A stretch of 64,000 nt of DNA from Solwaraspora sp. WMMD792 (GCF_029626105.1 NZ_JARUBH010000009.1:868001-932000); one strand, 5' to 3'. Positions 1-64,000 are shown, counted from the first letter of the stretch. Notes: generated by a model not told the origin, from the letters alone. A program made the numbers and translations.

Positions 1-871
1 CCCGTGGTTTGTACTGCTTGCCCGGGTCGGCCCAGGTGTCGGAGTAGTGGAAGTCGACCAGCAGCCGCATCCCCTGCGCCTTCGCCCGAGCGGCCATGGT
101 CAGCACCCGGGCCTTGTTGTTGTAGCCGTCGGTCGGGTTCACCCACACCTTCAGCCGGGCGTAGTTGACGCCGGCCGAGCGCAGCAACTGCACCGCGTCG
201 CGCTGGTTGCCGGCCGCGTCGCGGTAGACAGCACCCCGGTCCTCGTTCTTGGCCAGCGTCGAGAAGTCGGCGCCGACCATGAAACCGCCGGGTACGCCCG
301 GATTGCCGGTAGACCCGCCGGTGAACTCCACATCGTCCACATTGATCCAGTTCCCGGCGCGGGCGTTGGAGACGAAACTGACCGTGCACTGCCCGTTGGT
401 CACCGTCGTGGAGACCGAGATCTGCGTCCAGTTGCCGGTGGTCGGGATGGCGACCCGGGCCTCGGCGCCGCCGCAGTTGCGCAGCGCCATGAACGCCTCG
501 TACTGCCCGCCGCCGGAGCGCACCCAGGCCCGTGCCGTGTAGGTGCCGTTGGCCAGCCCGGACAGATACTGGTACGTCTCGACCTGGTAGGCGCCCGACG
601 CCCAGTGTGCCAGCCGGTAGTTGCCGGAGCGTCCGCCCCACTCGGTGTAGCTGGCGCTGGTGTGCCCGGACCACGAGTACTCGCCCCAGCCGGACGGGGT
701 CTGGGTGCCGCCGGTTGCCTCGAATCCGCCGTTGGTCAACGTCGCGGCGGCGTGCGCGGCTCCGTGCGTACCGCCAGCCAGGCCGACGCCGAACGCGGCC
801 GCGCCGGTCGCGGCCACCGTGAGCAGCGCGAGCGCCGCGCGTCCCAAGAATCCACGGGTACGGATGGTCAT
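1..871 (-). CDS. Secreted GH53 endo-beta-1,4-galactanase (3' part cut off by window edge)
   Basis: The visible part is about 290 codons from an ATG at 871 and runs off the left edge, so the catalytic residues are not seen. Residues 1-40 look like a Sec signal peptide (basic start RTRG, then a long Ala-rich hydrophobic stretch). Residues about 45-175 form a beta-rich carbohydrate-binding-type module. The GH53 barrel then begins (motifs YARLKVWVNP and DFHYSDTWADPGKQ). It is a paralogue of the next gene, with the same module order and near-identical barrel motifs. The start overlaps the stop of that gene by 4 bp (ATGA), with GGGAGG just upstream, so the two are translationally coupled. Expected role: extracellular cleavage of beta-1,4-galactan or arabinogalactan side chains. 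The family call is firm; the length and completeness are unknown. Confidence 0.88.
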   Translation of the reverse strand, partial: MTIRTRGFLGRAALALLTVAATGAAAFGVGLAGGTHGAAHAAATLTNGGFEATGGTQTPSGWGEYSWSGHTSASYTEWGGRSGNYRLAHWASGAYQVETYQYLSGLANGTYTARAWVRSGGGQYEAFMALRNCGGAEARVAIPTTGNWTQISVSTTVTNGQCTVSFVSNARAGNWINVDDVEFTGGSTGNPGVPGGFMVGADFSTLAKNEDRGAVYRDAAGNQRDAVQLLRSAGVNYARLKVWVNPTDGYNNKARVLTMAARAKAQGMRLLVDFHYSDTWADPGKQYKPR

Positions 872-2466
872 CGGTTGCCTCCCTTGTCACGTGCCACGAC
901 GTCGGCGAAGACCCGTAGCCCGGGCAGCGCCGTGCCTGAGTAGTCGAACAGTGCCTGGTTCTCCCAGCCGTCGCCGGAGGTCGGGTCGGCCGGGTCCCAG
1001 CCGGCGCCGTCGACCGCGGTCCAGGTCGGTTCCCAGTAGAAGACGCCCAGCCCTCGGCCGCCCGGTACGGCGGCGACCACGTTGGTGATGTCGCGCAGCG
1101 CCTCGGCCTGGCCCTGCGGGGTGGCCGGGTAGCCGCCGGCCGAGGCCAGGTCGGCGGTGAAGATATTCGTTTCGTGGTCGTGCTCGTCGAGGGTGAAGCC
1201 GTACGCGGTCTCTACCACCATGACCGGCCGGTTGTAGCGGGCGGTCAGGTCGAACAGGTTGGCCTGCAGGTAGCCCAGCGGCCCGTGCCAGTAGGTGTAG
1301 TGCGACACGGCGATGACGTCGAACGGCACCCCGTACGCGACGGCGTTGTCGAACCACCAGCGGTGCCCGCCGTTGTTGCCGCCCTCGGCCAGGTGCAACG
1401 CCACCTTGGTACGGGGTGAGGCGTCGGTGACGGCGGTCGAACCGGCGGTCAGCAACTGCGCCAGGCCCGGCCAGTTGTCCCAGCGGCCGTCCGGCCAGAG
1501 CATGCCGCCGTTGATCTCGTTGCCGACCTGCACCATCGCCGGCGGGGTGCCCTGGCGGTGCAGCGCGGCGACCACGTCGTAGGTGTGGTCGTAGACGGCC
1601 TGCCGCAGTTCGTCGAAGGCCAGCCCTTCCCAGGCGGCCGGTTTGAACTGCTTGCCCGGGTCGGCCCAGGTGTCCGAGTAGTGGAAGCCGATCAGCAACC
1701 GCATGCCCTGCGCTCGGGCCCGTTTCGCTTTGGCGAGCACGTCGGCTTTGTCGCTGAACCCGTCGGCCGGGTCGACCCACACCTTCAGCCGGGCGTAGTT
1801 GACGCCGTTGTCGGCGAGGATCCGCAGCGCGTCGCCTGGGCGGCCCCGGGCGTCGCGGTAGACGGCGCCGGACGCCTCGTTCTTGGTCAGGTGCGACACG
1901 TCGGCGCCGCCGATCGCCACCGGCAGTCCTTCGCTGCCGTCGGTACGGGTGAAGCTGACGTCGTCGACGTTGGCCCATTGGCCGGCGGCCGCGTCCGAGA
2001 CGACGCTGATCGTGCAGCGGCCGGAGCCGACCCGGACGCTGAGCGCCAGCTCCGCCCACCACTCGTCGCCGGTGCGCGGCAGGTCGGCGCGCTGCGCCGG
2101 GCCGCGACCGCAGCCGGCCAGTTCGAGGTACGCCGAGCGTTGGCCGCCGCTGGAGCGCACCGCCGCGCGCAGCGTGTACGTGCCCCGGGCCAGCCCGGTC
2201 AGCTGTTGGCGGGTCTGCACCCGGTACGCCGCCGCCGACCAGTGGCTGAGCCGTTGGTCGCCGGTGCGTCCGCCGGGCTCCACGTAGGAGGCGTCGCGGT
2301 CACCGGTCTCGGTCCAGCCGACCGGGGCCGCCAGGTCGGTGGTGTCCTCGAAACCGGCGTTGACGAGTGCCGGTGCCGGGCGGCCGGCGGTGGACGCGCC
2401 CGGCGTGATGATCACTATGGCAGTCGCCAGGGCGGCCGCGGCGGCCAGGGTTCTGCGGATGCGCAT
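868..2466 (-). CDS. Secreted GH53 arabinogalactan endo-beta-1,4-galactanase
   Basis: The 532-residue protein has a signal peptide (residues 1-27), a beta-rich carbohydrate-binding-type module (about 33-175) and a GH53 TIM barrel (about 185-525). The acid/base Glu is E317 in QVGNEINGG and the nucleophile is E419 in MVVETAYGF, both in the standard family context, so the enzyme should be active. It should release galacto-oligosaccharides from beta-1,4-galactan outside the cell. The ATG at 2466 follows a strong GAGGAGGG site. It is the first gene of a two-gene operon with the paralogue at 1-871. LacI-type palindromes at 2497-2510 and 2575-2588 lie just upstream, which suggests repression by the LacI protein at 8019. 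Two adjacent galactanases may differ in substrate length or branching preference; that is inference. Confidence 0.93.
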   Translation of the reverse strand: MRIRRTLAAAAALATAIVIITPGASTAGRPAPALVNAGFEDTTDLAAPVGWTETGDRDASYVEPGGRTGDQRLSHWSAAAYRVQTRQQLTGLARGTYTLRAAVRSSGGQRSAYLELAGCGRGPAQRADLPRTGDEWWAELALSVRVGSGRCTISVVSDAAAGQWANVDDVSFTRTDGSEGLPVAIGGADVSHLTKNEASGAVYRDARGRPGDALRILADNGVNYARLKVWVDPADGFSDKADVLAKAKRARAQGMRLLIGFHYSDTWADPGKQFKPAAWEGLAFDELRQAVYDHTYDVVAALHRQGTPPAMVQVGNEINGGMLWPDGRWDNWPGLAQLLTAGSTAVTDASPRTKVALHLAEGGNNGGHRWWFDNAVAYGVPFDVIAVSHYTYWHGPLGYLQANLFDLTARYNRPVMVVETAYGFTLDEHDHETNIFTADLASAGGYPATPQGQAEALRDITNVVAAVPGGRGLGVFYWEPTWTAVDGAGWDPADPTSGDGWENQALFDYSGTALPGLRVFADVVARDKGGNR

Positions 2467-2496
2467 GTCTGCGCCCTCCTCGACAGGGACAAGCTC

Positions 2497-2510
2497 TGGG
2501 AGCGCTTACG
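2497..2510. promoter_or_regulatory. LacI-family operator, proximal site of the GH53 operon
   Basis: The site TGGGAGCGCTTACG is a slightly imperfect palindrome on GCGC, matching the three other sites in this locus (2575, 4682, 4781). It lies 31 bp before the galactanase start, so a bound repressor would sit in the 5' leader. Binding is inferred from similarity only. Confidence 0.6.
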
Positions 2511-2574
2511 GCCGCACCGGTCCGCTGTGGAGTGGTAATGCGCCCGATGTGAGCCCGTCACAACGATGTAATGC

Positions 2575-2614
2575 TGGGAGCGCTCACAGAATCATCACCG
2601 CCGATCCCTGTCAA
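2575..2614 (-). promoter_or_regulatory. Promoter with overlapping LacI operator for the GH53 operon
   Basis: On the minus strand a perfect -35 TTGACA (2614-2609) is followed 17 bp later by a poor -10 TTCTGT (2591-2586). The -10 runs into the palindrome TGTGAGCGCTCCCA (2588-2575). The same geometry, -35 then operator on the -10, recurs at 4753-4795. The -35 and the operator are clear; the -10 is weak and is inferred by spacing. Confidence 0.6.
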
Positions 2615-2623
2615 GAGGTGTCG

Positions 2624-4666
2624 TCACCCCCGGCGTACCACCCGCACCTGTCCGGCCGGCACCGTCACCGTCCCGGCGCAGCTCGCGCCGGTGATCAGCT
2701 CCACCCCGGTGCCCGGCAACTCCGCCCCGGTGCCCGGCGGCTCCGCTGGGAGCGGCACCCTGGCGTCGGCGGCGGAGTGGTTGATCGCGATCAGGTAGTC
2801 GGCCGCCGGCCCGGTCCGGCGGACCAGCTCCACGCCGTCGGGGACGCCGGCCGGCGGTGCGATGCCCGCGTCGGCGTACACCTGGGTCATGACCGGGGCG
2901 AGCGTGGCGGCGCCGAGGCGGGTGGAGACGTACCAGGCGGTGCCGGCGCCGTAGGAGTGCCGGGTGACCGCCGGCCCCCCGGCCGCCGGACCGTCGGTGT
3001 AGCGCAGCACCGCCTCGGCCCCGGCCAGCTCCACCGCCTCGGCCCAGACGTCACCGGTCAGACCCTCGTCGAGGGTCACGGTCTCGCCGGCGCGCAGCGG
3101 CAGGAACTCGTCCACGGTCAACCCGAGCAGGTCCCGCAACGCCCCCGGGTATGCTCCCGGGTGGACGGTGTCGGTGGCATCCACGATGCCGGAGAAGTAC
3201 GACACCAGTAGGGTGCCGCCGCCCGCGACGTAGCGGCGCAGGTTCTCCGCCGCCGCCGGGGTGGTCAGGTACAGGCTCGGCACCACCACCAGGGGATAGC
3301 CGTCCAGTGCCGTCTCGGGGTGGGCGAAGTCGACGGTCAACCGGTCGCGCCACAGCCGCTCGTAACAGGCCTCGACCCGTTCCCGGAAGTCCAGGTCGAC
3401 CGAGGGACGCCACTCCAGCTCCACGGCCCACCAGGACTGCCAGTCCCACAGAATCGCCGCGTCGGCGACCACCGTCGTGCCGCGCAGCTCGTCGAGGCGG
3501 GGCAGCACCTCGGTGCCGAGCGCGACCACCTCACGCCAGATCCGGGTGCCGGTGCCGCCGTGCGGCACCATCGCCGAGTGGAACTTCTCCGCCCCGAATC
3601 GGGCGGCCCGCCACTGGAAGAACAGCACCGACTCGGCGCCGCGCGCCAGGTGGGCGAGGCTGTTGCGGGCCAGCTCGCCGGGGCGTTTGGCGATGTTGCG
3701 GGGCTGCCAGTTGACCGCCGAGGTGGAGTGCTCCATCAGCAGCCACGGCCGGCCGCCGGCCACCGAACGGGTCAGGTCGGCGCACATCGCCAGCTCGATG
3801 GCGTTGTCGGCCCGCTCGGCCTGCAGGTAGTGGTCGTTGGCGACCACGTCGACCTCGTCGGCCCACCGCCAGTAGTCCAACGTCTTGCAGTTGGCCAGCA
3901 TGAAGTTGGTGGTCACCGGCACCTCGGGGGTGTGCCGGCGCAGGATGTCGCGCTCGCGGCGGAAGTTGGCCAGGTGCGCGTCGGAGGAGAACCGCAGAAA
4001 GTCCAGCTGCTGGGCCGGGTTGACCGCGGTCGGCGCGGCGGTCGGTGCCTCGATCTGCGCCCAGTCGCCGTAGCGCTGCCCCCAGAAGCTGGTGCCCCAC
4101 GCGGTGTTCAGCGCGGCCAGGTCGTCGCCGTAGCGCTCCCGCAGCCAGTCGCGGAACGCCTGCGTGGAACCGGCGCAGTAGCAGAGGGCGTTGGCGCCGC
4201 CGTACTCGTTGTGCACGTGCCACAGCGCCAGCGCCGGGTGGGCGGCGTACCGGGCGGCGACCGCTTCGGTGATCCGGGTCGCGGCCTGTGCGTACGCCGG
4301 TGAGCTGGGGCAGAACGACTGCCGGGCACCGCCGCCGAGCACCGTGCCGGTGCGGTCGACCAGCCGGGTGTCCGGGTGCGCGCGACGCAGCCAGGCCGGC
4401 GGTACGGCGGTCGGGGTGGCCAGGTCGACGGCGATCCCGCCGTCGTGCAGCAGGTCCAGCACCTCGTCCAGCCAGCCGAAGTCGAACTCGCCGGGGGTCG
4501 GCTCCAGCAGCGCCCAGGAGAAGATCCCGACGCTGACCAGGTTGACCCCGGCGGCGCGCATCAGTGCCACGTCCTCGGCCCAGACCTCGGCCGGCCACTG
4601 CTCGGGGTTGTAGTCCCCGCCGTACGCCAGCCGGTCCAGCCGGGGGATCGGTGGTCTCTGCACCAT
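2624..4666 (-). CDS. GH42 beta-galactosidase, intracellular
   Basis: The protein has 680 residues from the chosen ATG at 4666, which follows GGAG at good spacing. The frame stays open 17 codons further up, but that stretch is Cys-rich, has no ribosome site and would run into the operator at 4682. The GH42 signature YGGDYNPEQWP is at residues 15-25. The acid/base E154 lies in HVHNEYGGANALCYC and the nucleophile E312 in WLLMEHSTSAVNW. C-terminal glutamine-amidotransferase-like and beta domains complete the usual length. There is no signal peptide, so it should hydrolyse imported beta-1,4-galacto-oligosaccharides to galactose in the cytoplasm. It is divergent from the importer genes and has its own operator. 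Function is well supported; linkage specificity is inferred from the GH53 partners. Confidence 0.94.
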   Translation of the reverse strand: MVQRPPIPRLDRLAYGGDYNPEQWPAEVWAEDVALMRAAGVNLVSVGIFSWALLEPTPGEFDFGWLDEVLDLLHDGGIAVDLATPTAVPPAWLRRAHPDTRLVDRTGTVLGGGARQSFCPSSPAYAQAATRITEAVAARYAAHPALALWHVHNEYGGANALCYCAGSTQAFRDWLRERYGDDLAALNTAWGTSFWGQRYGDWAQIEAPTAAPTAVNPAQQLDFLRFSSDAHLANFRRERDILRRHTPEVPVTTNFMLANCKTLDYWRWADEVDVVANDHYLQAERADNAIELAMCADLTRSVAGGRPWLLMEHSTSAVNWQPRNIAKRPGELARNSLAHLARGAESVLFFQWRAARFGAEKFHSAMVPHGGTGTRIWREVVALGTEVLPRLDELRGTTVVADAAILWDWQSWWAVELEWRPSVDLDFRERVEACYERLWRDRLTVDFAHPETALDGYPLVVVPSLYLTTPAAAENLRRYVAGGGTLLVSYFSGIVDATDTVHPGAYPGALRDLLGLTVDEFLPLRAGETVTLDEGLTGDVWAEAVELAGAEAVLRYTDGPAAGGPAVTRHSYGAGTAWYVSTRLGAATLAPVMTQVYADAGIAPPAGVPDGVELVRRTGPAADYLIAINHSAADARVPLPAEPPGTGAELPGTGVELITGASCAGTVTVPAGQVRVVRRG

Positions 4667-4681
4667 GTGACGCTCCGAAAC

Positions 4682-4695
4682 TGTACGCGCTCCCA
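4682..4695. promoter_or_regulatory. LacI-family operator for the GH42 gene
   Basis: Read on the minus strand the site is TGGGAGCGCGTACA, a less symmetric member of the GCGC-centred set. It lies 16 bp before the GH42 start. Just upstream a possible promoter reads TGACAT, 17 bp, TCTATT, so the operator would cover the transcription start. Confidence 0.55.
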
Positions 4696-4752
4696 ATAGA
4701 CACCGGCATGATTTCACATGTCACAGCAGCGATTGCAGCCCCGATGTGGCTC

Positions 4753-4795
4753 TTGACACACGATTGACCGGCACCAAGACTGTGAGCGCTCACAG
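4753..4795 (+). promoter_or_regulatory. Promoter and perfect palindromic operator of the galacto-oligosaccharide importer
   Basis: A perfect -35 TTGACA (4753-4758) is followed by 17 bp and AAGACT (4776-4781) as the -10. It overlaps CTGTGAGCGCTCACAG (4780-4795), a perfect 16-bp palindrome and the most symmetric of the four sites. A LacI repressor here would block transcription of the operon 4847-9053, including its own gene. Confidence 0.7.
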
Positions 4796-4846
4796 CTGTT
4801 TCCTCCTGATCACCATCCGATGACGGGCGAACGATGAGAGGTGGAG

Positions 4847-6145
4847 ATGAGACGCTCACTCGGCGCGAAGACAGTGGTCACGACACTTGCCGCCGGCCTT
4901 GCCGCCAGCGTGCTCGCGGCCTGCGGGGCCGACTCCGGTGACGGCGGCCCGGTCGAGTTGACCTTCTGGTCCTGGGCCCCGAACATCGAGAAGGTCGTCG
5001 ACGCATGGAACGCCGACCACCCGGACATCCAGGTCACGTTGAGCAAGCAGGCCGGCGGCGGCGACATCGTCACCAAGCTGCTCACCGCCAACCGGGCCGG
5101 CAACCCGCCGGACCTCGCCCAGGTCGAGTACCAGTCGCTGCCCACCCTGGTCAGCAACGACGTGCTCGCCGACATCGCCGAGCTGGCCGGTGACGCGCAG
5201 AGCGCGTTCGCCGACGGCGTCTGGCAGCAGGTCACCCTCGGCACCGACGCCGTCTACGCCATCCCGCAGGACGCCGGTCCGATGATGCTCTACTACCGGG
5301 CCGACCTGTTCGAGCAGTTCGGTCTGACCGTCCCGGCCACCTGGGACGAGTTCGCCCGCACCGCCCGGGACCTGCGGACGCAGACCACCGACCACTACCT
5401 GACCACGTTCTCCGCCAACGACCCCGGCTGGTTCGCCGGGCTGGCCCAGCAGGCCGGTGCCGCCTGGTGGGCGATCGACGGCGAGGCGTGGCGGGTCAGC
5501 GTCGATGACCCGGCCACCCGCCAGGTCGCCGAGTTCTGGGGTGGCCTGGTCGGCGAAGGTGTCGTCGACGACCAGCCGATGTACACCCCGGAGTGGAACC
5601 AGGCACTCAACGACGGCACCCTGCTGGCCTGGCCGAGCGCCATCTGGGGGCCGGGTGTGCTGGCCGGCAACGCCGCCGACACCGAGGGCCGGTGGGAGAT
5701 GGCCCCGCTGCCACAGTGGACCGAAGGGGCCAACGTCACCGGCAACTGGGGCGGTTCGTCCACCGGTGTCACCGAGGCCTCCCCGCACCGGGAAGCCGCC
5801 GTCGAGTTCGCCACCTGGATGAACACCGACCCGGCCGCCACCGAGCTGCTGGTCCGCGAATCCGCCATCTACCCGGCCGCCCGCGACGCCCAGACCGGCC
5901 CGGCGCTGGCCGACCCGCCGGCGTTCTTCGCCAACCAGCCCGACTTCTACCCCCTCGCCCAGGAGATCGCCGACACCGCCGCCGGGTTCACCTGGGGGCC
6001 GAACGTCAACGTCACCTACCAGACGTACATGGACTCGTTCGCGGCGGCGATCACCGACGGGACGCCGTTCGTCGACGCGGTCGCCGCGATGCAGACCGCC
6101 ACCGTCGATGACATGCGCGACAACGGCTTCACGATCGCCGAATGA
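4847..6145 (+). CDS. Sugar ABC transporter substrate-binding lipoprotein (CUT1 type)
   Basis: The 432-residue protein has a lipoprotein signal ending in the lipobox LAAC about residue 28, so it should be membrane-tethered outside the cell. The rest is a family-1 solute-binding fold (FWSWAPNIEKVVDAWN near the N-terminus, GGDIVTKLLTANRAGNPPD, and a conserved GNWGGSSTGVT region). The ATG at 4847 has AGAGG five bases upstream; a GTG at 4841 in the same frame is the alternative, with poorer spacing. It opens the importer operon and sits between GH42 and the permeases, so galacto-oligosaccharides are the likely ligand. The ligand is inferred from neighbours, not visible in the protein. Confidence 0.92.
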   Translation: MRRSLGAKTVVTTLAAGLAASVLAACGADSGDGGPVELTFWSWAPNIEKVVDAWNADHPDIQVTLSKQAGGGDIVTKLLTANRAGNPPDLAQVEYQSLPTLVSNDVLADIAELAGDAQSAFADGVWQQVTLGTDAVYAIPQDAGPMMLYYRADLFEQFGLTVPATWDEFARTARDLRTQTTDHYLTTFSANDPGWFAGLAQQAGAAWWAIDGEAWRVSVDDPATRQVAEFWGGLVGEGVVDDQPMYTPEWNQALNDGTLLAWPSAIWGPGVLAGNAADTEGRWEMAPLPQWTEGANVTGNWGGSSTGVTEASPHREAAVEFATWMNTDPAATELLVRESAIYPAARDAQTGPALADPPAFFANQPDFYPLAQEIADTAAGFTWGPNVNVTYQTYMDSFAAAITDGTPFVDAVAAMQTATVDDMRDNGFTIAE

Positions 6146-6152
6146 GCGCCGA

Positions 6153-7124
6153 ATGAGTTCAGTGACGCCATTGGCCACCCGCGCCCGCAGCGGTGCGCCG
6201 CTGGCCGCCCGTTGCGGCGGCCGCCGGGGAAGGCGTACGGCGGTGCCGTACGCCTTCCTCACCCCGGCGGTGGCGCTGTTCGTGCTGACCTTCCTGCTGC
6301 CCATCGGGTACGCCGTCCATCTGAGCCTGCACAAGGTGCAGGTCTCCGGCCTCGGGCTGGGCCGGGGCTCGCGCAGCGAGGTCTTCGCCGGCCTGGCGAA
6401 CTATCGGGCCGCGCTGGCGGATCCGACGCTGCTGACCGGGGCGTTGCGGGTCCTCGGTTACGGCGCGCTGCTGGTGCCGGTGATGCTCGGCCTGGCGCTG
6501 CTGTTCGCCCTGCTGCTGGACCGCCCCCGGGTCGGCCTGCAACGCTTCAGCCGGGTCGCGATCTTCCTGCCGTACGCCGTCCCGGCGGTGATCGCCAGCC
6601 TGCTCTGGGGGTTCCTCTACCTGCCCGCGACCAGCCCGCTCAACGACATGCTCGACTGGCTCGGCGGGCCGCAGCCCGACCTGCTCGGCACCGGCACGGT
6701 CTTCTACGCGGTGGTCAACATCGCGCTCTGGGGTGGCGTCGGTTTCAACATGATCGTGCTGTTCACCGCGCTGCGGGCGATTCCGCCGGAGCTGTACGAG
6801 TCGGCCCGCATCGACGGCTGCTCGGAGCTGCAGATCGCCTGGCGGATCAAGATCCCGCTGCTCACCCCGGCGTTGGTGATGACCACTGTCTTCACCATGA
6901 TCGCCACCTTGCAGGTGTTCAGCGAGCCGATGACGCTGCGCCCGCTGACCAACTCGATCTCGTCGACCTGGACCCCGCTGATGAAGATCTACCGGGACGC
7001 GTTCGCCACCGACGACCGTTACGCCGCCGCCGCGACCTCGGTGATCGTCGCCCTGGTCACGCTGGTGCTGTCGTTCGGCTTCCTGCGGCTGGTGCAGCGG
7101 CGGGCGTTCGGACCGGAGCGGTGA
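6153..7124 (+). CDS. Sugar ABC transporter permease (MalF/UgpA-like)
   Basis: The 323-residue inner-membrane protein has six predicted transmembrane segments after a basic N-terminus. It has the binding-protein-dependent transport signature (EAA loop) YESARIDGCSELQIAWRIKIP, which contacts the ATPase. It follows the binding protein by 7 bp; the ATG at 6153 has only a weak ribosome site. Two small GC-rich stems in its first codons (6188-6203 and 6203-6222) may help set the level of permease below that of the binding protein; that is inference. No ATP-binding gene occurs in the operon, which is usual in actinomycetes, where one shared ATPase of the MsiK type serves many CUT1 importers. Confidence 0.92.
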   Translation: MSSVTPLATRARSGAPLAARCGGRRGRRTAVPYAFLTPAVALFVLTFLLPIGYAVHLSLHKVQVSGLGLGRGSRSEVFAGLANYRAALADPTLLTGALRVLGYGALLVPVMLGLALLFALLLDRPRVGLQRFSRVAIFLPYAVPAVIASLLWGFLYLPATSPLNDMLDWLGGPQPDLLGTGTVFYAVVNIALWGGVGFNMIVLFTALRAIPPELYESARIDGCSELQIAWRIKIPLLTPALVMTTVFTMIATLQVFSEPMTLRPLTNSISSTWTPLMKIYRDAFATDDRYAAAATSVIVALVTLVLSFGFLRLVQRRAFGPER

Positions 7125-8008
7125 TGGCGAGCGCCCATCCGCAACCGGCGGCGGCCGCCGGCCGCCGCCGACCACACCGGCCCCGACCGCAACTGGTGCC
7201 GACGGCCGTGCTGCTGGTCGGCGCGGTCTACTGCCTGCTGCCGGTGGCCTGGGTGCTGGTCGCCGCCACCAAGAGTGGATCGAGCCTGTTCAGTACGTTC
7301 ACCTTCGCCCCTGGTGACGCGCTGTTCGCCAACATCGCTGAGCTGTCGGCGTACCGGGGTGGGCAGTTCTGGCGCTGGGTGGCCAACACCGCGCTGTACG
7401 CCGGGGTCGGCGCGGCGGCCTCGGCGGCGCTGTCCGGGCTCAGCGGCTACACGCTGGCCAAGTACGACTTTGTCGGCCGGTCGGCGACCTTCAACATGCT
7501 GCTCGCCGGGGTGCTGGTGCCCGGGGTGATCCTCGCCGTGCCGCAGTACCTGCTGTTGGCCAAGATCGGGCTGGCCGACACCTACTGGTCGGTCCTGCTG
7601 CCCAGCATCATCAGCCCGTACGGCATCTACCTGGCCCGGATCTACGCGGCGGCGGCGGTGCCGGACACGGTCATCGAGGCGGCCCGCACCGACGGCGCCG
7701 GCGAGTTCCGGATCTTCCGCAAGGTGGCGGTGCCGATGATGATCCCCGGCCTGATCACGGTGTTCCTCTTCCAGTTCGTGGCGATCTGGAACAACTTCCT
7801 GCTGCCGTTCATCATGCTCGCCGACGACGACAAGTTTCCCGTCACCCTCGGCCTGTACACCCTGCTGAACCAGGGTTCGACCACCCCGGCCCTGTACAGT
7901 CTGGTGATCACCGGATCGCTGTTGTCGATCATCCCGTTGGTGGCGCTCTTCCTCTCCCTGCAGCGGTACTGGCGGATCGACCTGCTGTCCGGATCGATCA
8001 AGGCCTAA
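7124..8008 (+). CDS. Sugar ABC transporter permease (MalG-like)
   Basis: This 294-residue membrane protein has six predicted helices and the EAA loop IEAARTDGAGEFRIFRKVAVP. Its ATG at 7124 shares one base with the TGA of the previous permease, so the two subunits should be made in equal amounts. A Pro/Arg/His-rich cytoplasmic tail precedes the first helix. It pairs with the gene at 6153 to form the heterodimeric channel for the sugar captured by the lipoprotein at 4847. The same frame remains open far upstream, but that part overlaps the first permease and has no membrane character. Confidence 0.92.
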   Translation: MASAHPQPAAAAGRRRPHRPRPQLVPTAVLLVGAVYCLLPVAWVLVAATKSGSSLFSTFTFAPGDALFANIAELSAYRGGQFWRWVANTALYAGVGAAASAALSGLSGYTLAKYDFVGRSATFNMLLAGVLVPGVILAVPQYLLLAKIGLADTYWSVLLPSIISPYGIYLARIYAAAAVPDTVIEAARTDGAGEFRIFRKVAVPMMIPGLITVFLFQFVAIWNNFLLPFIMLADDDKFPVTLGLYTLLNQGSTTPALYSLVITGSLLSIIPLVALFLSLQRYWRIDLLSGSIKA

Positions 8009-8018
8009 GGAAGACAAT

Positions 8019-9053
8019 GTGACCGTGGCCGGAACCGAGCGTAACCGGGCCCGCCCCGAGCGGGCCCGCCCCACCATGGACGACGTCGCCGCGGTCGCCG
8101 GGGTGTCCCGGGGCACCGTGTCACGGTGGCTCAACGGCGGGCACAACGTCAGCGGCCCGGCCGCCGAGGCCGTCGAGCGGGCCATTCGCAAGACCGGGTA
8201 CGTGGTCAACCAGCACGCCCGCAGCCTGGTCACCCAGCGGTCCGACTCGGTGGCGTTCATCCTGTCCGAGCCGCAGGACCGGCTCTTCGAGGACCCGAAC
8301 TTCAACGCCCTGCTGCGCGGCTGCACCCAGGCGCTGGCCGAGCGGGACATCACCCTGCTGCTGACCATCGCCGGCACCTCCGAGGACCGCAAACGGGTCG
8401 GCCGCTACGTCACCGCCGGCCACGTCGACGGCGCGCTACTGGTCTCCACCCACGCCGGCAGCCCGCTGATCGACGAGCTGAAGGGGCGCGGGCTGCCGTT
8501 CGTGGTCTGCGGCAAACCGCTCGGTCACGAACGCGACGTCAGCTACGTCGCCGCCGACGACCGCGACGGCGCCCGGCAGATGGTCTCCTATCTGCGCTCC
8601 CGGGGACACCGGACGATCGCCACCATCACCGGCCCGCTGGACACCCCGGGTGGGGTCGAGCGCCTCGCCGGCTACCACGACGTGCTCGGTGACACCGAGC
8701 CTCGGCTGGTGGTCACCGGCGACTACACCCGGGCCGGGGGAGAGGCGGCGATGGAGCAGCTGCTGCGCCAGGCCCCCGACCTCGACGCCGTCTTCGTCAG
8801 CTCCGACCTGATGGCCGCCGGGGCGATCGCCGCGCTGCACCGGGCCGGCCGCCGGGTGCCGCAGGACGTCGCCGTCGGCGGCTTCGACGACTCCGAGGTG
8901 GCCACCGCGTCGCTGCCACCGTTGACCACCATCCGCCAGCCGCTGGGGCGGATCAGCGCCGAAATGGTCCGGCTGCTGCTCGGCCACCTGGCCGGCGACT
9001 CACACGCCGCAGTGATTCTGCCGACCGAACTGGTGGTGCGCGGCAGCGCCTGA
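8019..9053 (+). CDS. LacI-family regulator of the galactan locus
   Basis: The 344-residue protein starts at a GTG with AAGGAAG five bases upstream. An N-terminal LacI helix-turn-helix (TMDDVAAVAGVSRGTVSRWL, residues about 13-32) leads into a hinge helix. A periplasmic-binding-protein-like effector domain follows, containing DAVFVSSDLMAAGAIAAL and ending in LPTELVVRGSA. It is the last gene of the importer operon, 10 bp after the permease. Four GCGC-centred palindromes of the LacI type lie before the three transcription units, so it is very likely the local repressor, released by galactose or a galacto-oligosaccharide. The effector is inference. Confidence 0.92.
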   Translation: MTVAGTERNRARPERARPTMDDVAAVAGVSRGTVSRWLNGGHNVSGPAAEAVERAIRKTGYVVNQHARSLVTQRSDSVAFILSEPQDRLFEDPNFNALLRGCTQALAERDITLLLTIAGTSEDRKRVGRYVTAGHVDGALLVSTHAGSPLIDELKGRGLPFVVCGKPLGHERDVSYVAADDRDGARQMVSYLRSRGHRTIATITGPLDTPGGVERLAGYHDVLGDTEPRLVVTGDYTRAGGEAAMEQLLRQAPDLDAVFVSSDLMAAGAIAALHRAGRRVPQDVAVGGFDDSEVATASLPPLTTIRQPLGRISAEMVRLLLGHLAGDSHAAVILPTELVVRGSA

Positions 9054-9110
9054 CCATCGGTGCCCGGATCGGGTCTGCCGGGCGGCATCGCATCTGGCAG
9101 GCTGGTAACT

Positions 9111-9950
9111 GTGCTGACGGTGCCGGTGCGGCAGCTCGGGGAGACCGAGCGTGGGGCGGTGGAGCGGATCCTCGACCTCGACCCCTATGCCGCGCCGCAG
9201 GTCGCGGAGCGGATCGCCGCGCGCGGACTGGCCTGGTGGCGTACGGACGGCCGGGTCTTCGGCTACGGGCCGCGCCGCCAACTCGAGTCGCTGTGCTGGC
9301 TCGGCGGGCATCTGACCCCGGTGCACGCCTCGCCGGCCGCGGTCGCGGCGTTCGCCGACCGGCTCGCCATCGAGGAACGGGTCTGCTCGTCGATCGTCGG
9401 TCGGGCCGACGCCGTACTCGGGCTGTGGGAGCGGATCGGCGGGCAGTGGGGTCCGGCCCGGGAGATCCGCGCCGACCAGCCGCTGCTGATCGCCGACCGG
9501 CCGCCGGCGGTGCCGGCTGACCCGGGGGTACGCCTGGTCCGGCCCGACGAGATCGACCTGCTCTTCCCGGCGGCGGTGGCCATGTACACCGAGGAGGTCG
9601 GCGTCTCCCCGGTCGCCGAGGACGCCGGGCGCGGCTACCGGCGGCGGGTCGCCGAGCTGGTCCGGGCCCGTCGCACGTACGCCCGGATCGTCGACGGCAC
9701 GGTGGTCTTCAAGGCCGAGTTGGCCGTCGTCACCCGGCACACCGCGCAGGTCCAAGGGGTCTGGGTCGATCCGGTCTGGCGCGGCCGGGGGCTGGCCACC
9801 CCGGCGATGGCGGCGGTGGTCCGCGACGCGCTGCGCCGGGTCGCCCCGACCGTCAGCCTGTACGTCAACGACTACAACATCGCCGCCCGCCGGGTCTACG
9901 ACCGGTGCGGGTTCCGCCGGGTCGGCTCCTTCGCCACCGTGCTCTTCTGA
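9111..9950 (+). CDS. GNAT-family N-acetyltransferase with DUF4081-like N-terminal half
   Basis: The protein has 279 residues. The N-terminal half (about 1-135) resembles the DUF4081 domain that precedes GNAT domains in actinobacteria. The C-terminal half is a GNAT fold with the acetyl-CoA loop WVDPVWRGRGLATPAM (Q/RxxGxG/A type) and the late strand SLYVNDYNIAARRVYDRCGF. The frame is open from 9060, but GTG 9111 (VLTVPVRQLGE) is where similarity to the family should begin; there is no good ribosome site for either start. It would transfer acetyl from acetyl-CoA to an unknown amine. It stands alone between the galactan operon and the hydrolase. The substrate cannot be read from the sequence. Confidence 0.85.
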   Translation: MLTVPVRQLGETERGAVERILDLDPYAAPQVAERIAARGLAWWRTDGRVFGYGPRRQLESLCWLGGHLTPVHASPAAVAAFADRLAIEERVCSSIVGRADAVLGLWERIGGQWGPAREIRADQPLLIADRPPAVPADPGVRLVRPDEIDLLFPAAVAMYTEEVGVSPVAEDAGRGYRRRVAELVRARRTYARIVDGTVVFKAELAVVTRHTAQVQGVWVDPVWRGRGLATPAMAAVVRDALRRVAPTVSLYVNDYNIAARRVYDRCGFRRVGSFATVLF

Positions 9951-9981
9951 GCCCTGCCGTACCCGGCGTCGGCACGGTCCG

Positions 9982-10047
9982 GCCACGCCGACCCGTCCAG
10001 CCCGCCACGCCGACCCGTCCAGCCCGCCACGCCGACCCGTCCAGCGG
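9982..10047. repeat. Three tandem copies of a 22-bp repeat
   Basis: The unit begins GCCACGCCGACCCGTCCAGC and is repeated three times (9982, 10004, 10026), the last copy ending with a changed tail. It lies between the acetyltransferase stop and the palindrome at 10081. It has no spacers, so it is not a CRISPR. Its role, if any, is unknown. Confidence 0.85.
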
Positions 10048-10080
10048 CCACGGAACCGCGTCAGACAGTGGTGCTACTCT

Positions 10081-10111
10081 GTTGGGCATTCGTCCAGGAC
10101 GAACGCCCAAC
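10081..10111. promoter_or_regulatory. 31-bp palindrome before the alpha/beta hydrolase
   Basis: GTTGGGC-A-TTCGTCC, a central A, then GGACGAA-C-GCCCAAC: two 7-bp arm pairs are perfectly complementary with one mismatch between them. It follows a possible -10 TACTCT (10075-10080), so it sits at the presumed transcription start, as a repressor operator would. No T-run follows on either side, which argues against a terminator. The protein that binds it is not evident nearby. Confidence 0.6.
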
Positions 10112-10209
10112 AGGTTGGGAGGCTGGGCGGCCGGGGCGGCTCAGCACGCACCGCCTGGTGCGGCCAGTCAGCCTGCCAGGCGGATCCATCAGCGAAAGGC
10201 GACCCGATC

Positions 10210-11124
10210 GTGGTACACGGTTACCGGGAATTCGTCCGTCGCCAACGCGCCGAGTTGCACGCCGGCAGCACCCTGGTCACGACCCGGGCCGGTCTCGTGG
10301 AGTACGGGGAGGCCGGTCCACCCGCTGGCCGGGCGGTGCTGCTCTTCCCGGGCGGTGGTGGCGGCTACGAGCAGATCCACCTGCTCGACTCACTACCCGA
10401 CCTCGGCTGCCGGGTGATCGGTTGGTCGCGACCCGGCTACCTGCGCACCCCACTCGATGTCGGACGGACGTTCGTCGAGCAGGCCGACGCCGCGAAGGCA
10501 CTACTCGACGAACTCGAAGTCGGCACAGTAGTCGTCTACGGCATCAGCGGTGGCGGACCGATCGCCATCGAATTCGCCCGCCGCTATCCCGAACAGGCCG
10601 AGGCGCTCATCCTCGAATCCGCCGTCACCCGCCACTACGCACCCGCCATATCGCCCATCATCAAAACGATCTATCTGAGCCCGCTCGGGACCTGGCTGAC
10701 CGCCCAACTCGTCCAACGCCTCCCCCGTGCGGCCCTGCACGACTTCGTCCGCCAGGAGTCCACCCTCGACCGGCAGGCCCGCCGCGCGACCGTCGACTGG
10801 ATCCTCGCCGACGACCGACGTCTGGCATACGCCAAAGCCGTCATGGCGGCACTCACCCCGTTCGAGGACCGCGCTGCCGGGCTGGACAACGACCTTCGGC
10901 AGTGGGCCAGGCTGGACGACTCAACCACCGCCGGCATCACCTGCCCAACGCTGATCCTGCACGGCACCCACGACGGTGACGCCGACCCGGCCCACGCCCG
11001 CCACGCCGCCACCACCATCCCGCAAGCCACCCTGCACCTGGTCCCCGGCGGCTGGCACCTGCTGCCTTTGTCGATCAACGGCACGACCACCCGACAAGCC
11101 AGGTCCACGTTCCTAGCCGAGTGA
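10210..11124 (+). CDS. Alpha/beta-hydrolase family protein
   Basis: The 304-residue protein starts at GTG 10210, preceded by AAAGGCGA. The oxyanion region LLFPGGGGGYEQ (about 45-55), the nucleophile elbow YGISGGGP with S113, an acidic residue in GTHDGDADP (about 258) and His in GGWHLLPL (about 285) give a complete Ser-Asp-His triad. There is no signal peptide, so it should act in the cytoplasm on an ester, amide or similar bond. The gene stands alone behind the palindrome at 10081. Its last 12 bp overlap the convergent membrane glycosyltransferase at 11113. The substrate is unknown; epoxide hydrolase, haloperoxidase-like and lactonase members share this fold. Confidence 0.88.
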   Translation: MVHGYREFVRRQRAELHAGSTLVTTRAGLVEYGEAGPPAGRAVLLFPGGGGGYEQIHLLDSLPDLGCRVIGWSRPGYLRTPLDVGRTFVEQADAAKALLDELEVGTVVVYGISGGGPIAIEFARRYPEQAEALILESAVTRHYAPAISPIIKTIYLSPLGTWLTAQLVQRLPRAALHDFVRQESTLDRQARRATVDWILADDRRLAYAKAVMAALTPFEDRAAGLDNDLRQWARLDDSTTAGITCPTLILHGTHDGDADPAHARHAATTIPQATLHLVPGGWHLLPLSINGTTTRQARSTFLAE

Positions 11125-12765
11125 CACCTGGTAGAGCCGGCCCGCCGTGGCGCACGGGTCCGGGGTCACCCGGGCGGCGGTGGCGAGCAACGAGCGTGGC
11201 TCGTCGTGTCGCCGGACGGTCCCCGGATCGGCGTCCGGCGGCAGCGGCAGCAGGTAGAGCTGGTTGATTCCCCAGGTGGCGATCCAGTCGCGCCGTTTCG
11301 CGACCGGGATGTCGGCGAAGTTGTCCGGGAAGAACGCCGTCCGCCGGCCGGTCAGGGCGCTGTGCCGGCCGACCTCCGTGCTGGTGACGATGGTCAGCGT
11401 CCCGTCGCTGCGGCAGCGCCGCAGCTCCTGTTCGACGACGCCGCCGGTGAGGCTTTCCGGGTCCGCCGGCACGGTGGTGAGCTGGTATCCGAGCGCCCAG
11501 CCGACCGGCAGCGTCAGCAGCAGCACGCCGACGGCATGCCCGGTCCGCCGTCCGGACAGCCAGGCCGGGACCGGGGCCCGGAGGATCAGCACGACGGCGG
11601 TCAGCAGCGTCAGCAGCACGGCCAGGCTGAGATAGCGTCGGCTCAGGTACCCGGTGCTGAGCTCGGAGAAGGCGACCTGTGCGGTGAATACGGCCAGCGC
11701 GGCCAGGCCGACCAGCAGCCATCGCGGCCCACCGCGCAGCGGTCTGCGGCTTGGGCGCGGCTGTAGCCTGCGGCCGCGGCGCAGCAGCAGGCCGGCGGCG
11801 ACGGCGGTGGCCACGACGGTGGGTGCCCAGACCGCGGCCTTGGCCGCCTGCAGGACCGCCGCCGGCGCGTTGCCGGCGAGCCGGGCCAGCCAGCCGATCG
11901 GGTCGTCGGTGGCGGTCGGAAGCTGATCGACGTCGATCACGTCGGTGACGTACAGCTGTGGCACGGCCAGCGCGATGATGCGGTTGTCCGCCGGGAACGG
12001 CGTACCGAAGTGGGCCAGCCCGTAGACCGCCCACGGTGACATCACGAGGGTGAAGACCAAGCCGGCCGGCACCAGCCAGCGCCAGTCCCGGCGGCGGATC
12101 ACGACCAGCAGCACCGCCAGGAGCAGCACCGCCGGCAGGGTGTCCGGCCGGGTGAGCACCAGGCCGCCAGCGGCGGCCCCGGCGGCCGGCCAGGCCAGCG
12201 CCGCTCGCCGATCGGTGCTGACCAGCGCGAGGACCAGCAGGCTGAGCAGCAGCCCGGCCAGCGGGAAGGTCCGCGCGGTGAGAATCTCGTCGAGGAACGG
12301 CACGAAGCCGAGCAGGCCCACGGTGACGACCGGCCCGAGCCCGGGTACGCCGACGCGTCGGCCGAGCACCGACAGCACCGCCGCCATGGCCAGCACGCAG
12401 CCGGCGGCGGCCAGCAGACCGGCCTGCGGCCCGGTGCCGGTCAGCGCGGCGGTGATGCCGACCAGGATCGGCCAGAGCGGACCACAGCCCATCGAGTACG
12501 GCTCGGGCGACTGGTAGCTGTGCCGGGAGGCGATCCGGAAGAAGTCGCCGCCGAGGGTCTGGGACAGTTCGTAGTAGCGCCACGAGTCCGGGTTGTACGG
12601 CGGACCGTCCCAGTAGTAGAGCAGCAGGAACGCCAGTACGCCGACGAGCGTCGCCCAGCCGGCGGCGGGCAGCCAGTCGGGCACCGACAGGGTCCGCCTG
12701 GCGTCGACCGCGTCGCTGGTCGGGTCGTCGGTCGGTCGCCCGGTGAGCCGGGTGAGCGTGCTCAC
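11113..12765 (-). CDS. Polytopic GT-C-like glycosyltransferase, putative
   Basis: The 550-residue protein has about 11 predicted transmembrane helices. The first extracytoplasmic loop contains YNPDSWRYYELSQ, with an acidic residue where GT-C (ArnT/PMT-like) enzymes bind a polyprenyl-phosphate sugar. The C-terminal part is a soluble outer domain (from about residue 430). It would transfer a sugar from a lipid carrier to a surface acceptor; the assignment rests on topology and the loop motif, not on close family recognition. It overlaps the upstream GT2 gene by 4 bp. GT-C enzymes are often paired with GT2 polyprenyl-phosphate sugar synthases, which supports a two-step system. Confidence 0.7.
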   Translation of the reverse strand: MSTLTRLTGRPTDDPTSDAVDARRTLSVPDWLPAAGWATLVGVLAFLLLYYWDGPPYNPDSWRYYELSQTLGGDFFRIASRHSYQSPEPYSMGCGPLWPILVGITAALTGTGPQAGLLAAAGCVLAMAAVLSVLGRRVGVPGLGPVVTVGLLGFVPFLDEILTARTFPLAGLLLSLLVLALVSTDRRAALAWPAAGAAAGGLVLTRPDTLPAVLLLAVLLVVIRRRDWRWLVPAGLVFTLVMSPWAVYGLAHFGTPFPADNRIIALAVPQLYVTDVIDVDQLPTATDDPIGWLARLAGNAPAAVLQAAKAAVWAPTVVATAVAAGLLLRRGRRLQPRPSRRPLRGGPRWLLVGLAALAVFTAQVAFSELSTGYLSRRYLSLAVLLTLLTAVVLILRAPVPAWLSGRRTGHAVGVLLLTLPVGWALGYQLTTVPADPESLTGGVVEQELRRCRSDGTLTIVTSTEVGRHSALTGRRTAFFPDNFADIPVAKRRDWIATWGINQLYLLPLPPDADPGTVRRHDEPRSLLATAARVTPDPCATAGRLYQVSLG

Positions 12766-13847
12766 GCCCCCGCCCCGATCGTCGCCGCAGGATCGTCCGA
12801 CGCGGCCGGACGGGCCGATGCGGCCGGCCGGGCCGATGCGGCCGGGCGATCGTCCGGTGCGCCGGTCACCTGTTCACGCAGGTACGGCCCCGGCGGTCCG
12901 GCGGTACGCCCCGGTGCCTCGGCCGGTTGGCAGACCACCACGTCGCGGACCGCGTACATCGGCCGGGCCCGCACCTCGACCAGGATCCGGGCCAGGTACT
13001 CACCGAGCACCCCGAGGATCAGGAACAGACCGGTGAATCCGCCGGACACCAGGATCGCCAGGGTGGTCCACCCTTCGATGGGGTCGGACTTGACGAGGAA
13101 CACCGCGACCGCGTACGCGATGCCGGCGAGCGACAGGGCGCCGAACGTCAGGGACAGCCGGTGTGCCACCCGTGGCCCGAAGTCGGAGAACGACAGCAGG
13201 ATGTCGAAGGCCAGGCTTGACGTCTCCCGGTCCAGCCGCCGGCGCCCGGCGGTGTCCACCGTGGTCCGGGTGTACCGCAGGTGTTCGTGCCGGTGCCCGA
13301 GGATCGCGTACAGGGCCTTGCGGTAGCGGACCTTCTCCCGCATGGCGAGCATCGCGGCCAGCGTGCGTCGGGAGGTCAGTCTCAGACGCTCGGTACGCAG
13401 TGGGGTGTCGAGGTCGCTGTACCGGTTGACCAGGCGGTAGAACACCCGGCTGCGCAGCGGCCCGTCGTCGCCGCTGGCGGTGACGATGTCGCAGCCGCCG
13501 GTGGTGGCGCGCTCGTACATCCGGGCGAGGATGTCCAGCGGGAAGTCCACTGTCGGGCTCTCCAGTTCGAAGACCCAGTCGCCCATCGCCCGGTCCAGCC
13601 CGGCCTTCATCCCGGCCTCCACACCGTGTCGCCGGGCCAGCCGGACCACCACCGCGTTGAGCTGGTAACGGTCCGCGTACTCGCGCACCAACGGGGTGGG
13701 GTCGGTGGTGGAGTTGTCGTCGACCACCACCAGTTCGTGCAGGTCGAAGTGCTCGCTGAGCCAGGGCCCCAACTGCGCCAGGAAGCGGTCCAGATCCGGG
13801 TCGTCGCGGCAGTAGAGCACGAAGCTTACGAAGGTCTGGTACGCCAC
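12762..13847 (-). CDS. GT2-family glycosyltransferase with C-terminal membrane hairpin (polyprenyl-P-sugar synthase-like)
   Basis: The 361-residue protein has a GT-A fold with the nucleotide-sugar motif ELVVVDDNSTTDPT (about 38-51) and a weakly acidic ELESPTVDFP where the usual DxD metal site lies. Two predicted helices (about 215-285) are arranged as in DPM1/GtrB enzymes that attach a sugar to polyprenyl phosphate. The last 50 residues are low-complexity with the repeat RPAASA, encoded by a GC-rich tandem repeat near 12800-12850, and are probably disordered. It overlaps the FAD oxidoreductase gene by 22 bp and the GT-C gene by 4 bp. It likely charges the lipid carrier used by the GT-C protein; the sugar is unknown. 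Confidence 0.75.
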   Translation of the reverse strand: MAYQTFVSFVLYCRDDPDLDRFLAQLGPWLSEHFDLHELVVVDDNSTTDPTPLVREYADRYQLNAVVVRLARRHGVEAGMKAGLDRAMGDWVFELESPTVDFPLDILARMYERATTGGCDIVTASGDDGPLRSRVFYRLVNRYSDLDTPLRTERLRLTSRRTLAAMLAMREKVRYRKALYAILGHRHEHLRYTRTTVDTAGRRRLDRETSSLAFDILLSFSDFGPRVAHRLSLTFGALSLAGIAYAVAVFLVKSDPIEGWTTLAILVSGGFTGLFLILGVLGEYLARILVEVRARPMYAVRDVVVCQPAEAPGRTAGPPGPYLREQVTGAPDDRPAASARPAASARPAASDDPAATIGAGA

Positions 13848-14971
13848 AGCGCCTCATCCAGGTCGTAGATCGTGTTGACTTTTCCGCTGAACAACGTGGT
13901 GAACGGAGGGTGCACGCTCTCGGTCCGGATCAGGGTCGGACGGGAGTCGTCGACCTCTGCCGTCCGCAGCACGGTCTTGACCGTGCAGAGGCTCTCGACC
14001 TGGCGTAGCTGTCCGGCTGTCGGCAGGAATCGGCGGGTCAGGGTGTGCATGTACGGGTAGCCGCCGGCCGGCCGGGCGGGGCAGGTCCCGCAGTTGGCCA
14101 GGGCGGCCGGCGCGCAGTCCGGCGTCCGGCGCTGGCAGGGAAAGGTCGGCAGGGTGTCGGTGCTGGTCAGCCGGGGGGTGTAGGCCACCGCGCTGAGGCT
14201 GTGCCAGGGGGTGTGCCCGAACGGCATCAACGAGAAGAACGGACCGTCCAGCACGGTGACCGCAGTGTCCCGGTGGGCCGGGGCGTCGACCAGCACCATC
14301 TCGCACAGCTCGTACTTGAGCGGCACCGGCGGCAGGCCGAACGTGGCGAGCAGGGCGTTGGTGCCGGCGTAGGTCGCGTTGACGACCGCGCCGGCTTCCA
14401 CCTGGGTGCCGGACCGCAGCGTCGCCCGCCAGACCGTACCGTCTCGTCCGGCCTCGACCACGGTGTCGCCGAGGAACCACCGCAGCCGGTCCGCGTGGGC
14501 GTCGAGGCGGGCGAGCAGCGCGGTGCGCAGCGCCGGTGCATCGAAGCTGAACTCGTCGGTCTCGTACGCCGCCTCCACAGCGCCGTGCAGGAAGAACTCG
14601 GCCGGGTCGATCCGGCTGGCCGGCACGCCGACGGTGGTACAGAACTTCTCGAAGTAGGCGGCGTCCACGAAGGACCCTTCCGTCGCGATCGCGTACACGC
14701 TGCGGAAGCGGTGGTTGACCGCGGTGGGGAAGTCGCGCAGGAACCGTTCGTAGTAGCTGGCTGACCGCAGGGCCGTGTACACGCTGCGTGGGTAGTGGTA
14801 GCCGTTGTGGCCGCGGGCCTGGTTGATCAGGCTGGCCCGCACCAGCGGGCGCCGGTCGATGTCGACCACCGCGACGGACCCGCCGTGGGCGAGTTGTCGC
14901 CGGGCGGCCCACAGCCCGAAGACTCCTGCGCCGAATATGAGCGTATCAACAGAAATGCCCCCTCTACCCAC
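13826..14971 (-). CDS. FAD-dependent oxidoreductase of the glycan cluster (DAO-like)
   Basis: The 381-residue protein has an N-terminal dinucleotide-binding motif FGAGVFG (about 14-20) and a DAO-like fold with NQARGHNGYHYPRS (about 50-63). A Cys cluster (CX6CX7CX2C) lies about residues 280-300 in a Pro-rich loop and could bind a metal or form disulfides. It starts at GTG 14971; no good ribosome site precedes it, so it may be leaderless. It is the first gene of the three-gene minus-strand operon with the GT2 and GT-C genes, and is divergent from the epimerase operon. In polysaccharide clusters such enzymes may oxidise or aminate a sugar intermediate; the reaction here is unknown. Confidence 0.75.
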   Translation of the reverse strand: MGRGGISVDTLIFGAGVFGLWAARRQLAHGGSVAVVDIDRRPLVRASLINQARGHNGYHYPRSVYTALRSASYYERFLRDFPTAVNHRFRSVYAIATEGSFVDAAYFEKFCTTVGVPASRIDPAEFFLHGAVEAAYETDEFSFDAPALRTALLARLDAHADRLRWFLGDTVVEAGRDGTVWRATLRSGTQVEAGAVVNATYAGTNALLATFGLPPVPLKYELCEMVLVDAPAHRDTAVTVLDGPFFSLMPFGHTPWHSLSAVAYTPRLTSTDTLPTFPCQRRTPDCAPAALANCGTCPARPAGGYPYMHTLTRRFLPTAGQLRQVESLCTVKTVLRTAEVDDSRPTLIRTESVHPPFTTLFSGKVNTIYDLDEALWRTRPS

Positions 14972-15026
14972 GGCAGAAAGCTAGCATCCATCTTGTCCCG
15001 ATTTGTCGCTTAGTGAGAGGTGAGTC

Positions 15027-15845
15027 ATGCTCACAGGTTTGGTCGGCCACACCGGCTTCGTCGGCGGCAACCTGGCCCGACAACGCGCCTACGATCTCAA
15101 GGTCAACCGGGCCACCGTCGCGGCCATCGACGGGCAGCGGTTCACCCGGCTGGTGATCAGCGCCGCCCCCGGCGTCAAATGGCGGGCGAACGCCGACCCG
15201 GACGCCGACCGCGCCGCGATCGACGCCCTGACCAGCCACCTGCGCACCACGATGGCCGACGAAGCCGTCCTCATCTCCACCATCGACGTCTACCCGCAGC
15301 CGCAGGGCGTGGACGAGACGACGTCCGTCGAACCGGCCGACCACCCGCAGGCGTACGGCCGCAACCGGATCCGACTGGAACGCTTCGTCCAGCGGCACTA
15401 CCCGCGCAGCCTGGTGGTCCGGCTGCCGGCCCTGTTCGGGCCGGACCTGCGCAAGAACCTCGTCTACGACCTGGCCACCGGACGCACCGAGGAGTTCTGC
15501 CACCGCGACTCGACGTTCCAGTTCTACGACCTGCGGCGACTCACCGCCGACCTGGACCGGGCCGCCGCCGCCGGGCTGAGCCTGGTCAACCTGGCGACCG
15601 AGCCGCTCGCCGCGCAGACCGTGGCACAGCAGGTCTTCGGACGTACCCTGACCTGCGACACGGTGGCCCGGGTCGACTACGACATGCGTACCCGGCACGC
15701 CGCCGTCTTCGGTGCCGACGGGCCCTACGTCAGCGGCCGCGACGAGACGATCACCCGGCTGCGGGAGTTCGCCGACGACCAGGCGGCAGGTGCGCGCCCG
15801 GCCGGAGAAGGCGTGCGTCCGGCCGGAGAGCGGGTGGCGGTCTGA
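15027..15845 (+). CDS. NAD(P)-dependent epimerase/reductase-like protein
   Basis: The 272-residue protein starts at ATG 15027 behind GAGAGGTGAG. A Rossmann motif GHTGFVGGNL opens it (residues 6-15). STIDVYP, then AYGRNRIRLERF (YxxxR in place of YxxxK) mark an extended-SDR-like active site, and RLPALFGPDL is typical of sugar nucleotide epimerases. The protein is shorter than UDP-sugar epimerases (about 310-340). The changed lysine suggests an altered or weakened dehydrogenase step. The C-terminus has a small duplicated segment (RPAGEGV/RPAGERV). It is coupled by a one-base stop/start overlap to the TIM-barrel gene. It probably modifies the sugar used by this cluster; the substrate is unknown. 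Confidence 0.72.
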   Translation: MLTGLVGHTGFVGGNLARQRAYDLKVNRATVAAIDGQRFTRLVISAAPGVKWRANADPDADRAAIDALTSHLRTTMADEAVLISTIDVYPQPQGVDETTSVEPADHPQAYGRNRIRLERFVQRHYPRSLVVRLPALFGPDLRKNLVYDLATGRTEEFCHRDSTFQFYDLRRLTADLDRAAAAGLSLVNLATEPLAAQTVAQQVFGRTLTCDTVARVDYDMRTRHAAVFGADGPYVSGRDETITRLREFADDQAAGARPAGEGVRPAGERVAV

Positions 15846-16675
15846 TGTCCGAGTCGACCATCAAGGTGGCGGTGAGCAACATCGCCTGGCAGCCCGCCGA
15901 CGACGAGAAGGTCGCCGACCTGCTGCGCCACGCGGGAGTGGCCGGCGTCGAGGTGGCACCGACGAAGATCTGGCCGGACCTGACCGAGGTCTCCCTCGAC
16001 CAGGCACGCGGGTACGGGCGGATGTGGGCCCGCGCCGGCCTGCCGGTGGTCGCCGCCCAGTCGCTGCTGTACGGACGCCCCGAGCTGACGGTGTTCGGGC
16101 CGCGCCGGGAAGACCTCGTCGCGTACCTGTGCCGGGTGATCGACCTGTGCGCCGCGATGGGTGCCACCGCCCTGGTCTTCGGCAGCCCGCGCAACCGGCG
16201 ACGCAACGGCCTGCTGGACGAGACGGCGGACCGGATCGCCGCTGACGTCTTCGGCCGACTGGCCCGCCGGGCACACGCCGCCGGGACGAGCCTGTGCCTG
16301 GAGGCCAACCCCGCCGAGTACGGCGCCGACTACCTGGTCCGGGCGGAGGAGGCGGCGAGGCTGGTGGCGGCGGTCGACTCGCCGGGGCTGCGACTGCACC
16401 TGGACACCGCCTGCATGGCGCTGGCCGGCGACGACGCGGCGGCCTGCGCCCACAGTTTCGCTCCGCTGCTGCGTCACGCCCATCTCAGTGAGCCCGACCT
16501 GGCGGCGGTCGGCACCCCGGCCCGCGCCCACGCCGACTTCGTCGCCGCGCTGCGGGCCGTCGGCTACGACCGGTACCTCAGTGTGGAGATGCGTCCGTCG
16601 GACGGCGACCCGCTCGCCGCCGTCGATCGCGCCGCCCGGTACGCCGTGGCACTGTGCGGTGGTGAGCGGCCATGA
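15845..16675 (+). CDS. TIM-barrel sugar (phosphate) isomerase/epimerase family protein
   Basis: The 276-residue protein is a xylose-isomerase-like TIM barrel. Visible metal-site motifs are GVEVAPTKIWP near the N-terminus, LCLEANPAEYGADY (Glu), LHLDTACMAL (Asp) and YLSVEMRPSDG (Glu). ATG 15845 shares a base with the stop of the epimerase-like gene, and the end overlaps the GT2 gene by 4 bp, so all three genes are translationally linked. In surface-polysaccharide clusters this type is expected to isomerise a ketose or epimerise a sugar; the exact reaction cannot be called. There is no signal peptide, so it is cytoplasmic. Confidence 0.78.
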   Translation: MSESTIKVAVSNIAWQPADDEKVADLLRHAGVAGVEVAPTKIWPDLTEVSLDQARGYGRMWARAGLPVVAAQSLLYGRPELTVFGPRREDLVAYLCRVIDLCAAMGATALVFGSPRNRRRNGLLDETADRIAADVFGRLARRAHAAGTSLCLEANPAEYGADYLVRAEEAARLVAAVDSPGLRLHLDTACMALAGDDAAACAHSFAPLLRHAHLSEPDLAAVGTPARAHADFVAALRAVGYDRYLSVEMRPSDGDPLAAVDRAARYAVALCGGERP

Positions 16676-17523
16676 CCGGCACCCGACAGCTCGACGTCCC
16701 GGGCGACCAGGTACCAGGCGACCAGGTACCGGCACTGTCCCGGGACCACGACCGGCGGATCCCGCGCCACGACCGACGCGACTTCGCCCCCCGGCGCAGC
16801 CGGTACGCGGTGGTGGTGCCGGTGCTCAACGAGGGCGACCGGCTGCGGGCGCAGCTGCGCCGGATGCACGACCACGGGCACGGCCTGGACGTGCTGATCG
16901 CCGACGGGGGCAGCACGGACGGCTCCCTCGCCGACGACTTCCTGGCCGCCCAAGGCGTACGGTCGGTGCTGGTCAAACGCGGTCCGGGCCGGCTCAGCGC
17001 GCAACTGCGGATGGCCTTCGCCGCAGCCCTCGACGACGGCTACCACGGAGTGGTCACCGTGGACGGCAACGGCAAGGACGGCGTCGAGGCGATCGGCCGG
17101 TTCCGGGACCGGCTGGACGCCGGGTACGACTACGTGCAGGGTTCCCGGTTCGTCCCGGGCGGCGTGGCGGTCAACACGCCCTGGGCGCGGTACCTCGGCA
17201 TCCGGCTGCTGCACGCGCCGTTGCTGTCGGCCGGCGCCCGCACCTGGTACACCGACACCACCAACGGCTTCCGGGGCCACTCGGCCCGGCTGCTCGCCGA
17301 CCCCCGGGTCGGCGTGTTCCGCGACGTGTTCGACGCGTACGAACTGCTGGCGTACCTGCCGGTGCGGGCGGCCCGGCTGGGGCTGCGGGTCTGCGAGGTG
17401 CCGGTGACCCGGGCCTACCCGGCGGGAGCGGTGCCGACCAAGATCAAAGGCTGGTCCGGGAACCTGGACCTGCTGGCCGTCGCCGCCCGCGCCGCAACCG
17501 GCCGCTACGACCCGGTACCCTGA
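16672..17523 (+). CDS. GT2-family glycosyltransferase, soluble
   Basis: The 283-residue protein has a GT-A fold: YAVVVPVLNEGDRL (about 44-57), LIADGGSTDGSL, and VTVDGNGKDG at the DxD position, a variant with DGN. There are no clear membrane helices. The first 20 residues carry a direct repeat (PGDQV twice, DNA copies of ACCAGG near 16705-16729). It ends the plus-strand operon and overlaps the isomerase gene by 4 bp. The 3' end lies inside a near-perfect tandem duplication (17497-17547) in which the stop codon is formed at the repeat junction. It should transfer a sugar, perhaps the one made by the two upstream enzymes; donor and acceptor are unknown. Confidence 0.82.
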   Translation: MTGTRQLDVPGDQVPGDQVPALSRDHDRRIPRHDRRDFAPRRSRYAVVVPVLNEGDRLRAQLRRMHDHGHGLDVLIADGGSTDGSLADDFLAAQGVRSVLVKRGPGRLSAQLRMAFAAALDDGYHGVVTVDGNGKDGVEAIGRFRDRLDAGYDYVQGSRFVPGGVAVNTPWARYLGIRLLHAPLLSAGARTWYTDTTNGFRGHSARLLADPRVGVFRDVFDAYELLAYLPVRAARLGLRVCEVPVTRAYPAGAVPTKIKGWSGNLDLLAVAARAATGRYDPVP

Positions 17524-17547
17524 CCGGCCGCCACGACCCGGCACCTG
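17497..17547. repeat. Tandem duplication spanning the GT2 stop codon
   Basis: Two 25-26-bp copies beginning ACCGGCCGC, followed by T or C and then ACGACCCGG (17497-17522 and 17523-17547), differ by two substitutions and one indel. The TGA of the glycosyltransferase at 17521-17523 bridges the copies. Slippage here would change the protein's end. Confidence 0.8.
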
Positions 17548-17579
17548 ACCCGGTCCGGCGGCGCAGCGCCCGGTTGAGC

Positions 17580-19124
17580 TCAGGCCAGCAGCAGGGTCAG
17601 GGTGAGCACGACGGCGGTGACGGTGACGGTGGCCACCAGCCCTGTCCAGCGCAGCCACGGCCGGCCGGACCCGGTCACCGGCAGCCGTCGCCAGCGCAGC
17701 ACACCGGCCGCGACCCCACCGACGGCGAGCCCGGCGGCCACCGCCCACCAGCCGGCCCACACGTCGTGCCAGGCACCGGCGAGGTACCCGATCAGCAGGT
17801 AGAGCAGCGCGGTCGACGCCGAGCCGATCACCTTGAGCCGGTCGGTGACCGGCAGCCACCGACGCCGGCCGCCGAATGCGGTCGCCGCCGGGGTGACGGC
17901 GGCGGCGAGCAGCAACACCACGGTGACGCCGATCAGCAGCGGCCCGGCCCCGGCGGCGTCGCTGTCGCTGGCCACCCCGAGCAGCGCCAGCCCGATCGGT
18001 TCGACACCCTTGTCGGTGTTGCCGAGCACCACCACACCGTCGCCGGTTGCCGGGTCGAAGCCCACGTACGAGCGGAAACCGCCGGTCGCGCCGTTGTGCC
18101 AGGTGATCGCCCGACCGTCGTACGTGGTGGTGAACCAGCCGTAGCCGATCCGGCGGTCGTCGTTGTCGACGGTGAACCGGGGCTGGGCGGCGTCCGCGCC
18201 GGGCGCGGAGCCGTCGAGCAACGCGGTGACCAGCCGGGCCAGGTCCGGCGCGGTGGACCACAGGCCGATGCCGGCACCGGCCAGCCCGGAGCCCTGCCAC
18301 GGATCGGCGGCGCGCCCGCCGGCGGTGGATCCGGTCGCCGCACCGGCCGGCAGGTCGGCCCCGTCGAGGAAGTAGCCGGTGTCGCCCATGCCGAGCGGGT
18401 CCAACAGCCGCCGCTCGACCAGCGCCGGGTAGGAGCCGGCGTCGGCCTCTCCAACACTCCTGGTCTGCTCAGCCAGCGCGATGCCGAGCAGCGCCGCCCC
18501 GAAGTTGGAGTAGTGTACCTCGCCTCGGCCGTCGCCGACCTGGGCGCGGGCCAGCGCCGCGCGGATCCGGTCGACGTCCAGACCGGCGTACGGGTCGGTG
18601 CCGCGCAGCGCCCCCAGCGTCATGGTGAGCGTCGCGGTTGCGCCGACTGTCGGCAGCCGGGGCAGCCCGGACCGGTGGCTGGCCAGCTCCGCCAGAGTGA
18701 TTTCACCGACCGCCGGGTCGGCGAACTTCTGACCGGGCAGCGCTTCGGCGAGCGTCGTGTCGCCGTCAACCTGCCCGGCGGCGATCTGGTCGGCCAGCAG
18801 CATCCCGGTCAGCGTCTTGCCGATCGAGCCGATCTCGAACGGGGTGTCCGGCCGTACCGGCTGGCCGGCGCGGCCGGCCAGACCGGAGGTACGGTCGCCG
18901 AGCCCGGCGACCCGTACCTGCCCGTCGGCGATCCGGGCCACCGCCAGACCTCGGTAACCACCGGGGTCGTCGATCACCGCGCGGACCTCGGCGGCGAGCG
19001 CCAGGTCACCGCTGTCGGCGTCGCCGAGGCGGGCCGGCCAGGGCGCGATCAGCGCGGCGAGCAGCCCGCCGACGACGGCGACGGCCGCCGTGACGATAAG
19101 AGCGCGGGTACGGACCGGGGTCAC
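17580..19124 (-). CDS. Membrane-bound serine hydrolase of the beta-lactamase/PBP4* type
   Basis: The 514-residue protein has an N-terminal membrane segment (about 8-28), a class-C beta-lactamase-like domain (about 40-380) and four predicted C-terminal helices. Active-site motifs are complete: S100-I-G-K103, the YSN of VHYSNFGAALLG, and the HNG of TWHNGATGGF. It should act on the outer face of the membrane as an esterase, D-aminopeptidase or carboxypeptidase-like enzyme. Its start overlaps the ArsR-like regulator by 4 bp, so the regulator controls it. No resistance function can be inferred from sequence alone. Confidence 0.88.
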   Translation of the reverse strand: MTPVRTRALIVTAAVAVVGGLLAALIAPWPARLGDADSGDLALAAEVRAVIDDPGGYRGLAVARIADGQVRVAGLGDRTSGLAGRAGQPVRPDTPFEIGSIGKTLTGMLLADQIAAGQVDGDTTLAEALPGQKFADPAVGEITLAELASHRSGLPRLPTVGATATLTMTLGALRGTDPYAGLDVDRIRAALARAQVGDGRGEVHYSNFGAALLGIALAEQTRSVGEADAGSYPALVERRLLDPLGMGDTGYFLDGADLPAGAATGSTAGGRAADPWQGSGLAGAGIGLWSTAPDLARLVTALLDGSAPGADAAQPRFTVDNDDRRIGYGWFTTTYDGRAITWHNGATGGFRSYVGFDPATGDGVVVLGNTDKGVEPIGLALLGVASDSDAAGAGPLLIGVTVVLLLAAAVTPAATAFGGRRRWLPVTDRLKVIGSASTALLYLLIGYLAGAWHDVWAGWWAVAAGLAVGGVAAGVLRWRRLPVTGSGRPWLRWTGLVATVTVTAVVLTLTLLLA

Positions 19125-19681
19125 CGGTGTGCTCCGGAGAGGACGATCAGCAGGGGGACGACCCGTTCCGGCGGTACGGCGTACTGCCCCCGGGTCGACG
19201 TGCGCAGCCAGCCGGCGCTGACCAGCTGCCGCAGATGGTGGTAGAGCTGGCCGGTGGTGCCGAGCCCGTCGACCTCGGCCAGGGCGGCGACGGTCCGGGT
19301 GCCGGCCAGGATGTGCCGGACCAGCAGCAGCCGCACCGGGTGGGCGAGCGCGGTGAGGGTGTCGGCGTACCCGGTCCAGTCGGCGTCGAGCAGGTCGTCG
19401 ACGGTGTGCCCGTACTGCCAGTCGTAGTGCTCGCCGGTCGGCAGGGTGACTGTGCCGGTGTAGAGCACCGCCCCGGGGGTGCCGCCGACCTGGGCCTTGA
19501 GCCCGTCGAGCGCCCAGAACGGGTTGCCGGTGTCTGGTCCGACGGCGTTCGGTCCGGTCGACGCGTCGCCGACGGCTCGGTCGGCGTCAACGGCTCGGTC
19601 GGCGTCGAGACGCGCGACGAGGTCCTGCACGGTCCGTTCCAGGGCGGTGACCCGCTCGGTCAACTCCGGCTCAGTCATCAC
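19121..19681 (-). CDS. ArsR-like winged-helix regulator
   Basis: The 186-residue protein starts at GTG 19681 or ATG 19678. It opens with a leucine-rich coiled segment (LTERVTALERTVQDLVARL), then a duplicated DADRAV, and ends with a winged helix: LAHPVRLLLVRHILAG, LGTTGQLYHHLRQLVSAGWL as recognition helix, and QYAVPPERVVPLLIVL. The N-terminal coil should drive dimerisation. No metal-binding Cys pair is seen, so it does not look like a metal sensor. It is the first gene of the operon with the serine hydrolase. A palindrome between its -35 and -10 suggests autorepression. Confidence 0.85.
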   Translation of the reverse strand: MMTEPELTERVTALERTVQDLVARLDADRAVDADRAVGDASTGPNAVGPDTGNPFWALDGLKAQVGGTPGAVLYTGTVTLPTGEHYDWQYGHTVDDLLDADWTGYADTLTALAHPVRLLLVRHILAGTRTVAALAEVDGLGTTGQLYHHLRQLVSAGWLRTSTRGQYAVPPERVVPLLIVLSGAHR

Positions 19682-19685
19682 CCCA

Positions 19686-19713
19686 CTATTACGTAGTTAC
19701 GTAATTTCTGCAA
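19686..19713 (-). promoter_or_regulatory. Promoter-operator of the ArsR-like gene
   Basis: On the minus strand TTGCAG (19713-19708), 16 bp, TAATAG (19691-19686) form a promoter. Within it lies ATTACGTA-AC-TACGTAAT (19705-19688), an 18-bp palindrome with perfect 8-bp arms in an otherwise GC-rich setting. Transcription would begin at about 19680, so the mRNA would have almost no leader. The operator covers the stop codon of the gene at 19689. Confidence 0.72.
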
Positions 19714-20321
19714 TCAGGGTGGGTCGGATCGCGGGCCACCTGTCCTGCCGTCGCCACGCACCACACCACGATCAGCAGCAACAGCAGCCGCTCCAGCGTG
19801 CCGACCAGCAGCCCGCCACCGACCAGCAGCATGCCCAGCCCGACCGCGGCGGACAGCGGCAGCGCGGCGGCGGCCCCGAACAGCGCCAGCCGACGCAGCC
19901 GGTAGGTCGACACCGGCGACCAGAACACGGCGATCATCGCGAAGACGCAGCAGGCGACGGCGACGATGCTGGCCCCGCCGTGCACCAGGTCGGTCGCGGT
20001 GACCGGATCGTGCGGCGGCAGCGGGCAGCCGTCCCGGCAGGAGACGGTCGCCGACACCGTCGTCGCGCCGGCCCCCGCGACCAGCAGCCAGGCGGCGGCG
20101 CGGACCGGGCGCAGCGCCCCGGCGAGCAGCAGCAGGCTCACCGCCAGGGCGAGCAGCCCCGACTGGTACGCCACTACGGAGCCGCCGTCGCCGACCCCGG
20201 ACTCGCTGACGTACCCGCGCAGTCCCGGACCGGGACCGGCGACCACCGCGACCGTCACGGTCACCGCCCCGCCGACCGCGCCGACCGCCGCCCCGACCGC
20301 CCACCACCTGGTACGCCTCAC
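19689..20321 (-). CDS. DUF998-like membrane protein
   Basis: The 210-residue protein has about six predicted transmembrane helices, with an outer loop between helices 1 and 2 (PGLRGYVSESGVG). It is typical in length and layout of the DUF998 family, whose function is not known. It starts at GTG 20321 behind GTAGGCAG. The gene ends 7 bp before the ArsR-like start, and its last codons contain that gene's operator. It may be co-transcribed with the pair in part, but the downstream promoter makes them separable. Confidence 0.78.
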   Translation of the reverse strand: MRRTRWWAVGAAVGAVGGAVTVTVAVVAGPGPGLRGYVSESGVGDGGSVVAYQSGLLALAVSLLLLAGALRPVRAAAWLLVAGAGATTVSATVSCRDGCPLPPHDPVTATDLVHGGASIVAVACCVFAMIAVFWSPVSTYRLRRLALFGAAAALPLSAAVGLGMLLVGGGLLVGTLERLLLLLIVVWCVATAGQVARDPTHPDCRNYVTT

Positions 20322-20364
20322 CTGCCTACGGTGTCACGTGGTCACGGCTCACGTGGCTGCGGTG

Positions 20365-20682
20365 TCACGTGCGCCAGCCCGGGTCGGTGTCCCCGCTCGC
20401 CGGATGTGCCGGTGGTGCCGGCCGGTGGTGCCGGACCGGCCGGATCACCGCCCCCGGCCGCAGCAGCGCCACCAGCCGCGCCTGGATGTGTCGGGTGACG
20501 CCGTCCCGGCCGTCGAAATTGATCTGCGCGCCGATCAGTTGCACCCATCGGATCCCGTCTTCGATCGACACGTCGCCCACGTGCTGCACCCGCAGTCGGA
20601 GTGCGCCGATGCCGTACCGGTAATCGGTTTCCGACATCTTGATCACGTCGCCGACCTCGACCGGAAGATCACTGTTACTCAT
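20365..20682 (-). CDS. Small hypothetical protein next to the XRE-DUF397 pair
   Basis: The 105-residue protein starts at ATG 20682. I do not recognise a named family. Residues 1-75 are a compact mixed region (VEVGDVIKMSETDYRYGIGAL, then alternating hydrophobics suggesting beta strands); the last 30 residues are Pro/His/Arg-rich and probably disordered. It has no signal peptide or membrane helix. It overlaps the upstream small gene by 8 bp and so is co-translated with it. The pair is divergent from the XRE regulator at 21128, with which it may share control. Confidence 0.65.
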   Translation of the reverse strand: MSNSDLPVEVGDVIKMSETDYRYGIGALRLRVQHVGDVSIEDGIRWVQLIGAQINFDGRDGVTRHIQARLVALLRPGAVIRPVRHHRPAPPAHPASGDTDPGWRT

Positions 20683-20986
20683 TGCCGTCCATCCTTTCCG
20701 GCACCATTTCCGGTGGTTGCAGGCCGTGTAGTTGCAGTACCGCGCGGACTCTTCTGGCCGCCGGGTCCCGGTGCCGGTCGAGGTAGGCCAGCGCCTTGCG
20801 GAACGGCCGGCAGTACACCTGCCCGCACGGCAGGCAGCCGTCATTGCGGCGGGGCATGTGCCGGGTGACCAGCCGTCGGGCGTGAGCGATCACGTCATCG
20901 TGTGCGGTGGTGTACTGCGGGCCGGCGTTGCCGGGCAGCCGGCGTAGTTGCCGCGGTAGTCCGCCGATCCCGTCGTTTCTTGGCAT
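20675..20986 (-). CDS. Small Cys-containing hypothetical protein
   Basis: The 103-residue protein starts at ATG 20986 with an excellent GGGAGGTGA site. It contains HARRLVTRHMPR and CLPCGQVYCRPF, with three Cys in a CxxC-x4-C arrangement that, with nearby His, could bind zinc. Family and function are not recognised. It is divergent from the XRE-DUF397 pair, and small proteins of this kind occupy the same position beside such pairs in related actinomycetes, as far as I recall. A longer reading from 21259 is open, but it lacks a ribosome site and overlaps the XRE gene. Confidence 0.65.
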   Translation of the reverse strand: MPRNDGIGGLPRQLRRLPGNAGPQYTTAHDDVIAHARRLVTRHMPRRNDGCLPCGQVYCRPFRKALAYLDRHRDPAARRVRAVLQLHGLQPPEMVPERMDGNE

Positions 20987-21127
20987 CCGTTCACCTCCCT
21001 GGTGGAGTGTCGAGCCGAATTTCCATCCACTCCACCCTGGACTTCTCCAGCTGCTCAGCGGAAGATAGGTCAGCGGCAATCCGCACCCATCTACCGGACA
21101 ATCACCTGTATCCGAAAGGTGTGCACC

Positions 21128-21931
21128 GTGAATACACTTCCGGAAATCCTCCGTCAGCTGCGCAGCGAGCGCTCCGTCACCCAGGATCAGGTCGGTGAGG
21201 CGATCCTGGTCTCCGGTTCGCTGATCGCCGCCTTCGAGCAGGGCCGGCTGGTCCCGCAACCGGACACCGCCGCGCGGCTGGACGAGTTCTTCGGCTCGGG
21301 CGACCGGGTCCGCAAGTCGGCGGCCGAGGCAGCCGAGGCCCGTGAGCTGGAGCGGGAGCGGCGCCGGATGGCCCAGGCGGTGTGGTTCCGCCCGTGGGCC
21401 AAGCTGGAGGAGTCCGCCACCGCCCTGCGGTACTACGAAGCGTCACTCGTCCCCGGCCTGCTGCAGACCGAGGAGTACGCCCGGTCGGTGCTGGACAGCG
21501 GCCTGCGCAGTCAGCGCGAGGTCGACGAGCTGCTCGCCGTCCGGATGGAGCGCCAGTCCGTCGTGCTGGGCCGCGAGGATCCGGCGATCTGCGTGTTCAT
21601 GATGGACATGGCGGCGCTGCGCTCGGCGCACCCGGCGATGGCAAAAGCACAGTTGGAGCGGCTGCTGGTCGACTCGGAGCGCCACCGGACCTTCGTGCAC
21701 GTGGTGCCGGACGGGGTCGGCATGCACATCGGCCGGTCGGTGTCGTTCGTGCTCGCCTCGCTCGACAACGGCGCACTCGCTGGATACATGGAGGATATTT
21801 TCGAGGGCCGGCTTGTCACCGAGCCGGCGCGGGTGACCGGGCTCGATCGGGCGTGGCACACTGTCAACGCGCTCGCCCTGAACGCGGCCCAGTCCCGGGA
21901 TCTGATCCGGCAACAGTTGAGGGAGCTATGA
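21128..21931 (+). CDS. XRE-family regulator with DUF5753 domain
   Basis: The 267-residue protein starts at GTG 21128 behind AAAGGTG. An N-terminal helix-turn-helix (LRQLRSERSVTQDQVGEAI, then SGSLIAAFEQGRLVPQ) covers about residues 6-55. A DUF5753 region follows (FRPWAKLEESATALRYYEA, then PGLLQTEEYARSVLDSG, to the end). This is the WhiJ-type regulator widespread in actinomycetes and usually paired with a DUF397 protein, as here with a 4-bp overlap. Such pairs affect development and antibiotic production in Streptomyces; the target here is unknown. Confidence 0.93.
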   Translation: MNTLPEILRQLRSERSVTQDQVGEAILVSGSLIAAFEQGRLVPQPDTAARLDEFFGSGDRVRKSAAEAAEARELERERRRMAQAVWFRPWAKLEESATALRYYEASLVPGLLQTEEYARSVLDSGLRSQREVDELLAVRMERQSVVLGREDPAICVFMMDMAALRSAHPAMAKAQLERLLVDSERHRTFVHVVPDGVGMHIGRSVSFVLASLDNGALAGYMEDIFEGRLVTEPARVTGLDRAWHTVNALALNAAQSRDLIRQQLREL

Positions 21932-22110
21932 CCACCGAGCCGATGTGGCGCACGTCCCGCCGCTCGAACGCCTCCGGCGGCAACTGCGTCGAGGTCGCCG
22001 ACAACCTGCCCGGCCGGGTGCTGGTCCGCGACTCCAAGGACCGCACCGGCGGCACCCTGGCCTTCGACCCGCCTGCCTGGTCCGCTTTCGTCGCCACCGT
22101 CAAGCGCTGA
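21928..22110 (+). CDS. DUF397 protein partner of the XRE regulator
   Basis: The 60-residue protein matches the DUF397 pattern: WRTSRRSNASGGNCVEVA at residues 7-24, VLVRDSKD in the middle and DPPAWSAFVATVK at the end. It starts at ATG 21928, overlapping the regulator stop by 4 bp, with GGGAG upstream. DUF397 proteins are thought to modulate or antagonise their XRE partner. No membrane or secretion signal is present. Confidence 0.93.
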   Translation: MTTEPMWRTSRRSNASGGNCVEVADNLPGRVLVRDSKDRTGGTLAFDPPAWSAFVATVKR

Positions 22111-22192
22111 GCCGCACCCCGCCGCCGCCGGGCGTACCTCCGAGCCCGCCGCCGTTCTCCGGCTACCAGGCAGCAGGCCGGGCCCGGGTGGG

Positions 22193-25100
22193 CTAAGACT
22201 GGCCTCCCTGTTGGGGAATCCAGTCTGAGCCGTTGGAGATGGAGGCTACGGATCGGTGCAGCCGGCGGCGGGCGCGCGGGTCGAGGTGGTCGCCGTCGAG
22301 CGTCTGGAGCGCGTCGCGGGCGGTGCGCTGGTGTGAACGCGCTGTCTTGCCCAGGGCTTCGGCCGCCCATCGCCGGTGATCTAACGGGCTTTCGTCGTCG
22401 ATAATCACCTTCAGCAGGCGGCGGGCGCATGTGCCCGCCTCCGCGAAGTCCATCTCGGGGATCGCGGCCAGCGCCATGAACCGCACGAACGGATGTGCTG
22501 CCGGGTTGTCGGCCAGCTGGCGCATCGTCGTCGCGGCGGCTGCGCGGTCCGCCCAGACTCCCGTGCCGCCGAGCGCCCGCGCGGCGGTCAGGATCGTGTA
22601 CGGCTTGGCACCCGGCAGCGCCAGCAGCTCTCGCATGCGCATGGACGCCGACGGCTCCCGTGGGCATAGGCGAACGGCCGGCTCCGGACCGTCGGTGCGC
22701 AGCACCGCGACAGCTGCCGCCAGGCGATCGTCCGGGGCGGCGTCCAGCTCCAGAAGGCGTGCCCGGGTCTCCGAGCGCCGTGGTCCGGGCGCGTCGAGCA
22801 AGGTCTGACCGGCGAGCACCCGGAGGTAGCCGGGCGTGCCTGGCTTGTCCAGCAGGTCGTGGAGCACGTCGTGTGCCGGCCGCGCGGCGGCGCCCGATCC
22901 GAGGCCTAGCAGGATGGTGGCCGCTCGGATTCGGACGAACGGGGGCAGGCTGGGGTCGGCGGCGATGCCGGTCACCTCGGTCACCACTCTGTGTACGGTG
23001 TCCGGAAGCATCTGCGCCAGCAGGGCGAGCAGCGCTGCCCGGCGCACTGGAGTGATATCTGAACGTTCGAGGATCTCTTCTGTCGCCAGGCCAGCGCGAA
23101 GTCGCTGAACGGGCGTGCCCGTAGCCAGCGTTTGCGTGATCTCGATGACGGTGCCGAAGGGGGTGTCGCTGGCGGTCAGCATTGCGAGGAGTTCGGTGAA
23201 GGGCTCGTCCTGCTCGGGATCGACAGTCACTATGGCCAGTTGGACGGCGGTCCGGGTAGTAATGCTGTCAGCGGCGGTCAGCATGCTGCGGAGCCTGTCA
23301 AGGGTGTCGGCTAGGGTGCCAGGCACCTCGTCTGCTCGCCGCACCAGGGCGGCGCAGCGGTCAGGCAACGACAGCTGGTCGTCGCCCGACTCCGTGAGGA
23401 ACGACAGGTCGGCGTGCCGGAGTCCGCGCTGGCCGCCTTCCTTCGCCAGGATGGCTCGGGCCTCGCGGCGGCGGCGCCAGGTCTCCTTGCTGTCGCCGGC
23501 GACCGTCGCGAGCGCTGCGCCGGCCTCCGCTCTGCTGTGGACGACCTGGTAGAGCAGCCGGGCGGCGTCGATCGGATCGATCGGTGGTGGCACCGGTCCG
23601 TCGTCGGGCCGGCGCAGTGCAGCATGGAGTACTTCTACTGCGGGTACGCGGTGTGCCGGTGACAGGTCGAGTTGCAGTTCCAGAACCTGGGCCCGGTCTT
23701 CTGGCGTCGCGGCGGGTTCGTCCAGGATCCGCCGGATCCCGGCCACCGCTGCGGATTCCTCCTCTGGAAGAGCTATGGCGGCGGTGACTACCGCCGTCGT
23801 TGTCGGCGGCTGGGCTGCCAGGGAGGCGCGGACCGCCGTCATGGCACCGTCGATGCGATCCAGTCGACGGCCGGTCTCGGGCGGGACATAGCCGCCGAGG
23901 GGATATGGCCGCGCCAGCGATCGAAGAAGTAGGTCACCAATCGCTTTCTCCAGGGCCGTGTCGCGCCCCCACCCCGAGCGGTACAGGAGCTCAGCTGTGC
24001 GTTGGGCGTCGTAGACGGAAGGAACATTGGTCCACAGCAGATCGTCTGTCAGCTGCAGTGGGGGAACGTGCCGGTCGTCCCCGTGGCGCAGGAGTACCTG
24101 GAGTGCCTGTACCCGGTACTCGATTGGCTCGTGCCGGTCGGAGAAGAACGACAGCAGCCCAGCGCGGTACCTGCCGGTTCCGTTCGTCTCGGTCTGCGCC
24201 AGCCAGGCAAGGGCGTTGACGCGTTCCTCGTCCAGGGCGTAAGCGTCGGATGCGGCCGGCTCCAATACCTGAGCGGCATCGGCCACCGCCCGGTTCTCCG
24301 CGAGCATCATTGCGATCCAGCGGCGATCTTCGAGGTCGTTGGTCCGCTCCGACAGCATGTCCCGTAACAGTGCCAGCCACTCGGCCGCCCGCTGTGGAGC
24401 GCGCTTGATGAGTAGTGGGATCACGTCGACTCGCCATGTCGGACTTATGTGTGGATTTCGAGCATATGACTCCAGGACCTCGAGGGCGGAAGCGTGCCGG
24501 CTGACCAGCTCGCTGTATGCATTGAACAGCCACCGCCGCTGCGAGGGCGGGACGTGGACATCGACAATAGCTTTCGTCGCTGCGGCACTGTGCGTGGGAT
24601 GGTCTATCAGCTCAAGTGCCGCATCGAGACGTGCTCGCACCCGTGTCGACGACCCGACCATCAATCCGTGGAGCAACGACTCGACAACCGGGTCGGGGCG
24701 ATACGCGCGTATATAGCGCGCCGTGGCGCGCACGGTCTCATCGGGCAGATCGACCTCAGGGCTCGCAACAAGCCGTTTCAACTGCCGATCGAACTCGGCG
24801 GCGACTGGCAGAGAACAGTCGCTGGACAGTGCGATGAGGCTTGTTGTCTCCTTGAAGGTCCATGAGCGGCCGGCGGCGACCCGCAGGACGTCGTCCGCAT
24901 CGGGCTGGAAACGAGGGTCGAGGTCGACGGCTGAAGCTCGGATGCGGGACACCTCGGCGGTGTCGAGCGTTGATTCGTCGGTCAGCGCCTCGATCGCATC
25001 CGCGATCCGATCCCTTAGGTCACGTTCGATCCCCGGCAAACGCCAATATGGCACGAAACCTCGGGTCGACCTGCCGCTGTCATACAGCGCGCGACATATC

Positions 25101-27781
25101 GCTTCGACCACCTCGGGCCAGTGCTCCTCGCCTACTCGTGCCAGGCTTACGGCAGCCTGTATGCGTATGTCAGGATCGACGTCGTCAGCGGATGACAGGT
25201 GGCGCAGGCACCGGATCCCGTCCGGGCGATACTCTGGCCCCAGTTCGGTCAACAGTCGCGCGGCCTGGATTCGTTCGCCGTCATAGATGTATCTTTCGGA
25301 AAGAAAATACGCGCAGCGACCAGCGATCTCGGCCCGGCAGGTTCGATCGACGGCGAGCATGGTCTCCGCTACCCCGGTCAGCTCGGAGACGTTGAGGTCC
25401 GGCTTGTCGAGGGTGAAGCGAAGCTCGGCGAGGATCAGCTGACGGGATGCGTCGTCCCACTCGGCCAGGGCCTCCGCCGCCACCTGTCGTTGGGACGGTT
25501 GCGCGGCGACATCGCCGAGGGTTTCCCGCATGACCTGGAGCGCCCGGTCCCTCGGATCGCCTTCCCGGTCGATGAGGTGGCTCGCGACGGCGACCCGCTG
25601 CGAAATGGTGCCGCCGGCCGTTGTCAGAGTGTCTGCCAGGAGCCGGGCGAGCTCCGCCTCCTGGTCCGAGCCGATGTTCTCTAGGGCGATCACCGAGGCC
25701 AGCCGTGCGGCCAACGAATCGCCCCCGCCAGCCTGGGCCAACAGTTCTGCCTCCAGGGCCGGCCGTCGAGAACGATCCCGGTCGGCGAGCAGGGCAACGA
25801 GGGCGGCCCATGCCGCTGAGCCGGGCTCCGCGATCTCGACGTGTCGGGCGAGCCAGCCGACGAGGATCGGCGTGACCGGAAATCGGCGTAGTGGGGCGAC
25901 CAGTTCGACCGCCCCAAGCGGCGAAGCCCTCCACAGCCGGTCGGAAAGCGAGTCCAGGCAGGCGGCGAGTTGCCGGTCGGAGGCCGCGGCGCCTTCGGCG
26001 ACCAGCCGCACTGCGGTGGCCCGGTCGGCTGCTCCACCGCTGAGCAGCCAGCTCAGCAGGTCCCCGTCGCCTGGATGGAACTTGGTCCATCTGATTAGTA
26101 CCGCCATCGCGCCCGGCTCGTCGCGGACCGCGCGGTGCAGCGCGCGGCGCCATCCCGTGTCGTCCGCGTCGAAACGGTCCGGCAGCTCGGCTGCGAATCG
26201 TCGGGCGGCGAAGTGCTCGGCGAACGTCAGGTGGATGAAGTCCGGTCCTGCGTCCCGGAAGCTGAGCAGTCCCGTGCTGAGCAGCACCTCGGAGACGAGT
26301 TCCGCCATGTCCTCGGGCGGTCTGCCGCTGACCGGACCGGCCTCGCGGCGCAGCCAGTCCATCGCGGTCAGGATCAGCGAGCGGCGGCTGCGCACCCGTA
26401 CCACCGCGAGTTCTTCGACCAGATCGTCCGTGCGGTCGCAGAGCGCGGCGACCAGTTCGGAGTTGTTGCTGTCACCGTCCAGCGTGGCCGTCAGCGCGGT
26501 GCGCGCCGAGGCACGGCGGGCCGCGTTGTACTGCCGGAGCCAGTGCAGGTAACGCTCGTAGAGGTCGTGGCGGTTGCGCGGCAGGCGGGAGTCGGGATCG
26601 TCCGCGTACACGGTGATCGCGATGGTCGCCATCAGCGGCACCGCCGCCACTTCGTGCAGGCCGGCTGATGCGACCTGAGACAGGAAGCCAGTGGCCTGAT
26701 CAGCGCCCTCCGGCGACGGACCGAACCAGCGGTGGGCGAAGTCGGCGAGCATCCGCCGGTCGAACGGTAGCAGTGTGTAGTGGCCGATCGTTCCGGCGCC
26801 GAGCATTGCCGTGGCGTGCCCGGCCAGCGGCCGGGTGGTGATCAGCAGACGCCACGGGCGGTCGTCGGCGGCCGTCCATCCGGACAGCACCGCCATGAAG
26901 GTCTCCCGCTCATCGCTGGGGACCTCGTCCAAGCCGTCGATCACTATCAGCCACTCGGCGCCGTCGACCGGACCGGCGAGCAGCGCCGGATCGACCGAGT
27001 CGCGGGCAGCCATGCCGAGGCCCTGTGACGCGGCCGCCGCCAGTGCCTCTGGCCACTTCTGGCCAGCGTGGGCGGCCAGCGATCGCGCCGTGACCAGCAG
27101 CGGCAGCAGCGGCTTCGCCGACAACCGACGCCCGTGCTCGTCGGCGTGCAGCCAGGCCCTGGCCAGCTGACGACAGATCTGCGCCGCCGTGGTCGACTTG
27201 CCGGTGCCGGGCCCGCCCTCGATCAGCAGATGATGGTGCTGGTCGAAGACCTTCTCCAGCGGACGGCGCACCGGGATCACCCGAGGGCGCTCGTCGAACG
27301 GAAGGAACAGCCGCTCGTCGGCGAAACGGCTCAGCCGACGCCGCCGATCGTCGGCGCGGCTCTCGGCGGACTGTGGCTGTTCCACCCGCTGCTGAACGTA
27401 GACGGTGGACACCTCGTTCCGCCGGTTGCGCAACAGCCGGCTCGGCGACCGGTCGGCGGCGGCCTCGATGTCCTGGAGCAACCGCCACACGTCGTCGCGC
27501 AGCGGACGGCGACCCCAGGCAGTCCGCTGCCTCCGCGTCCGCACCGGTGACGTAACCGTCCTGCCCTGACGCACAGCGATCACGGCCGCGCCGAAGGCGA
27601 GGACCCCGATGAACATCGCGACGACGCTCGCGAGCTGATCGGCGCGTTCCAGGCCGAGGCGGCTGAGGATTACGGCGAGGCCGCCCAGGAGAAGTGCGGT
27701 GAGGGCCAGGATCCCGGCGGCGATGAGTCGTCCGGACGAAGGGGTTCGCACTCGGTCATCATCCCAAGCGAACGCACCCAT
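22193..27781 (-). CDS. Giant membrane-anchored NACHT NTPase with alpha-helical repeat tail
   Basis: The 1862-residue protein has two predicted transmembrane segments (about 18-40 and 50-70), then a charged linker. A NACHT/STAND NTPase follows: Walker A GGPGTGKST at 189-197, Walker B LIVIDGLDEV at 278-287, sensor-like LLITTRPLAGHA about 310. From about residue 600 to the end the sequence is almost all short Ala/Leu/Arg helices in pairs, like HEAT or ARM solenoids (about 30 units by eye). NACHT proteins with repeat sensors act in phage defence in other bacteria. Here no separate effector domain is seen, so output may go through the membrane segments. The gene has slightly lower GC and more mixed codon use than its neighbours. 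A small repeat-protein gene lies 74 bp upstream in the same direction. Defence is a hypothesis. Confidence 0.85.
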   Translation of the reverse strand: MGAFAWDDDRVRTPSSGRLIAAGILALTALLLGGLAVILSRLGLERADQLASVVAMFIGVLAFGAAVIAVRQGRTVTSPVRTRRQRTAWGRRPLRDDVWRLLQDIEAAADRSPSRLLRNRRNEVSTVYVQQRVEQPQSAESRADDRRRRLSRFADERLFLPFDERPRVIPVRRPLEKVFDQHHHLLIEGGPGTGKSTTAAQICRQLARAWLHADEHGRRLSAKPLLPLLVTARSLAAHAGQKWPEALAAAASQGLGMAARDSVDPALLAGPVDGAEWLIVIDGLDEVPSDERETFMAVLSGWTAADDRPWRLLITTRPLAGHATAMLGAGTIGHYTLLPFDRRMLADFAHRWFGPSPEGADQATGFLSQVASAGLHEVAAVPLMATIAITVYADDPDSRLPRNRHDLYERYLHWLRQYNAARRASARTALTATLDGDSNNSELVAALCDRTDDLVEELAVVRVRSRRSLILTAMDWLRREAGPVSGRPPEDMAELVSEVLLSTGLLSFRDAGPDFIHLTFAEHFAARRFAAELPDRFDADDTGWRRALHRAVRDEPGAMAVLIRWTKFHPGDGDLLSWLLSGGAADRATAVRLVAEGAAASDRQLAACLDSLSDRLWRASPLGAVELVAPLRRFPVTPILVGWLARHVEIAEPGSAAWAALVALLADRDRSRRPALEAELLAQAGGGDSLAARLASVIALENIGSDQEAELARLLADTLTTAGGTISQRVAVASHLIDREGDPRDRALQVMRETLGDVAAQPSQRQVAAEALAEWDDASRQLILAELRFTLDKPDLNVSELTGVAETMLAVDRTCRAEIAGRCAYFLSERYIYDGERIQAARLLTELGPEYRPDGIRCLRHLSSADDVDPDIRIQAAVSLARVGEEHWPEVVEAICRALYDSGRSTRGFVPYWRLPGIERDLRDRIADAIEALTDESTLDTAEVSRIRASAVDLDPRFQPDADDVLRVAAGRSWTFKETTSLIALSSDCSLPVAAEFDRQLKRLVASPEVDLPDETVRATARYIRAYRPDPVVESLLHGLMVGSSTRVRARLDAALELIDHPTHSAAATKAIVDVHVPPSQRRWLFNAYSELVSRHASALEVLESYARNPHISPTWRVDVIPLLIKRAPQRAAEWLALLRDMLSERTNDLEDRRWIAMMLAENRAVADAAQVLEPAASDAYALDEERVNALAWLAQTETNGTGRYRAGLLSFFSDRHEPIEYRVQALQVLLRHGDDRHVPPLQLTDDLLWTNVPSVYDAQRTAELLYRSGWGRDTALEKAIGDLLLRSLARPYPLGGYVPPETGRRLDRIDGAMTAVRASLAAQPPTTTAVVTAAIALPEEESAAVAGIRRILDEPAATPEDRAQVLELQLDLSPAHRVPAVEVLHAALRRPDDGPVPPPIDPIDAARLLYQVVHSRAEAGAALATVAGDSKETWRRRREARAILAKEGGQRGLRHADLSFLTESGDDQLSLPDRCAALVRRADEVPGTLADTLDRLRSMLTAADSITTRTAVQLAIVTVDPEQDEPFTELLAMLTASDTPFGTVIEITQTLATGTPVQRLRAGLATEEILERSDITPVRRAALLALLAQMLPDTVHRVVTEVTGIAADPSLPPFVRIRAATILLGLGSGAAARPAHDVLHDLLDKPGTPGYLRVLAGQTLLDAPGPRRSETRARLLELDAAPDDRLAAAVAVLRTDGPEPAVRLCPREPSASMRMRELLALPGAKPYTILTAARALGGTGVWADRAAAATTMRQLADNPAAHPFVRFMALAAIPEMDFAEAGTCARRLLKVIIDDESPLDHRRWAAEALGKTARSHQRTARDALQTLDGDHLDPRARRRLHRSVASISNGSDWIPQQGGQS

Positions 27782-27855
27782 CAGTGTCCGTCACTCAGCA
27801 ACAGTGCGGACCGTACAAATGATCCACTCCATCAGCCGTATAGCGGCGGCGGCGA

Positions 27856-28206
27856 TCAGCGACCTTTATCCTGGCGGCTGCGCGCCAGGAGGTAGCCGGC
27901 GTAGGCGGCCAGCGCCACGGCTGCCAGCGCCGCAGGCGGGCCGATCAGCGCGCCGGCCCGCTCACGAGAGCCCATCACGGCTCCGACGGAGCGGTCAGCC
28001 ATCATCGACCAGCGGGACCGCCAGGACAGGGCCGACCCGATCGAGAGCGCGGAGCCGACCGACAGCACCGATCCTGCGGACCCGACGCTGCCGACGGAGG
28101 CGATCGAGCCGACGCTGCCGATCGACAGCACCGAGCCATGGGATCCGATCGACAACAGCGAGTCGGTGGACCACAACGACAGCCATGACGAGCCGGTAGA
28201 TGTCAT
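27856..28206 (-). CDS. Small Ser-tripeptide-repeat protein with C-terminal membrane helix
   Basis: The 116-residue protein has residues about 5-62 built from a 3-residue repeat, small/hydrophobic-Ser-hydrophobic (for example GSVLSIGSVGSIASVGSV). A basic linker and one predicted membrane helix (about 88-105) follow, ending in RSRQDKGR. ATG 28206 has no ribosome site, but CATACT lies 6 bp upstream, so the mRNA may be leaderless. I recall similar repeat proteins in actinobacteria, sometimes near toxin genes, but know no function. The strict period of three suggests a stacked beta structure or a membrane-surface assembly. It lies between a broken VapBC pair and the NACHT gene, all on the minus strand. 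Confidence 0.72.
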   Translation of the reverse strand: MTSTGSSWLSLWSTDSLLSIGSHGSVLSIGSVGSIASVGSVGSAGSVLSVGSALSIGSALSWRSRWSMMADRSVGAVMGSRERAGALIGPPAALAAVALAAYAGYLLARSRQDKGR

Positions 28207-28230
28207 GGGGAGAGTATGCGCCCCCTGCTT

Positions 28231-28458
28231 TCACAGGTCGTCGGGCAGAACCCGGAACGCCGTGCGACTGCTCAGCGGACGGATGGCCCGAAAATCCCGC
28301 TGGTCCAGTGTCAACACCGCATCCGTCTCGTACTGCTCGGCCAGCACGACGTTCGTGGCGTCCGTGAGATCCAGGCGCAGTGCCGCGTACCGCGACGGGA
28401 CGGTATCACTCACCGGCCGGCCGAAGCCGAATTCCGGAATGTCCAGTCCTTTGGCCAA
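28231..28458 (-). pseudogene. PIN-domain (VapC-like) toxin remnant, C-terminal half
   Basis: The 75-codon frame from a TTG ends with a recognisable PIN C-terminus: LDLTDATNVVLAEQYETDAV then TLDQRDFRAIRP and AFRVLPDDL. The acidic residues of the second half (Asp in LTDA, Asp in TLDQRDF) are present. The N-terminal half, with the first catalytic Asp near a VapC start, is missing. The preceding residues (KGLDIPEFGFGRP) do not resemble PIN. It follows an antitoxin-like fragment in another frame, so this is best read as a toxin gene truncated by a deletion. Confidence 0.7.
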
Positions 28459-28562
28459 CGACGTGCCCGTAGCGCGGCGATATGGAGCGCCTCCCGGAAG
28501 TACTCCGACTCCGGACGCCCCTCCCTCGCGGCAGCCTCCTCAGCGCTGTACGACCCGGACAT
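28410..28562 (-). pseudogene. Ribbon-helix-helix (VapB-like) antitoxin fragment
   Basis: The 50-residue frame from ATG 28562 contains AAREGRPESEYFREALHIAA, the pattern of a ribbon-helix-helix antitoxin (turn GRPESE, second helix). The first beta strand is short, and the C-terminus after WPKDW runs into the toxin remnant's DNA in a different frame. It overlaps the PIN remnant by 49 bp. I infer an ancestral vapBC operon whose middle, the antitoxin end plus toxin start, was lost. It could still be expressed; that is unproven. Confidence 0.55.
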
Positions 28563-28646
28563 TCTGACGGTGTGACATGCGGTCCACCCAGCCGCCTAGT
28601 TCGACGGGCGGTCCTGCCGATGCGCGGATGCGGATGCTGTCAACGG

Positions 28647-30056
28647 CTACTGACGGCTGGCCGGACCGGTGTCGACGCGGGTCCGGGTGTGGCTACCAAC
28701 TGCGGCGATGAGGGCGCCCGCCACCGCGACGAACGCGCCGAGACGCAGTCCGGTTCCGTAGCTCGACGCCAGAATCTCCGGTCGGGTCGAGTTGACGGCG
28801 GTAGCGCTGACGAGCACGGAGACCCCGAGGGCGATCCCGAGCTGCTGGGCGGTGTTCAGGATGCCGGAGGCTCGGCCCTTGTCCGCCTGGGCCAACCCGG
28901 CGGTACCGGCGATCGTGGCGGCGACGAACGCGGTGCCGAGCCCGAGCCCGAACAGCAGCAGTCCGGGCAGCAGGTCACGGAGGTAGGACCCGTCGACCGG
29001 CAGGCGCCCGAGCAGCATCTGCGCTGCGGCGACCAGTAGGAGCCCGGCCACGGCGAGGGCGCGGGCCGGGATCCGACCGGCGAGCCGTGCTGCGGCTGTG
29101 GTCGCGACGAGCGCGGCCAGGGCGCTGGGCGCGATGGCGAGCCCGGTTGCCGTCGAACCGAGACCGATGATTCGCTGCAGGTACAGCACGAGGAAGAATC
29201 CCTGACTGCCGACGACCGCCATCAGGCACGCGATCACGACGGCGGCGACCGGCACGGGCCCACGGGTGAGCGCCGCCAGCGGCAACAGTGGATCAGATGA
29301 GCGCGCCTCGACGATCCCGAAGGTCGCAAGCAGCACGGCGGTGCCCGCGAGGAGCAGCGCAGTGCCGGGCTCGGACCATCCCACAGTCGGTCCGCGAGTC
29401 ACGGCGAACAGCAGTGTCGCTGTGCCCAGCGTCGCGGTGATCGCGCCGGGCAGGTCCAGTTGTACGGCCCGTGCGGGGGCCGCGGGCGGTGTCGGTCGCA
29501 GCACGCGGCTGGCGAGCGCGACCGCGGCGGCTCCCAACGGCACGTTGACGGCGAACACGAGGTGCCAGCCGCCGAGGTCGGTGAGGACCCCGCCGAGGAT
29601 CAGGCCGGTCGCCGCGCCGGATGCGCCGAGGGCGGCCCAGATCCCGAGTACCCGGTTGCGGCCCGGTCCCTCGGGATAGAGGTCCAGCAGGAGGACGAAT
29701 GCGGCTGCGGATGCGAACGCGGCTCCGGCACCCTGGACCGACCGGCCGGCGAGCAGCGCCGGCATCGTCGTGGCCACCGCGCACAGCAGCGAGGCGCCGG
29801 TGAAGGTGACGGCGCCCGCTACGAACACCCGGCGTCCTCCGGCGAGGTCGGCGACCCGGCCGGCGAGCAGCAGCAGGCCGCCGAACGCTGCCGCGTACAG
29901 GGAGAGCACGTACTGCAGGGTGTGCTCGTCGGTGGCCAGGTCGACGTGGATGGCTCCGATGGCCACCGTCGTGATCGTGCTGTCGAGCACCACCATGAAC
30001 TGAACGACGCACAGTGCCGTGACCGCGGCCCTGCGTTGGGTGGCGTTACCGGTCAC
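28647..30056 (-). CDS. MFS drug-efflux-type transporter (DHA2-like)
   Basis: The 469-residue protein has about 14 predicted helices. The N-terminal motif FMVVLDSTITTVAIGAI marks EmrB/QacA-type proton-driven exporters. Motif A-like GRVADLAGGRRVF follows helix 2 and the motif-C region GASGAATGLILGGVL lies in helix 5. It starts at GTG 30056, overlapping the SDR gene by 4 bp. The divergent LysR regulator at 30873 is the likely controller. Substrate unknown; a role in exporting what the dehydrogenase forms or tolerates is plausible but unproven. Confidence 0.9.
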   Translation of the reverse strand: MTGNATQRRAAVTALCVVQFMVVLDSTITTVAIGAIHVDLATDEHTLQYVLSLYAAAFGGLLLLAGRVADLAGGRRVFVAGAVTFTGASLLCAVATTMPALLAGRSVQGAGAAFASAAAFVLLLDLYPEGPGRNRVLGIWAALGASGAATGLILGGVLTDLGGWHLVFAVNVPLGAAAVALASRVLRPTPPAAPARAVQLDLPGAITATLGTATLLFAVTRGPTVGWSEPGTALLLAGTAVLLATFGIVEARSSDPLLPLAALTRGPVPVAAVVIACLMAVVGSQGFFLVLYLQRIIGLGSTATGLAIAPSALAALVATTAAARLAGRIPARALAVAGLLLVAAAQMLLGRLPVDGSYLRDLLPGLLLFGLGLGTAFVAATIAGTAGLAQADKGRASGILNTAQQLGIALGVSVLVSATAVNSTRPEILASSYGTGLRLGAFVAVAGALIAAVGSHTRTRVDTGPASRQ

Positions 30057-30802
30057 GCGGTCAGGCCGCCGTCGAGCGGGACGATCACGCCGTTGAGGTA
30101 ATCGGCACCTGGGCCGGCGAGGAAGGTCACGACGGCGGCCACATCCGCTGCGGTAGCCAGCCGGCGGGCCGGGATCGTCGGCAGCACTTCGCGTTCGATG
30201 TCGAGGAACGCCTGGGCTGGTGCGGACATAGGGCCGTCGATGACGATGCCGGGATTCACCGCGTTGACGCGTACCCCGTCCGCGCCGTGCTCCAGCGCCC
30301 AGGTGCGGGTCAGGTTGTCCAGCGCGGCCTTGGACGAGTTGTAGATCGCCGCACCCCAGAAGGTCTTGATCGTGCCGATCGAGCTGATGTTGACGATCCG
30401 TCCGGCGCCGGACGCGACGAGGGCCGGGAGCGCGGCCTGGGTCAGGAAGAAGGCGGCCTTGTAGTTGAGCGCGACGATGCGGTCGAAGTCCTCCTCGGTG
30501 CCCTGGATCGCCGGTCCGCTGGTGTGTGCGGCGGCGTTGTTGACGAGGATGTCGAGCCTGCCGAAGCGGTCGATCGTGGTGTTGACGAGGTGGCGGTGCG
30601 TGTCGTGGTCGGTCAGGTCCGCGGCGACGAACGACGCCCGCGGCAGGTCCTTCACGACGGCCTCACCGGCCTCGGCGCGGCGGCCGACGACGGTGACCGC
30701 CGCGCCGGCCTCGGTGAGGGCGCGGGCGATGACAGCGCCGATGCCGCCGGTCGCGCCGGTGACGATTGCTACCTTGCCGTCCAGGTTTGTCGTGGCATCC
30801 AT
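30053..30802 (-). CDS. Short-chain dehydrogenase/reductase
   Basis: The 249-residue classical SDR has the cofactor motif TGATGGIG near residue 15, NNAA in the middle, NISSIGTI with the catalytic Ser, and YNSSK as the YxxxK. The C-terminal LNGVIVPLDGGLTA is also typical. ATG 30802 is preferred because a promoter (TTGACC, 17 bp, TACGGT) would place the transcription start at or next to it; a GTG at 30823 in frame is the alternative. It heads the operon with the efflux pump and is divergent from LysR. The substrate is unknown. Confidence 0.9.
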   Translation of the reverse strand: MDATTNLDGKVAIVTGATGGIGAVIARALTEAGAAVTVVGRRAEAGEAVVKDLPRASFVAADLTDHDTHRHLVNTTIDRFGRLDILVNNAAAHTSGPAIQGTEEDFDRIVALNYKAAFFLTQAALPALVASGAGRIVNISSIGTIKTFWGAAIYNSSKAALDNLTRTWALEHGADGVRVNAVNPGIVIDGPMSAPAQAFLDIEREVLPTIPARRLATAADVAAVVTFLAGPGADYLNGVIVPLDGGLTA

Positions 30803-30809
30803 GTGATCG

Positions 30810-30864
30810 ACCGTAGGAGCCACAGTTCATAAGGTCAAAGACCAGGATTCGATGACTTGATAAT
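30810..30864. promoter_or_regulatory. Divergent promoters of SDR-MFS and lysR
   Basis: Minus strand: TTGACC (30838-30833), 17 bp, TACGGT (30815-30810), giving transcription from about 30803. Plus strand: GATAAT (30859-30864) as a -10 nine bases before the lysR ATG, with no good -35. The region between them is unusually AT-rich and probably holds the LysR binding site. The exact box is not clear. Confidence 0.5.
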
Positions 30865-30872
30865 GTACGCGC

Positions 30873-31784
30873 ATGAAGTTCGACCTGCGACACCTGGAGG
30901 CGTTCGTCGCCGTCGCCGAGGAACTGCATTTCGGCCGCGCTGCAGCCCGGCTGCACGTGGCCCAACCGGCACTCTCCCAGCAGATCCTGCGACTTGAGTC
31001 GGCTCTCGGGGTCGATCTGCTGGTGCGCGAGCGCCGCCGCACGAAGCTCAGCGACGTCGGCCGGCTCTTCCTAGCGGAGGCGCGGCGAACCCTGGAACAG
31101 GCCCGGACGGCGGAGTCGGTGGCCGAGCGGGCGCGGCACGGAGAGCTGGGCAGACTCCGCGTCGGCTACCACCCGACCGCCTCGTCCCAGCCGTTCCTCA
31201 CCGCGCTCTCCGTCTTCGAGCGGGTCGTTCCCGAGGTGGAGCTGAGCCTGCGGGAGCTGCCGATGGGCGTCCTCGGCCAGCCACTGCACGACGACGTGGT
31301 GGACGTCGCGTTCCTCAGTACCCTCGGCGATGTCGACTGCGGGCAGCCGCAGCTGCGGCTGCGGACCTTGTCGACCGAGCGTTTCCTCGTCGCCGCGCCA
31401 GCCGGGCACGCGTTGTCCGCACAGGACAACGTCTCGCTGCGCGACCTCGACGGGGAGACGCTTGTCATGCTGGGCCGCGACGTCTGCGCATTCTGGCACG
31501 ACGATCTGGTGTCGATGTGTGCGCGAGGCGGCTACACCCCCCAGTCGATCCGGTACGCCGGGGAACTCGGCACGCAACTCACCCTGGCTGCGGCCGGGCT
31601 CGGAGTGGCCCTGGTGCAGGAGTCCTGCAAGCTGATACGCACCGAGGGCCTCGACTACATTTCCATCCGGGACGCCGACCGTCCGGTGATCTCCGCGGCA
31701 ATGTGGCGGGCGACCGACACCTCGCCGGTGCTTACCCGGTTTCTGGACCTGTTGCCGGCAGCCCCGGCGCAGCGTGACGGTTAG
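30873..31784 (+). CDS. LysR-family regulator
   Basis: The 303-residue protein has the LysR winged helix at 1-60 (DLRHLEAFVAVAEELHFGRA, then LHVAQPALSQQILRLESALG). A two-lobed effector domain follows (GRLRVGYHPTASSQPFLTAL onwards). It starts at ATG 30873 with GATAAT just upstream and no ribosome site, so its mRNA is probably near-leaderless. Its divergent position makes the SDR-MFS operon the likely target. The inducer is not known. Confidence 0.93.
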   Translation: MKFDLRHLEAFVAVAEELHFGRAAARLHVAQPALSQQILRLESALGVDLLVRERRRTKLSDVGRLFLAEARRTLEQARTAESVAERARHGELGRLRVGYHPTASSQPFLTALSVFERVVPEVELSLRELPMGVLGQPLHDDVVDVAFLSTLGDVDCGQPQLRLRTLSTERFLVAAPAGHALSAQDNVSLRDLDGETLVMLGRDVCAFWHDDLVSMCARGGYTPQSIRYAGELGTQLTLAAAGLGVALVQESCKLIRTEGLDYISIRDADRPVISAAMWRATDTSPVLTRFLDLLPAAPAQRDG

Positions 31785-31815
31785 TCGACCAGGCGACGTG
31801 CTTGCGTCGTCGGGG

Positions 31816-32811
31816 TCAGTTGCCGGTGCCGAGGTTTGCCATCATCGCGGCCGGGTAGCGGTCGCCCCGTGCCGAGCCGGCCGGCACAGCCTTCTCGATC
31901 TCGGCCAGGTCGTCCGCGGAAAGCACCAGGTGGGCGGCGGGCAGGGCCTCGGTCAACCGATTGCGGGTACGGGCGCCGACGAGCGGGACGATGTCGCCGC
32001 CCTGGGCTGCCACCCACGCGATAGCCAGCTGAGCCACGGTGCAGCCCTTCGCCTCGGCCACCCGCCGCAGCGCCGCCACCAGAGCCAGGTTGTGTTCGAC
32101 ATTGTCACCCGAGAACCGTGGCATCCGGCTGCGGTGGTCACCCGGTCGCGCTCCGGTGTTCTGCCAGTGGCCCGAGATCAGGCCTCGGCTCAGGACACCG
32201 TACGCGGTCATCCCGACTCCCAGTTCCCGCAGCGTCGGCAGCACGTCGGCCTCCACCCCGCGCGAGATCAGCGAGTACTCGATCTGCAGGTCGGCGACCG
32301 GGTGCACGGCGTGCGCCCGGCGGATCGTCTCGGCACCCACCTCGGACAGTCCCACATGCCGCACGTACCCGGCTTCGATCATGTCCTTGATCGCGCCCAC
32401 CGTATCCTCGATCGGCACGTCCGGGTCCAGTCGTGCCGGCCGGTAGATGTCGACGTAGTCGACACCCAGCCGGGTCAACGAGTGGATCAGGAAGTTCTTC
32501 ACCGCCGCCGGCCGGCTGTCCTGCCCGAGGAAACCGCCGCCCGGCGCGAGCAGCGCCCCGAACTTGAGGCTCAGCACGTAACTGTCCCTCGGCCGACCGC
32601 GTAGCGCCTCAGCCAGCAGCATCTCGTTGTGCCCGGTGCCGTAGTGGTCGCCGGTGTCGATCAGCGTGAGCCCCGCGTCCAGCGCCGCATGTACCGTCGC
32701 GACGCTCTCGGCGCGGTCGGAGACGCCGTACACGCCGCTGGTCAACCCCATCGCACCCAGACCCAGTGCACCGACGGCCGGACCAGTCGTTCCCAAGGTT
32801 CGTTTCTGCAT
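31816..32811 (-). CDS. Aldo/keto reductase
   Basis: The 331-residue TIM-barrel oxidoreductase starts at ATG 32811 behind AAGGTGGG. It shows the family start LGTTGPAVGALGLGAMGLTSG, DTGDHYGTGHNE (catalytic Asp and Tyr), LSLKFGAL (Lys) and the NADPH loop at SGDNVEHNLALV. Where most members have His (as in YQLHRPD), this one reads YRPARLDP, so the usual active-site His is not seen. The barrel end DIVPLVGARTRNRL is normal. It is divergent from the XRE regulator at 32925, which probably controls it. Substrate unknown. Confidence 0.9.
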   Translation of the reverse strand: MQKRTLGTTGPAVGALGLGAMGLTSGVYGVSDRAESVATVHAALDAGLTLIDTGDHYGTGHNEMLLAEALRGRPRDSYVLSLKFGALLAPGGGFLGQDSRPAAVKNFLIHSLTRLGVDYVDIYRPARLDPDVPIEDTVGAIKDMIEAGYVRHVGLSEVGAETIRRAHAVHPVADLQIEYSLISRGVEADVLPTLRELGVGMTAYGVLSRGLISGHWQNTGARPGDHRSRMPRFSGDNVEHNLALVAALRRVAEAKGCTVAQLAIAWVAAQGGDIVPLVGARTRNRLTEALPAAHLVLSADDLAEIEKAVPAGSARGDRYPAAMMANLGTGN

Positions 32812-32924
32812 GTGCCCACCTTGCTTCCACGAGCGGACGGCCGGTAGCGGAGCGTTCATCGTGGGAGCGCCGCTCCCTGTCTCGACCCTCGCGCGCGGGG
32901 CAGCCGCCGAGGAGTATGGGGACC

Positions 32925-33764
32925 ATGCAGCGTGAGCAGCTCGCCGACTTCCTGCGCCGCCGCCGCGAGGCAATCCGCCCCGCCGAGGTGGGCATCGCCG
33001 TCGGCCCGCGCCGCCGCATCGCGGGCCTGCGGCGCGAGGAGGTCGCGATGCTGGCCGGCATGTCGGTGGACTACGTCGTACGCCTCGAGCAGGGCCGCAG
33101 CAGCCAGCCCTCCACCCAACTGCTCGGTGCCTTGGCCCGCGCCCTGCGCCTGTCCGAGGACGAACGCGACCACCTGTTCCACCTGGCCGGCCACCAGCCC
33201 CCGCCCGCCGACGGCGTGGCCCGCCTCGCCCGCGCCGGCCTGGTCCGCATGCTGGACCTGCTGGGTGACACGGCGGCGATGGTCGTGTCCGACCTGGGGG
33301 AGGTGCTGGCGCAGAACGCGACCGCCAAGCTGCTGACCGGCGACCACACCGGGTTCACCGGTGATCGGCGGTATCTCGCCTATCGCTGGTTCGCCGAGCC
33401 CGACTCCCGCCCGGTCCACCCGCCCGTGGAGCAGGAGCGCCATTCCCGCCAGCTGGTGGCCGACCTGCGTGCCGTCGCGGGCCGACGTTGTGACGATCCG
33501 ACAGTGACGGGTCTGATCGCCCGGTTGCAGGTAGCAAGCTCCGAGTTCCGCCGGCTGTGGGCCGAGCACGAGGTCGGCGCACGGCGGGCGGATCGCAAGA
33601 CGTTCGTGCACCCCCGCGTCGGGCCGATCGTGCTGGACTGCGAGACCCTGGTGACCCCGGATCTGGGTCAGGAGCTGGTGGTGTTGACGCCGGCCGACAC
33701 CGAGTCCCGCGAGCGCCTCGACCTACTGCGGGTGCTGGGCGTCGAAGAGTTCCCGGTCAGCTGA
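32925..33764 (+). CDS. XRE-family regulator with MmyB-like ligand-binding domain
   Basis: The 279-residue protein has a helix-turn-helix at about 1-75 (GPRRRIAGLRREEVAMLAGM then VDYVVRLEQGRSSQPS). A C-terminal MmyB-type domain begins at about residue 105 (LVRMLDLLGDTAAMVVSDLG, later RYLAYRWFAEPD). In Streptomyces such proteins bind small ligands such as fatty acids. Start ATG 32925 is chosen; ATG 32916 is in frame but too close to GAGGAG. The aldo/keto reductase is the divergent neighbour and probable target. It overlaps the convergent oxidoreductase by 8 bp. Confidence 0.9.
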   Translation: MQREQLADFLRRRREAIRPAEVGIAVGPRRRIAGLRREEVAMLAGMSVDYVVRLEQGRSSQPSTQLLGALARALRLSEDERDHLFHLAGHQPPPADGVARLARAGLVRMLDLLGDTAAMVVSDLGEVLAQNATAKLLTGDHTGFTGDRRYLAYRWFAEPDSRPVHPPVEQERHSRQLVADLRAVAGRRCDDPTVTGLIARLQVASSEFRRLWAEHEVGARRADRKTFVHPRVGPIVLDCETLVTPDLGQELVVLTPADTESRERLDLLRVLGVEEFPVS

Positions 33765-34533
33765 CCGGCCGGGTCGCCACCGGCTGGGCCGAGGGCGTGA
33801 GCTGGAAGCCTGCCGGCTGGCGCTCGGTCGTGGCGGCCAGTTCGGCGACCGTGGCGGCCGGGAGGGGGATCATCGGGGTGGTGGCCAGCCAGGCGTAGAT
33901 TTCCGGCAGGCTCAGGCCCGGCGGAACCGCTCCGACGAATGCCTCGAAGTACAGCGGAGTGTTGGGGCCGATGCGCCAGCTCTCGGCGAGGCCGCCGACA
34001 TCGACGGTGTCGAAGCCGAAGTCGTCGATCAGCTCGGTGACCTGCGCTTTGGCGGCGAGGTCGTCGCCGGTGATGGGCAGGGCAGTGCGGTCCGGGGCGT
34101 CGGCCGGGCGGGCCAGTTCGCGCAGCAGCCTGCCGTTGACGTCGTGGAACGCCTTGACCACCGAGGAGCTGGACAGGAACCGTTGCACGAGTTCGCTGGA
34201 GGTGAGTTCGTCGGCGTCGAGTTCCGGGCGCGCCCAACCCGTCACGGCCGGTGCGTAGTTCATGGTGTCGATCACCGTCCTGCCGGCGAGCGCCTCCTGT
34301 GGCAGTTGCTCGTAGTTGGCCAGGGGAATGGTCGCGACCACGAGGTCGCCCGCCTGCGCCGCCCCGGTCGGGGTGGCGGCGCGGGCGAGCGGGCCAAGCT
34401 CGGCGACCAGGTCGCCGAGGCTCTCCGGCCCGCGCGAGTTGCTGATCACCACGTGCCAACCGGCGCCGACCGCGCTGCGGGCGATGGCGGAGCCGATGTT
34501 GCCGCTGCCGATGATGCCGAGCGTTCCTGCCAT
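33757..34533 (-). CDS. F420/NADP-dependent oxidoreductase-like protein (Rossmann)
   Basis: The 258-residue protein starts at ATG 34533 behind AGAGGAG. Its N-terminus, GTLGIIGSGNIGSAIARSAV, is the NADP-binding Rossmann start of the family that includes F420H2:NADP oxidoreductase. ISNSRGPESL follows as the phosphate-binding loop, with VVATIPLANYEQLP after it. The C-terminal half differs from true FNO and is longer. It is divergent from a MerR regulator that may control it. F420 use is inferred from the family only. Confidence 0.8.
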   Translation of the reverse strand: MAGTLGIIGSGNIGSAIARSAVGAGWHVVISNSRGPESLGDLVAELGPLARAATPTGAAQAGDLVVATIPLANYEQLPQEALAGRTVIDTMNYAPAVTGWARPELDADELTSSELVQRFLSSSSVVKAFHDVNGRLLRELARPADAPDRTALPITGDDLAAKAQVTELIDDFGFDTVDVGGLAESWRIGPNTPLYFEAFVGAVPPGLSLPEIYAWLATTPMIPLPAATVAELAATTERQPAGFQLTPSAQPVATRPVS

Positions 34534-34628
34534 GTGACGACTCCTCTGCAAGGGGATGAAAGGGCTGCCGTGGCTACGCTAGGAGCTGCCATTGATGTGA
34601 GGTCTCGACGATGTGGTGGTGGTCATAG

Positions 34629-35009
34629 GTGCGCATCGGGGAGCTGGCGGCCCGCACCGGTGCGAGCGTGCGGTCGCTGCGCTACTACGAGGAGCAGGGC
34701 CTGCTGGCGGCCGACCGGGACTCGGCGGGCCGCCGCCGCTATGCCGAGACGGCCGTCGCCCGGGTGGCGCTGATTCGGCGGGGGTTCTCGGCCAGCCTGT
34801 CCAGCCGGGTGATCGCCGATCTGCTGCCGCTGCTCGAGGCCGAGTGCGTACCTCGGTCACGAGCCCTGCTGGACGCCGAGCGGGAGCGGCTGGAGGCGCA
34901 GATCGCCGCGATGACCCAGGCCCGGGTCCGCCTCGACGAAGTCATCGCCATCGCCACAGACCCCACCTGGAGATGCGACGCACCCCCACGACATCACCAA
35001 AGGGCTTGA
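34629..35009 (+). CDS. MerR-family regulator
   Basis: The 126-residue protein has a MerR winged helix at 1-70 (MRIGELAARTGASVRSLRYY, then EEQGLL). A long dimerisation helix follows (LLDAERERLEAQIAAMTQAR). It lacks the Cys residues of metal sensors at the usual C-terminal positions, with a single Cys late in the tail (WRCDAPPRHHQRA). It starts at GTG 34629 with no clear ribosome site. It is probably the regulator of the divergent oxidoreductase at 33757. Confidence 0.88.
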   Translation: MRIGELAARTGASVRSLRYYEEQGLLAADRDSAGRRRYAETAVARVALIRRGFSASLSSRVIADLLPLLEAECVPRSRALLDAERERLEAQIAAMTQARVRLDEVIAIATDPTWRCDAPPRHHQRA

Positions 35010-35038
35010 TAGACCACATTGCGGGTGTTCGAAGCTGG

Positions 35039-36430
35039 TCAGTGGTTCCTCCGGACCGCATGCCACGCCGCGCCGAGCAGCGCGAGTATCCGGTACAGCG
35101 TGTACAGCGCCCACAGCACGGCCAGAAGAACACCGGTGAGGACGACCGCGCCTCCCAGGTAGCGCGTGCTCTCCACCATCCAGCCGCCGGCCAGCAGGAC
35201 GGAGCCCACGACGACGGCCCAGACCAGGACGCGGCCGGCTTTGGTCAGCGAGACCCACATGCGGGCGATTCCGGCACCGCCTGGCTTTGTCAAGTCGTCG
35301 ACCTGGGACTGCGGGGCGATGCTGTCGATGTCTCGGGCGGCGGCTCGGTCGGTCTCATGCGGCGACTCGCGCAGCACCGCCGACAGGGCGCGCAGGTCGG
35401 CCGCGTCGCGAAGCCGTCCGGTTCGCGGATCGCCGAGCAGCACCACGGCGCGCGGGAACCCGAGCAGCCAGGCCTTGCCGTAGCCTCGTGTCGCTCCCGG
35501 TGGCCGCACCACGGCTTTGCCGCCGTGCATGTCGTCGCGTTGGGTGCGATCACCGATCGCCCGAACGAGTTCCGTACCGGCGATCGTTACCTCGGCGTCA
35601 ACGAGGTCGGTGGCATGGGTGAACAGCGTGACGAACTGGGCGTACGCGGCGACGACCGCGAGTAGACCGAGTACCGCAACTGCGGTGCCGAGCAACTCGT
35701 GCAGCCGGGCCGCGAAGCCGGTGAGCAGCAACGCGGGGACGACAGCGAACAGGTACCAGCCGACGAACAGCGGGAAGCGCCGCCGGTTCAGCCAGCGCTG
35801 CGTCCGCACGCCCGCTACGCCAGGAGGGAAGGCAGGAAGTGTTCTCCCGCCGCTCGACGGTTGCCGGGCGTCCTCGCTCGGCAGCATCAGATTGAGGCGG
35901 TGGACCCGAATCTGGAGGCGGTCACCGGCCAGACCTGCCAGGTCGCGGATGAACTGCTTCTCCTCGATCTTCGGTTCGGCCAGGTCGAACAGCCGTACCG
36001 CTGGTCGTCCATCCACGGTGGCCTGAAAATCACCTGGAGCGTCCAGGCTGACGCCCGGGTCCGGCACCAGGTAGAGCGCGGGAATCGGCATACGGTGACT
36101 CTGCCCGTCGACCTCCCGGTTCTGGGTCACCACCATCGAGATCTCGGCCCACCGCAGGTCATGTCGGTACCGGCCGATCCGCACCGTCCAGCCGTCCCGG
36201 TCGACATCGACCCGAAACTCCTGCGACGCGTACTGAAGAAGGAAGGCCGCCATGAGCAGGGCGATCAGCGAGGTCACCCCGGTACAGAGCCGACCGGACA
36301 CCGGAACGCCGGCAGCGAACTGCAGGCTCACCAGGTAACAGCCGAGTCCACCCAGCGACGCGGCGAGAACCACCTCAAGCACCCGGGAGCTGATTGGACG
36401 GCGCAGATTCACCCATTCATCATCATCCAC
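35039..36430 (-). CDS. Hypothetical polytopic membrane protein
   Basis: The 463-residue protein has about six predicted helices in three pairs (about 18-65, 220-270 and 395-450). A soluble region between the first and second pairs begins with FRVDVDRDGWTVRIGRYRHD, resembling a PH-like domain of bacterial membrane proteins. A second soluble region follows the second pair. No family is recognised with confidence and there are no catalytic motifs. It stands alone, 29 bp after the convergent MerR gene. Function unknown. Confidence 0.7.
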   Translation of the reverse strand: MDDDEWVNLRRPISSRVLEVVLAASLGGLGCYLVSLQFAAGVPVSGRLCTGVTSLIALLMAAFLLQYASQEFRVDVDRDGWTVRIGRYRHDLRWAEISMVVTQNREVDGQSHRMPIPALYLVPDPGVSLDAPGDFQATVDGRPAVRLFDLAEPKIEEKQFIRDLAGLAGDRLQIRVHRLNLMLPSEDARQPSSGGRTLPAFPPGVAGVRTQRWLNRRRFPLFVGWYLFAVVPALLLTGFAARLHELLGTAVAVLGLLAVVAAYAQFVTLFTHATDLVDAEVTIAGTELVRAIGDRTQRDDMHGGKAVVRPPGATRGYGKAWLLGFPRAVVLLGDPRTGRLRDAADLRALSAVLRESPHETDRAAARDIDSIAPQSQVDDLTKPGGAGIARMWVSLTKAGRVLVWAVVVGSVLLAGGWMVESTRYLGGAVVLTGVLLAVLWALYTLYRILALLGAAWHAVRRNH

Positions 36431-36504
36431 CCGGCAACTCGCCGATCGCAGCTGGGCTGCCGCAGGGCGGACCGCCGGACGTGCCGATGAGCGTCCGTCA
36501 GCGG

Positions 36505-36974
36505 TCAGTCCTCGTCGTCGGCGTACGGATCGTAGTCAAGGTCGTAGTCCGGGTCGAGGCCGTGATCGGCCATGTAGGCCTTGGCATCCTCGGCGCGGCC
36601 CTGCGCCAGCAGGCTCCGTGCGACGACGATGAACGCTTCCCAACGATCGTCGCCTTCGACCGCGAGGGGCGCCGCGAGGGCCTCGGCGTCGACTGGACGG
36701 CCTGTCTTGAGTGCCAGCCAGGCCCGGTGCAGACGGTGCTTGCCTGGCTCTTCCACGTCGGCTGCGGCCAGGGCGGCGGCCGTGCGCTCCGCGCGTTCCG
36801 ATGCCGCCGTTGGATCGCCGGCCCCGGTGAGGGTCCGGCCGACGTGTAGTGACACCTGTGCCACACCAATGGCGAGATCACTGTCGCCGACGCCTCGGGA
36901 AAAGGCCTGCGCGTAGCGGCGTGCTCAGGATCGTCGATGTTGAACGCGGCCGCTTGGCCCGGAGGTGTTTCCGA
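36505..36974 (-). pseudogene. Helical-repeat protein fragment with frameshift
   Basis: A 119-codon frame from GTG 36864 encodes paired helices like tetratricopeptide repeats (AERTAAALAAADVEEPGKHR, later EAFIVVARSLLAQGRAEDAK) and an acidic tail DYDLDYDPYADDED. Coding similarity continues upstream of the GTG without a start (YAQAFSRGVGDSDLAIGVAQ), then stops at a TGA. Adding one base near 36917-36922 joins it to a second frame reading AAAFNIDDPEHA. That frame ends at a stop at 36977, next to the tetR stop. I read this as the C-terminal remnant of a larger protein with a 1-bp deletion; a sequencing error could explain the frameshift but not the lost N-terminus. Confidence 0.65.
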
Positions 36975-36980
36975 TCAGGA

Positions 36981-37640
36981 TCATGAAGTGTGGCCGGAGG
37001 AGCCGGACTTACGATTCTCCGTCACCGCAGCCCGCCCATCGTGATCGAACAGGCGATCGAGGTGGTAGTGCAGCACTGCGGTGGCAACTTCCGGGGTGCG
37101 TTGGCCGACCAGGAGACTGGTGCCGAGACCATTGGCCAGGGCGATCAGCCGGCTCGCTTCGAGGGCGGGGTCCGCGTCGGGTGCCAGGAGGCCGGTGGTG
37201 CGCGCGCGGGTCAGGGTGTCGGCGAGTTGTTGCTCCAGGCGGTCGACGCCCCGGATGAAGGGTTGTTCGGCGACTTGGGGGTCAGTCATCGCCAGGACGG
37301 CGTAGGACGTGCCGACCAGGTGGAAGACGCGGCTGGGTTCGTCGGTCGGCAGGGCCTCGATCAGGAACGCTTCGACGACCGCTCGTGGCGGTGGCGGGTC
37401 GGGTAGCCCGGCAAGGCGCTGCGCCCAACGGTGGTGGCTCTGCCGTTCCAGGTGTCGCAGGGCGCCGATCAACAGGTGTTCCTTGTTCTGAAAGTAGTAC
37501 TGCACGAGTCGGAGTGACACGCCTGCCTCGGCGGCGACCGAGCGCATGGTCACGGCGTGCAGGCCTTCCCGGCCGGCGATCCGGACGAGGGCGTCGGCGA
37601 TTTGTGCCCGCCGCACGGCGTGGTCGGTGGTCCTGGGCAC
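36981..37640 (-). CDS. TetR-family regulator
   Basis: The 219-residue protein starts at GTG 37640 behind GAGAGGGA. A helix-turn-helix covers about 8-55 (RRAQIADALVRIAGREGLHA, then MRSVAAEAGVSLRLVQYYF). The all-helical ligand domain contains LQRL-type dimer helices and ends in a Ser/Gly-rich tail. It is divergent from the MFS exporter at 37722. A palindrome at 37693-37708 lies between them, so it should repress the exporter and itself. Confidence 0.92.
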   Translation of the reverse strand: MPRTTDHAVRRAQIADALVRIAGREGLHAVTMRSVAAEAGVSLRLVQYYFQNKEHLLIGALRHLERQSHHRWAQRLAGLPDPPPPRAVVEAFLIEALPTDEPSRVFHLVGTSYAVLAMTDPQVAEQPFIRGVDRLEQQLADTLTRARTTGLLAPDADPALEASRLIALANGLGTSLLVGQRTPEVATAVLHYHLDRLFDHDGRAAVTENRKSGSSGHTS

Positions 37641-37692
37641 CGCGGTCCCTCTCGTTGTGTTCGGTCTGGCTACCCTATGCTGACCTCTTTCT

Positions 37693-37708
37693 TGATACGG
37701 TTGTATCA
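37693..37708. promoter_or_regulatory. TetR-type operator between tetR and the MFS exporter
   Basis: TGATAC-GGTT-GTATCA: perfect 6-bp arms around 4 bp, AT-rich in a GC-rich setting, lying 13 bp before the exporter ATG and 52 bp from the tetR start. Its position and shape fit TetR autoregulation. Confidence 0.7.
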
Positions 37709-37721
37709 CTACGGGAGGGGC

Positions 37722-39131
37722 ATGACGCAGAACAGCATTGTCGGTGCCGGTCGTAGCGGGGTAGCAGCTAAGACCGTGCTGGCGGTGGCGTGTGTCGCGC
37801 AGTTCATGGTGGTGCTCGACATCTCGGTGGTGAATGTCGCGTTGCCGTCGATCCGCGACGCGCTGCGGTTCGACGAAGCCAGCCAGCAGTGGGTGGTCAA
37901 CGCCTACGCGTTGACGTTCGCCGGGTTCCTGCTGCTCGGCGGACGGTTGGCCGACTCGTTCGGGCACCGTCGTATCTTCCTGATCGGGCTGGTGCTGTTC
38001 GCCGGAGCAAGTCTCGTCGGGGGCCTGGCCGGCTCGGCGACGTTGCTGGTCGCCGCCCGCGCCGCGCAGGGGCTGGGGGCGGCGGTGCTGGCGCCGGCGA
38101 CGCTGACGATTCTGACCGCTTCTTTTCCCGAAGGGCGGGTGCGGACGCAAGCGTTGGCGGTTTGGACCGCCGTCGGTGTCGCCGGAGGTACGGCAGGCAA
38201 CCTTGCCGGCGGCGCGCTGACGGAGTACCTGTCGTGGCGGTGGACGTTGCTAATCAACGTGCCGATCGGGGTGGTGGTGGCCTTCCTCGCTGTGCGTCAT
38301 GTGGTCGCCGACCGCCCCGGGGCCGTACGTCCACGACTGGACGTGACCGGGGCGGTGCTGGCCACAGCAGGACTGGGAGGGCTGGCGTTCGGAATCGCCG
38401 AGGCGGCGGACGCTGGGTGGTCCTCGCCGTCGGCGGTTGCCGGCCTGGTGATCGGCTCGGTGCTGTTGGCGGCGTTCGTGGCGGTCGAGGCGCGGTGGGC
38501 GGTGTCGCCGTTGATCCCGTTGCGGTTGTTCACTAACCGCTCGGTGTCGGTGGGCAACGTGGCAATGCTGCTGGCGGGGGCGTGCCTCAACCCGATGTGG
38601 TTCTTCCTCACGCTGTCCATGCAGAACGTGCTCGCCTACAGCCCGGCGCGGACCGGGCTGGCGTTCCTGCCACACACGGTGGTGACGGTCGTGGTGGGCG
38701 CTCTCGTGACGCCGTGGCTGATGCGCCACGTCGACGGGCGGATCCTCATCGCGGCGGGGTCGTCGCTGGCGGCAGCGGGGTTCTGGTGGCAGTCCCACCT
38801 GACGGTGCAGAGCAGCTACCTCGCGGGGATCCTCGGCCCAGCCGTCGTGTTCAGCATCGGTAGTGGACTGCTGAACACCCCGATCACCACTGCGGTCACC
38901 TCCGGCGTGCCGACGTCGGACGCAGGTGCGGCGTCCGGGTTGATGAACACCACCAAACAGGTCGGCGGTGCGCTGGGGCTGGCGGCTCTGGTCACTGTCG
39001 CGACCGGGTCCGGCACCGGCCCGGCCGCACAGATCGACGCCTACAACCGCGCGTTCTCCGCAATCGCCGTGATCATGATTGCCGTGGCGGTCGTCGTACT
39101 GGCGCTGCCCGCCCAGCGTGATCGACAATGA
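37722..39131 (+). CDS. MFS multidrug-type exporter (DHA2, 14 helices)
   Basis: The 469-residue protein starts at ATG 37722 with GGGAGGGG just upstream. It shows the EmrB/QacA N-terminus FMVVLDISVVNVALPSIRDAL, motif A GGRLADSFGHRRIF, motif C GVAGGTAGNLAGG and about 14 helices. It lies in the inner membrane and should expel a drug-like or lipophilic compound by proton antiport. The divergent TetR gene and the operator at 37693 indicate ligand-induced expression. It ends 144 bp before the convergent rnhA; I see no strong terminator in that gap. Confidence 0.92.
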   Translation: MTQNSIVGAGRSGVAAKTVLAVACVAQFMVVLDISVVNVALPSIRDALRFDEASQQWVVNAYALTFAGFLLLGGRLADSFGHRRIFLIGLVLFAGASLVGGLAGSATLLVAARAAQGLGAAVLAPATLTILTASFPEGRVRTQALAVWTAVGVAGGTAGNLAGGALTEYLSWRWTLLINVPIGVVVAFLAVRHVVADRPGAVRPRLDVTGAVLATAGLGGLAFGIAEAADAGWSSPSAVAGLVIGSVLLAAFVAVEARWAVSPLIPLRLFTNRSVSVGNVAMLLAGACLNPMWFFLTLSMQNVLAYSPARTGLAFLPHTVVTVVVGALVTPWLMRHVDGRILIAAGSSLAAAGFWWQSHLTVQSSYLAGILGPAVVFSIGSGLLNTPITTAVTSGVPTSDAGAASGLMNTTKQVGGALGLAALVTVATGSGTGPAAQIDAYNRAFSAIAVIMIAVAVVVLALPAQRDRQ

Positions 39132-39275
39132 TCTCCGCCTCGCCTGCGCGCGGCGGTAGCGGATCAGCAGCCGACCGTCATGATGCTCGGCGGCTTGATG
39201 CCGGAGATGAATCAAGATGCACCTGTGGCATCACGTCATCGAACGCACCCTGGTCTCCCGACCGGCACGCGGCGG

Positions 39276-39797
39276 TCAGCTGCGGCGCGGTGCGGCGCGG
39301 CGGCGCGGCTGCGGCAACGGCGGCACCGGGAGGCCGGCGGCCTCCAGCGCCTCCCGCTGACCGCGCGCGGCGAGCCGGTCGGCGCGTTCGTTCTCCACGT
39401 GGCCGGCGTGGCCCTTCACCCAGTGCCAGACGACCTCGTGGTGGCGGGTGACGGCCGCGTCGAGCTCCCGCCACAGGTCCTCGTTCTTGACCGGCTCGCC
39501 CGCCTTGGTCCGCCAGCCGTTGCGTTTCCAGTTCGCCATCCACGACATGACGCCGTTACGGACGTACGTGCTGTCGGTGTAGAGGTCGACGCTGGATGCC
39601 CGGGTCAGTGCGGCCAGCGCCCGGATCGGGGCGGTGAGCTCCATCCGGTTGTTCGTCGTCGCGCCGGCCTCACCGCCGCACAACTCCTTCTCGGCGTCGC
39701 CGTAGCGCAGCAGGGCACCCCAACCGCCCGGCCCCGGATTGCCGCTGCACGCGCCGTCGGTCCAGATCTGTACCCGTGTCGTCCTCAGCCCCGCCAC
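39276..39797 (-). CDS. rnhA: Ribonuclease HI
   Basis: The 173-residue protein cleaves RNA in RNA-DNA hybrids. The catalytic DEDD set is visible: D14 ([17 protein letters not shown]), E53 (NNRMELTAP), D75 (LYTDSTYVR) and D140 (ENERADRLA), with H130 of VKGHAGH. A Pro/Arg-rich tail of about 20 residues follows the catalytic core. It starts at GTG 39797, inside the last 13 bp of the upstream membrane gene, so the two are coupled. Confidence 0.95.
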
Positions 39798-40402
39798 CCG
39801 GACAACCTACTGGCCGGCTTCACCGCAGTCGTCCCGGCATGGACGTTTTCCTCCAGTCGGAGAGTCCGCTCCGGCGCGGCCCGCCGTACTTGCTGACCGG
39901 GCACGACGTCCCGGTCCGGGGTCAGCGCCAGCGAGCGCCGCAACGACGCGGTCGAGCACAGCCCGACGAGCCCGGCCGCCAGGGTGCCGTAGAGCGCCTC
40001 GATCACCGACCGCTGCGGCAGCAGGACGACCTCCAGCAGGATCCACCCGCCGAGCGCGATCCCCACCAGTGCGGTGGCGGCCCACGACCAGTGCCGGCCG
40101 GTCGCCCGTTGCACCGGGGCGAGCCAGCGCCACCGTGGTCTGCGCAGCAGCCCGAACGCGCTGACCAGCGAGCCGAGCCCGAGACCGAGCCCCAGCACCA
40201 GCCCGGGTAGCCGCCAGGTGTCGACCAACGGCAGGTCACGGAGCCATTCCGTACGCACGAATTCGTTGCCGTACGGGTACAGCCACATCTCCACGCCACC
40301 GGCGACTGCCGTGACGCCGACGAAGATCAGCGTGCCGGCCGCCACCCGTACCGTCCACGGGTGGGACCTGGTCGGCCCGGAAAGCTCGGTGGTTGAGCCC
40401 AT
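39785..40402 (-). CDS. Hypothetical membrane protein upstream of rnhA
   Basis: The 205-residue protein has four predicted transmembrane helices (about 18-40, 66-86, 106-128 and 135-150) and a soluble Arg-rich C-terminus. It has no recognised domain. Its ATG is at 40402. It overlaps rnhA by 13 bp, which makes it a likely operon partner without explaining its role. Confidence 0.7.
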
Positions 40403-40463
40403 ACCTCAACAGTGGCCGCCCGACCCTGCGCCGGCATCGGGCCGAAGGTCCCGGACGCGGCGG

Positions 40464-41270
40464 TCAGGCGCCGGGCAGTCGGGTGGCGCGGCTCGGAGCG
40501 GCGATTCGCAGATCGGCTTCGATCTTCGCGGCGGTGGCCAGCAGGTGCGGCAGCAGTTCGCGGCGGATCGACTCGACGGTGTTGCGGCTGGCGTGCACCG
40601 AGATGTTCACCGCGGCGACCACCTTGCCGGCCCGGTCCCGGATCGGTGCCGCGACCGACCGCAGGCCTTCCTCCAGCTCCTGGTCCACGATGGCGTACCC
40701 CTGGGCGCGGACCCGGTTCAGCTCCGCCCGCAACGCCGGCATGGTGTGGACGGTACGGCCGGTGAGCCGGTCCAGCCGGCTGCGTTCCAGCCGGGCGACC
40801 GCCTCATCTTCGGGCAGGTGCGCCAGCAGCACCCGGCCGACCGAGGTCGCGTACGCCGGGAACCGGGTCCCGACGTTGATCGACACCGTCATGATCCGCG
40901 ACGTCGGCACCCGGGAGACGTAGACGATCGAGTCGCCGTCCAGCACGCACACCGACGACGACTCGTGCACCTGGGCGACCAGCCGTTCCAGGTGTGGTTC
41001 GGCGACCTCGGGCAGCGAGATGCTGGACAGGTACGCGTAGCCCAGCTCCAGCACCCGGGGGGTGAGCGAGAACATCCGTCCGTCGGTGCGGACGTAGCCG
41101 AGGTCGACCAGGGTGAGCAGGAACCGGCGGGCGGCGGCGCGGGTCAGGTCGCAGATCCGGGCCACCTCGCTGAGTGTCAACTCAGGATGCTGGGCGTCGA
41201 AGGCACGGATCACGGCCAGGCCACGCTCCAACGACTGCACGAAATGAGCTTCCCGCCCGTGCTCGGTCAT
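40464..41270 (-). CDS. pcaR: IclR-family regulator of the pca/pob genes
   Basis: The 268-residue protein starts at ATG 41270 with AGGAG five bases upstream. The IclR winged helix is at about 10-70 (VQSLERGLAVIRAFDAQHPE, then LTLSEVARICDLTRAAARRF). The effector domain follows, with YVSRVPTSRIMTVSINVGTR and PIRDRAGKVVAAVNISVHAS. It belongs to the PcaR/PcaU/PobR branch, which responds to protocatechuate, 4-hydroxybenzoate or beta-ketoadipate. It is the last gene of the pca operon. Two 15-bp palindromes (46978 and 48303) at the pca and pobA/transporter promoters are likely its sites. Whether it activates or represses cannot be told. Confidence 0.9.
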   Translation of the reverse strand: MTEHGREAHFVQSLERGLAVIRAFDAQHPELTLSEVARICDLTRAAARRFLLTLVDLGYVRTDGRMFSLTPRVLELGYAYLSSISLPEVAEPHLERLVAQVHESSSVCVLDGDSIVYVSRVPTSRIMTVSINVGTRFPAYATSVGRVLLAHLPEDEAVARLERSRLDRLTGRTVHTMPALRAELNRVRAQGYAIVDQELEEGLRSVAAPIRDRAGKVVAAVNISVHASRNTVESIRRELLPHLLATAAKIEADLRIAAPSRATRLPGA

Positions 41271-41299
41271 GATTCTCCTGTGGTGATGGTCGCCGAACC

Positions 41300-41779
41300 C
41301 TAACCGGGTTCCACGGTGCCCGGATCCGACGATGATCTTGCTTCGCTGTCGGAGATCCGACCATCCGGTCCCGGGTTCTCGGCCAGCACCCGCTGTGCCA
41401 CCGCGTACGCGCTGTTCGCGGCCGGCACACCCGCGTAGACCGCGGTGTGCAGCAGCACCTCGTTGATCTCCTGCGCGGTCAACCCGTTGCGCAGCGCGGC
41501 CCGCACGTGCATCGCCAGCTCGTCCGTGCAGTGCAGGGCGGTCAGTACGGCGAGCGTGACGCAGCTGCGGGTCCGCCGGTCCAGCCCGTCGCGGGTCCAG
41601 ACGCTGCCCCACGCGTACCGGGTGATGAAGTCCTGGAAGTCGGCGGTGAACTCGGTCGTGTTGGCCACCGCCCGGTCCACGTGCGCGTCGCCGAGGACCG
41701 CCCGGCGTACCGCCATCCCGGCGTCGTACCTCGGATCCGGCGACGGGGTCGTGGCGTCAGCCGGCGGATCGGTCGGCAT
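41300..41779 (-). CDS. pcaC: 4-carboxymuconolactone decarboxylase
   Basis: The 159-residue protein starts at ATG 41779 behind AGGAGGTGA. The carboxymuconolactone decarboxylase core includes LDRRTRSCVTLAVLTALHCT, then ELAMHVRAALRNGLTAQEI and LLHTAVYAGVPAANSAYAVA. It converts 4-carboxymuconolactone to 3-oxoadipate enol-lactone. An Asp/Pro-rich N-terminus and a Ser/Asp-rich tail extend the core. It overlaps pcaD by 23 bp. In many actinobacteria these two activities are fused as PcaL; here they are separate and out of frame. Confidence 0.94.
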   Translation of the reverse strand: MPTDPPADATTPSPDPRYDAGMAVRRAVLGDAHVDRAVANTTEFTADFQDFITRYAWGSVWTRDGLDRRTRSCVTLAVLTALHCTDELAMHVRAALRNGLTAQEINEVLLHTAVYAGVPAANSAYAVAQRVLAENPGPDGRISDSEARSSSDPGTVEPG

Positions 41780-42575
41780 CGCCGGTCACCTCCTGTCCGG
41801 TGAGATGCGTCAGGATCAGCTCGGACACCTGATCGGCCTGCTCGACGCTGGCCAGGTGCGCGGCGTCGGCGACGATCCGCAAAGTGGCGTCGGGGATGCC
41901 GGCGACGATCGTCTCGCTGTGCGACGGCGGGGTGGCCGGGTCGTCGGCGCCGGCGATCACCAGGGTCGGCGCGGTGATCCTCGGCAGCAGCCCGGTCAGG
42001 TCCATCTGTCCGATAGCGACGCAGCAGCCGGCGTACCCTTCGGCCGGGGTGGCAGCGATCATCGCGCGGGCAGCGGCGAAGACGTCGGGGCGCCGCACGG
42101 CGAACCCGGGGGTGAACCAGCGGGCCGCCACCGTGTCGGCCACCACCCCGGTGCCCTCGGCCCGCACCGTGGCCGCCCGGTCGGCCCACGCCTGCGCCGG
42201 GCCGAGCAGCGCCGAGGTGCAGCAGAGCACCAGCCGGTCGACCCGGGCGGCGGCGTGTCCGGCCAGCCACATTCCGGTCATCCCGCCGAGGGACACCCCG
42301 GCCACGTGGACCCGGTCCAGCTCCAGGCGGTCCAGCAGGGCGAGCACGTCGGCCCCGAGATCGTCCAGACTGTACGGACCGGGCGGTACCGGGGAGCGGC
42401 CGTGCCCCCGGGTGTCGTAGCGCAGCACCCGCAGCCCGGCACCGGTGAGCACCGGCACCTGCGGATCCCACATCGCCCGGGTGCTGCCCAGCGAGTTGGC
42501 CAGCAGCACCACCGGCGCACCGTCGGGTCCGACGATCTCGTGGTCGACCTCCACCGGGTGGCGGTCGGTGGTCAT
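41757..42575 (-). CDS. pcaD: 3-oxoadipate enol-lactonase
   Basis: The 272-residue alpha/beta hydrolase opens 3-oxoadipate enol-lactone to 3-oxoadipate. It shows LLANSLGSTRAMWDPQV, the nucleophile elbow GVSLGGMTG with Ser, an acid in GADDPATPP, and the His of DAAHLASVEQ. Its order in the operon (B-D-C) and close family match fix the role. ATG 42575 shares one base with the pcaB stop, with a GAGGA site upstream. The frame is open further up, but that part overlaps pcaB. Confidence 0.94.
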   Translation of the reverse strand: MTTDRHPVEVDHEIVGPDGAPVVLLANSLGSTRAMWDPQVPVLTGAGLRVLRYDTRGHGRSPVPPGPYSLDDLGADVLALLDRLELDRVHVAGVSLGGMTGMWLAGHAAARVDRLVLCCTSALLGPAQAWADRAATVRAEGTGVVADTVAARWFTPGFAVRRPDVFAAARAMIAATPAEGYAGCCVAIGQMDLTGLLPRITAPTLVIAGADDPATPPSHSETIVAGIPDATLRIVADAAHLASVEQADQVSELILTHLTGQEVTGDADRSAG

Positions 42576-44002
42576 CAGCGGTCCTCCTGAGTCGGTCGGC
42601 TGCGGTGGGCGCGCAGCGCCCGGTCGATCAGTTCGCGGTACGCACCGAGGTAGCCGGCCGGGTCGAGCAACTCGTCCAGCTGCGCCCGGGTGAGTACCGC
42701 GCTGACCTGTGGGTCGGCGGCCAGCCGTTCGGCCAGCCCGGCGGCGGGCCCGCCGGTGACCGCCGCCTTGACGATCTCGTTGGCCCGGTGCCGGCCGAGC
42801 TGCCCGGCCAGTGCCCCGCTGACCCGTTCGGCGAGCAGCGCCCCGCCGGTCAGGTCGAGGTTGGCCCGCATCCGTACGGCGTCCACCCGCAGCCCTTCCA
42901 GGCAGGTACGTAGCCAGTAGGCGGCCGAGCCGACCGACTCCAGCAGGTTGCGCAGCGCCCGCCACTCGGCGTGCCAGCCGCCGGCCGCCCGCTGGTGCTC
43001 CTGGGTCATCGCGGCCAGCAGGGTGGCGACCAGGCCGGGCGCCTGGTCGGCGCAGGCGACGGCGGTGACGGCCGCGACCGGGTTGCGTTTGTGCGGCAGG
43101 GTCGACGATCCGCCGGGACGTTCCTCGGCCAGCTCGGCGACCTCGGTCTGGGCGTGCAGCGTGACGTCGCGGGCGATCTTGCTGATGCTGCCGGCGGTGC
43201 CGCCGAGCACGCCGGCCAGGTCGGCCAGCCGGCTCCGGTCGGTGTGCCAGGGCAACTGCGGGGCGATCAGGTCGAGCTCGGTGGCGAGCAGGTCGACCAG
43301 GGCCGGGCCGTCGGCGCCGAACGCGGCGAGGGTGCCGGCGGCGCCGCCGAGCTGAACGGCGGGGACCTCGTCCCGGACGGTGCCCAGCCGGCGGGCGGCG
43401 GTGTCCAGCGCGGTCAGCCAGCCGGCGGCGACCAGCCCGAAGGTGGTCGGCAGCGCCTGCTGCAGCAGGGTCCGGGCGGGCAGCAGGGTGTCCCGGTGCG
43501 TCTCGGCCAGCCGGGCGGCGGCTGCGGCGGCCCGCCGTACGTCGTCCAGCATCGGCCCCAGCGCCCGGCGGACCACCAGCATGGCGGCCGTGTCCAGGAT
43601 GTCCTGACTGGTGGCACCGGCGTGCACGTACCGGGCGGTGTCCGGCCCGACGGCGGCGCGCAACGCGGCGACCAGCGGCACCACCGGGTTGCCGGCGCTG
43701 GTGGCACCCGCGCCGATCGCCGCCGGGTCGAACCGGTGGTCGCGGGCGGTGCCGGTGATCGCCTCGGCGGCCGCTGCCGGCACCGAGCCGCAGGCCGCCT
43801 GGGCGCGGGCCAGCGCCGCCTCGGCGTCGAGCATGGCACGCAGCCAGGCCCGGTCGTCGACGGCGGCCCGGACCCCGCCTGCGGCGAGCAGCGGGTCGAA
43901 CAGACCGACCGGCGCGGGATCGTCGAGCGGCGCCTCGTTGTCGACGACCCGCCGACCGTCGACGGTCGACTCCGAGTCAGACGGCGAAGAAAACGGTTTC
44001 AT
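42575..44002 (-). CDS. pcaB: 3-carboxy-cis,cis-muconate cycloisomerase
   Basis: The 475-residue member of the fumarase/aspartase superfamily shows the signature GGSSTLPHKRNPVAA and HAGATSQDILDTA. It lactonises 3-carboxymuconate to 4-carboxymuconolactone and should form a tetramer in the cytoplasm. The first 30 residues are a Ser/Asp-rich extension; a shorter start further in is possible. It overlaps pcaG by 26 bp. Confidence 0.94.
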   Translation of the reverse strand: MKPFSSPSDSESTVDGRRVVDNEAPLDDPAPVGLFDPLLAAGGVRAAVDDRAWLRAMLDAEAALARAQAACGSVPAAAAEAITGTARDHRFDPAAIGAGATSAGNPVVPLVAALRAAVGPDTARYVHAGATSQDILDTAAMLVVRRALGPMLDDVRRAAAAAARLAETHRDTLLPARTLLQQALPTTFGLVAAGWLTALDTAARRLGTVRDEVPAVQLGGAAGTLAAFGADGPALVDLLATELDLIAPQLPWHTDRSRLADLAGVLGGTAGSISKIARDVTLHAQTEVAELAEERPGGSSTLPHKRNPVAAVTAVACADQAPGLVATLLAAMTQEHQRAAGGWHAEWRALRNLLESVGSAAYWLRTCLEGLRVDAVRMRANLDLTGGALLAERVSGALAGQLGRHRANEIVKAAVTGGPAAGLAERLAADPQVSAVLTRAQLDELLDPAGYLGAYRELIDRALRAHRSRPTQEDR

Positions 44003-44564
44003 GGTCGCCCTGTAGCCGGATGTCGAACCGGTAGCCGTCCGGCTCGGCGGTCGCGATCAACGTATCCCGTCGGGCCTGCGGCAGCCCGACCAGCACCGGG
44101 TCGGCGGCGTTCGCGTCGACCTCGTCCGGGAAGTAGATCCGGGTGACGACGCGGTGCAGCAGCCCACGGGCGAACACCGACACGGCGACGTGCGGGGCCT
44201 GCGGCCGCCCGTCCGGGCCGGGCACCGGCCCCGGCTTGCGGGTGCGTACCGCCCACCCGCCGGTCTCGTCGGTGGGGCAGCGGCCGAAGCCGCGGAACCC
44301 GGTCACCGCGCCGCGCGGATCGTCCGGGTGGTCGAACCGGCCCTGCGGGTCGGCCTGCCAGGTTTCGATCAGACCGTCCGGCACCGGGTCGCCGGCGCCG
44401 TCGAGGAGCCGACCGCGCAGCCAGATGGCCGCCGGGTCGGTCTCGTCGACCACGAACGGCCCGTCCGGCCAGGGCAGGCCGATCCCCAGGTAAGGCCCGA
44501 CGGTCTGCGCCGGGGTCAGCCCGGTCTGCCGGTCCCAGTCCGACGCGGGCACGCTGGTGGTCAC
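43977..44564 (-). CDS. pcaG: Protocatechuate 3,4-dioxygenase alpha subunit
   Basis: The 195-residue intradiol dioxygenase-like subunit starts at GTG 44564, overlapping pcaH by 4 bp. It carries TPAQTVGPYLGIGLPW at the N-terminus, DGLIETWQADPQGRF, and HVAVSVFARGLLHRVVTRIY. It lacks the full Fe-ligand set, as expected for the alpha chain, which pairs with PcaH to build the active site. It ends inside pcaB. Confidence 0.95.
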   Translation of the reverse strand: MTTSVPASDWDRQTGLTPAQTVGPYLGIGLPWPDGPFVVDETDPAAIWLRGRLLDGAGDPVPDGLIETWQADPQGRFDHPDDPRGAVTGFRGFGRCPTDETGGWAVRTRKPGPVPGPDGRPQAPHVAVSVFARGLLHRVVTRIYFPDEVDANAADPVLVGLPQARRDTLIATAEPDGYRFDIRLQGDHETVFFAV

Positions 44565-45307
44565 GATTCCTCCATCGGGGTCGCCTCGGTGCCGCGCAGC
44601 ACGATGTCGAACCGGAAGCCGAGCGCCCATTCCTCGACCGTGTTGGCCAGGTCGAAGCTGGCGATCAGCCGTTGCCGGGCGGCCGGGTCGGGGATCGAGT
44701 TGAAGATCGGGTCGTAGGGGAACAGCGGGTCGTCGGGGAAGTACATCTGGGTGACCAGCCGCTGGGTGAAGGCCCGACCGAACAACGAGAAGTGGATGTG
44801 CGCCGGCCGCCACGCGTTGAAGTGGTTGCGCCACGGGTACGCGCCGGGCTTGATGGTGACGAACCGGTAGCGGCCCATCGAGTCGGTCACCGCCCGGCCG
44901 ACGCCGGTGAAGTGCGGATCGAGCGGTACGTCGTGCTGGTCGAGCTTGTGCAGGTAGCGCCCGCCGGCGTTGGCCTGCCAGACCTCCACCAGGGTGTCCG
45001 GCACGGGCCGGCCGTCGCTGTCGCGGACCTGGCCGTGCACGACGATCCGCTGCCCCTGCGCTTCGCCGTCGCCGCTGCGGCTCAGGTCGGCGTCGGCTGC
45101 GGTGACCCGGCCCTCGCCGAGCAGCGGGCCGGTGATCTCGGTGAGCGTCTGCGGGAGCAGCACCGGCGACTCGGCCGGGGCGCGCAGCACGGTGGACTTG
45201 TAGCCGGGGGAGAGCAGCGGCGGGTGCACGGCGGTGTCGTCGCGCCGGTAGCGGGGCAGGAGCAGCCCGCCGGGGCGGTCGGCCCGTACGGGCGTGGTGT
45301 CGGGCAT
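44561..45307 (-). CDS. pcaH: Protocatechuate 3,4-dioxygenase beta subunit
   Basis: The 248-residue catalytic chain cleaves the ring of protocatechuate to 3-carboxy-cis,cis-muconate with O2. The four Fe(III) ligands are in place: Y118 (GGRYLHKLDQ), Y157 (GAYPWRNHFNAWRPAH), H170 and H172 (PAHIHFS). Their spacing is the same as in the Pseudomonas enzyme (39, 13 and 2 residues apart). It starts at ATG 45307 with AAGGAGG seven bases upstream. It lies between pcaJ and pcaG. Confidence 0.96.
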   Translation of the reverse strand: MPDTTPVRADRPGGLLLPRYRRDDTAVHPPLLSPGYKSTVLRAPAESPVLLPQTLTEITGPLLGEGRVTAADADLSRSGDGEAQGQRIVVHGQVRDSDGRPVPDTLVEVWQANAGGRYLHKLDQHDVPLDPHFTGVGRAVTDSMGRYRFVTIKPGAYPWRNHFNAWRPAHIHFSLFGRAFTQRLVTQMYFPDDPLFPYDPIFNSIPDPAARQRLIASFDLANTVEEWALGFRFDIVLRGTEATPMEES

Positions 45308-45342
45308 GGCGGTGCCTCCTTGGTCAGCTCTACCCGCCGGGG

Positions 45343-46110
45343 TCAGGGGTTCAGCAGTTGGCGCAGGGTGGCCAGCTCCTGCGGGGTGGGTTCGTCGGTG
45401 GTGGTCAGGTCGGCGGCGACCTTCAGCGGCCAGCCGGTGGCCGCCACGGCCTGCTCGACGCCCACGCCGGGGTGCAGCTGGGTGAGGGTCAGCTCGCAGG
45501 TGTCCGGGTCCGGGCGCAGCATGCCGAGGTCGGTGATGACCAGGGTGGGACCCCGGCCGCGCAGGCCGAGGCGTTGCCGGTCGCCGGGGCCCGCGCCGAA
45601 GCCGACGGAGGTGACGAAGTCGACCCGGTCGACGAACGTGCGCCGACTCTGCGGCACGATGACGATCACCTCGCCGCACGAGGCGGCGATCTCCGGTGCT
45701 CCGCCCGCGCCGGGCAGCCGTACCTTCGGGTCGGTGTAGTCGGCGCCGATCACCGTGGTGTTGATGTTGGCGTACCGGTCGATCTGCGCGGCGCCGAGGA
45801 AGCCGACGTCGATCCGGCCGGGCTGCAGCCAGTAGTTGAAGATCTCCGGCACCGACACGACCGTGTCGGCGGTCTCGGCGAGCACCCCGTCGCCGATGGA
45901 CAGCGGCAGCCGGCCGGGCTTGGCGCCGATGGTGCCGGACTCGTAGACCAGCACCAGGTTGGGGGAGTGGGTCCGCCGGGCCAGGTTGGCCGCGGTGCTG
46001 GGCCGGCCGATGCCGACGAAGCAGCGGGCGTCGTCGCGCAGCGCCCGGGCGGCGGCGACGGTCATCATCTCGTCGCGGGTGAACCCCTCGACGGCCGGTT
46101 GCTCGTTCAC
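45343..46110 (-). CDS. pcaJ: 3-oxoadipate CoA-transferase subunit B
   Basis: The 255-residue CoA-transferase subunit B starts at GTG 46110, overlapping subunit A by 4 bp. The catalytic Glu lies in VYESGTIGAKPG. CFVGIGRPSTAANLARRTHS and the late VITDLGMLRPDPDT are typical of the small-acid CoA transferases. With PcaI it moves CoA from succinyl-CoA to 3-oxoadipate. The position before pcaH supports this; close relatives include CatJ and glutaconate CoA-transferase B. Confidence 0.9.
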   Translation of the reverse strand: MNEQPAVEGFTRDEMMTVAAARALRDDARCFVGIGRPSTAANLARRTHSPNLVLVYESGTIGAKPGRLPLSIGDGVLAETADTVVSVPEIFNYWLQPGRIDVGFLGAAQIDRYANINTTVIGADYTDPKVRLPGAGGAPEIAASCGEVIVIVPQSRRTFVDRVDFVTSVGFGAGPGDRQRLGLRGRGPTLVITDLGMLRPDPDTCELTLTQLHPGVGVEQAVAATGWPLKVAADLTTTDEPTPQELATLRQLLNP

Positions 46111-46946
46111 TCGGCACCACCGTACGTCGCGTCGGTCCCTGCCGTGGCCAGGACGTGTTCGTCGAGCCAGCGGGTGAAGGTGTCCCGGTCCCGGCTGATC
46201 TCGTCCCACTGCTGGTAGTAGTCGTTGGCCCGGTCGCTGTAGTCCATCGCGTACGACGGGTGCGCCCCGCCGGGCACCTCGGCGACCCGGGTGACCGCCC
46301 AGCCGGGCAGCACCACGGCGCCGGGTCGGGGGGTCAGCTCGTCGACGATCTCCTCGACGGTGACCAGGGACCGTGCGGACGCCAGTACGACCTCCTTGTG
46401 GACCCCGGTGATGCCCCAGATCTGCACGTTGCCGTGCCGGTCGGCGCGTTGGGCGTGCACGATGCCGACGTCGGGATTGAGCGCCGGTACGGCGGTCAGC
46501 ACCTCGCCGGTGAACGGACAGGTGATCGGGGCGATGGTCGGGGTGCGGTCGACGAGGTCGGTGCCGACGTAGCCGCGGAGTACGGCGAACGGCAGGCCGG
46601 CGGCGCCGGCGACGTACCGGTTGGCCATCCCGGCGTGGCTGTGCTCCTCGATCTCCAGCGGCCGGGGCCAGCCGCGCTGCACCGCGTCGCGGAACCGGTG
46701 CAGCGAGCCGACGCCGGGGTTGCCGGCCCAGCTGAAGATCAGCTTCTTGGCGCAGCCGGCGCCGATCAGCTGGTCGTAGACGACGTCCGGGGTCATCCGG
46801 ATCAGCGTGAGGTCGCGTCGGCCCTGCCGGATGATCTCCTGCCCGGCCGCGGTAGGGATCAGGTGGGTGAATCCCTCCAGGGCGACGCTGTCGCCGTCGT
46901 GGACCAGGTCGGCGACAGCGTCCGCCAGCGAGGAAATTTCAGCCAT
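46107..46946 (-). CDS. pcaI: 3-oxoadipate CoA-transferase subunit A
   Basis: The 279-residue subunit A has GDSVALEGFTHLIPTAAG near the N-terminus, KKLIFSWAGNPGVGSLHRF and ADRHGNVQIWGITGVHKEV. It pairs with the next gene. It starts at ATG 46946, the first gene of an eight-gene operon running to the regulator at 40464. The IclR-type box at 46978-46992 sits 32 bp upstream, within the end of pobA. It resembles CatI-type subunits in sequence; pca context decides the name. Confidence 0.9.
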   Translation of the reverse strand: MAEISSLADAVADLVHDGDSVALEGFTHLIPTAAGQEIIRQGRRDLTLIRMTPDVVYDQLIGAGCAKKLIFSWAGNPGVGSLHRFRDAVQRGWPRPLEIEEHSHAGMANRYVAGAAGLPFAVLRGYVGTDLVDRTPTIAPITCPFTGEVLTAVPALNPDVGIVHAQRADRHGNVQIWGITGVHKEVVLASARSLVTVEEIVDELTPRPGAVVLPGWAVTRVAEVPGGAHPSYAMDYSDRANDYYQQWDEISRDRDTFTRWLDEHVLATAGTDATYGGAE

Positions 46947-46977
46947 GCATCATTCCCGGTGCGTGTGATGAACAAAA

Positions 46978-46992
46978 GTTCGCTAAGCGAAC
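46978..46992. promoter_or_regulatory. IclR-type operator of the pca operon
   Basis: GTTCGCT-A-AGCGAAC is a perfect 15-bp palindrome. It overlaps the last three codons and stop of pobA. Similar boxes bind PcaU/PobR-type regulators. The promoter downstream of it is not clear by eye. A near-copy lies at 48303-48317. Confidence 0.75.
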
Positions 46993-48206
46993 GGTACGGC
47001 CGGGGTTACCGGCCTGTCAACGCGGCTGCTCCAGTCCAGCGGCAGCCCCACGTAGTTCTCCGCCAGCGTGGTCGCCGCCGCGGTGGAGGTCGTCACGTAC
47101 TCCAACTGGGCCACCTGGAGCCGGTGACTGAACTCGTCGGCGTCGGTGGGTCGGTGCAGCAGCCCGGTCATCCAGGAGGAGAAGTGCTGGACCCGCCAGA
47201 TCCGGCGCAGGCACCGGGCCGAGTACTCGTCCAGCCCGGTCCCGCGTCCCTGACGGAACCAGGTGGTCAGCGCCTCGGCCAGGAAGCGGACGTCGGCGAC
47301 CGCCAGGTTCAGGCCTTTCGCGCCGGTCGGCGGCACGATGTGTGCCGCGTCGCCGGCCAGGAACAGCTGGCCGTAGCGCATCGGTTCGGTAACGAAGCTC
47401 CGCATCGGGGTCACCCCCTGCTCCAGGATCGGGCCCTCCTTCAAGGTGAAGCCGTCGTTGGTCGCCAGCCGGGTGTGCAGCTCGTCCCAGATCCGCGCGG
47501 TCGGCCAGTCGCTCAGCTCGGTCCCGTTGGGCACCTGCAGGTAGAGCCGGGTCACCTCAGGGCTGCGCATGCTGTGCAGGGCGAACCCGCGTTCGTGCTG
47601 GGCGTAGATCAGCTCGTGCGCCGAGGGGGTGGCCTGGGCCAGCACCCCGAGCCAGCTGAACGGGTAGGTGTGCTCGACGGTGCGCCGGGCCGAGGCGGGG
47701 ATAGTGCCCCGGGAGACCCCGTGGAAACCGTCACATCCGGCAACCACCAGGCAGTTCAGTTCGCGTATCGTGCCCTCGTGCGCGAACCGGATGACCGGGG
47801 CATCGCTGTCGATCCCGGCCAGCTCGACGTCGGTGACATCGAACAGGATCTCACCGCCGGCCGCCAGCCGGGCGGCGATCAGGTCCTTCACCACCTCCTG
47901 CTGACCGTAGACGGTGATCCCTCGACCGCTGGTCAGCGCGGCCAGGTCGATCCGCCGGCTGACGCCTTCGAAGCGCAGCTCAAGGCCGGTGTGCACGAGT
48001 CCTTCGCGGCGCATCCGGGCGCCGACGCCGGTGTCGGCGAGCAGTTGCGCCGTGTCGTGTTCGAGCACCCCGGCCCGGACCCGGCTCTCCACGTACGCCC
48101 GCCCGCGGGTCTCCAGCACGACCGAGTCGATACCCTCCAGATGCAGCAGGTGGGCGAGCATCAAGCCCGCTGGTCCCGCTCCGATGATGCCAACCTGGGT
48201 TCGCAC
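46983..48206 (-). CDS. pobA: 4-hydroxybenzoate 3-monooxygenase
   Basis: The 407-residue FAD monooxygenase converts 4-hydroxybenzoate to protocatechuate using NAD(P)H and O2. It has the Rossmann GIIGAGPAG at 6-14, the DG motif in AGCDGFHGVSR, and GDAAHIVPPTGAKGLN. TYPFSWLGVLA and LEQGVTPMRSFVTEPM match the Pseudomonas enzyme closely. GTG 48206 has GGAGGGAG four to five bases upstream and is preferred over the ATG at 48257, which adds a Gly/Pro-rich stretch. It is transcribed separately from pca and divergently from the importer. Confidence 0.95.
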   Translation of the reverse strand: MRTQVGIIGAGPAGLMLAHLLHLEGIDSVVLETRGRAYVESRVRAGVLEHDTAQLLADTGVGARMRREGLVHTGLELRFEGVSRRIDLAALTSGRGITVYGQQEVVKDLIAARLAAGGEILFDVTDVELAGIDSDAPVIRFAHEGTIRELNCLVVAGCDGFHGVSRGTIPASARRTVEHTYPFSWLGVLAQATPSAHELIYAQHERGFALHSMRSPEVTRLYLQVPNGTELSDWPTARIWDELHTRLATNDGFTLKEGPILEQGVTPMRSFVTEPMRYGQLFLAGDAAHIVPPTGAKGLNLAVADVRFLAEALTTWFRQGRGTGLDEYSARCLRRIWRVQHFSSWMTGLLHRPTDADEFSHRLQVAQLEYVTTSTAAATTLAENYVGLPLDWSSRVDRPVTPAVPFA

Positions 48207-48287
48207 GACGCTCCCTCCACCTGCCGGATTGGCAGGGACTTTTCCGATATGTGACATTGACGCGGGCCCTCGTCGGGCCGTACGTTC

Positions 48288-48317
48288 ATCATAAGAACCA
48301 CCGTTCGGTTAGCGAAC
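48288..48317 (-). promoter_or_regulatory. pobA promoter with IclR-type box (shared with the importer)
   Basis: GTTCGGT-T-AGCGAAC (48303-48317) is the second IclR box, with one arm mismatch. On the minus strand its TTCGCT (48316-48311) serves as a -35, followed by 17 bp and TATGAT (48293-48288) as a -10 for pobA. The regulator would thus touch RNA polymerase at -35. The same box lies 44 bp before the importer ATG on the plus strand. Confidence 0.72.
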
Positions 48318-48360
48318 ACCCCTGACCGACTCAACCTCGAACCCATCCCCTGGAGGTCCC

Positions 48361-49323
48361 ATGCGACGGCCCCTCGTCGCCCTCACCCTGGCTGCCGCGC
48401 TGCTGGTCACCGCCGCCTGTGGTTCCGACTCGTCCACCGACGAGGCCGGCGTCACCGACGACGTCACCGACGTCACTGTCGGCATCATCCCGATCGTCGA
48501 CGTCGCACCGATCTACCTCGGTGAGGAGAAAGGCTTCTTCGCCAAGCGCGGCATCAACCTGACCATGGAGAGCGGCCAAGGTGGCGCCGCCATCGTCCCC
48601 GGCGTGGTCAGCGAGCAGTTCCAGTTCGGCTTCAGCAACGTGACCTCGCTGCTCACCGCACAGACCCGCGACGTGCCGGTGCAGATCGTCGCCAACGGCG
48701 TTGCCTCGACCGGCAACCCCGAGGGCGACTTCGGCGGCGTGGTGGTCCGCGAGGACAGCCCGATCCAGACCGCCGCCGACCTGGCCGGCAAGAAGGTCGC
48801 GGTGAACACGCTGAAGAACATCGGCGACACCAGCGTCCGCGAGTCGGTGCGCAAGGCCGGCGGCAACCCGGACGACATCGAGTTCGTCGAGATGGCGTTC
48901 CCGCAGATGCCGGCCGCCGTCGCCAACGGCGACGTCGACGCCGCCTGGATGGTCGAGCCGTCGCTCGCCATCGCCAAGGACGCCGGCGGCCGGGTCGTCG
49001 CCTGGAACTTCGTCGACACCGCCCCGAACCTGACCGTCGCGGTCTACTTCACCAGCACCAAGCTCGCCCAGGAGAACCCCGAGCTGGTCGAGAACTTCCA
49101 GGAGGCGATGGCCGAGTCGCTGTCCTACGCCAACGCCCACCCCGACGAGGTGCGCACCGTGCTGCGCAGCTACACCGACATCGACCAGGCGATCCTGGAC
49201 GCGATGACGCTGCCGATGTGGCCGGCCGAGATCAACCGGGCGTCGATCGAGCGGGTCGCCGAGCTCGGTCTCGCCGACGGTGTCTTCGAGTCCGAGCCCG
49301 ATCTGGACGCCCTGCTGCCGTGA
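48361..49323 (+). CDS. NitT/TauT-type ABC transporter substrate-binding lipoprotein
   Basis: The 320-residue protein starts at ATG 48361 behind TGGAGG. It has a lipoprotein signal ending in VTAACGSDSS (Cys about 20). The rest is an NMT1/SsuA-like binding fold (GIIPIVDVAPIYLGEEKGFF, later AAWMVEPSLAIAKDAGGRVV). It opens an operon with two permeases, an ATPase and pcaF. The pcaF linkage and shared IclR box suggest that it binds 4-hydroxybenzoate, protocatechuate or a related aromatic acid. This family more often binds sulfonates, pyrimidines or nitrate, so the ligand remains inference. Confidence 0.9.
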   Translation: MRRPLVALTLAAALLVTAACGSDSSTDEAGVTDDVTDVTVGIIPIVDVAPIYLGEEKGFFAKRGINLTMESGQGGAAIVPGVVSEQFQFGFSNVTSLLTAQTRDVPVQIVANGVASTGNPEGDFGGVVVREDSPIQTAADLAGKKVAVNTLKNIGDTSVRESVRKAGGNPDDIEFVEMAFPQMPAAVANGDVDAAWMVEPSLAIAKDAGGRVVAWNFVDTAPNLTVAVYFTSTKLAQENPELVENFQEAMAESLSYANAHPDEVRTVLRSYTDIDQAILDAMTLPMWPAEINRASIERVAELGLADGVFESEPDLDALLP

Positions 49324-50189
49324 CAGCGGTCGACAACACCCCGGTCGGGGCCGGCTCCGCCGGCCCCGACCGGGGCACGTCATCAGCAGCCCACCGGGCC
49401 GCACCCAGCCGACGCCGTCGGCCGCCGACGGCGCTGCTCGGCGTCGCCGGCCTGGCCGGTCTGCTGGTCCTGGTGCAGGTCCTCCCGTCGACCCCGCTCG
49501 TCTCGGCGCGCTACCTGCCGCCGGCCACCGAGATCCTCGCCGCCCTGGTCGAGCTGCTCGGCGACGGTGCCTTCTGGTCGGCGCTCGGCGACACGCTGAC
49601 CGGCTGGGCGATCGGCCTGGCCATCGCGGTCAGCGCCGGCATCGCGCTCGGCGTGCTGATCGGTTCGGTGCCGGCGCTGCGCGCGGTCACCGCCTCGACG
49701 ATCGAGTTCCTGCGGCCGATCCCGTCGGTCGCGCTGATCCCGCTCGCCGTGCTGCTCTACGGCACCGGCCTCGAATCCACCCTGCTGCTGGTCGTCTACG
49801 CCGCGTTCTGGCAGGTGCTGGTCCAGGTCCTGTACGGCGTACAGGACGTCGACCCGGTCGCCGACGAGACCGCCCGCAGCTACGGCCTCGGCCGGTGGGC
49901 CCGAATCCGCCACGTCATCTGGCCGACCTCGTTGCCGTACGTGATGACCGGCGTGCGGCTCGCCGCCGCCGTCGCCCTGGTGCTGGCGATCACCGCGGAA
50001 CTGGTCATCGGCGCACCCGGGCTGGGCAACCGGATCGCCGTCGCGCAGACCTCCGGCGCCGTCGACCTGATGTACGCCCTGGTGGTGGTCACCGGACTGC
50101 TCGGCGTCGGGATCAACCTGATCGCCCGGGCGGTCGAGCGGCGGGCACTGTCCTGGCACCAGTCGATGCGCGGCGAGGTGATCGTGTGA
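49320..50189 (+). CDS. ABC transporter permease (NitT/TauT/SsuC type)
   Basis: The 289-residue protein starts at GTG 49320, overlapping the binding-protein stop by 4 bp. It has six predicted helices and the EAA loop DETARSYGLGRWARIRHVIWP. The first 40 residues form a Gly/Pro/Arg-rich tail. The DNA of codons 7-19 is a perfect 17-bp inverted repeat (49339-49375). With the next gene it forms the channel. Confidence 0.9.
   Translation: MTAVDNTPVGAGSAGPDRGTSSAAHRAAPSRRRRPPTALLGVAGLAGLLVLVQVLPSTPLVSARYLPPATEILAALVELLGDGAFWSALGDTLTGWAIGLAIAVSAGIALGVLIGSVPALRAVTASTIEFLRPIPSVALIPLAVLLYGTGLESTLLLVVYAAFWQVLVQVLYGVQDVDPVADETARSYGLGRWARIRHVIWPTSLPYVMTGVRLAAAVALVLAITAELVIGAPGLGNRIAVAQTSGAVDLMYALVVVTGLLGVGINLIARAVERRALSWHQSMRGEVIV
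49339..49375. repeat. Perfect 17-bp-stem hairpin at the binding-protein/permease junction
   Basis: CCCCGGTCGGGGCCGGC, TCC, GCCGGCCCCGACCGGGG: 17 bp fully paired with a 3-base loop. It lies 15 bases after the lipoprotein stop, inside the permease reading frame. As mRNA it would be very stable and could block 3' decay, protecting the binding-protein message, as REP elements do between malE and malF. There is no T-run, so it is not a usual terminator. Confidence 0.85.
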
Positions 50190-50968
50190 GGGCGGCCGGG
50201 GTGCTGAAGCGGGCCGGGCTGGTCGTCGCGCTGCCGGCCGTACTGCTCGCCGTCTGGTGGTTCAGCAGTGCCGGCAGCACCAGCTTCTACGCGCCGCCGC
50301 TGAGCAAGATCCTCGGCACCTTCGCCGAGACCTGGACCGTCGAGCGCCTGCGGGCCGACGTGCTGCCCAGCCTGCTGCGGCTGGCCGCCGGCTACGCGGT
50401 GGCGGTGCTCGTCGGCGTCGCGCTCGGCGTACTGGTCGGCAGCATCCGCACCGTGCGGGCTACGTTGGAACCGGTGCTGGAGTTCTTCCGGGCCATCCCG
50501 CCGCCGGTGCTGGTGCCGATCATCATGCTCTTCGCCGGCATCGAGAACACCATGAAGATCGTGGTGATCGCCGCAGGCTGCGTCTGGCCGATCCTGCTCA
50601 ACACCGTCGAGGGCGTGCGCGCCACCGACGAGGTGCTCTCCGACACGGCCCGCTCCTACGGCCTGACCGGCCCGGCCCGGCTGCGGCACCTGGTGCTGCC
50701 GGCGGCCAGCCCGCAGATCGCCGCCGGCATGCGCCAGGCCCTGTCGATCGGCATCATCCTGATGGTGATCAGCGAGATGTTCGCGGCTAGCAACGGTCTC
50801 GGGTTCACCATCGTGCAGTTCCAGCGCACCTTCGCGATCCCGCAGATGTGGACCGGCATCCTGCTGCTCGGTCTGCTCGGCTTCGCCCTGTCGGTGCTCT
50901 TCCGCTTCGTCGAGATGCGGGCGTTGGCCTGGTACCACGGCCTGCGCCAGGCGCAGCGAAGCTCATGA
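50186..50968 (+). CDS. ABC transporter permease (NitT/TauT/SsuC type), second subunit
   Basis: The 260-residue protein starts at GTG 50186, overlapping the previous permease by 4 bp. It has six predicted helices and the EAA loop SDTARSYGLTGPARLRHLVLP. It is a paralogue of its neighbour. Two distinct permeases in a NitT/TauT operon are less common than one homodimer, so this importer is likely heterodimeric. Confidence 0.9.
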   Translation: MRAAGVLKRAGLVVALPAVLLAVWWFSSAGSTSFYAPPLSKILGTFAETWTVERLRADVLPSLLRLAAGYAVAVLVGVALGVLVGSIRTVRATLEPVLEFFRAIPPPVLVPIIMLFAGIENTMKIVVIAAGCVWPILLNTVEGVRATDEVLSDTARSYGLTGPARLRHLVLPAASPQIAAGMRQALSIGIILMVISEMFAASNGLGFTIVQFQRTFAIPQMWTGILLLGLLGFALSVLFRFVEMRALAWYHGLRQAQRSS

Positions 50969-51031
50969 CCCGCTGCCCGGCGCGGCCGGCCGGCGTGGCG
51001 GCGCCGGAAACGATAGAGAGGTAACGAGCCC

Positions 51032-51829
51032 ATGCTCGATGTCCAGGGCCTGCGCAAGGTCTACGACGGGCGGCAACGCCAGGTCGAGGCGGTGCGCGAC
51101 CTCACCTTCACCATCGACGACGGCGACCTGGTCTGCCTGGTCGGCCCCTCCGGCTGCGGCAAGACCACCCTGCTCAAGTGCATGGCCGGGCTGCTGCCGC
51201 CGACCTCCGGCGAGGTCCGGCTGCGCGGCAGGCCGATCACCGGGCCGCCGCCCGGCATGGCGGTCGTCTTCCAGGAGTACGGGCGCAGCCTGTTCCCGTG
51301 GATGAGCGTGCGGGACAACGTCGAGCTGCCGCTGCGGCAGAAGCGCATCGCCCGGGGCAAGCGTCGGGAACTGGTCGACGAGGCGCTCGCCGCCGTCGGT
51401 CTGGCCGACACCCACAACGCCTACCCGTGGCAGCTGTCCGGCGGCATGCAGCAGCGGGTGGCGATCGCCCGCGCGGTCGCGTACCAGCCGGACGTGCTGT
51501 TGATGGACGAGCCGTTCGCGGCGGTCGACGCCCAGACCCGCGCGGACCTGGAGGACCTGATCCGCCAGCTGTGGCAGCGGCTCGGGGTGACCATCCTGTT
51601 CGTCACCCACGACATCGACGAGGCGGTCTACCTGGGGCAGCGGGTGCTGATCCTGTCCTCGTCGCCGACCGTGGTGCAGGAGAGCCTGCGGATCGACCTG
51701 CCGGACACCCGCGACCAGCTGCACACCCGCGCCGAGCCGCGCTTCACCCAACTGCGCGGGCACGTCTACGAGCAGATCCAGGCGGCCAAGCGGGGGCAGC
51801 GACCGCCCGCCCAGGCCGGCCGGCCCTGA
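51032..51829 (+). CDS. ABC transporter ATP-binding protein (NitT/TauT/SsuB type)
   Basis: The 265-residue protein has Walker A GPSGCGKTT (38-46), Q-loop VVFQEYGRSLFPW, signature LSGGMQQR (135-142), Walker B VLLMDEPF (155-162) and the H-loop VTHDIDEAV. It should power the importer of the preceding three genes. It starts at ATG 51032 after GAGAGGTAACGAG. The 63-bp gap from the permease holds no clear terminator. Confidence 0.93.
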   Translation: MLDVQGLRKVYDGRQRQVEAVRDLTFTIDDGDLVCLVGPSGCGKTTLLKCMAGLLPPTSGEVRLRGRPITGPPPGMAVVFQEYGRSLFPWMSVRDNVELPLRQKRIARGKRRELVDEALAAVGLADTHNAYPWQLSGGMQQRVAIARAVAYQPDVLLMDEPFAAVDAQTRADLEDLIRQLWQRLGVTILFVTHDIDEAVYLGQRVLILSSSPTVVQESLRIDLPDTRDQLHTRAEPRFTQLRGHVYEQIQAAKRGQRPPAQAGRP

Positions 51830-51859
51830 CCCTTTCCGCCCTTTCCGAGGAGGACCGAG

Positions 51860-53065
<1,206 letters not shown>

Positions 53066-53260
53066 GATAGTGCCGATCTGCCGATCCGGTGGGCGGGTGT
53101 CGGGCCGGATCAGGGCAATGTCGTGAACCTGCCAACGGTGCACATTCCACCGTCGTGGCGTTAGCATGGGCCGGCGCCCGGTGCGGACGGCTGGTGCCCG
53201 TGCCGACCCCGCCCGTCACGCCAGGGCCGACGCGGACGTCGCGAACGAGCTGGAGGCAGG

Positions 53261-54082
53261 ATGGCGGAGCAGGCCAGTGGAGTCCCGGCCGGAGTAGACC
53301 TGAGCCGCCCCAGCGCCGCGCGGGTCTACGACTACTTCCTCGGCGGGGCCCACAACTTCGACGTGGACCGGCAACTCGCCGAGCAGATCGCCGCGATGAC
53401 GCCGCACCTGGCGGAGACCATGCGGGCCGGTCGGGCGTTCCTGCGTCGGGCGGTGCGGGCGCTGCTCGCCGACGGCGTCGACCAGTTCCTGGACATCGGC
53501 TCCGGCATCCCGACGGTGGGCAACGTCCACGAGGTGGCCCACGCGGTCAACCCGGCGGCCACCGTGGTCTACGTGGACATCGACCCGGTGGCCGTGGCGC
53601 ACAGTCGGAGCATCCTGGCCGAAGTGGAGCGGGCCGCGGTCCTGCAGGCCGATCTGCGCGAACCGGAGGCGATCTGCGCGCAGGCCGCCGCGACCGGTCT
53701 GATCGACTTCACCCGTCCGGTCGGCATCCTGCTCGCCGGGGTGGCGCACTTCGTGCCCGACGCCGACGATCCGCAGGGCGTACTGCGGCGGCTGCGGTCG
53801 GCCGCGGCGGTCGGCAGCTACCTGGTGATCTCCCACGCCACCTACGAGGACCAGCCGCCGGAAGTGCTGGCCGCGCAGCGGTTGTCGGCCCGGACCGACA
53901 CCGAGATCACGTTGCGCTCGCGAGCCGAGGTGACCGCGATGTTCGGTGACTTCGCCATCGTCGACCCGGGAGTGGTCCATCTGCCACTGTGGCGGCCGGA
54001 CCCGGACGCCGACGTGGACGCGCACCCGGAGCGGTTCGGCGCCTTCGGCGGCGTCGCCCGCCTGGACGCCGCCGCGGTCTGA
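53261..54082 (+). CDS. SAM-dependent methyltransferase-like protein, DUF574 family
   Basis: The 273-residue protein has the DUF574 start SAARVYDYFLGGAHNFDVDR (about 14-33). The SAM-site FLDIGSGIPTVGNVHEV, VVYVDIDPVAVAHS and LLAGVAHFVPDADDP follow. The family is abundant in Streptomyces and Micromonosporaceae; the substrate is not known. It starts at ATG 53261 behind GGAGGCAGG. The 195-bp gap upstream holds a possible -10 TAGCAT (53162-53167) and otherwise nothing evident. A c-di-GMP gene follows by 2 bp, so the two are probably co-transcribed. Confidence 0.9.
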   Translation: MAEQASGVPAGVDLSRPSAARVYDYFLGGAHNFDVDRQLAEQIAAMTPHLAETMRAGRAFLRRAVRALLADGVDQFLDIGSGIPTVGNVHEVAHAVNPAATVVYVDIDPVAVAHSRSILAEVERAAVLQADLREPEAICAQAAATGLIDFTRPVGILLAGVAHFVPDADDPQGVLRRLRSAAAVGSYLVISHATYEDQPPEVLAAQRLSARTDTEITLRSRAEVTAMFGDFAIVDPGVVHLPLWRPDPDADVDAHPERFGAFGGVARLDAAAV

Positions 54083-54084
54083 CC

Positions 54085-56247
54085 ATGGCGACGTCCGAGA
54101 CGGGCGATGGCGGTGCCGATCCCGAGGGTGTGCGACGCTTCGCCCGGAACTGGGCGACCGCCGCCGCCGGGCTCGGCTATCTGCCGTTGAGCCACGCCGA
54201 GACCGCCGACATCCTGCACGGGCACACGCTGCGGCTGGCTGCGGCGGTGCTGGCCGGGACGTTCGACGGCCAGGCCGGCCGGGACGTCGGGCGCTGGCTG
54301 GTGGAGGGCCACCTGACCGAACCGGCCGTGCTGGGCTGGACCGTCCAGGCCCTCGGCGAGGACTTCCTGCCGCTGGTGCTGCCGCAGCTGGCGACGTCGG
54401 CACCGGCCCGGGAACGGATCAGCCACCTGCAGGGCGCGCTCGCTGAGGGGTACGCCCGGGCGCTGCGTAACCGGACCTTCGCGCAGCAGTCCAGCATCCG
54501 GCAGGCGGCCTGGTCCGCCCGGGACGCTGCCGAGCAGGCGTTGCGCGACAGCGAGGTCCGGTTCCGGGCGGTATTCACCGGCGCGGCGATCGGCATCGGG
54601 CTGGCCGACCTCGACGGGCGGATCATCGACGTCAACCAGGCGTTCGCCGACATGCTCGGCTACACCATCGCGGAACTGCGGGAAATCAACGTCGGGCAGC
54701 TGTTCCACCCGGACGACGCGCCCGGCATGTACCAGTTCTACCTTGAACTCATCGAGGGTAAGCACGACCGCGCCCGGGTGGAGAAACGCTACTACCGCAA
54801 GGACGGCGCACCGATCTGGACGGACCTCGCGGTGTCGCTGATCCGGCACGACGACGGCCGACCCCGGTTCACCGTCGCGATGGTCGAGGACATCACCGAC
54901 CGGTACGAGCTGCAGGAGCGGCTGCGTTTCCAGGCCGAGCACGACCCGCTGACCGGGCTGCCCAACCGGGTGCTCTTCTTCGACCGGCTCGCCCTGGCGC
55001 TGGCCGACCCGGACGGTCAGGTCGGCGTCTGCTTCCTGGATCTCGACGGCTTCAAGTCGATCAACGACGGGCTCGGTCACGACGTCGGCGACCAACTGCT
55101 CGCCGTGGTGGCGCGGCGGCTCGCCGACAGCGCCGCCGACTCCGGGCACCTGGTCGCCCGGATGGGCGGCGACGAGTTCGTGATCCTGGTGACCCGCTGC
55201 ACCGGCACGCCGCAACTGGTCGGTGTCGCCCAGGCCGCCCTGGCCGCGCTGGCCGCCCCGGCCCAGGTCGACGGGCATCAGCTGACCGTGTCGGCGAGCA
55301 TCGGCGTCGTCGCGTCGCCGACGGCCGGCACCACCCCCACCGAGGTGATGAAGGCCGCCGACACGACGCTGTACTGGGCCAAGGCCGACGGGCGGGGCCG
55401 GTGGGCGGTCTTCGATCCGGTACGCGGCGCGCGCGACGTCACCCGCTCGGCGCTCGCCGCCGCGCTGCCGGCCGCGCTGGACCGTGGCGAGTTCGTCGTC
55501 GAGTACCAGCCGATCACCCGGCTGTCCGACCGGACGGTGTCCGCCGTCGAGGCGCTGGTCCGTTGGCAGCATCCGCAGCTCGGCCGGCTCGGGCCGGACC
55601 GGTTCGTCGCCCTCGCCGAGGAGACCGGGCTGATCGTCCGGCTCGGCCGGTGGGTGCTGGAACAGGCCTGCCGGCAGGCCAGCCGGTGGCGGGCCGAGCA
55701 CCCGCAGGCGCCGATCGTGGTCAGCGTCAACATCTCCGCCCGCCAGGTCAGCGACCCGCAGCTCGTCGGGGAGGTGGCCGGGGTGCTCACCCGGACCGGT
55801 CTGCCACCGGAGCTGCTGCAGCTGGAGCTGACCGAGAGCGCGGTGATGGCCACCGGCGGCGAGCCGCTGCCGGCACTGCGTCGGCTGGCCGGGCTCGGTG
55901 TCCGGTTGGCCATCGACGACTTCGGTACCGGCTACTCCAACCTCGCCTACCTGCGGCGGATGCCGATCCACGTGCTGAAACTCGCCGGTCCCTTCGTGGA
56001 AGGGATGCGGGTGGCCGGTCCGGAGGGCGACCGCGACGAGCGGATCGTCGACGCGCTGGTCCGGCTGGCTCACGCGCTCAACCTGACGGTCACCGCCGAG
56101 GCGGTGGAGACCGGTGAACAGGCGGACCGGCTGGTGGCACTCGGCTGCGACCAGGCCCAGGGCTGGCATTTCGGCCGTCCGGTGCCGGCCGGGGAGATCA
56201 CCGAGCGGTTGTCGCGTGGCCCGGACCGGCCCGTAACCGGACCGTGA
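54085..56247 (+). CDS. PAS-GGDEF-EAL cyclic-di-GMP signalling protein
   Basis: The 720-residue protein has an unassigned helical N-terminus (1-140) and a PAS domain (about 150-275). A GGDEF domain (about 280-445) has an intact ARMGGDEF at 358-365. An EAL domain (about 460-710) has E489-A-L, SVNISARQVSDPQ, ELTES, DDFGTGYSNLAYL and TAEAVETGEQ. The usual KIDxxFV reads KLAGPFV, so the acidic residue after the Lys is lost; phosphodiesterase activity is uncertain. There are no membrane helices. It should make, and perhaps degrade, c-di-GMP in response to a PAS-bound signal. It follows the methyltransferase by 2 bp and overlaps the convergent DUF309 gene by 50 bp. Confidence 0.93.
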   Translation: MATSETGDGGADPEGVRRFARNWATAAAGLGYLPLSHAETADILHGHTLRLAAAVLAGTFDGQAGRDVGRWLVEGHLTEPAVLGWTVQALGEDFLPLVLPQLATSAPARERISHLQGALAEGYARALRNRTFAQQSSIRQAAWSARDAAEQALRDSEVRFRAVFTGAAIGIGLADLDGRIIDVNQAFADMLGYTIAELREINVGQLFHPDDAPGMYQFYLELIEGKHDRARVEKRYYRKDGAPIWTDLAVSLIRHDDGRPRFTVAMVEDITDRYELQERLRFQAEHDPLTGLPNRVLFFDRLALALADPDGQVGVCFLDLDGFKSINDGLGHDVGDQLLAVVARRLADSAADSGHLVARMGGDEFVILVTRCTGTPQLVGVAQAALAALAAPAQVDGHQLTVSASIGVVASPTAGTTPTEVMKAADTTLYWAKADGRGRWAVFDPVRGARDVTRSALAAALPAALDRGEFVVEYQPITRLSDRTVSAVEALVRWQHPQLGRLGPDRFVALAEETGLIVRLGRWVLEQACRQASRWRAEHPQAPIVVSVNISARQVSDPQLVGEVAGVLTRTGLPPELLQLELTESAVMATGGEPLPALRRLAGLGVRLAIDDFGTGYSNLAYLRRMPIHVLKLAGPFVEGMRVAGPEGDRDERIVDALVRLAHALNLTVTAEAVETGEQADRLVALGCDQAQGWHFGRPVPAGEITERLSRGPDRPVTGP

Positions 56248-56716
56248 GGTCGACGGCTGCGTCGTGGGCGAGCCGGTCGGCCGTGTCCCGGCCGAACCGC
56301 ACCAGATCCGGCACGGGTACGCCGTACGGCCGCTGCCCGGCGTACGGCGCGATCCGGTCCGCGGCCCTGGCCAGCAGCCGCGCCGCGCCGGCCAGGTTGC
56401 CCCGCCGCGCGTGGGTGAGCCCGACCGCCAACTGGGCCAGCCCGCGCCAGAACTCACGCTCCACCGGCGGCGCCGCCTTCCAGGCCGACTCCAGCACCTC
56501 GTGGGCGTGGAACGGCCGGCCGGCGTCGAGCAGCCGCTGCGCCTCGTCGAGCGCGTCGTGCGGGGTGAGCGCCAGGTCGTCGGGCATGGTCGGTACGCCC
56601 GACGCGCCCGGCGGCAACGGCCGACCCAGTTCGTCGCGCGGCCGGGCGTTGCGTGGCCGACCCGCGGGGTCTCGGTCCCGCTTTGGACGGTGGTCACCTG
56701 GCGACGGACGGGCCAT
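56198..56716 (-). CDS. DUF309 family protein
   Basis: The 172-residue protein has DUF309 features: GRPFHAHEVLESAWKAAPPV with the conserved HE, then EREFWRGLAQLAVGLTHARR and NLAGAARLLARAADRI. Function is unknown in the family. The first 43 residues are Arg/Pro-rich; a later ATG (MPDDLALTPHDAL, at 56588) may be the true start. It overlaps the EAL-gene end by 50 bp. Confidence 0.85.
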   Translation of the reverse strand: MARPSPGDHRPKRDRDPAGRPRNARPRDELGRPLPPGASGVPTMPDDLALTPHDALDEAQRLLDAGRPFHAHEVLESAWKAAPPVEREFWRGLAQLAVGLTHARRGNLAGAARLLARAADRIAPYAGQRPYGVPVPDLVRFGRDTADRLAHDAAVDLTVRLRAGPGHATTAR

Positions 56717-56751
56717 CGGTCAACAGTAGTGCGGGCGACGGGGCCGGCCGG

Positions 56752-57771
56752 TCAGCGGGTGCCGGCCACGGGCAGTTCGCCGAATCTGGCGCTGCCCTTG
56801 CGTACCAGGTCCGCTGGCAGCCGGCCACCCCAGCGCGGATCGAGGACGACGGCGAGGGCCTCCTGGCCGGTCAACGCCGTCGGTAGCGGAGTGCTCCGGG
56901 CCGGGCCACCGCGGCATCGGGCCAGATCCAGCTGGATCAGGGTGCCGTCGGCTCGGTGGTACCGCACCGAGCGGCCACCGAGGCAGGCGTCGGAGACATC
57001 GTCGAAAATCACCGTGCCGCCGTTGGCCAGTGGGTAGCAGATCTGGCCGGCGGCGCAGCCCGCCGCCAGCACGTCGTCCGGCAACTGGTCGGCCGACAAC
57101 GAGAACCGGATCAGCAGGGGGCCGTCTCCCCGGTCCAGTTGGAGCTGCACGGCCACCACGCCAGCCGACCCGGCCGGGTCGACCTTGGCGTACCCGCTGA
57201 TTCTGCCGGCCGGCAGCAGCCGGGTGAGCAGTTCCAGCGCACCCTCCGCCGTGACCGGTGCGGTGTCGCCGATGGTGACCGGCGGGATGTCGAGGTCCCA
57301 CACGGCGACCGGGCAGTTGGCCACCTCGGTGGGCGCGGCCGGCAGCGCGGTGACCGTGGCCGTGCCGCCGTTGACGTCGCACCCGGACCGGACCGTCGGC
57401 TCGCCGGTAGCCGGCGACACGGGTGCGATGCTCGTCGATCCGGCCGGTGCCGCCGGCTGACCGACGCCCGGCGCACCGACGTCGGGCGGTCCACCGCCCG
57501 GTACCGGCAGCCCGACCCCCACCACCGTCGGAACCAGCAGTACGGCACCGGTCGCCAGGGCGGCGGCGATCCCGACGCCGGCGGCCCGTCGGTTGCGGCG
57601 GCGCCGCCGCCCGAGGCGCACCGACTCGGCGACCAGCTCCCCGATTGGTGGGGCCGGCCGAGCGGCCAGCTCCTGTTCCAGCAGTCGCCTCATCTCACCT
57701 GCCACGGTGACCGCCTCTCCGGTGCCGCTGGCTATGTCCGCCGGCGCCGGTTCGGCGCCCGTACCCGGCAT
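56752..57771 (-). CDS. Single-pass membrane protein, unknown function
   Basis: The 339-residue protein has a short acidic cytoplasmic part with MRRLLEQELAARPAPPIGEL, a basic stop RRRRRNRRA and one membrane helix (about 64-86). A Pro/Gly/Ala-rich linker (to about 120) and an extracytoplasmic region with six Cys follow (for example SGCDVN, AGCAAGQICYP). No family is recognised. The layout resembles actinobacterial proteins that sit behind ECF sigma factors, but no sigma gene is present. It starts at ATG 57771; ATG 57825 is a longer alternative. It is divergent from the gene at 57895. Confidence 0.65.
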   Translation of the reverse strand: MPGTGAEPAPADIASGTGEAVTVAGEMRRLLEQELAARPAPPIGELVAESVRLGRRRRRNRRAAGVGIAAALATGAVLLVPTVVGVGLPVPGGGPPDVGAPGVGQPAAPAGSTSIAPVSPATGEPTVRSGCDVNGGTATVTALPAAPTEVANCPVAVWDLDIPPVTIGDTAPVTAEGALELLTRLLPAGRISGYAKVDPAGSAGVVAVQLQLDRGDGPLLIRFSLSADQLPDDVLAAGCAAGQICYPLANGGTVIFDDVSDACLGGRSVRYHRADGTLIQLDLARCRGGPARSTPLPTALTGQEALAVVLDPRWGGRLPADLVRKGSARFGELPVAGTR

Positions 57772-57894
57772 GACGTCCCGGCCGGGCGGTCCGGTGACAG
57801 ACCGCGCCGGACCGCTTCCAGCCATCGGCGGTGCGCCGTCGCCTCGAGCACACGCCAAGTCAACGGCCGATTCCGACGTGCGACGATTGGTGGC

Positions 57895-58449
57895 ATGGGC
57901 AGACTGCACGCCGGGATCGACGGTCGGCTGCGCGAATTCATCGAAGCTCAACCGATGTTCTTCGTGGCCACCGCGCCCTCCGGCGGGGCCGGGCACGTCA
58001 ACGTGTCGCCCAAGGGGATGCGGGGCGCGTTCGCGGTGTTCGGTGAGCATCAGGTCGGGTACCTCGACTACCACGGCAGCGGTGTCGAAACCGTGGCACA
58101 TCTGCGGGACAACGGCCGCATCACGGTGATGTTCTGCGCCTTCGACGGTCCGCCCCTGGTCGTCCGGTTGCACGGCGTGGGCACGGTGGTGCCCGTCGAC
58201 GACCGGCGCTTCGCCGCGCTGGCCGGTGCCTTCGGCGACGCGCCCGACCGACACGGGGTGCGAGCGGTGATCGTCGTCGACGTGCAGCGGGTCAGTGACT
58301 CCTGCGGGTACGGCGTCCCGCTGATGGACTATCGCGGGGATCGCGACCTGCTGGTCCGGGCGCACTCCCGGCGGACCGCCGAGGACCTCGCCGAGTACCG
58401 GGCGACCCGCAACGCGGCCAGCATCGACGATCTGCCCGCCTTCTCCTGA
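57895..58449 (+). CDS. Pyridoxamine-phosphate-oxidase-like (flavin/F420) split-barrel protein
   Basis: The 184-residue protein has a split beta-barrel of the PNPOx-like superfamily: FFVATAPSGGAGHVNVSPKG (about 21-40), then GRITVMFCAFDGPPLVVRLH. The family binds FMN, F420 or heme and reduces small molecules; the SPKG motif suits a flavin-type member. It starts at ATG 57895, short of a ribosome site, with no neighbour that hints at a substrate. Confidence 0.82.
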   Translation: MGRLHAGIDGRLREFIEAQPMFFVATAPSGGAGHVNVSPKGMRGAFAVFGEHQVGYLDYHGSGVETVAHLRDNGRITVMFCAFDGPPLVVRLHGVGTVVPVDDRRFAALAGAFGDAPDRHGVRAVIVVDVQRVSDSCGYGVPLMDYRGDRDLLVRAHSRRTAEDLAEYRATRNAASIDDLPAFS

Positions 58450-58610
58450 CCGCCCGGTCGACCACACGTTACGTTCGTGCGGCGCCGGGGTAGGAGGCGA
58501 CCCACGCCGCACCACCGGGCCCGGCCCGGCCGGCGGACGTTGCGGGACTCCGCAGATGGAGGCGGTCGCGGCGGCCGGGTGACGGGTTCGACGAGCGAGG
58601 GTGACCAGCG

Positions 58611-62339
<3,729 letters not shown>

Positions 62340-62810
62340 CCATCCGGGCCGGGCTGCCGGCCCGGATCGCCTCGGCGGCCAGCCACGGCTGCCCGCCGAG
62401 GCCGGAGATGTCCAAAACCCGGCGGACCTGCCGGGACGGCAGCACCGTCAGCGCCTGCGGGTAGCGGTCGGTGAGCTGGAGCAGCGCGTGGATGGCCGCC
62501 GAATCGAAGAACGAGACCGTACGCAGATCGAGGGTCACCTTGCCGGCGTCCTCGTGGATCGCGGCCTGGTACATGTGCTCGGCGGTGGCCATGTCCACCT
62601 CGCCGTTGACAGTGACGGTCAGGTGGTCACCGTCCAGGTCACTGGTGGCGGAGAAGAGCTGCTCCGGACCCTGCTGATCCACGAACGTAAAGATGGCACA
62701 ACTGTGCGGATCCAGCAAGATTCGGCGGTAAACGGTCGGTCGCTCAGCGTGTGGGTGGCGGCCCGGTCGCCGGCCGGTCGGGTCGGCACCGACGGCGCTA
62801 GGCTGGACGC

Positions 62811-63671
62811 ATGACCTCCGTCCGCGCTCCGCTGACCCCTGGAAAGATCTCACCGTGGCGGCCGGTGCCGGCGCACATCACCCGGCCGGAGTACGTCGGT
62901 CGCAAGCAGCCCGCACCCTGGCGCGGCTCGCACGTCCAGTCCCCGGACACCATCGAGCGGATGCGGGTGGCGGGTCGGCTCGCCGCCCGGGCCGTGCAGC
63001 TCGCCGGTGAGCACTGCAAACCGGGGGTCACCACCGACGAGATCGACGCGGTGGTGCACGACTTCCTCTGCGACAACGGCGCCTACCCGTCGACCCTGGG
63101 CTACAAGGGGTTCCCCAAATCCTGCTGCACCAGCCTCAACGAGGTCGTCTGCCACGGCATCCCCGACTCCACGGTGCTGGCCGACGGCGACATCGTCAAC
63201 GTCGACGTGACCGCCTACATCGGCGGGGTGCACGGCGACACCGACGCGACCTTCTGCGTCGGTGAGGTCTCGCAGGAGGCCCAACTGCTGGTCGAGCGGA
63301 CCCACGAGGCGATGATGCGGGGCATCCGGGCGGTGGCCCCGGGGCGGCAGATCAACGTGATCGGCCGGGTGATCGAGTCCTACGCCCGTCGGTTCGGCTA
63401 CGGTGTGGTACGCGACTTCACCGGCCACGGCATCGGTGAGGCGTTCCACAGCGGGCTGTACGTTCCGCACTACGACAGTCCACGGCCCACGGACGTGATG
63501 GAACCGGGAATGACGTTCACCGTCGAGCCGATGATCACGCTCGGCACGCACGAGTACGACATGTGGCGGGACGGCTGGACGGTGGTCACCAAGGACCGCC
63601 GGTGGACCGCCCAGTTCGAGCACACGATCGTGGTCACCGAGGACGGCTTCGAGATCCTCACCCTGCCCTGA
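62811..63671 (+). CDS. map: Methionine aminopeptidase, type I
   Basis: The 286-residue enzyme removes the N-terminal Met from new proteins. Metal ligands are visible: Asp in [11 protein letters not shown] and GDTDATF, His in [11 protein letters not shown], Glu in FTVEPMI and in [11 protein letters not shown] 45-residue N-terminal extension ([20 protein letters not shown]) marks the type Ic form. TAGGCT lies 6 bp before ATG 62811, so it may be leaderless. Many actinobacteria have more than one map gene. Confidence 0.95.
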
Positions 63672-64000
63672 CCGGACCGGGGCCCAGCAGACTGGTCTCA
63701 CAGTGGTCGAGCCAGCGGATCTCCGCCTCAGCCCGGAACAGCATCGCGTCGAGCACCAGTCGGCCGACGCGGTCGACGTCGGCCGACCTCGCTCTGGCGC
63801 GGGTCAGCTCCCGTACCGCGTCCAGGGTTGCCGCCCGTTGCGCCGCGACCACCCCGCGTACGTCCGCCCCTGGCGTGCTCAGCGCGAGGGCGATCTTCAC
63901 CGTCAGTTCGTCGCGGCCTTGGCCGACGCGGTCGACCGGGCTGCTGAACCAGGTGGCCAGCGCGTCCCGGCCGGCGGCGGTGATGGCGAACGGCCGCTGC
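63658..64000 (-). CDS. PadR-like regulator, C-terminal part (cut by window edge)
   Basis: The 114 visible codons run from the right edge to a stop at 63658. The frame is open to the edge. [20 protein letters not shown] is the end of a PadR winged helix. The four-helix C-terminal domain includes [14 protein letters not shown] and [20 protein letters not shown]. The DNA-binding start lies outside the window. It overlaps map by 14 bp in convergent order. Target unknown. Confidence 0.8.

Follow-up and report, generated by a model that had tools for sequence, protein, structure and literature searches.

In this work, we have analysed a 64,000-nucleotide stretch of DNA from Solwaraspora sp. WMMD792 (the window), in which six genes in two divergent arms form the conserved part of an island of 7.6 kb (positions 9951–17579). 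The arm on the minus strand comprises gene 1 (11113–12765), coding for a membrane protein of 550 aa with at least eight hydrophobic segments, a probable GT-C-type transferase that is the variable and presumably the acceptor-specific part of the set; gene 2 (12762–13847), coding for a GtrB/PgfS-like GT2 protein (GT2a; PgfS/ArnC-like in the Pfam/NCBIfam profiles) with two hydrophobic segments at its C-terminus, predicted to be membrane helices, and an altered DxD motif (ELESP); and gene 3 (13826–14971), coding for a flavoprotein of the DAO superfamily that matches the Pfam DAO profile (PF01266) with 57.9 bits, the cut-off being 27.9. The arm on the plus strand comprises gene 4 (15027–15845), coding for an RmlD-like SDR (Epimerase profile, 21.4 against a cut-off of 20.9); gene 5 (15845–16675), coding for a xylose-isomerase-like TIM-barrel isomerase or epimerase (AP_endonuc_2, 77.9 bits); and gene 6 (16672–17523), coding for a DPM-synthase/AglJ-like GT2 protein (GT2b; GT2 profile, 27.3 bits) that has no hydrophobic segment and is a probable polyprenyl-phosphate-sugar synthase. 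The joins inside the arms overlap by 4, 22, 1 and 4 bases, so the ORF calls agree with the preliminary description of this DNA, which had placed six genes here with overlapping joins in each arm. The 55 bases between the arms (14972–15026) are a probable bidirectional promoter, in which no sigma-70-like match was found. The island also holds an alpha/beta hydrolase gene (10210–11124), which lies outside the six-gene unit, is absent from one relative (G114) and is present as a fragment in another (G093).

Our results show that the six genes are one mobile unit, which is under selection and conserved across phyla. Within the genus, the home site is empty in four of seven genomes (G034, G079, G060 and G105), and in three of these four the sequences corresponding to window positions 7500–9950 and 17580 onwards are separated by at most about 30 bases. 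G105 bears the block at another chromosomal locus, where window positions 11118–17513 (6.4 kb) align end to end with 83% identity among unrelated neighbours (an SSB, CobD and a DUF4143 ATPase). In G114 the six genes occupy the home site with 94% identity, and in G093 (L055/L047) a decayed remnant is found there, in which 13451–16320 is gone, and with it the DAO gene, the SDR gene and half of the TIM gene, and in which gene 1 is damaged or interrupted. In the two sister species G114 and G105 all six reading frames are intact, and the dN/dS values of 0.13–0.35 reveal purifying selection, from which we conclude that the six genes are real and selected. Taken together, the relocated copy, the empty sites, the remnant and the dN/dS values indicate that the set is selected where it is intact, and that it is acquired, relocated and lost as a whole. 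The intact set is present in three of the 201 genomes of the family, all of one genus, and one further genome carries a decayed remnant; five other family genomes give weaker DAO matches, in segments of 30–47% identity. The comparison across the family that the preliminary description had proposed thus rules out a family-wide wall trait.

Most of the set was found again in four phyla: Actinomycetota, Bacillota, Bacteroidota and Pseudomonadota. Among 396 actinobacterial genomes, this type of DAO was found in two, the source genome and G488, which belongs to another family, and GT2b in exactly these two. The G488 copy (L043) has the same divergent order with 45–56% identity per protein, and the position of gene 1 is taken by a membrane protein of 995 aa, for which our comparisons gave no relation to gene 1. 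A phage-integrase-like gene (L043:627–1523) lies a few kb from this copy. A GTDB scan queried with DAO peptides alone gave 25 loci in Bacillota and Bacteroidota, with a DAO identity of 36–43%; GT2a adjoins DAO in all 25, and SDR was seen in 15, TIM in 14 and GT2b in 9, several of the contigs being short and ending inside the cluster. In eight of the DAO-GT2a loci we saw neither SDR nor TIM nor GT2b, which together with the limited occurrence of GT2b suggests that the chemistry may differ between variants. Among the DAO genes, the one in L017 has an in-frame stop and the one in L028 a split reading frame, which may reflect pseudogenes, phase variation or assembly errors.

In the Bacillota, Bacteroidota and Pseudomonadota copies the genes are mostly on one strand, and the Pseudomonadota copies come from plasmid records. 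The order is SDR-TIM-GT2b-DAO-GT2a in Azospirillum, and SDR-TIM-GT2a-like-DAO-GtrA-GT2b in Ruegeria, Cereibacter and Sphingomonas. On the 10.8-kb Psychrobacter plasmid pA22P4, which has mobilisation and replication genes and little further cargo beyond the cassette, SDR, TIM, an SMR gene and DAO are followed by GT2a fused to GT2b and by a membrane protein; the fusion is a single frame of 592 aa (L065:5410–7188), of which the plasmid annotation calls the second half only. The Cereibacter copy (L063) shows another fusion, of GT2b with a PMT_2-type GT-C protein. The matrices of pairwise distances are strongly correlated among the five proteins (r 0.76–0.90, a level reached by none of 2000 permutations), a measure of co-inheritance rather than of physical interaction that partly reflects plain host relatedness. 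Two observations stand beside these: the exosortase gene xrtD directly follows the Ruegeria copy (L062:11585–13237), a possible link to surface-protein sorting, and a contig of 385,934 bases from a viral collection (L068), which could be host DNA, carries a DAO gene with SDR- and TIM-like genes after it.

What could the three putative sugar-modifying enzymes do? The AF2 model of DAO (pLDDT 87) has E. coli GlpD as its best fold match (Z 31.5, rmsd 2.7, 341 aligned residues), and other DAO-superfamily enzymes follow with Z values of 26–30 (glycine oxidase, 29.4); both the profile and the fold thus place the protein in this superfamily. The VIA/Foldseek search listed only DAO-superfamily enzymes, which does not decide between oxidation of a hydroxyl and of an amine. 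A profile search for FAD_binding_4 in the oxidase gave no match, which sets it apart from the DprE1-type VAO enzymes. The motif NQARxHxG[YF]HYPRS is universal among the members. Four cysteines (C279, C286, C294 and C297, in the pattern CX6CX7CX2C; about 14081–14137 of the window) are invariant in Actinomycetota, Bacillota and Bacteroidota and absent in Pseudomonadota, and suggest a metal knuckle in the former branch only. In the SDR, Y110 and R114 are invariant across the four phyla, forming a YxxxR motif instead of the YxxxK pair of classical and extended SDRs. The Glu-Asp-His-Glu metal quartet of the TIM protein (E154, D188, H214 and E249, numbered from position 15842) is intact, aligns with that of D-tagatose 3-epimerase and is invariant; the nearest solved relatives are D-tagatose/D-psicose 3-epimerases, and the 3-keto-D-glucoside 4-epimerase 6wn6 is also among the matches.

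Variant loci without SDR and TIM bear on the same question. DAO-GT2a is accompanied by a DegT aminotransferase in five Lachnospiraceae loci (L031–L034 and L036) and in Bacteroidota L030, mostly with another DPM-like GT2 present too; no DegT was seen in L035, and the Olleya locus (L014) has a Gfo/Idh/MocA reductase. Enzymes of the TIM epimerase, SDR, DegT and Gfo/Idh/MocA families commonly act on ketones, and since this holds for all the partner families of DAO, we propose that DAO makes a ketosugar, from a substrate that may be a free, a nucleotide-linked or a lipid-linked sugar.

The two GT2 proteins both fall, by their sequences, with the GT-A polyprenyl-phosphate-sugar synthases: GT2a matches GtrB (sll0501) in the PDB profile comparison at 6e-40, and GT2b matches DPM synthase at 5e-11. 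In GT2a the second Asp of the DAD motif of GtrB is missing, and the Ruegeria, Cereibacter and Sphingomonas proteins have lost additional acidic residues; lacking a normal DxD, GT2a is of unsure activity. In GT2b, almost every aligned member of the four phyla retains DGGSxDG and DGNxKD, the second corresponding to the DAD of DPM synthase. Since the GT-A acidic motifs are eroded in the relatives' GT2a and kept in GT2b, we infer that loading is more likely the task of GT2b, with GT2a as its partner in the membrane; gene 2, which the preliminary description had likened to a polyprenyl-P-sugar synthase, need not carry out this step. A soluble GT-A enzyme that needs a separate membrane protein has been described (PMC8035078), an arrangement that the Psychrobacter fusion of GT2a to GT2b fits.

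Gene 1 is the variable member. Its homologues were found only in four genomes of the genus among the 201 of the family, and it matched no Pfam family and no PDB profile. Its N-terminus (NPDSWRYYELSQTL...GPLWPILVG) bears a weak likeness to PMT_2-type GT-C enzymes, and this motif, the hydropathy of the protein and the analogy with other systems make a GT-C-type transferase probable. The AF2 model (pLDDT 35) was unusable. A profile of gene 1 matched neither the GT-C partner in L063 nor that in L065, nor the L043 membrane protein, a result that carries no evidence of difference because the profile was built from three near-identical rows. The GT-C-like partners in relatives also vary, from a PMT_2 type (L063) to a GtrII-like protein (L022), and GT-C enzymes of different systems may show low sequence similarity (PMC8035078).

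A flippase gene was not found linked within the window cluster, nor was one recognised at the G488 copy. Flippase-like genes do lie inside the cassette elsewhere: GtrA in Ruegeria, Cereibacter, Sphingomonas and L030, SMR in Psychrobacter, and a pair of EamA genes in L024, where they come after GT2a and before a protein of the same cluster as the L022 GtrII-like protein. The missing flippase is thus a local feature of this strain's cassette. From this absence, together with that of polymerase and export genes, the preliminary description had argued that the cluster may decorate an existing wall polymer or a protein; the absence of a linked gene stands, and the argument is weakened by the flippase-like genes of the relatives and by two GtrA genes in the source genome that are unlinked to the cassette. 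An unlinked flippase also has a precedent in Listeria, where GtcA is unlinked to GtlA and GtlB (PMC8035078).

We consider it probable that this mobile six-gene cassette serves to produce one unusual sugar, place it on a membrane lipid and attach it to an acceptor outside the cell. In the pathway that we propose, the DAO flavoprotein would oxidise a sugar hydroxyl to a ketone, the metal-dependent TIM enzyme would shift the configuration beside the ketone, and the RmlD-like SDR would reduce it; in the variant loci the ketosugar may be aminated instead of being epimerised and reduced. GT2b would then put the sugar on polyprenyl phosphate, and GT2a, whose fold is supported by profiles, would serve as its partner in the membrane or act as another synthase. 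The lipid-sugar would be turned over by a flippase, for which GtrA, SMR or EamA are the candidates in relatives and which in this strain is probably encoded away from the cassette, and the variable multi-spanning protein would move the sugar to an external acceptor. For the loading, flipping and transfer steps, known systems serve as the model (PMC8035078, PMC11127046). A more specific version, which we put forward tentatively and hold to be unlikely, is that GT2a, having decayed as a catalyst, holds a lipid-phosphate-linked sugar for DAO to oxidise, the ketone then being resolved by TIM and the YxxxR SDR or by DegT, so that different sugars could come from one mobile core. The preliminary description was largely right: its sequence of sugar making, lipid loading and transfer is backed by the linked flippases, the GT-C-like proteins and the two fusions in relatives.

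Other readings of the same genes have to be weighed. The fold of DAO is near those of glycine and sarcosine oxidases, and the DegT aminotransferase of the variant loci would also suit an amine or imino oxidase, the product being an amino- or nitrogen-modified sugar instead of an epimerised one; we regard this as unlikely, given that the closest fold, GlpD, is a hydroxyl-oxidising enzyme and that the window cluster is without an aminotransferase. Somewhat less likely still is that the two GT2 proteins act one after the other to assemble a short oligosaccharide or a polymer unit, and thus a new glycan rather than a single sugar. The presence of two different GT2 genes and the many Bacillota and Pseudomonadota copies within larger polysaccharide loci speak for it, but the unit is without polymerase, initiating phosphoglycosyltransferase and exporter, standalone copies exist on the 10.8-kb plasmid and in L016, and the GT2a active site is decayed in L062–L064.

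A soluble tailoring cluster for a secondary metabolite, giving a glycosylated small molecule, might be expected from unusual sugar enzymes in an actinobacterial host; we find it very improbable, since no biosynthetic core genes adjoin the cluster, a membrane transferase and a GtrB-like GT2 are present, and the set is conserved in gut Bacillota and on Pseudomonadota plasmids. That two unrelated operons became neighbours by chance is suggested by the divergent orientation only, and it is practically out of the question: the block moves whole, as in G105, the G488 layout is the same, the genes stand in one-strand order in other phyla, the histories of the proteins correlate and fusions occur. The arms are together in every relative that has both, so the separation that the preliminary description had named as evidence against a single unit was not seen. 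A cassette that makes, lipid-loads and transfers one sugar is the reading that we prefer.

How does such a cassette compare with known systems? The mycobacterial methylthioxylose locus (Rv0539–Rv0541c) likewise pairs a polyprenyl-P-sugar-synthase-like GT2 with a GT-C enzyme adding a rare sugar, but it is not known to have DAO, TIM or SDR genes. Gram-positive transmembrane glycosylation (CsbB-GtcA-YfhO, GtlA-GtcA-GtlB; PMC8035078) shares with the cassette a predicted GT-A loader and a variable, putatively GT-C-like enzyme, and with the cassettes of relatives a GtrA-type flippase; the characterised systems that the cited review names add Gal or GlcNAc (PMC8035078), whereas the cassette brings DAO, TIM and SDR for its own sugar and two GT2 proteins. 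In the three-component pentofuranose systems (GT136; PMC11127046) and DprE1/DprE2, a lipid-linked sugar is similarly modified by dedicated enzymes, flipped and transferred by a GT-C enzyme. Their starting point is a polyprenyl phosphoribose synthase or the PRPP route, and they use DprE1/DprE2 homologues for Araf, whereas the cassette has DAO and an RmlD-like SDR, and the window's six genes gave no match to the phosphoribose synthase, PRPP-route or DprE1/DprE2 families. The O-antigen gtr seroconversion systems (GtrA-GtrB-Gtr*; PMC11127046) also keep their donor genes constant and exchange the membrane enzyme that is specific for the acceptor, although they use plain glucose and have no sugar-making genes. 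E. coli YcjQ/YcjR/YcjS (PMC11543891) resembles the other half of the cassette, with a dehydrogenase, a TIM-barrel 3-keto-glucoside isomerase/epimerase and a second dehydrogenase, but it belongs to a carbohydrate import and metabolism operon without glycosyltransferases or lipid carrier, and its oxidoreductases differ from those of the cassette. Our literature searches, which covered few subscription papers, found no paper on the gene set or its plasmid and no description of the set in work on actinobacterial polyprenyl-phosphate glycosylation.

If our proposal is correct, a plasmid-borne, mobile cassette that crosses phyla would let bacteria acquire a rare surface sugar in a single step, and a so far unassigned flavoprotein family, which has a GtrB-like GT2 as its neighbour in all GTDB loci of the scan, would be tied to a testable chemistry. 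With these homologues, both the sugar and the order of the enzymes can be tested directly, and an unusual envelope sugar would be predicted in gut Bacillota, alphaproteobacteria and actinomycetes.
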